Below are positions 1 to 22,619 of a stretch of DNA of 22,619 nucleotides, piece by piece; positions within the stretch are counted from its first letter, which is position 1; the number at the start of each line of letters is the position of its first letter. The stretch is from a virus. The position numbers and the translations under genes are program-made. Where the stretch lies: the IMG/VR virus record IMGVR_UViG_3300042507_003480, positions 1-22,619 of that record, one strand, 5' to 3'. The notes below the pieces were generated by a model. It was not told the DNA's origin. It made no database searches and worked only from the letters and a program-made list of their open reading frames with translations.

Positions 1-153
1 TCCTGTATAATCATTTAAATCACCACAGGTAGTTTGGTTATTTGTAAAGAATGGTAAACTTATAGGATTAGCAACAGCTCCTGCACATGTATTAGATCCT
101 TGTGAATATACTTTAGTATATATAAATAATATAATTAAAACATACTTAAACAT
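1..153 (-). CDS. Secreted protein, N-terminal fragment (gene runs off left edge)
   Basis: This is the 5' end of a gene reading off the left edge; 51 codons are visible, all open. The ATG at 153 is the first start after an in-frame TAA at 183-181. The product begins MFKYVLIILFIYTKVYSQ, a textbook Sec signal peptide: one basic residue, a hydrophobic core at about 4-12, and probable cleavage after YSQ. The mature part begins GSNTCAGAVANPISLPF and goes on to a TCG..NDYTG segment. I know that C.GA...L...-type start, followed by a T.CG..NDY motif, from extracellular Bacteroidota proteins with PPC-like or adhesin-like beta-sandwich domains; the match is by eye only. It lies 23 bases after the last beta-solenoid gene and on the same strand, so it is probably the next gene of the fibre cassette. 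A signal peptide is unusual for a virion protein. It may be a lysogeny or superinfection factor, an exported adhesin, or a domain acquired from the host. Confidence 0.6.
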   Translation of the reverse strand, partial: MFKYVLIILFIYTKVYSQGSNTCAGAVANPISLPFFTNNQTTCGDLNDYTG

Positions 154-176
154 ATAGAGCGTGTCATGGTCAAATG

Positions 177-2156
177 TTAATTAACGAATGTGTAAGCAAG
201 AGTACCTGGAGGGGAGCCTGGATTCCAGTTAATAGTATCTGTTAATACTCCACCAAAACTCCACACAGTTTGCCCTTGTGAAGAGTCTATTCTTGTGCCA
301 TTAACATATATCAATGATTGGGATGCTCCTTGGTCTAATGTCCATATAGCTCTTACAGTTCCACTACTTGATGTCATTGTAGTTCTTGCAGTACTTGTGC
401 CACCTGTAATAAATGCTTGTAGTCTTGTTCTGTATGTAACAGCTTGCTGTAGTGTTACAGTAAATGTACCTGCTGCTGTAGAAACTAAGTTTGCACAATC
501 CCATCCAGCAGTTCCCGCAAAGGTTGCAGAACCATTCAAAGTAAGGTTATTTAATATTGAAAGAGGTTGATTAATTGTAAGAGTTGCACCTGCATTTATA
601 GTCAAACTATTCCAAGACATACCTACACTTGAAGTATTTAATATTGTTGTTCCCAATGTTAAAGTTGCTGTATGGTTGATTGCTCCTGATGTCCAGGTAA
701 TTCCACCTGTTCCTGTGTATATAAAATTATTAGGAATATTTAATGTGCCTCCTGTTCTTTCAAATGCAATACCAAATAATGATATTGTAGTCCCAGCATT
801 AACTGTCCATGTAGCATTCGATGAGCCAATAAATCTTAATGTAGCAGTTCCTGTAGTGTTATTCATAGGTCCGACGTTTCCTCCTACATATAATGAAAAT
901 CCTGCACCGTTCAGATTATCTCCACTTGATGTAGTTCCTATTGTTTGAAAATATACATTAGACAATAGTGTTACTATTCTTGTTACCCCACCCGTATTCT
1001 GAAGAGTTCCCCATGAATTGGTAGAGCCATTCATATTTATTGATGTAGCATTATAATTTAATATATGTGTTGTTGTTGTAAAGGTTCCACTATTTGTTGC
1101 AAGATAGTTTATTGTACAATTTGTGTATGTTGTTGATGATGCAAAAACAACATTTCTATTTGAGCAATTAATTTCTAAGTTGATATTATTTAATGAGAAT
1201 GTTGTAAGCGTAGCTGTTCCTGTAGAAAGAGCTGTTACGGTTATTTTTCTTCCAGACGTGCTATTTGAAACTGTTCCACCTGAACAGTTTCCTCCAATAG
1301 TGATATCAAATGCTCCGTTAAAAGCGGTGCTTCCGGTCATCGTAAAATTGTTTGTAACATTAATGTTTGATTGCATTGTTACAGTAGTATTAGTACCACC
1401 CGTGAACGATAAATTATAGAAACTATTAGTTCCCATATTTACTGTAATTGTTCCTGATGGTAATGATACAGTCTGTAAATTTGGAGTAAATGTTCCCAAA
1501 TTACAGGTAAATGTGCTATTACCAATAAAAGATAATCCTCCATTTAAAGAAAGCGTAGACCCAGAAGTTAGATTTAAAGCTCCTGTAAAGGCAATTGAAG
1601 ATGAAACAGATGTTGAACCAACTATAGTTAAAGTAACATTAGCTGCTGCTATAAGAGTCCCTGCCCATGAATTACCAATAGTTCCGTTATCTACATTCAA
1701 TAATACGCCAGAAGCAGCAGTAACTGTTGTAGGATTTGAACCTATTTTTGAAAGATTAGTTATTGTTGTTGTTCTTGACAGAGTTATTGTTTGAGTAACG
1801 CTTGCAGAAAATAATAAATTAGGAACAGTAACTCCAGTTGCTACATCAATAGTTGCTGTATTAGCTGAAACTATTATGTTTGCCAATCCAGAAATATGCC
1901 CAACTGTACTGCCTAAAGTTACATTACCAGCAACTGTTAGTGTACCTGCAGTAGATGCACCAATTGTTAATGTTCCAGTGTACCCAGTAGTCGTTAGCGT
2001 TAAGCAGTTTCTTGCAGTAGTACCAGTAGTACAATTAGCAGCATTGTTAAATGTTACAGTATCCCCAACACCAGGGCCCCCTGCTGGCGCAGCTGGGGAC
2101 CAATTAGAGCCTGTCCCCCAATCTGATGTTGTTCCTACCCAAGTATATGCTGCCAT
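177..2156 (-). CDS. Beta-solenoid adhesin/tail-fibre-like protein, paralogue 1 (659 aa)
   Basis: The protein is very rich in Thr, Asn, Gly and Ser, with short alternating strands such as GTLTI..S..GTLTV.GNVTL, as expected of a right-handed beta-solenoid. The N-terminus (residues 5-40) has a TWVGTTSDWGTGSNWS segment followed by P...GDTVTFNN, a pattern seen in extracellular and phage beta-helix proteins. Residues 551-659 form a separate C-terminal domain: GW.CANL, AIWTLDQGASQS, IDSSQGQT.WSFGG, NWNPG and a final TFVN. The upstream neighbour (2175-3785) has the same C-terminal domain, so the two are tandem paralogues. The start ATG at 2156 is 18 bases after the previous stop. No signal peptide, membrane segment or recognisable catalytic site is visible, so I infer a binding rather than enzymatic role, most likely a fibre or spike tip that contacts host surface glycans. 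A depolymerase with a cryptic active site cannot be excluded. Confidence 0.7.
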   Translation of the reverse strand: MAAYTWVGTTSDWGTGSNWSPAAPAGGPGVGDTVTFNNAANCTTGTTARNCLTLTTTGYTGTLTIGASTAGTLTVAGNVTLGSTVGHISGLANIIVSANTATIDVATGVTVPNLLFSASVTQTITLSRTTTITNLSKIGSNPTTVTAASGVLLNVDNGTIGNSWAGTLIAAANVTLTIVGSTSVSSSIAFTGALNLTSGSTLSLNGGLSFIGNSTFTCNLGTFTPNLQTVSLPSGTITVNMGTNSFYNLSFTGGTNTTVTMQSNINVTNNFTMTGSTAFNGAFDITIGGNCSGGTVSNSTSGRKITVTALSTGTATLTTFSLNNINLEINCSNRNVVFASSTTYTNCTINYLATNSGTFTTTTHILNYNATSINMNGSTNSWGTLQNTGGVTRIVTLLSNVYFQTIGTTSSGDNLNGAGFSLYVGGNVGPMNNTTGTATLRFIGSSNATWTVNAGTTISLFGIAFERTGGTLNIPNNFIYTGTGGITWTSGAINHTATLTLGTTILNTSSVGMSWNSLTINAGATLTINQPLSILNNLTLNGSATFAGTAGWDCANLVSTAAGTFTVTLQQAVTYRTRLQAFITGGTSTARTTMTSSSGTVRAIWTLDQGASQSLIYVNGTRIDSSQGQTVWSFGGVLTDTINWNPGSPPGTLAYTFVN

Positions 2157-2174
2157 TACTAAATAATTTTATTA

Positions 2175-3785
2175 TTAATTAACAAATGTTATCCCCTGTG
2201 TTTCAGGTTTTGTTCCTGGATTCCAATTTAGTGTTGAAGGGTCAATACCATTTGTTGTTCCTTGAAAAGACCATATTGTTTGACCTAACGAACTATCTAT
2301 TGCTGTTGCACTTACATAAACCATTGATTGAGTTGCACCATTAACTAAAGTCCAAATAGCTAAGTCATAAGGTATTGTTAAATCGCTTGACCTCATAAGT
2401 ATTCTTGAAGCATTACTACCTAACATATTCACAGATGTAGTTGTGGTATATGTAACTAAGCTTTGTAGTGTTATTATTCTACCTGCTGTTATGCATATTA
2501 AATTAGCACAAGTCCAACCTGCTGTTCCATCAAATGTTACATTATTTGTAGCTGCTATAGTCAAATTGTTCTGAATAATGTTAGCTACATTTTGTGTTAT
2601 TGTTGATAGTCCTAGAATTGTTAAATTCCAAAATGTCATATTGTTTATTGTGCAATTATTATTCACAGAAATCGTAATAGTAGATGTTCCTAAATTTAAT
2701 ATGCCGCTTGTGTAATTTAAAGTTCCTCCTGTTTGACCATAAGTAAAAGAGTTAAGTGTAAGAGTTGCTAAAGCGTTTTTATTTATATTTAAACTATTAT
2801 TTAAGATAAGAATTGTTATAGATGCATTTGTTGAACCTATCAATTCAATAGAAGCTGTTCCTGTTAATCTTTGTGTAGCACCTGTTATACTACCACCTAA
2901 ATATAATTTATAAGCAGCGCCATTCATCGCATTAGTACCTGCATTACCAGTAAATGTCATATTATTAGTAACATAAACATCTGAGTTAAGTGTAATACTT
3001 TGACCGCTAAGTGAACCATACCAATCAAATGCAAAAAAAGCTCTACTGATATTTCCCCAATTATTAAATACACTATTATTGAATCCACAACCTAATGTAG
3101 CTGTTGAATTAAATGTACCACTTGTATATGTAAAAACTATTCCGTTAAATAATAATGTTCCATTATGAGATATTACACCTGATGTATTAATTTCAAGAGT
3201 ACCTCCACCTGTAGTACCTAATGCACCCGACAAATTTCCAGTGCCTGACATTCTTATAGTTATGTTAGTAATAGTCAATGTACTAGTAAAACTTCCTTGT
3301 ACACTTATGATTCTAACTCCACCACTTCCTGTAATTGTATAATTATTTGCACCTGTCCTTGACAACGAGCCTACAACAGTCCAATTGTCTGCGATAGTGC
3401 CAGTAAGACTAAAAGTAAATGGGGCAAATTCTAAACCTCCGCTTAATTGTACTCCGTTTGATGTTAAAGTACTTGTTCCTGTTATTATAAGATTAGCTGT
3501 TCCAGTGGTAGTCATACCTGCTGAAAAGGTTACATTGCCTCTAACACTTAAACCATTTGTAAATGTTATTTGACCTGTATATCCTGTACAAGTAACTGAA
3601 GTGCAAGCTGATGCAACATTTATGGTTACATTAGATGAGTTAGCATCAAATATTACAGGGTCGGCAGTAGCAGAACTTGGAAATGTACCTGTATTAGTTG
3701 ATGATGTTGAACCAACAGTTGACCAACTTGTAGCCAAATTCCAATTTGCTGTTCCAGTATTATCTCTCTTGTAATAGGTTGGCAT
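2175..3785 (-). CDS. Beta-solenoid adhesin/tail-fibre-like protein, paralogue 2 (536 aa)
   Basis: This Thr/Asn/Ser/Gly-rich protein shares its architecture with the next gene (177-2156). It has an N-terminal W.LATSWS..G segment and PVIFD..S..VTI strand, a long body of short beta-strand repeats, and the same C-terminal domain at about residues 423-536. That domain shows GWTCANL, ILMRSS, AIWTLVNGATQSM.YV, IDSSLGQTIWSFQG, NWNPG and a final TFVN. The bodies differ much more than the C-terminal domain, as expected of fibres whose ends are conserved while the middle diversifies. Its ATG at 3785 overlaps the TAA of the upstream 80-residue gene by one base (TAATG), so translation is probably coupled. 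I infer a role in host attachment as a trimeric or monomeric solenoid. No catalytic residues can be assigned. Confidence 0.7.
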   Translation of the reverse strand: MPTYYKRDNTGTANWNLATSWSTVGSTSSTNTGTFPSSATADPVIFDANSSNVTINVASACTSVTCTGYTGQITFTNGLSVRGNVTFSAGMTTTGTANLIITGTSTLTSNGVQLSGGLEFAPFTFSLTGTIADNWTVVGSLSRTGANNYTITGSGGVRIISVQGSFTSTLTITNITIRMSGTGNLSGALGTTGGGTLEINTSGVISHNGTLLFNGIVFTYTSGTFNSTATLGCGFNNSVFNNWGNISRAFFAFDWYGSLSGQSITLNSDVYVTNNMTFTGNAGTNAMNGAAYKLYLGGSITGATQRLTGTASIELIGSTNASITILILNNSLNINKNALATLTLNSFTYGQTGGTLNYTSGILNLGTSTITISVNNNCTINNMTFWNLTILGLSTITQNVANIIQNNLTIAATNNVTFDGTAGWTCANLICITAGRIITLQSLVTYTTTTSVNMLGSNASRILMRSSDLTIPYDLAIWTLVNGATQSMVYVSATAIDSSLGQTIWSFQGTTNGIDPSTLNWNPGTKPETQGITFVN

Positions 3786-4027
3786 TATTCAATAGGCTTT
3801 ACTTCGTTAATAGGAAGTGTTGGAATTAAATTAGAAATCTCTTGCTCCGCTTGTATTCTTGCTACTTCAGTAGCTGCTCTGTTGATAATGTTTTGTTCAA
3901 TCTCTGCTTGAGATTTAGGCATGAAATGTGGCACTTCAACGGTGATTATAGTACCATCTAAGTTATACTCTACTGTAGTAATAAGAGTGATGTCTGCCTG
4001 TCTTGAAGAAAGTATTTTATACGTCAT
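3785..4027 (-). CDS. Small conserved-looking phage protein within the fibre cassette (80 aa)
   Basis: I chose the ATG at 4027, not the upstream ATG at 4060, because it overlaps the previous gene's TGA as ATGA, the coupling used elsewhere in this cassette. The upstream start would overlap that gene by 37 bases. The 80-residue product starts MTYKILSSRQADITLITTVEY and has two parts. Residues 1-38 are predicted beta strands (VEYNLDGTIITVEVPHF). Residues 39-65 are a probable helix (QAEIEQNIINRAATEVARIQAE), and the Pro-rich end is acidic. I recall small proteins of this layout beside tail-fibre genes in other phages, but I cannot name a family. It could be a fibre assembly chaperone or a small virion component. 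It overlaps the following gene by one base. Confidence 0.65.
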   Translation of the reverse strand: MTYKILSSRQADITLITTVEYNLDGTIITVEVPHFMPKSQAEIEQNIINRAATEVARIQAEQEISNLIPTLPINEVKPIE

Positions 4028-4701
4028 GTTTTTGTAATTGATATTGTTAAGTTTACCCAACTAACTGTAGTAACACCTGATATGGTAAATCCTATCCAAT
4101 CCCCTGCTGTAACAGTTGCTTGAGAGCCTACATATGTTGGAGTTAGGTTTTGATTTTTTTGCTGAGATGATAATGCAGGTTGTACAGTATATATATTATC
4201 AGAAGGTGTTAATGGTGGAAAATTAGCATATGTATCTTTAAATACAGTTACAGTACAACTACCTGATGTATTAGCAACTAATGTCCAACTTGTTAGTGTT
4301 CCATTATATGGCACTTGAACATAGGCTGTTTTACCATTGCTTATTGTTCCTCCCTGACCATCAAATGTAACACCGCAAGAACCTATTCTTAAATTTGTTT
4401 TTAAAGTAGATGCTACAGATTCACTTGGAGTTGTTGCTGGACCTGCTGTTACATCACCAGTTAATTCACCTATTGAATTACCACCACCTCCACCATATTG
4501 AGGAATATTTAGTGTAGCACCTATTAATGTAGCAGCACCACTTGTTCCTGTTGTAGTTAGTGTAAGAGTATCTTGTTTAGTATTAAGACCAGTATCTACA
4601 TAGTCCTTAATAGCCTTTTGGGAAGGAACAACAAGATCACTATCTAATGATAAGTTAGGGTCTGTATCTATTGGTGTACCTCTTGTAAATCCCTGTGCCA
4701 T
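4024..4701 (-). CDS. Tail-fibre protein with SQKAIKDYVD linker and C-terminal beta-sandwich (225 aa)
   Basis: The N-terminal third carries motifs common in phage fibre proteins: LVVPSQKAIKDYVDTGLN at about residues 23-40, followed by LTTTGTSGAATLIGATLNIP (48-67) and a GGGGG hinge at about 70-74. The first forms a short trimerising helix and the second a beta-rich connector in such fibres. The rest (about 105-225) looks like a compact beta-sandwich often found at fibre tips, with FDGQGGTISNG, an AYVQVPYNGTLTSWTLVA stretch, a CTVTVFKDTY segment, and TAGDWIGFTISG near the end. I infer a receptor-contacting or accessory fibre. The start overlaps the upstream stop by one base (TAATG) and the stop overlaps the next start as ATGA. 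Confidence 0.8.
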   Translation of the reverse strand: MAQGFTRGTPIDTDPNLSLDSDLVVPSQKAIKDYVDTGLNTKQDTLTLTTTGTSGAATLIGATLNIPQYGGGGGNSIGELTGDVTAGPATTPSESVASTLKTNLRIGSCGVTFDGQGGTISNGKTAYVQVPYNGTLTSWTLVANTSGSCTVTVFKDTYANFPPLTPSDNIYTVQPALSSQQKNQNLTPTYVGSQATVTAGDWIGFTISGVTTVSWVNLTISITKT

Positions 4702-5948
4702 TATCTAATCTCTCTAAATTTAATTGATGCATAAACCGTTTGTGTACCACTTAATGAAGTAGCTTTTAACGTTAATGTGCCTAATGCTCTTGCTGCACCT
4801 GCTTGATTTAATGTAATTGGATACCTAGAAACAATTGCTGTATTAGTAACTCCTTTTGCACTACCTGATGATGCAACATATCCACCATCAATAACTACAG
4901 CAGGACTTCCGCTAAGAGTTCCTAGTATATTATATTCAGAACTGCTGTATGTGCTATTTACAGCATTATATGTAGTTGTTCCTGATATGGCTTGTCCTAT
5001 ACAAAGCTGCCATTGAATAGGCTGATTTCCTGCATTGTAAATCTCAACATCTATATATGCTACTCTTGTTCTATTAGTTATACCATTAAATGTTGTTCTG
5101 GGTCTAAGGCTTAACATATGAGTCCCACCTGTACCTACACTAATAGCTCCTGAGTCTTGTTGAAATGTATATCCAAATACATTTATATCTTCTGTACCAC
5201 CCTCTGAAATAACCGCAGAACAAATAAAGTTCATTGTAGTAGAAACTGTAGCAGTACAAGTCATTCCACATCTTACAGGAAGATTGGCTGATTGGATATA
5301 AGGTGAAGCAAAAAGGTTTGCATGAAGAAATTCGTGAGCATATATAATGTTTCCTCCAATATCAAATCCTATACGCACCCTTCCTACATACAAAGCCTGT
5401 ATATCAATAACAAGAATTTGAGTCTTAGTTATATCTAAAGTAAATCCACTTGCTCCTGTACCATCAAGCTTATCTAAGTTCCAAGAAGATTGGGTTACTG
5501 TTTCATTACCTGCTGATGATGCAGAGTAAATCACAAATTGCTTAGTAGTGCCATCAAGTTGAAACTCAATTCCATTGACTCCATCCGAATATCCTGCAAA
5601 CTTTAGCACATTAGCTACGGCAGCAATCATATTGAATGTTACAAATATTAGTTGTGACCTACCAGGCTGATAAGGCAGATACTCATAACTCTGCATATAA
5701 GCCTTTCCACCAGTTGGAGTGGAAGCAAATGTCATTAATGCGTATCTATTAGTAGCATCATGTGCAATTGTAGCTCCAATACCATTTGTTATTTGTTCTA
5801 GTATAATGGGAGCTAGGTCATAAGTAAGCTGAGAATTAAATAAAATAAGAGGGTTACTAACCCTTAGTCTGCTAAACGCATCAAGGTTTGCAGAGTCCTT
5901 TATTGATACCTCTGAATCAATAATATTATATGAAGCGTATCCCTGCAT
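4701..5948 (-). CDS. Virion structural protein of the DAF.RLRVSNP family (415 aa)
   Basis: I recognise this as a virion protein type widespread in environmental phages. Hallmarks in order: DAFSRLRVSNP (23-33), YLPYQPGRSQLIFVTF (90-105), an LDGTGASGFTLDITKTQI block (161-178), YVGRVRIGFDIGG (187-199), a HEFLHANL segment (205-212), NLPVRCGM (222-229) and ISEGG (247-251). Composition is beta-rich with no signal peptide or membrane helix. Its exact place in the virion is not established as far as I know. In this context, between small fibre-like genes, I infer a surface-exposed fibre or baseplate-type component, possibly a carbohydrate-binding beta-jelly-roll. Only one base separates it from the preceding gene and it overlaps the next by one base, so it sits in a translationally coupled run. 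Confidence 0.75.
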   Translation of the reverse strand: MQGYASYNIIDSEVSIKDSANLDAFSRLRVSNPLILFNSQLTYDLAPIILEQITNGIGATIAHDATNRYALMTFASTPTGGKAYMQSYEYLPYQPGRSQLIFVTFNMIAAVANVLKFAGYSDGVNGIEFQLDGTTKQFVIYSASSAGNETVTQSSWNLDKLDGTGASGFTLDITKTQILVIDIQALYVGRVRIGFDIGGNIIYAHEFLHANLFASPYIQSANLPVRCGMTCTATVSTTMNFICSAVISEGGTEDINVFGYTFQQDSGAISVGTGGTHMLSLRPRTTFNGITNRTRVAYIDVEIYNAGNQPIQWQLCIGQAISGTTTYNAVNSTYSSSEYNILGTLSGSPAVVIDGGYVASSGSAKGVTNTAIVSRYPITLNQAGAARALGTLTLKATSLSGTQTVYASIKFREIR

Positions 5949-5949
5949 A

Positions 5950-6279
5950 TTAGCTTATTTCTGAACCGTAAAGTGAAAAGCTTAGGTTTGTGTTTGATGC
6001 ATAAACCCTCACTACATCTGTTGTTGCTAAAGTAATACCAATAGTAGCTATAAATGTATCATTAGCACCTATTGGTAAATCATAGTAAAGATAGTCTTTA
6101 TTTGTTGTTGTTGCTCCACCTACAGCTATACTAACTCTAAATGTAGCTACAGATGTACTTCTATTAGCTATTATTATAGAGCTTCCAATTGCTGAAGTTG
6201 CAGCAGGTACTGTATATAATGCTGTTTCTGTTGTTGCTGCTGGACTAGATTGTCCAAGTACTTTGTAAACTGTTGGCAT
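5950..6279 (-). CDS. Small beta-sandwich virion protein (109 aa)
   Basis: The compact all-beta product begins MPTVYKVLGQSSPAATTETA and continues with LYTVPAATSAI, SIIIANRSTSVATFRVSIA, LPIGANDTF, GITLATTDVVRVYAS and a final SLYGSEIS. This pattern of alternating strands, with a vPa.t...ss..v.NR....tfRv.v..gg core, recurs in small phage structural proteins, often next to the DAF.RLRVSNP protein as here. I infer a decoration or fibre-associated domain; function is not established. GGAGG at 6291-6287 lies seven bases before the ATG, but it also encodes the end of the upstream protein (MGG), so I do not rely on it. The gap to the upstream stop is three bases and to the next start one base. Confidence 0.7.
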   Translation of the reverse strand: MPTVYKVLGQSSPAATTETALYTVPAATSAIGSSIIIANRSTSVATFRVSIAVGGATTTNKDYLYYDLPIGANDTFIATIGITLATTDVVRVYASNTNLSFSLYGSEIS

Positions 6280-6282
6280 ATA

Positions 6283-6708
6283 TTATCCTCCCATTAATAA
6301 GAATGGTGATATTGAATCACCTGTTGTTGGTGTGCTACTTGCATCAAATGTAATATTACCAAAACCATCATCAGTGATAGTCATGTTAGTACCTGCTACA
6401 AGATTTAATAAAGTTTGATCTCCATTAGGTGTACCATTAGTTTCTAATGCTAATCCTGATGTAGATATAGTTTGTAAAGTAACACCAGTTATTCTACCCC
6501 ATTGATCTACTTGTAAAACAGGAACTTGAGTACTGCTACCATAAGTTCCTGATATTACACCTGTTAAAGTTAGGTTTGCTGATAAGTTTAAATTATTTAA
6601 AGTAAAGTCAATATTAGCACTGTCTGTTACAAAAAAAGGAGTTGAATTAACCTGCTGTGTAGGAGGTTGAATACTAAAATCTTTTCTTTTGTTTCCAAAA
6701 AATGACAT
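6283..6708 (-). CDS. Short tail-fibre protein with GTYGSSTQVP...DQWGRITG motif (141 aa)
   Basis: The middle of the protein contains a classic phage fibre module. LTLTGVISGTYGSSTQVP followed by VLQVDQWGRITGVTLQTIS (about residues 47-83) matches the widely seen GTYG.atqVP.itVd.qGRIT pattern. It is followed by LNLVAGTNMTITDDGFGNITF (about 101-121), another common fibre strand motif. The N-terminus (MSFFGNKRKDF) is basic and could be the virion-binding end; the C-terminus ends in FLLMGG. No enzymatic motif is seen. I infer a short fibre or adaptor that joins larger fibres. It lies one base after the stop of the 1160-residue protein gene, within the same transcript. Confidence 0.8.
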   Translation of the reverse strand: MSFFGNKRKDFSIQPPTQQVNSTPFFVTDSANIDFTLNNLNLSANLTLTGVISGTYGSSTQVPVLQVDQWGRITGVTLQTISTSGLALETNGTPNGDQTLLNLVAGTNMTITDDGFGNITFDASSTPTTGDSISPFLLMGG

Positions 6709-6709
6709 C

Positions 6710-9700
6710 TCACTTTACTATTCTATCTATATGGTTAATGATATTAGTTATATCTGTATTAGATAAACATTCTTGTTCTACAACTATAGGTTCACAAGGA
6801 TTGTCTGTTACAAAAGTACCAATGTCACCTTGTTGAAATTCACCTTCATAAGGAGTTAATACAGGATCTACACCACCACTAAATGTTGTAGTTACATCTA
6901 CATAATCTGTATATTGTGGAGAGACATAAAAATATGAATATTTAAATGTATAATTATTAAAATAATCAAAACTAGTAGGTGGTGATAATATATTACAAAA
7001 AGCACTTGTTGGACTAACTAGATTAATTTGAAAGTTATTTGGAAATGGATTTGTTGCATTAAATGCATTAACTAATAATTGTCTACTTTGATAATTTTGA
7101 GGTGTAAGATCAATATATAATTGAGCATAAGGGTTTAATAAAGTATCTAATATGTCAACAATAAGTTCTCCTACTGTAGGATCTATACCATCTGAATAAC
7201 CATTAATTTCAAGATATTCACCTAAATTATAATCATATGATAAAGTTGTAAAATTATATACCCAATTTCCTGTTCCATATTGTGGAGAAGTTGTTGGTTG
7301 TACTGGTGATCTAAATCTAACTCTTGATGTAGATATAGAAGTTTTTCCACCTGCAAAATAAACATCATCTGGTGGAGCATTTAAATTTACAACATTTGTT
7401 GATCCTCCAGAAAAAGAACTTATAGTATAACTATTATTTGGTAAATAAGTATTACCATTAATAGATACTGTTCCTGAACTAGTTGGTAATATAAATGTTC
7501 CAAGGTTTGTTCCATTAAAATATCCTCCTGTATAAGGAGGAGCAGTTATTGTTACTGTTCCACCAACTCTTGTTGCACTACATCCTGTAGAACCACCTAT
7601 TGCATTTATTGCAGTTACTGTTGATTGAGCAAGATCATTTGGAGTATATGTTGGTAATGCTCCCATTACAACATTAGCTATAAGATTAGGACCTGCACTA
7701 AATTGAAATCTAGTACCTCCAACAGAATTTGCTGTAAAAGTAAAACTTACTGTTGCAAGTGTATGATCATATTTATAAACTTTAAACTCATAACCATTAT
7801 AAGCATCACCTGTATTAGGTGGAGCTGTTAATAAAATACCTGATCCTGTAAAAATTGATGTAAGCCCAGGTACAATATTTTGAGATAAAATATTATTACT
7901 TAAATTAATAATCATTTGATTATAACTAGGTAATATACCAGTAGTTGGAGCTTGATATATACCTATAAATGTAGTATTAGGATTAGATATAAATGCTCTT
8001 ATTTCACTTCCATTAGACATTCCTTCACCTATTAATTGTGTTAAAAATGGATTATTAACTGTTGCTTGTACATCAGGTGTTGGATTACCAGGTCCTACAT
8101 ATTCTGCAGTATATAATAATGGTAATGCACCAGTATTATTAGCATTAAAATCAGGTATAAAACCATTTTGTATTTCTGAACCATTAGGGTAATTAAAGTT
8201 ATTTGTAGTTTGAGAAAATATAGTACCATTAATACCATCAGTAATAACAAACTCATTTGATTCAGCGTTTATACCACCATCCATCATTGATGCTGCACTT
8301 GTATAAGGTGTATATTGTGGACTAGTATAATTTATAGTTAATATAAAAGTATAACCATTATAAGTATTACAAGTTAAAGATTGTGGTAATGCAAATGGAT
8401 ATGGAAACTGTACTGATAATCCAAGACCTCCAGTTATAGGAACAGGAGCAGCTGCTGTATAAAACAAGTATGTATTTAAAGGATTACTATTTATATCAGC
8501 TGCTATATCTGCTAAACCTGGATAATTTGTTGGTGTTAAATTATCTATTGTTGCAAATAAAACATTACCTGTATCATACAATTCTAAAGTATATGTACAT
8601 TCTGTAGTATCAATACCACCAAAATATGTTCCTGTAGAAGAATATGTAGGTCCTGTTGTAGAATAAGTTAATGTAGTTCCATTAAATGCAAAACCTGTAG
8701 AAATAGGTGCAGTAATTTGAATATTATTTGATACAGCAAAAGGTATTATAGTAGCTACATAACCAAAAGCATTTGTGTTAAAATCATTAACAAAATCTTG
8801 TAATGAATTAAATGATGGAGATGTTATAGTATATATAGTACCATTTGTTGTATCACTTACAGTTACATCTACTGGTTTTGGTAATACACCTCCTGAAAAT
8901 GTACCAACATCATCTGGATAAGGTAAAGCATTATAAGCTACAGTAATTGTATTACCATTATACAAAGTAGTATTAAGAGGACTTTCTATTTCAAATAAAA
9001 AGTGATTTGGAGTTGGTGATGGTCCTATGTAAGTCATTGTAAAACCATTACCATTATTATTATTAAAATCTGTTACTAGTGCAGCAGGATTAGCATATGG
9101 TCCTATATGACTAAACATTAATGTAGAATTATAATAGAAATACTGATTTGATGGAGGTGATGAACCAAATGCTCCACCACCATCTATTGATATATTCATA
9201 GTAGAAGCTATATGAGTAGTACTAAAACTATTAGGAGCTACTGTTATATTAACTTTTGCAGGAGTATTATTTGGAACAAAATCTGGTACATTAGGTGTTA
9301 TTAAAGCTTGTGCTGGAACACTACCTACAAATGTATCAGGTATATCAATTTCTACACTAGCTGTTTGACTTATAGTTACAAAGTTTTGTGGAATAAAAGT
9401 AGTACTTAAAATACTAGAATCAACACCGCCTTCATACTGATTAAATTCAATTATATATCCACTGTAGTTGGTTCCATCAAAAGGAGTTAACATTGTATAT
9501 TGTGTTCCATCATAAATTAATAACCAATCAGTAGGACCATTAGTATTCCAATAATTAACTATAGCTTCAGGATCATCCATGATAGCTGCAGGTATTGTTA
9601 ATGTATGTAACATTGTTGAACCAGGAGGAGGTGAGTATATTGTAATATTACCACTCCAGTCACCATACATATTACTAACTGTTACAGGAATACCTGTTAC

Positions 9701-10192
9701 TTCATCAACAAGTGCTTCTTCAATAGGTGATATTGTATCAGGTGTAAAACTACAATTTGATGTAAAATTAACATCATCTAATGTTAAAACATAAGGTAAA
9801 GTAGTATCTGGATCTATTAATGTAGAAAATTGAATAACTAACTTTTTATTATTACTATCAAAAAAATAAGTAAATGGATAATTAATATTATTAAAATACA
9901 TACCACCAGTATCATCACAACTAAACTGAATTTTAGCTTCAGTTAATTCTGATAAATCATTTAACAATACAGTATATTCTCCTTCAACACAACAAGTACA
10001 AGTAATTGTAGAACCTACTATTTTAAAGTTTTTAAGGATTTCTACATACTTTCTAAGTAACCTTGCTTCTTTTAAAAGACAAGTATTATTCTTACCTACT
10101 ATTAAACCTCCGTAATACTTAATTGTTTTTAAAGCTAAACTATAGTAAGCTTTAATTATTGACATCTGTATTTTTAATGGTGTTAGTATCAT
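6710..10192 (-). CDS. Giant repeat virion protein with about seven GG(V/I)D-type modules (1160 aa)
   Basis: The largest gene here. Residues 11-60 are predicted helical (LKEARLLRKYVEIL), followed by a cysteine cluster (TCTCC, 64-68). From about 160 on, the protein consists of divergent beta-rich modules. Most have an AP..TG..FNG..L.Y-type segment and then, about 15-30 residues later, an F(S)GG(V/I)D-type end. The GG ends lie near residues 255, 435, 526, 640, 826, 930 and 1107, and the FNG/YNG segments near 243, 412, 504, 612, 799, 893 and 1079. The last ~30 residues hold two Cys and a helix. The ATG at 10192 overlaps the upstream TGA as ATGA; an ATG at 10165 (MSIIKAYY) is the alternative. I infer a long fibre or appendage shaft. 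A baseplate or tail-tip role is possible. Function is not established. Confidence 0.7.
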   Translation of the reverse strand: MILTPLKIQMSIIKAYYSLALKTIKYYGGLIVGKNNTCLLKEARLLRKYVEILKNFKIVGSTITCTCCVEGEYTVLLNDLSELTEAKIQFSCDDTGGMYFNNINYPFTYFFDSNNKKLVIQFSTLIDPDTTLPYVLTLDDVNFTSNCSFTPDTISPIEEALVDEVTGIPVTVSNMYGDWSGNITIYSPPPGSTMLHTLTIPAAIMDDPEAIVNYWNTNGPTDWLLIYDGTQYTMLTPFDGTNYSGYIIEFNQYEGGVDSSILSTTFIPQNFVTISQTASVEIDIPDTFVGSVPAQALITPNVPDFVPNNTPAKVNITVAPNSFSTTHIASTMNISIDGGGAFGSSPPSNQYFYYNSTLMFSHIGPYANPAALVTDFNNNNGNGFTMTYIGPSPTPNHFLFEIESPLNTTLYNGNTITVAYNALPYPDDVGTFSGGVLPKPVDVTVSDTTNGTIYTITSPSFNSLQDFVNDFNTNAFGYVATIIPFAVSNNIQITAPISTGFAFNGTTLTYSTTGPTYSSTGTYFGGIDTTECTYTLELYDTGNVLFATIDNLTPTNYPGLADIAADINSNPLNTYLFYTAAAPVPITGGLGLSVQFPYPFALPQSLTCNTYNGYTFILTINYTSPQYTPYTSAASMMDGGINAESNEFVITDGINGTIFSQTTNNFNYPNGSEIQNGFIPDFNANNTGALPLLYTAEYVGPGNPTPDVQATVNNPFLTQLIGEGMSNGSEIRAFISNPNTTFIGIYQAPTTGILPSYNQMIINLSNNILSQNIVPGLTSIFTGSGILLTAPPNTGDAYNGYEFKVYKYDHTLATVSFTFTANSVGGTRFQFSAGPNLIANVVMGALPTYTPNDLAQSTVTAINAIGGSTGCSATRVGGTVTITAPPYTGGYFNGTNLGTFILPTSSGTVSINGNTYLPNNSYTISSFSGGSTNVVNLNAPPDDVYFAGGKTSISTSRVRFRSPVQPTTSPQYGTGNWVYNFTTLSYDYNLGEYLEINGYSDGIDPTVGELIVDILDTLLNPYAQLYIDLTPQNYQSRQLLVNAFNATNPFPNNFQINLVSPTSAFCNILSPPTSFDYFNNYTFKYSYFYVSPQYTDYVDVTTTFSGGVDPVLTPYEGEFQQGDIGTFVTDNPCEPIVVEQECLSNTDITNIINHIDRIVK

Positions 10193-11364
10193 ATTTTTTT
10201 CTTAACTGCTTTAACTTCATGATTAATAACTTCTATCATAGGACTAGCTTCATCATCTGCTGAAACAACAATATATTGGTTTATTAACCACCCACTAGAT
10301 ACTGCTGTTAAATTTGAAAGTGATGAACAAACATAACTATAGTCTATATTTTGTGTAAATAATGAAGCAGATGCATCTTGAACTGAAACATAGCATTCTG
10401 ATTTTGCTCTAAAACCAGTTCCAGATCCACCAACTCTTTCTATTTTAGAATTTATATGAATAAGAACTATATTTCCAGGAGCAGAGCTTATTGGTACTTG
10501 AAAATCTGCAGCAGTAGTTGCAATTGTTGCAGTATCATTAGGAGAAACTTTTATATAAATTCCTCTAACTGTAGATGTAGTAGGAGTTGCTTTTAAAACT
10601 ACTTGACATTCTAATATATTACCAACAGTATCTAATGTATTAGCAGGAACTAATATTGAAGCTTTTTTATCATTAATACCACCTGTACCAAGATAACTTC
10701 CCCATAAAGAATTTTGTACATATGCTAATTCAGAAGAAGCACCTACTGTTCCTGATGATTGTACTATAGAACCAGAAGGTACAACATTAAGATCACTAAT
10801 AAAAGTTACTCCAGGTATTATCCAATTTAATCTATATAAAATAGCATAATTAATTACACCAACAGAAAATATATTTGTAACTAAATAATAACCTCCAATG
10901 TCTGTTAATCCTGTAGGATTACCTACAAATACAACTTGATTAAAACTCATCCATGAGCTATCAGAAATTTCAATTGTTACTGTAGTATTAACTGCAGGTT
11001 GTATAAAAGTATTAGTAGTTAAAGTATAAGCATTATTACCATTAGATCCATTAACACCATTTGTTCCGTTAGAACCTGGTAATCCAGTAGATCCTGCTGG
11101 ACCTGTAGGACCAATTAAAGATGTACCTGAACCCCAAACACCTAATGTTTTAGGACCATAAATTGTGTCAGTTGTTGTATCAATATAATAATCACCATCA
11201 ACACCTTCTGTTGTTGGTGGTATTAATCCACTTAATATAGTATTTCCATTAGTACCATTAGTACCATTAGTGCCAGCACTTCCTTGTGGTCCTGGAGGTC
11301 CTGGAGGGCCTATTGGTCCTTGTGGACCCATTGGTAATTCTGAATTATAACAATTATTTGACAT
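10189..11364 (-). CDS. Collagen-like fibre protein 1 (391 aa)
   Basis: Two collagen Gly-X-Y tracts are visible: residues 13-40 (GPQGPIGPPGPPGPQG, then GTNG repeats) and 85-109 (GPTGPAGSTGLPGSNG, then N-rich triplets). A connector with GDYYIDTTTDTIYGPK and WGSGTSL separates them. This GDYY..T...I connector between collagen tracts is shared with the next gene upstream and common in phage and bacterial collagen-like proteins. From about 112 to the end the protein is beta-rich and ends basic (EVKAVKKKI), likely the globular fibre head. Collagen tracts form triple helices, so a homotrimeric fibre is expected. The N-terminus contains a single Cys (SNNCYNS). It starts two bases after the upstream stop and overlaps the 1160-residue gene by four bases (ATGA). 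Confidence 0.85.
   Translation of the reverse strand: MSNNCYNSELPMGPQGPIGPPGPPGPQGSAGTNGTNGTNGNTILSGLIPPTTEGVDGDYYIDTTTDTIYGPKTLGVWGSGTSLIGPTGPAGSTGLPGSNGTNGVNGSNGNNAYTLTTNTFIQPAVNTTVTIEISDSSWMSFNQVVFVGNPTGLTDIGGYYLVTNIFSVGVINYAILYRLNWIIPGVTFISDLNVVPSGSIVQSSGTVGASSELAYVQNSLWGSYLGTGGINDKKASILVPANTLDTVGNILECQVVLKATPTTSTVRGIYIKVSPNDTATIATTAADFQVPISSAPGNIVLIHINSKIERVGGSGTGFRAKSECYVSVQDASASLFTQNIDYSYVCSSLSNLTAVSSGWLINQYIVVSADDEASPMIEVINHEVKAVKKKI
11246..11272 (-). repeat. Three-copy 9-base tandem repeat in the collagen tract
   Basis: CCATTAGTR is repeated three times on the plus strand (11246-11272) and encodes consecutive Asn-Gly-Thr triplets in the collagen-like protein. The repeat unit is a multiple of three, so slippage would lengthen or shorten the triple helix without shifting the frame. 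Confidence 0.75.
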
Positions 11365-11366
11365 AA

Positions 11367-12152
11367 TTAATAATTAATAAAATCTACAAAAATACCATTA
11401 ACTAAAACAGCATTTTGAGTTGTTTGTTGAATTTGAATATTAATTGGATTTGTTACAGTAAAATCTAAACCATTAACTGTTGTTATATCAGTAAAATTAA
11501 TAGTTTGTAAAGTATCAAAATTACCTATTGAATTAAAGTTAGTATAACATCTTAATTGATTAGAGCTTATTCTAATCATTTCAATAGTATAAACACCACT
11601 TACATCAATATTACTTGGTGAATATGATAATGGTAAAAATCCTGGAAAAATAAAACCATTTGTTGTATTTTGAGAATCAAATAGTGCACTTATAAGTTGT
11701 GTGCTAGTAGTTGATGTATTAGTAAAATATATAGTAACTTTTAAAGCATCACCATTAATACTTAATTGATTAGCAGGAATTACTGCTGAAACTGGTAATG
11801 TAACAGGTGTATTTAACATTGTACTTGAATAAGTACCTGTATCAGATACTAATCTAATTATACCTGCAGGACCTGTTAAACCAGTTGGACCTTGAGGACC
11901 TGTTATATCTGCAATTAATACCCAAGTTGTATCAGAAACTTTTTGAAAAATTTCACCATTTGAAGTATTAAAATAATAGTCACCTACTACACCAATTAAT
12001 GATCCAGGTAATGTATTACCTTGATGCCATGTAGAACCATTAACACCTGGTAAACCTTGTGAACCTTGTGGACCTATATTTCCTTGTAGTCCTTGTGGAC
12101 CTCTTGGTATTGTTGCTGAGTTGCAATTACAATTGCCTGAACATGAACACAT
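11367..12152 (-). CDS. Collagen-like fibre protein 2 with Cys-rich N-terminus (261 aa)
   Basis: The N-terminus is MCSCSGNCNCNSATIPRG: four cysteines in the first ten residues. A collagen Gly-X-Y tract follows (GPQGLQGNIGPQGSQGLPG, about 18-36), then the same connector as in the neighbouring collagen-like gene (GDYYFNTSNGEIFQK), a short second tract (GPQGPTGLTGPAG, about 86-98) and a beta-rich C-terminal domain of about 160 residues. That domain has Ser/Thr/Asn-rich strands, as in other fibre heads. A triple-helical trimer is expected from the collagen tracts. The cysteines may staple the three chains or bind a metal. Its ATG at 12152 is 23 bases after the upstream stop; that gap is AT-only with no clear promoter. 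Confidence 0.85.
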   Translation of the reverse strand: MCSCSGNCNCNSATIPRGPQGLQGNIGPQGSQGLPGVNGSTWHQGNTLPGSLIGVVGDYYFNTSNGEIFQKVSDTTWVLIADITGPQGPTGLTGPAGIIRLVSDTGTYSSTMLNTPVTLPVSAVIPANQLSINGDALKVTIYFTNTSTTSTQLISALFDSQNTTNGFIFPGFLPLSYSPSNIDVSGVYTIEMIRISSNQLRCYTNFNSIGNFDTLQTINFTDITTVNGLDFTVTNPINIQIQQTTQNAVLVNGIFVDFINY

Positions 12153-12175
12153 ATTATATATATTTTATTTTATTA

Positions 12176-12676
12176 TTAAAGAATAACGTATTGAAACATT
12201 AAGTAAGTATATTGAAAATTATTTCCTGGTGTTAATGATGACATATTTATAGCAACTTCTTTTGCTGTTGTATCAGCAGCAATACCCCAATCAGTTAGTT
12301 CACTTATAGCAACAGCAGAACCATTATAAGCAAGTACACCAAATGCATTTTTAGGTTGAGTAAAATCAGAAGGAATTGGTAAAGTTAATGTAAATACTGC
12401 TTGTGTTTCTGCTACATCCATAGTAACACTTAAAAACAAAGAACAAGTTACAACATTATCTACACGAGAATAATTTCCACCTAAAACAGCAACAATAGGA
12501 TTAGTTCCAGCATTAGTAACTGTTGGAATCCAAGTACCACTTGAAACATTAGATGAACTAATATTGTTAATAGCATCAACAACAGCATTAAGATGTCCAA
12601 ATCTTGCTGAAATAGCATCTTGATTTGTTTTTACATAAGGATCAATTCCTGTACTAGTTATTCTAAATTTTTCCAT
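12176..12676 (-). CDS. Fibre protein with GTWIPTV beta-sandwich domain (166 aa)
   Basis: I take the ATG at 12676 (MEKFRITSTG) rather than one at 12697, because the earlier start overlaps the Cys-rich end of the upstream gene and would add an implausible MWLQLII leader. Residues 1-45 contain a helical linker (DPYVKTNQDAISARFGHLNAVVDAINN). The rest is a beta-sandwich beginning SSGTWIPTV, then GGNYSRVDNVVTCSLFLSV and FTLTLPIPSDF. This G.W.P.l...G.Y.r..n.V pattern is a familiar terminal domain of phage tail and fibre proteins. I infer an accessory fibre or receptor-binding tip. It lies five bases after the upstream stop and is followed by the collagen-like genes. Confidence 0.75.
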   Translation of the reverse strand: MEKFRITSTGIDPYVKTNQDAISARFGHLNAVVDAINNISSSNVSSGTWIPTVTNAGTNPIVAVLGGNYSRVDNVVTCSLFLSVTMDVAETQAVFTLTLPIPSDFTQPKNAFGVLAYNGSAVAISELTDWGIAADTTAKEVAINMSSLTPGNNFQYTYLMFQYVIL

Positions 12677-12681
12677 AATTA

Positions 12682-13287
12682 TTAGCTGCAACCACAACCA
12701 CAGCCTCCTGTAGTTTGATTACATAGTTTTTGAAGTTTTGTTAATAGTTTAGTAAATTCTGCAGCACCTTTAGATTCTGCTACTGCTTTTAAAGCTTGTA
12801 GAATACCATCTGCTAATAAGAAATCATCATAAGCCTGTGAATCACAATCTTCACATAATTCTTGAGCTACTTTAGCTGCCATCTTAGCTACACAACATGC
12901 TACATTACAATATACCATAAATTGTGTTTCATTTTGATAAATAGTTCCATTATCATCTGTAAGTGTATATACTATATTATAGTATCCATCTTGTAAAGCA
13001 TACTGTCCTTCAGAGTTTAAAGGTAAATATTGTATTAGTTCAAATGATGGAAATACTGCACTTTGTATAGTTCCTATAACATCTAATGTTGCTACAGGTT
13101 GATCATTAAGTGATATTGAAATATTTGCATCTGTTATATATGGATTATTTAAACTGTTTCTCCATACTGTAGAATTATCATTCCAACCATAAGGATTACT
13201 ACTGACATTATAAAACCCAGTAGTATCTGTAATAACAATTTTTGTACAATCTACAAGACAAGCTGATATTGTTGGTATAAATGCCAT
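12682..13287 (-). CDS. Cysteine-rich structural protein, beta domain plus helical Cys tail (201 aa)
   Basis: I do not recognise a family name. Residues 1-125 are beta-rich (ISACLVDCTKIVITDTTGFYN, NPYGWNDNSTVW, DGYYNIVYTLTDDNG) and look like an immunoglobulin-like or other sandwich. Residues 127-190 are predicted helical and cysteine-bearing (YCNVACCVAKMAAKVAQ, LCEDCDSQAYDDF, LTKLQKLC), and the chain ends TTGGCGCGCS. Eleven cysteines are at 10, 14, 127, 131, 132, 145, 148, 189, 196, 198 and 200. Such spacing suits disulfide stapling or metal binding. It is the first gene after the terminator and so opens the fibre cassette, which makes it a candidate adaptor joining fibres to the tail or head. 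A TATTTTTG box overlaps the terminator 23 bases upstream of its start. Confidence 0.65.
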   Translation of the reverse strand: MAFIPTISACLVDCTKIVITDTTGFYNVSSNPYGWNDNSTVWRNSLNNPYITDANISISLNDQPVATLDVIGTIQSAVFPSFELIQYLPLNSEGQYALQDGYYNIVYTLTDDNGTIYQNETQFMVYCNVACCVAKMAAKVAQELCEDCDSQAYDDFLLADGILQALKAVAESKGAAEFTKLLTKLQKLCNQTTGGCGCGCS

Positions 13288-13310
13288 CTTTAGTTTTTAT
13301 TTTATTTAAA

Positions 13311-13355
13311 CAAAAATAGTGAAAAACCTAATTGTAAAACTAGGTCCTTCACTAT
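13311..13355 (-). terminator. Rho-independent terminator after the 429-aa gene
   Basis: Read on the minus strand, ATAGTGAA pairs with TTCACTAT (eight base pairs, 13355-13348 with 13323-13316). A two-by-two internal loop and a second five-pair stem (TAGGT/ACCTA type, 13345-13341 with 13330-13326) close a 10-base loop. The descending arm runs into TTTTTG at 13316-13311. It follows the 429-residue gene stop (13378-13376) by 20 bases. This is the most convincing terminator in the window. It separates the head-and-structural block from the fibre block. Confidence 0.8.
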
Positions 13356-13375
13356 CTTTGATTAGAGGTTATTTA

Positions 13376-14665
13376 TTAAACTGTAGGATCAGGGAAAGTA
13401 GTAGGAAGATCCAAAGTTGTAGGAACCCAAGCATTAAATACAGAAACAAATGTAGCTTGATTAGTAGCTGGAGCAAAGTCTCCAATACCATCACCACCTG
13501 CCATGTAAAGAATTACTTGACCTTTGTTTTCACCAGCACCAATGAGTGAAGGAAGTCTATTCAACCAAGAAATAACTACTGGATTGTATTGAGTACCAAC
13601 AACAGCATCTTGCTCACGGAATTGAGGAGGAATTTGATCTACAAAGATTTGTCCTTCATCACCCCAAGAAATGTATTCATCATTAGCAGCTTGTTCATAA
13701 ACAGCAACACCATCAAATGCAGCAGTTGTAGATGAACCTGTAGTTCCAAAGTTTATAAGGAAAACATTGAATCTAACTTTGTCATATTGTCTCCAACGGT
13801 TAACATCATATTTTTGCTTAATACCAGTAATTTTGATACCAAAATCTGCAGCTTGAGCTGTAGCTTCTGGAATTGCAATATCATCAGTTGATGTTACACC
13901 TGAAATAGTATCACCATTGTAAGCAACATCTAAAGTTAAATTACCAGATGTACCATCAATAGCAACAATTTTGTATACACCAACAGTTGTTAAAGCATCT
14001 ACTGACTGAATATAGTCACCAACAACTAATTGGTCAGTAGCAGTAGAAGCTGATGCTACAACTACTTTTGAATATTTAGTAAAAGTCAAAGTACCTGCAG
14101 AACCTGCAGCACTTCTTGCACCTGCATTAGTTACTTCTGAAAATACTCTCCAGTCAATAGTTCTATTAGGTACAAAGTTTTGTACAAGAGATTTTACAAG
14201 ACCATTAGAAATTTCTTCTTGAGTAGCATTTACACCTGATTGATAAGTACCATACTTATAGTTAGCAGGTCTTTTACCATAAGCAAAAGCATTAGGTACA
14301 TGCTCAAGTTTAATTTCATAGAAATTGTTATCAATTTCAGAAATACTTCCTGAAGTACCATTGTAACCAATATATGATACTTGTTCAGTAGCAATAGCAC
14401 CTGAATATGCAGATGTATTTACAATATCAGAAAGATTAAGTACTACTTGCTGAAGTGGAAGATTAGCACCTCTATCTTTAATAATTTTAATCTTAGAGTA
14501 ATTTACTACTGTTCCTGCACTAAGTACTTCATTAGACATATTAGTAATACCTACCCAACCAAGAGTTGTAGAACCTGGAGTAATTTTAGTTCCTGCAGCA
14601 GGTGAAGGTGTTACAGAGGGTACAATAAATACACTCTTAATGTTATTTTTTGAATCTAAAGCCAT
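13376..14665 (-). CDS. Structural protein, probably an abundant virion (tail or head) component (429 aa)
   Basis: The soluble, mixed beta protein lacks a signal peptide and membrane segments. It begins MALDSKNNIKSVFIVPSV. Visible blocks are TTLGWVGITNMSNEVL (about 33-48), NNFYEIKLEHVPNAFAYGKRP (residues about 116-136), a variable Thr/Ser/Ala-rich insertion-like region at about 180-260 (SASTATDQLVVGDYI, TSGNLTLDVAYNGDT), and a C-terminal part with RWRQYDKVRFNVFLINFGT and ISWGDEGQIFVDQIPPQFR. I do not recognise the family. Its own promoter-like box upstream and a strong terminator downstream isolate it as a single-gene unit, usual for high-copy proteins such as a tail tube or head decoration protein. 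Start ATG 14665 has an A/T-rich 54-base leader. Confidence 0.6.
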   Translation of the reverse strand: MALDSKNNIKSVFIVPSVTPSPAAGTKITPGSTTLGWVGITNMSNEVLSAGTVVNYSKIKIIKDRGANLPLQQVVLNLSDIVNTSAYSGAIATEQVSYIGYNGTSGSISEIDNNFYEIKLEHVPNAFAYGKRPANYKYGTYQSGVNATQEEISNGLVKSLVQNFVPNRTIDWRVFSEVTNAGARSAAGSAGTLTFTKYSKVVVASASTATDQLVVGDYIQSVDALTTVGVYKIVAIDGTSGNLTLDVAYNGDTISGVTSTDDIAIPEATAQAADFGIKITGIKQKYDVNRWRQYDKVRFNVFLINFGTTGSSTTAAFDGVAVYEQAANDEYISWGDEGQIFVDQIPPQFREQDAVVGTQYNPVVISWLNRLPSLIGAGENKGQVILYMAGGDGIGDFAPATNQATFVSVFNAWVPTTLDLPTTFPDPTV

Positions 14666-14701
14666 TTTTTAAATGATTTAATTTGTTGTTAATTTAATTT
14701 A

Positions 14702-14729
14702 CAAATATAATTGTTTTTATTATTCCAAA
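14702..14729 (-). promoter_or_regulatory. Bacteroidota-type promoter candidate for the 429-aa gene
   Basis: On the minus strand TATATTTG (14709-14702) matches the -7 consensus TAnnTTTG of Bacteroidota primary-sigma promoters exactly. TTTG at 14729-14726 is 16 bases upstream, one short of the usual -33 to -7 spacer of about 17-23. The gene start is 36 bases downstream. The site overlaps the last codons of the preceding gene. A nine-base direct repeat, AAATTAAAT, occurs twice in the leader (14700-14692 and 14684-14676). This is a match by eye, with no transcription data. Confidence 0.5.
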
Positions 14730-15472
14730 CTATCTGCTGTTAGCTGGGTTATAGGTATTTGTTCTCTTACTGCAGCAGCCAGTAATTTTAATGCAATATC
14801 ACAAATTCCTTGATGAGTTAGAGAGTCTAATTCACAACTAATTTGTGCAGAAGGATTGTTAAGATTTACTACTATATCATTAGGTGTTTTAAGGTACCTC
14901 ATGTAGTAGTTAGTTACTTGAAAAGTTCCATCAGTAATAAGACCATGTATTTTTCTCTCAACATTGTTGACAGTTTGTTTACCATGTTCTAGTCTCCACA
15001 CAATACCTTCAGTACCATCAGTATATGGTTTCTTATAAGGATTATAATAATTTAAATTATATTCATCATGTGAGATAGGAATAGTCATTATTCTATTATA
15101 TGTAGATGTAGTTCCACATTGAGGAACATTTGTAACAGAACCTTCATATATAGTAATCATGAAATCAGTAGGCAATGCCCAGAGAGTTTCTCCAGGCAAT
15201 GCACCTACTTGATTGACACCTTGTGTTGTGGGAGGAGTTGTAGATTCTTGTGAATCTTTAATTAAAGCTGATAAACCTTGTATTCTTATTTCAGTTTCTT
15301 CAAACCCTTCCATATTTCTGTTACTCTTAGGGTTCAACCTTTGAAGAATGTAATACCATTGTGCTTTAGTTAAAATAATACTAGCTTCAGGATCAACAAA
15401 CCCAGGTGCACTTTGTGAATAAAGTGCATCATAGGTCACTAGTACATTTTCCCACATTTGATTAGCTGTCAT
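14720..15472 (-). CDS. Putative head-tail connector/ring protein (250 aa)
   Basis: I do not recognise the family from sequence alone. The protein has a helical N-terminus (MTANQMWENVLVTYDALYSQ) followed by ILTKAQWYYILQRLNPKSN. A central beta part has LPTDFMITIYEG, RIMTIPISHDEYNLNYYNPY and VWRLEHGKQ, and the C-terminal helix has ICDIALKLLAAAVREQIP. Bracketed between the capsid-proximal genes and the 429-residue structural gene, and with a helix-sheet-helix layout of this size, it would fit a connector or tail-ring component as in crAss-like phages. That assignment is inference from position. Its ATG at 15472 lies inside the previous gene, overlapping it by 11 bases. An AGGAG-like stretch about 12 bases upstream is inside coding sequence, so its relevance is unclear. 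Confidence 0.6.
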   Translation of the reverse strand: MTANQMWENVLVTYDALYSQSAPGFVDPEASIILTKAQWYYILQRLNPKSNRNMEGFEETEIRIQGLSALIKDSQESTTPPTTQGVNQVGALPGETLWALPTDFMITIYEGSVTNVPQCGTTSTYNRIMTIPISHDEYNLNYYNPYKKPYTDGTEGIVWRLEHGKQTVNNVERKIHGLITDGTFQVTNYYMRYLKTPNDIVVNLNNPSAQISCELDSLTHQGICDIALKLLAAAVREQIPITQLTADSLE

Positions 15473-16421
15473 AACCTGATTGCTCCTTTAGTCTTTCTAC
15501 AATAGCAAAATTATCAGGGTCTTCAATCCATTTAATAGCTTGACCTGTAGCACCAATATCTTTACCATCTAAAAACTGGTATGTTTTTTCTTTAGATAAA
15601 ACTAATGCACCTGATTTAACTGCTCTCATTAAAAGTAATTTTGAATCTTTGTGAGGATCTTGAACTAGTTTAAGGAAATTTGTAGGTGATTCATTAACAA
15701 TCTTACCCACATATGAAAACACATAGTCATAGTTTGTAGTATTTGTAATTCTTGAATCATATAACCACATTACTTCTTTAAGTTGTTCAATATCTGCCTT
15801 AATTCTAGCAAACCATGAGAAGGCTTCTAGTTTAGTATTAAGGTCTTCTTTTTCTTGTACTTCAGCTATCTCTTGATCTACAATCATAAATCTGTAAGTA
15901 CGTTTTTTATTCTTTTCAGCGGGAGAAGGTGCTACAACATTTTTATTCAGCATCAGGACCTTGTATTTAATCATGTCCATTGGATTAGAAAGATCTAAAA
16001 TGTTAGCCTCATTTCTTAACTTAACTGTACCCATTTTTTGCCAGAAAGTATCTGGATAACGGTTACCCTTTTCATCAGTTCTATATCTACTGACATCTAA
16101 TTCTCCTTTGTTAAGTCCAAGCATTCTTTCAAAAAACTCCTGCTCAGTAATTTCTTCATTTGGAAACTGAGAAGTTCTAACTTTTGTAATATTATCTAGT
16201 GGTCTATGTATAATACCTGTTTTTTTACTTACAGGTACTGATAGATAAGTAATTGCAGTATTAAACTGATAAGCACCATTAGTCTTATCTTTACCATCTT
16301 CAGTAATCTGATATTTATAAGACCAACTATTAGGTCTTACAACAGGTACTACTTTTACTACCTTTTCTATTAGAAAGTTTGTCAATGTTTCTGTTTCTAT
16401 TTCTATTGTCTTTTTAGCCAT
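15462..16421 (-). CDS. Conserved-looking post-capsid protein, probably head-associated (319 aa)
   Basis: The start is taken at ATG 16421 (MAKKTIEIETE). An upstream TTG at 16439 is in frame but lies inside a promoter-like box. The protein is highly charged and mixed alpha/beta: RPNSWSYKYQITEDG (about 29-43), a Gly/Lys/Arg-rich stretch with YRTDEKGNRYPDTFWQKMG, KKRTYRFMIVDQEI (about 173-186), a helical AEVQEKEDLNTKLEAFSWFA and helices to the end. I cannot name a family. Position directly after the capsid gene suggests an auxiliary or capsid-completion protein, or a cargo protein packaged in the head. No membrane segment, protease or nuclease motif is evident. Its stop overlaps the next start region by 11 bases. 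Confidence 0.6.
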   Translation of the reverse strand: MAKKTIEIETETLTNFLIEKVVKVVPVVRPNSWSYKYQITEDGKDKTNGAYQFNTAITYLSVPVSKKTGIIHRPLDNITKVRTSQFPNEEITEQEFFERMLGLNKGELDVSRYRTDEKGNRYPDTFWQKMGTVKLRNEANILDLSNPMDMIKYKVLMLNKNVVAPSPAEKNKKRTYRFMIVDQEIAEVQEKEDLNTKLEAFSWFARIKADIEQLKEVMWLYDSRITNTTNYDYVFSYVGKIVNESPTNFLKLVQDPHKDSKLLLMRAVKSGALVLSKEKTYQFLDGKDIGATGQAIKWIEDPDNFAIVERLKEQSGYDS

Positions 16422-16436
16422 AATTCTTATTTTTTG

Positions 16437-16444
16437 CAAAGTTA
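16437..16444 (-). promoter_or_regulatory. TAACTTTG -7-like box before the 319-aa gene
   Basis: On the minus strand TAACTTTG (16444-16437) is an exact TAnnTTTG match, followed by CAAAAAATAAG and the ATG 15 bases after the box. No TTG-type -33 element is visible upstream, because that space is occupied by the hairpin at 16453-16474. The box is one of four that share an extended TTTG(T/C)AA core. It could be a phage promoter restarting transcription after the capsid hairpin. Confidence 0.45.
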
Positions 16445-16452
16445 TAAATATT

Positions 16453-16474
16453 GGGGGAGATATTTCACTCCCCC
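16453..16474 (-). terminator. GC-rich hairpin after the major capsid gene
   Basis: A perfect seven-base-pair stem, GGGGGAG with CTCCCCC, and an eight-base loop (16460-16467) form a striking GC-rich palindrome in AT-rich DNA. It begins 14 bases after the capsid stop codon (16490-16488). On the minus strand it is followed by AATATTTATAAC, only weakly U-rich, so it may act as a partial terminator or as an RNA-stabilising 3' end for capsid mRNA. On the plus strand it is followed by CTTTATTTG. Confidence 0.6.
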
Positions 16475-16487
16475 TTTATTTGTTTTA

Positions 16488-17993
16488 TTATACTAAGTTA
16501 TAACGGAAGTCTACAACTTTAGTTGGGTCAGTAATCATCATACCACCCCACATCATTCTGTGAATTTCATATCCATCAGATCTAGATACTGCCAATGAAG
16601 GAGAACCTTTACCTGCAGGAGTGAAAGGATCACGCATACCTGGGATGTAACGGAATACTGAAGGTTGACCTTTAACAGATACACGCTTAATACCAGCTTC
16701 TCCACCAAAGTCAAGAGCAAGCATTCTACGAGATTCTGTAGTACCACCTTCTGGGTGAACTTCAGGGAACAATACTTTGTCATCAAACATTGGACAGTAC
16801 ATTAATTCAAATGTAATACCATTGATTGAGTAGTATTTAGTAAATTGGAAACCAGCAGAAAGTGATTTAGAAATACCATTTAGGTTTTTAGCACCTTCTT
16901 TGAATACAGTAGTATCTACTGATCTACCAGGACCACCAGCACCAATAAGTAATTCAGTACCACCTTTAGCAAGAACTGCTCTGTGGAAATCACGAATACC
17001 ATACTCACCAGTACACAAAGTAACAACCCTGTTACCCATTTCAATTCTACCAATAGAAAGATCCAAGAATACCTCAGTCAAGAAGTCAAGATCTAAAGTT
17101 GAGTAGTAGTGAATGTTAGAAGGAGCAATTTGTTCAAACAAACCAGCACCTGATTCCAAAGGATATTTTCCTGAAGCATCTTTGTTCAAGAAAAGATCTT
17201 TATCTGTGAAGTTATGTAGACCATAAAAGTGCATAATTACATTAGCAACTTCTGCTTGGTACATAGCAATCATATCAAGGTAGTTAATCCAAACTCTTTC
17301 TTGTTTACCATCTACACCTGGGAAAGTGAATTCCAAAGGATAGTTTTTACCTTCGTTAATCATGTTACCTGGAACTTCATATTCAAAACGCTGCATAGTA
17401 ATGCGGTTTCTCATTCTGAAAGGTGAAGTAAAGTTAGGCTTCTGACCTCTGTTAGAAAGGGTTGAAGGAGCTACGTTGAAAAACTTAGCCCATCTGCTTC
17501 CTGCTTCTAATTCTTCAGCAGGTACAGAAAGACTAGGATCTGAAGTAAGAAGTTCTACTTCATATTCAAAGTTAGTTCCTTTAGGTTTTACAGATACTAC
17601 ACGAAGTAAGTATTCTGCTTTGTTACCTTTAAGAATGTTATCTGGCTCAAAATATTCTTCACCAAATACTAAGTAAAAAGAAGCAATACCTGCTCCTAGT
17701 TCACCAGCTGTAGCTGCAGAAGTACCTGATGCATCATAGGCTTCTAGAAGAGGAATGTTTTTATCATGTTGACCTTGGAGCATCCACTCATAGAAGTTGT
17801 TTTCTTCAACTTCAATAGTAGGGAACTGATTGAGGAAATCAAACATCGCATTCTTCAAGTTAGTTCTGAAGATTTGATGAATGGTGTTAGTTACAAGCTG
17901 AGGACGCTTCATATAGAGAGCACCCAAGTTATTTGCAGTCACAAGACCATTGTAGTCTTTGGCTGCGTATTTTTGTAATTGAAATAATTGCAT
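16488..17993 (-). CDS. Major capsid protein, HK97 fold likely (501 aa)
   Basis: Assigned from position (terminase, portal, scaffold-like, capsid), length and composition. The length matches crAss-like major capsid proteins (about 500 residues). It begins MQLFQLQKYAAKDYNGLVTA and has a helical segment with LKNAMFDFLNQFP (about residues 46-58), an aromatic FYEWMLQGQHDKNIP block (about 67-81), VERF-like RITMQRFEYEVPGN (about 198-211), and a conserved-looking GRIEMGNRVVTLCTGEYG at about 312-329 followed by a RDFHRAVLAKG helix. The end has KVVDFRYNLV. No N-terminal protease delta domain is obvious, in line with the separate scaffold-like gene. A hairpin follows it. I have not compared it with any structure. 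Confidence 0.8.
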   Translation of the reverse strand: MQLFQLQKYAAKDYNGLVTANNLGALYMKRPQLVTNTIHQIFRTNLKNAMFDFLNQFPTIEVEENNFYEWMLQGQHDKNIPLLEAYDASGTSAATAGELGAGIASFYLVFGEEYFEPDNILKGNKAEYLLRVVSVKPKGTNFEYEVELLTSDPSLSVPAEELEAGSRWAKFFNVAPSTLSNRGQKPNFTSPFRMRNRITMQRFEYEVPGNMINEGKNYPLEFTFPGVDGKQERVWINYLDMIAMYQAEVANVIMHFYGLHNFTDKDLFLNKDASGKYPLESGAGLFEQIAPSNIHYYSTLDLDFLTEVFLDLSIGRIEMGNRVVTLCTGEYGIRDFHRAVLAKGGTELLIGAGGPGRSVDTTVFKEGAKNLNGISKSLSAGFQFTKYYSINGITFELMYCPMFDDKVLFPEVHPEGGTTESRRMLALDFGGEAGIKRVSVKGQPSVFRYIPGMRDPFTPAGKGSPSLAVSRSDGYEIHRMMWGGMMITDPTKVVDFRYNLV

Positions 17994-17995
17994 AG

Positions 17996-19186
17996 TTATT
18001 TATTGTTTAAGAAATTTTCTAAGGAAGTTAGTACATCAACCTCTTTATCATTAAGTGTATTACTTAGATTAGAGCCTGATTTAAATGCTGCTTTTTTAAG
18101 TCTTTCATCAATAGATCTACTTACTTTAGTTTCTGCTATACGCATAATTTTAGTAAGATCAGGTTTCAAAGAACCTTTTTCATCTATATTAAATAAACCT
18201 AGTTCTGTCAAGTAGTGTAGTTGCATTCTAAATGCTTCTGGATTTCTTCTTGACAAAGCAGCTACTTTGTTTAAAGGTTGTTTATTTTCATCATAAGCAA
18301 CTGTTTCAGTCATAGACTTGTACAGTTGATCTTTCATTTTATCAGTAAGAGGAATATTTTTAAATATTTCTGGAGTTTGATTAATTGCTGATTTTAAAGC
18401 TTGAAGTCTTTGTTGAGCATCATACTGTCTTTTTTGAGCAATATACTGTTCCTCTTGTTTTTTTAATTGAATTTGTTTTTGAACTTCTTGATTTAAGATT
18501 TGTGCAGCTTCAAAACCTTCTTCAGAAAGTTCATCTAAATCCTTGGCTCTCTCAACATATTTGTTAATTTTTTCTTGAGAAAAACCTTTAGTTCTTAGAA
18601 GTTCTCTGTAAAGTTGTTCAGCTTTTTGAGGATTAGAATCTAAATCATTTTTAGTTACTGAAGCATAATCAATGACTTTACTACCAATTTCTAAAGATGA
18701 ATCTTCATCAAGACCACTCATAAACAGTTCAAACTGCTTACGCATTTTAACTGGCATTTCACTAACAATGTCTTCAAAGATTTTTACACCTCTTTTAAAA
18801 TCTCTTCTTTCCATTAAAGCTTTAAAAGCTTCAGGTGTACCATCAAATTTAAACTCATCATCTTCTTCAAAATCATCTTCATCAAATAAACCTTCAGATT
18901 TTAGCTGTTCAGCTAATACCTTGTATAACGGCTCATCATCATCAGAAGTAGTATTTGATTTCTGATCAGAAGGAGGAGCAAAATCTTTTGCTTTTTTCTC
19001 AGGTGCCTCATTATTTTCATCTTCTGATGAATCATTAATTAAGTCTGATAATTCTGAATCAAAATCAAAATCATTTGTTTCACTTGTGTCTTTTACCAGA
19101 TTTTTATCTGAAGAGTTATCAATGGTTTCCATATCATTACCCTCAGGAGTACCAAAATCTGGACTGTAAAATTTACTTGTTTTCAT
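17996..19186 (-). CDS. Scaffold-like acidic coiled-coil protein (396 aa)
   Basis: The N-terminal third is strongly acidic and disordered-looking (SELSDLINDSSEDENNEAPE, DDDEPLYKVL, FDEDDFEEDDEFKFDG). The middle is helical and coiled-coil-like, with Gln/Lys/Glu-rich segments (EVQKQIQLKKQEEQYIAQK, about residues 233-251, and KRQYDAQQRLQALKSAI). The C-terminus is basic (DERLKKAAFKSGS) before a final acidic helix, a usual arrangement for capsid-binding ends of scaffolds. It sits between portal and capsid genes, the normal place for a scaffold. I infer that it guides procapsid assembly. It could instead be a capsid-interior cargo protein. A promoter-like site with both elements lies just upstream; the stop is two bases before the capsid start. 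Confidence 0.7.
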   Translation of the reverse strand: MKTSKFYSPDFGTPEGNDMETIDNSSDKNLVKDTSETNDFDFDSELSDLINDSSEDENNEAPEKKAKDFAPPSDQKSNTTSDDDEPLYKVLAEQLKSEGLFDEDDFEEDDEFKFDGTPEAFKALMERRDFKRGVKIFEDIVSEMPVKMRKQFELFMSGLDEDSSLEIGSKVIDYASVTKNDLDSNPQKAEQLYRELLRTKGFSQEKINKYVERAKDLDELSEEGFEAAQILNQEVQKQIQLKKQEEQYIAQKRQYDAQQRLQALKSAINQTPEIFKNIPLTDKMKDQLYKSMTETVAYDENKQPLNKVAALSRRNPEAFRMQLHYLTELGLFNIDEKGSLKPDLTKIMRIAETKVSRSIDERLKKAAFKSGSNLSNTLNDKEVDVLTSLENFLNNK

Positions 19187-19196
19187 ATTATTCTTA

Positions 19197-19230
19197 CAAA
19201 ATTATTGTTAATAATTGTTTATTAAACAAA
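19197..19230 (-). promoter_or_regulatory. Bacteroidota-type promoter candidate for the scaffold-like/capsid unit
   Basis: On the minus strand TTTG (19230-19227) and TAATTTTG (19204-19197) are separated by 22 bases, within the 17-23 spacing known for Bacteroidota promoters with TTG and TAnnTTTG elements. It is the only site in the window with both elements at normal spacing. The scaffold-like ATG (19186) is ten bases after the box, so the 5' leader would be very short. The -33 TTTG directly follows the portal hairpin. Confidence 0.55.
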
Positions 19231-19258
19231 TAAGCTAACATTTCTATATAGCTTATTT
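19228..19258 (-). terminator. Terminator-like hairpin at the portal stop
   Basis: A perfect ten-base-pair inverted repeat (AAATAAGCTA with TAGCTTATTT; 19228-19237 and 19249-19258) encloses an 11-base loop. The portal stop codon TAA (19255-19253) lies inside the first arm on the transcribed strand. The downstream sequence GTTTAATAAAC is only moderately U-rich, so termination may be partial. The stem is AT-rich, which weakens it. On the plus strand the arm is followed by a T run (19256-19261). Confidence 0.5.
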
Positions 19259-21766
19259 TTTATCGTATTTATTCTTATTTTCTTTAGCAATCCTTAAAGC
19301 AGTATCAGCCTTCATCTTTTCAATCTGTTTTTTACTTTCAATTTCTTGTTTCTTTATTTCATTCTTTTGTTTTTCAATATCAGATTTTATTTGTAATTCT
19401 CTTTCCTTTTGAATCTGCTGATAAGTTGTTTTTTGTTGCTCTAATGCTAATTTACTTTGTTCAATTATATCAGATATTTGGTTTTTATTAATATCTTGAT
19501 CTTGTGCATAAGACATTGCCCTAATTGTTTCAAGTTGTATTTTATTTTCTCTATCCAATTGTCTGTTAACATCTTCTCTATTAAGTCTCTCCATTTCAAG
19601 TTGTAATTCTTGTGCTTTAAGCTGTGCTGCTTCAGCTGCCATTCTTTCTTGAGATTCTTGTTGCATTTGCTGCATTTGTTGTTGTTCTTGAGTAATCTTA
19701 TCTTGTGCTTCTTCCAAGTATCTAGCAAGAGCAGATATACTATCTTTTTTGTAAATCTCAATAAGATCTCTAAACTTAATCTGACCTGTCTGCATACCTG
19801 CATGTGCAAGTTGATTAAGTGCTTGCATCAGTTCTTGAGTATTTGGACCATCATCTATATGAATATCATATTCTGATTCTGAAAACTCATCATAGTAACT
19901 TACTATTTCAGCACCCATATCATCTAATACAAACTGTGCTTTATGTGGGTTTTTCTTCCATACATACTTAGCAACCTCTAATAATCTTTGCATACAATCT
20001 CTTTTAAATGAATTATGTAATGCAAAATACTTTTCAGTCATAGAGTTAGATGCTGTCCATCCCATGTTAGATGTACCTACATTAGAATCACCTCTAACAT
20101 CACCTTGTCTGTATTCATTAACTCCTGAAATTAAATCAAGTTGTTGTTTAACAAATGCTAATAGCTGAACATGCTGATTAATATAATTACCCATTTCAAG
20201 GTTAATACCTGTTGCAGTTAACTGATTATATGTACCTGCTGATTTACCTTGAAGAGGTCCTTTAAGTACCTCATTAGTAGGATCCATAAACATTACATTA
20301 GTAGCTTCTGCATACTGTAACCATTTGAGAGGATCCCACTCTGAAGGTATCATGCTAGTATTAATTGCTAACATTGGACCTTTATACTTAGCAATAGCTA
20401 AGTTTAATCTATGGAAGAATATATCATATAAGTAATCCATAGGTTTCATAACATCCATGAATGACATTACCCTTGAATTATTTGTATTACATAATACTCC
20501 TACATAAGGTGGTTTACTTTCTGATAAATTACTCATACTCCTTGACTGATAAGGAATAGGTCTAATTTTTACATAAATATCATTAGCAACTTTAGTACCT
20601 TCCCACCACTCATTAATCCATATCCATTCTACAGTTTCACCTGCATCTTTGTCAATCTTGTAGTATTCATCTACAATCTTTTCTTGTGGACTACCATATT
20701 CATCATAATAAGCTACTTTACCAATCTTTCTTCTAGATCTCCAACACACTCTCATAATTCTAACATTACCTCTTTGGTCATAAGCACCACCAAAGTAATG
20801 TGTAGCAATCTGATTAGGTACAAATAACTCACCTGCTGTATATCCAAATCTTTCTTCAACAGTAATATCTCTGTTGTAAGCCATTTGAATACCACCAGTT
20901 CTCATTGCATTGTACTCTTTACTTTGTTCAAGATTTGATATTTGTTCTTTAGTAAGTTCTAAATGGAACATATCAATAACTTGACCTACAGACATCATTG
21001 TATATTCTACAATCCAGTCTGCATCCTCTATTTTATAAGTCTCAGGTGATTGAATAGTAAACAAATACAGAGGATTTACTTTTCTAAACACAATATCATT
21101 TCCAAGTTCCTCTATACATACAACTTCCTCACCTGATATAAGAAAGTCTTCCCAACACCTCAAAAAGACATCTTGAACTTTTAACCTCTTATATTCATAT
21201 TTTAATATTTTATTTGCAGTAATTTCTTTAAGATCTTGATAGTTATATTTTAAATACTTATCAAACTTACTAAGTTCTTTCTGCATTTCTTCCTCCATTA
21301 CTTGAGGATCTATTTCTTGACCTTGAAAAGCAGCTTGAAGTTTAGATTGTGCTATTGATACCAATTTTTGGTACCACATATCTTTAATTTGCTCTTCTTT
21401 AGATGAAATACCCATTTGATCAGATGAAGATATAAATGCTCTAAAAGGGTATCTATTTAACCTTTTAGCTTCTTCACCTACTAAAGTATTTATCTTAGAA
21501 TTACCTAAACCAATATGCTGTATATCTTTAGGAAAGGATGAAAATTCAATACCATATGGTTCACATATAGCTTGAATATCCTTATTAGTTATCATATTAT
21601 TTCTCAATCTATAATTAACCTTCTTATTATAAAAGGTTTGTCTTACTACAGATGAGTCAAACATTAATACGTTTTCACCAGCATCAATACATTTCTTAGC
21701 CCACTCTAAGTTCTTTTCACCATCTGAGAGTGTTTGTCTTGGTACTTGTATTACTAAATTATTCAT
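19253..21766 (-). CDS. Portal protein with long Gln-rich coiled-coil tail (837 aa)
   Basis: Position after the terminase and before scaffold and capsid genes, plus size and layout, identify this as the portal, the dodecameric ring that forms the DNA entry channel of the head. The N-terminal two thirds are globular, with RLRNNMITNKDIQAICEPYG, WEDFLISGEEVVCIEELGN, a FVPNQIATHYFGGAYD region and LNLAIAKYKGPMLAINTSM. Residues about 679-837 are one long charged coiled coil rich in Gln, Glu and Lys (ITQEQQQMQQMQQESQER). Long portals of this type with Gln-rich C-termini occur in crAss-like phages. The start is ATG 21766, 15 bases after the terminase stop, and is preceded by a TAACTTTG box. Start choice is clear because MNNLVIQVPR is the first ATG after the box. 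Confidence 0.85.
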   Translation of the reverse strand: MNNLVIQVPRQTLSDGEKNLEWAKKCIDAGENVLMFDSSVVRQTFYNKKVNYRLRNNMITNKDIQAICEPYGIEFSSFPKDIQHIGLGNSKINTLVGEEAKRLNRYPFRAFISSSDQMGISSKEEQIKDMWYQKLVSIAQSKLQAAFQGQEIDPQVMEEEMQKELSKFDKYLKYNYQDLKEITANKILKYEYKRLKVQDVFLRCWEDFLISGEEVVCIEELGNDIVFRKVNPLYLFTIQSPETYKIEDADWIVEYTMMSVGQVIDMFHLELTKEQISNLEQSKEYNAMRTGGIQMAYNRDITVEERFGYTAGELFVPNQIATHYFGGAYDQRGNVRIMRVCWRSRRKIGKVAYYDEYGSPQEKIVDEYYKIDKDAGETVEWIWINEWWEGTKVANDIYVKIRPIPYQSRSMSNLSESKPPYVGVLCNTNNSRVMSFMDVMKPMDYLYDIFFHRLNLAIAKYKGPMLAINTSMIPSEWDPLKWLQYAEATNVMFMDPTNEVLKGPLQGKSAGTYNQLTATGINLEMGNYINQHVQLLAFVKQQLDLISGVNEYRQGDVRGDSNVGTSNMGWTASNSMTEKYFALHNSFKRDCMQRLLEVAKYVWKKNPHKAQFVLDDMGAEIVSYYDEFSESEYDIHIDDGPNTQELMQALNQLAHAGMQTGQIKFRDLIEIYKKDSISALARYLEEAQDKITQEQQQMQQMQQESQERMAAEAAQLKAQELQLEMERLNREDVNRQLDRENKIQLETIRAMSYAQDQDINKNQISDIIEQSKLALEQQKTTYQQIQKERELQIKSDIEKQKNEIKKQEIESKKQIEKMKADTALRIAKENKNKYDKK

Positions 21767-21772
21767 TTTTTA

Positions 21773-21780
21773 CAAAGTTA
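21773..21780 (-). promoter_or_regulatory. TAACTTTG -7-like box before the portal gene
   Basis: On the minus strand TAACTTTG (21780-21773) is an exact TAnnTTTG match, followed by TAAAAA and then the ATG. The box ends six bases before the start codon, so a transcript starting there would be leaderless or almost so. No clear TTTG -33 element is visible. It shares an extended TTTGTAA core with the boxes before the scaffold-like and 429-residue genes. Confidence 0.45.
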
Positions 21781-21781
21781 G

Positions 21782-22619
21782 TTATCTACCGAAAAGATTA
21801 TTAAAAAACAGGTTATTATCTTTATAGCTATTATACTCCATTAGTGGATCATAACTATCTTTTAAAAACCCTTTTTCTTTGAAGAAGTCAGACTCCAAAA
21901 AACTTTTAGCTTTCTTTTCATCATTTTTAATAATTTCTCTATTCAAAGTTACGTCTAAAATCAATGCAGCAATCATGGCTGATACCCTGTCAAAGTTTCC
22001 ATCTTTATTCCACTTAATTAATTCCTGAAGTAAGCCAGTAGACCTTATTCTATTAACATTTAATATTTCAGAATTAGGTTCAATAGGTTCTAATAACCAC
22101 TCTCTAATTAATTCTCTACCCCAAGTATTTGTTCTTTCTGTAGCCTTATACCCATAAGAAGTATTTAAATTAGGTTTCCACTCAATTTTATCTCTAAGTT
22201 GAACAGGAGTTTCAGATAACATATACAAAGCTTTTTTATGCTCCATGTATGTAACAAATCCTAACTTGTTAATTTCTGGAAATCCCATAGCATTGTAGTA
22301 GATAATCAATTTTCTACAATTTTCATAAAAATCCTTAGCTAATTGTGGTCTTCCTGTGTACTCAGCTACAACTCTTCTTGTAAACCTATCAAAAACTAAT
22401 GCACACCCTACAGAATCAGTAGTTGAGTAATCATCATCATAGGGGTCAATAGCTACAATATACCTTCTTGGAAAAACTTTACCATCATTATCTTTTTGAG
22501 GTTGTTCATAAATTTCTACACAACCAGTAACATCATCATCAGGTCTTTTCTTAATAGGATAATCTCTATTAGGTTTAGCAGAATCAGAAGTTTGAAACCT
22601 TAATTCACCTTCTTCTGTT
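21782..22619 (-). CDS. terL: Terminase large subunit, C-terminal nuclease part (gene runs off right edge)
   Basis: The reading frame is open from the right edge (first full codon at 22618) to TAA at 21784-21782, giving 278 codons; the true start is outside the window. A TTG at 22309 is merely internal. The visible region is the RNase H-like nuclease of large terminases: YIVAIDPYDDDYSTTDSVG with the first catalytic Asp region, VFDRFTRRVVAEYTGRPQLA, YYNAMGFPEINKLGF with the second acidic position, and NFDRVSAMIAALI near the end with the third. This enzyme cuts concatemeric DNA during packaging. The AIDP..DD...TDS and EYTGRP blocks are typical of terminases in crAss-like and other large Bacteroidota phages. 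The ATPase (Walker A/B) part should lie beyond the window. Confidence 0.9.
   Translation of the reverse strand, partial: TEEGELRFQTSDSAKPNRDYPIKKRPDDDVTGCVEIYEQPQKDNDGKVFPRRYIVAIDPYDDDYSTTDSVGCALVFDRFTRRVVAEYTGRPQLAKDFYENCRKLIIYYNAMGFPEINKLGFVTYMEHKKALYMLSETPVQLRDKIEWKPNLNTSYGYKATERTNTWGRELIREWLLEPIEPNSEILNVNRIRSTGLLQELIKWNKDGNFDRVSAMIAALILDVTLNREIIKNDEKKAKSFLESDFFKEKGFLKDSYDPLMEYNSYKDNNLFFNNLFGR

Follow-up and report, generated by a model that had tools for sequence, protein, structure and literature searches.

A candidate phage-encoded split T9SS type-B surface-display cassette with a head related to host adhesins

Introduction

Known phage superinfection-exclusion and other moron surface proteins are lipoproteins or inner-membrane proteins, and none is known to use the type IX secretion system (T9SS). 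Proteins with type-B C-terminal domains (CTDs) of this system are exported and anchored through PorP/SprF proteins (PMC9143113, PMC12618676). Phage-encoded T9SS cargo, carrying type A CTDs, has been described for 'Cryophage' (Bellas et al. 2020, PMC7468147), and de Jonge et al. (2019, PMC6949934) mention gut phages in which proteins with T9SS sorting domains are encoded next to BACON ORFs. In the open-access literature, to which our search was confined, we found no description of a split type-B cassette, its connector, a covarying tail, or a host-related head.

Here, we analyzed a complete IMG/VR virus record of 22,619 bases (22.6 kb; hereafter the window). An ORF on its minus strand (153→1) starts with an ATG at 153, encodes 51 aa, and remains open past base 1; as the window is the complete record, the ORF is truncated by the contig end. 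Sequence comparisons indicate that this ORF is probably the 5′ part of the gene for the 'head' protein in a split T9SS type-B surface-display cassette encoded by the phage.

Results

The terminase, portal, and major head proteins of the window match head-and-packaging PHROGs. The crAss-like portal protein (19253..21766, minus strand) is 90–92% identical in five other contigs (G001, G002, G003, G717, and G718) and 29–34% identical to many crAss-like records; a crAss-like major head protein (16488..17993, minus strand; phrog_11589) and a virion structural protein (4701..5948, minus strand; phrog_1645) were also annotated. By its portal, major head protein, and terminase, the contig is classed as a fragment of a crAss-like phage (Crassvirales). 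These genes, together with fibre-like genes upstream of the ORF, agree with its earlier placement at the end of a phage fibre cassette. A gap of 20-odd bp separates the head gene from its immediate upstream neighbour, which encodes a fibre-like, S/T/N/G-rich protein of 659 aa (177..2156, minus strand) in which no signal peptide was seen, and a second fibre-like protein of 536 aa is encoded at 2175..3785 (minus strand). The C-terminal region of the 659-aa protein is common to its 536-aa neighbour and to fibre genes of L030 and L020. In the window and in fibre genes of its relatives, this region ends in ..NWNPG..P.T...TFVN, and the two fibre ends are likely duplicated or recombining. Gly-x-Pro repeats mark two collagen-like fibre proteins encoded at 10189-12152; both match PF01391, the second with a score short of the curated cut-off.

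The ORF had been described as carrying a clear export signal, and this was borne out. Positions 103..153 (minus strand) encode a predicted Sec (type I) signal peptide, MFKYVLIILFIYTKVYS, which has a hydrophobic core, no lipobox, and a cleavage site before Gln18 (between VYS and QGSNTC) that conforms to the Q-rule for signal cleavage sites in Bacteroidota (PMC10653852). The same N-terminus is kept in full-length relatives, in which M1 and Q18–C23 are invariant. The mature start (QGSNTC...; 1..102, minus strand) corresponds to the first part of a predicted N-terminal beta domain with homology to host adhesins.

Full-length relatives, which supply the missing part of the gene, were recovered from IMG/VR. 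Scanning with the 51 window residues gave 15 loci, most of them full-length, and a profile scan added more. Full-length heads are 449–455 aa and end in a short tail; the window thus holds the 5′ part (51 codons; 1..153, minus strand) of an exported adhesin-head gene of ~450 aa in relatives, with the remainder beyond the contig end. The nearest relatives occur in G001–G003, three crAss-like contigs of 58–93 kb whose portal is 91–92% identical to that of the window, and their head gene starts share 80–86% amino acid and 86–90% nucleotide identity with the window. Further heads were found in contractile-tail phages, namely T4-like records (L006–L016), a 128-kb record (L025/G019), and a 71-kb record (L027/G716). 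A tail sheath is present in G005, G007, G019, and G716 and was not found in G001–G003. In the T4-like records, the head gene is a lone antisense gene, flanked by a large tail sheath gene and a gene for a 347-aa product. Two of these records have unusually long tail sheath genes (L007:2154-5714 and L010:2475-5693; 1072–1186 aa) with a large insertion between two sheath parts.

The head matched no family in Pfam, NCBIfam, or PHROG, and no PADLOC model. A first AF2 model, built from 7 close sequences, was poor (pLDDT 47) and was left uninterpreted, and a second, built from 15 sequences including host and distant phage rows, reached a mean pLDDT of 78.8. This model predicts a signal helix, an N-terminal beta domain (~35–163), a jelly roll (~166–370), and an Ig-like domain (~380–440), where borders and names are our own reading of secondary structure and alignments. 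Foldseek returned only generic beta-sandwich matches, all of them partial, namely to CBM61, MAM-Ig, GH85 accessory domains, ColG collagen-binding domains, and GhpA fragments. The jelly roll is the most widespread part of the head: relatives, aligned mostly over residues 160–447, occur in 134/345 host-class genomes as well as among other phage genes (L058, L106, and L117). From the model and the alignments, there is a fair case that the head is an adhesin, perhaps PPC-like at its N-terminus. Both terms stem from a by-eye match in the preliminary description. The adhesin part held, with residues 5–446 sharing 61–67% identity with the N-terminal part of fused T9SS type-B adhesins from freshwater Bacteroidota MAGs; the PPC-like part found no Pfam match and agrees loosely with the partial Foldseek matches to ColG collagen-binding domains, CBM61, and MAM-Ig.

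In G001–G003, the head gene is followed by genes for a 155-aa signal-bearing protein, a 186-aa PKD protein (the connector), and a 183–189-aa protein composed of a signal, an Ig-like domain, and a CHU_C type-B CTD (the CTD protein). In these closest relatives, the connector is ~187 aa and the CTD protein ~185 aa long, each with its own signal peptide. The 155-aa protein, located between head and connector in the crAss-like group (L002:7435-7902, also L003:7435-7902), had no Pfam, NCBIfam, or PHROG match and is absent from the 128-kb myovirus cassette.

A CTD-protein profile scan of IMG/VR detected 129 relatives; 80 of the 129 were kept, among them 50 split and 29 fused cases. The order variable head, connector, CTD recurs at 36 distinct split loci, in which connector and CTD genes often overlap by one base. 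Connectors from an independent scan had a CTD gene after them in 12/12 loci. PF13585 was matched by 32/32 CTD proteins at E≤1e-3, and PKD_6 by 21/29 connectors. The CTD protein P0009 scored above the curated cut-offs of both PF13585 (60.9 bits vs 27) and TIGR04131 (53.4 vs 35), and its PDB match was the CTD of the Aureispira grappling-hook protein GhpA. On these profile matches, the third cassette gene encodes a bona fide T9SS type-B CTD, and it is the cassette as a whole that qualifies as predicted type-B cargo. A C-terminal type IX sorting domain had been anticipated in the head itself; no CHU_C was found in full-length heads (449–455 aa), so the sorting domain is not in the same polypeptide, and in relatives it is encoded by a separate type-B gene two or three genes downstream.

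A signal-like N-terminus with a Q-rule site, scored by a hydrophobicity rule rather than a dedicated predictor, was present in 27/28 heads, 28/30 connectors, and 29/32 CTD proteins, compared with 18/487 other ORFs of the same loci. A predicted Sec signal peptide with the Bacteroidota Q-rule is thus common to all three proteins, and the window ORF fits this pattern. If the head were instead a virion component, such as a tail-fibre or capsid decoration protein with a structural N-terminal helix, it would be in keeping with its adjoining fibre genes, with the generic phage fibre/CBM folds given by Foldseek, and with the virion association of Ig/PKD and BACON proteins in gut phages (PMC13370021). 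We regard this as very unlikely, given that all three cassette proteins bear a Q-rule signal, that a T9SS CTD has no evident use for a cytoplasmically assembled virion, and that the head is a single antisense gene in T4-like phages. With no PHROG match and a Q-rule signal, the head does not resemble a phage tail fibre or virion protein, and no virion domain, which the preliminary description would have taken as evidence against export, was seen in the full-length protein.

The cassette differs in conservation among its parts: homology was detected in 630/630 pairs of CTD proteins, 499/561 pairs of connectors, and 135/465 pairs of heads. In two crAss-like records (L042 and L043) with a portal 90% identical, the 450-aa head is replaced by an unrelated 323-aa head (L042:3421-4389 and L043:3433-4389). 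By these comparisons, heads are variable and exchanged, and connector and CTD are conserved. We infer from its nearest relatives that the window's own phage carries connector and CTD genes. A stand-alone connector was found in 0/395 Bacteroidota genomes with a query that detects 8/11 phage records (positive control). No split cassette was found in the cultured phages of INPHARED, and all phages with a connector or CTD protein are uncultivated contigs.

Several related arrangements were also observed. An 880-aa phage ORF (L117:2802-3947 and beyond) fuses a jelly-roll head domain, Ig repeats, and a type-B CTD. A fused SP-PKD-CHU_C protein of 650–820 aa is encoded in a further set of phages with contractile tails (L097, L101, L102, L105, L107, L108, L111–L113, and L115), directly after sheath-like (about 570 aa) and 162-aa tube-like genes, with the match around 5001-5414 where full length. 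One phage record, G026 (L075 and L078), holds both a split cassette and a fused 729-aa protein of the connector-CTD type. Connector and CTD genes lie side by side near 26968-27963 of LR745206.1, a 635-kb uncultured huge phage genome, and the cassette therefore reaches huge phages. In the 128-kb record, QueC-like, other queuosine-type, thioredoxin-like, and other metabolic genes accompany the cassette (by-eye reading), and a second short CHU_C match lies in a 61-aa frame at 16166-16339.

We then compared the head with host proteins. Two freshwater Bacteroidota MAGs (L033 and L034) encode T9SS type-B adhesins of 1641 and 1646 aa, in which the first 450 residues are 61–67% identical to phage heads over about 440 residues and the last 125 residues are a type-B CTD. 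The phage CTD protein is 31–36% identical to the last 125 residues of the 1641-aa adhesin. This host adhesin is present in 6/10 examined genomes of its order, and the phage heads are homologous to the SprB-like adhesin of the host order across its N-terminal head domains. Maximum-likelihood analysis places all 13 phage heads in a single clade (100/99), next to the adhesins of the host order. Within it, the crAss-like L002/L004/L005 heads group with those of L023 and L024 (100/99), with the crAss-like L003 outside; the gene neighbourhood of L023 is that of the sheathed 128-kb record. The phage head shares descent with the N-terminus of the fused host adhesin and is apparently a captured host adhesin head. 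The direction from host to phage is suggested because the domain is widespread in bacterial adhesins, and the simplest reading of the tree is one capture followed by exchange between unrelated phages.

The preliminary description had left open an exported phage product destined for the infected cell surface, a captured host gene, or the edge of a host chromosome. The first two hold together, considering the host-adhesin homology and the phage-head clade. The 61–67% identity to a host adhesin could also be expected if the contig end were host chromosome or an assembly chimera, an explanation to which we assign next to no probability and which we consider refuted. The same gene occupies the same site in several independent phage contigs, including the three crAss-like contigs of 58–93 kb with a 91–92% identical portal, and the phage heads group in a clade separate from the host protein, which extends about 1200 residues beyond the point at which they end.

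Heads and connectors end in a conserved tail, I-x-H/T-N/D, which is mostly I-x-H-N/D and takes the form I-Y-T-N/D in the crAss-like group. The I-x-H-[ND] form ends 22/34 connectors and 18/31 heads, compared with 2/487 other ORFs and 0/32 CTD proteins. The last four residues of head and connector match within a phage far better than in shuffled pairs (p=5e-5) across 12 lineages, which are few and not fully independent; windows further upstream were mostly weak, and one control window (−24..−20) was also raised. Within-phage duplication was considered as a cause of this covariation and rejected, as heads resemble the connector of their own phage no more than they resemble other connectors (54 vs 56). 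By hhalign comparison (97.3%, E 2e-11), connector and CTD protein have homologous N-domains, and the connector N-domain profile matched 0/28 heads. In sequence, the proteins would fit a donor-strand (plug-and-socket) fibre, with a candidate donor tail on head and connector but not on the CTD protein, and a candidate acceptor N-domain on connector and CTD protein but not on the head. The simplest reading is a directed chain in which the head would be a plug, the connector a socket plus a plug, and the CTD protein a socket plus a secretion signal.

No CHU_C was found in head-only records (T4-like and some others), which are fragmentary, and the head may therefore not always need its own CTD gene. 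Acting alone, it might be secreted only to the periplasm or released, serving as a soluble decoy or blocker without a T9SS partner; the T4-like, 71-kb (L027), and L024 records, which have a head and neither connector nor CTD, would suit such a role. We consider this unlikely, since these records are fragments whose heads retain tails (VFTN, ILHD) as if a partner were still needed, whereas the crAss-like and 128-kb myovirus records combine head, connector, and CTD in one cassette.

No PorP/SprF shuttle was found in 22 phage records (0/22), and the putative host MAGs have 10 and 6 copies; the phage would therefore rely on host shuttles. In the proposed chain, the head tail would plug into the connector N-domain, and the connector tail would likewise plug into the CTD protein, whose N-domain is homologous; strand complementation might be the mechanism. 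The assembly would then cross the outer membrane via its CTD, carried by host SprA/SprF-type machinery, and the head would be displayed on the infected cell surface. We tentatively propose, at somewhat less than even confidence, a modular non-covalent surface fibre consisting of a variable head (plug), a connector (socket and plug, possibly polymerizing), and an anchor (socket and T9SS type-B signal). The host T9SS would export this fibre as a complex, with CTD-less proteins riding on their partner's CTD, and its head, here related to a host adhesin, might be swapped between phages.

Discussion

The most likely purpose of the cassette would be to alter the infected cell surface so that related phages are excluded, with the variable head masking the receptor. 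Such surface alteration fits because the delivery part is conserved and the extracellular head is variable and exchangeable. Of the probability shared among possible functions, we give a little under half to superinfection exclusion, our first choice; infected cells adhering or aggregating may come next and competition with the host's own adhesin third.

The cassette might alternatively be an envelope or lysis factor, with the exported proteins assisting lysis by opening the outer membrane or surface layer. Its surroundings lend this some weight, as lysozyme, M15 endolysin, and small membrane proteins are encoded around the crAss-like cassette, and the 128-kb myovirus cassette directly precedes an endolysin-like gene. 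A neighbourhood scan, however, found endolysin neighbours in only a few of 29 loci, and a lysis function is set back because most split loci are without them. The domains are also adhesin-like rather than enzymatic and the heads variable, leaving a lysis role quite improbable.

If the proposed display cassette is correct, phage proteins reshape the infected Bacteroidota surface via the phylum's own secretion system, in crAss-like and sheathed phages alike. T9SS cargo would then be deliverable in trans through a separate CTD protein, the cassette would offer a modular display system that is ready to use, and it would become possible to test for superinfection exclusion in crAss-like phages. The IxHN tail provides a simple sequence handle for finding more heads.

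Like phage superinfection-exclusion and moron surface proteins, the head would be an exported phage protein that alters the infected cell surface. The Ig/BACON/PKD adhesins of gut phages (PMC13370021) resemble the present proteins in their beta-sandwich adhesin domains and in having crAss-like phages among their carriers. They are treated as virion-displayed, whereas the present proteins bring Sec signals together with partners bearing a T9SS CTD. The presence of T9SS sorting domains in phages of Bacteroidota is a point shared with de Jonge et al. (2019, PMC6949934); in the parts of that study considered here, fused or neighbouring ORFs are mentioned in passing, with no split cassette, connector, or tail.

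SprB/SprF-type type-B adhesins (Gorasia 2022, PMC9143113; Paillat 2025, PMC12618676) have a comparable layout of signal peptide, extracellular repeats, and type-B CTD, are surface-anchored via PorP/SprF, and include a host member that shares the head. The host cargo is one large polypeptide whose shuttle is often encoded nearby, whereas the phage version is split in three and lacks a shuttle gene. Cryophage (PMC7468147) is similar in encoding phage proteins with T9SS sorting domains and variable cargo, for which superinfection exclusion was also proposed. Its CTDs, however, are of type A, reside on enzymes or a PA14 protein, and were described in one phage, whereas the present cassette occurs across many phage lineages and has its type B CTD on a separate protein, accompanied by a connector that is conserved and by heads that vary and bear tails.
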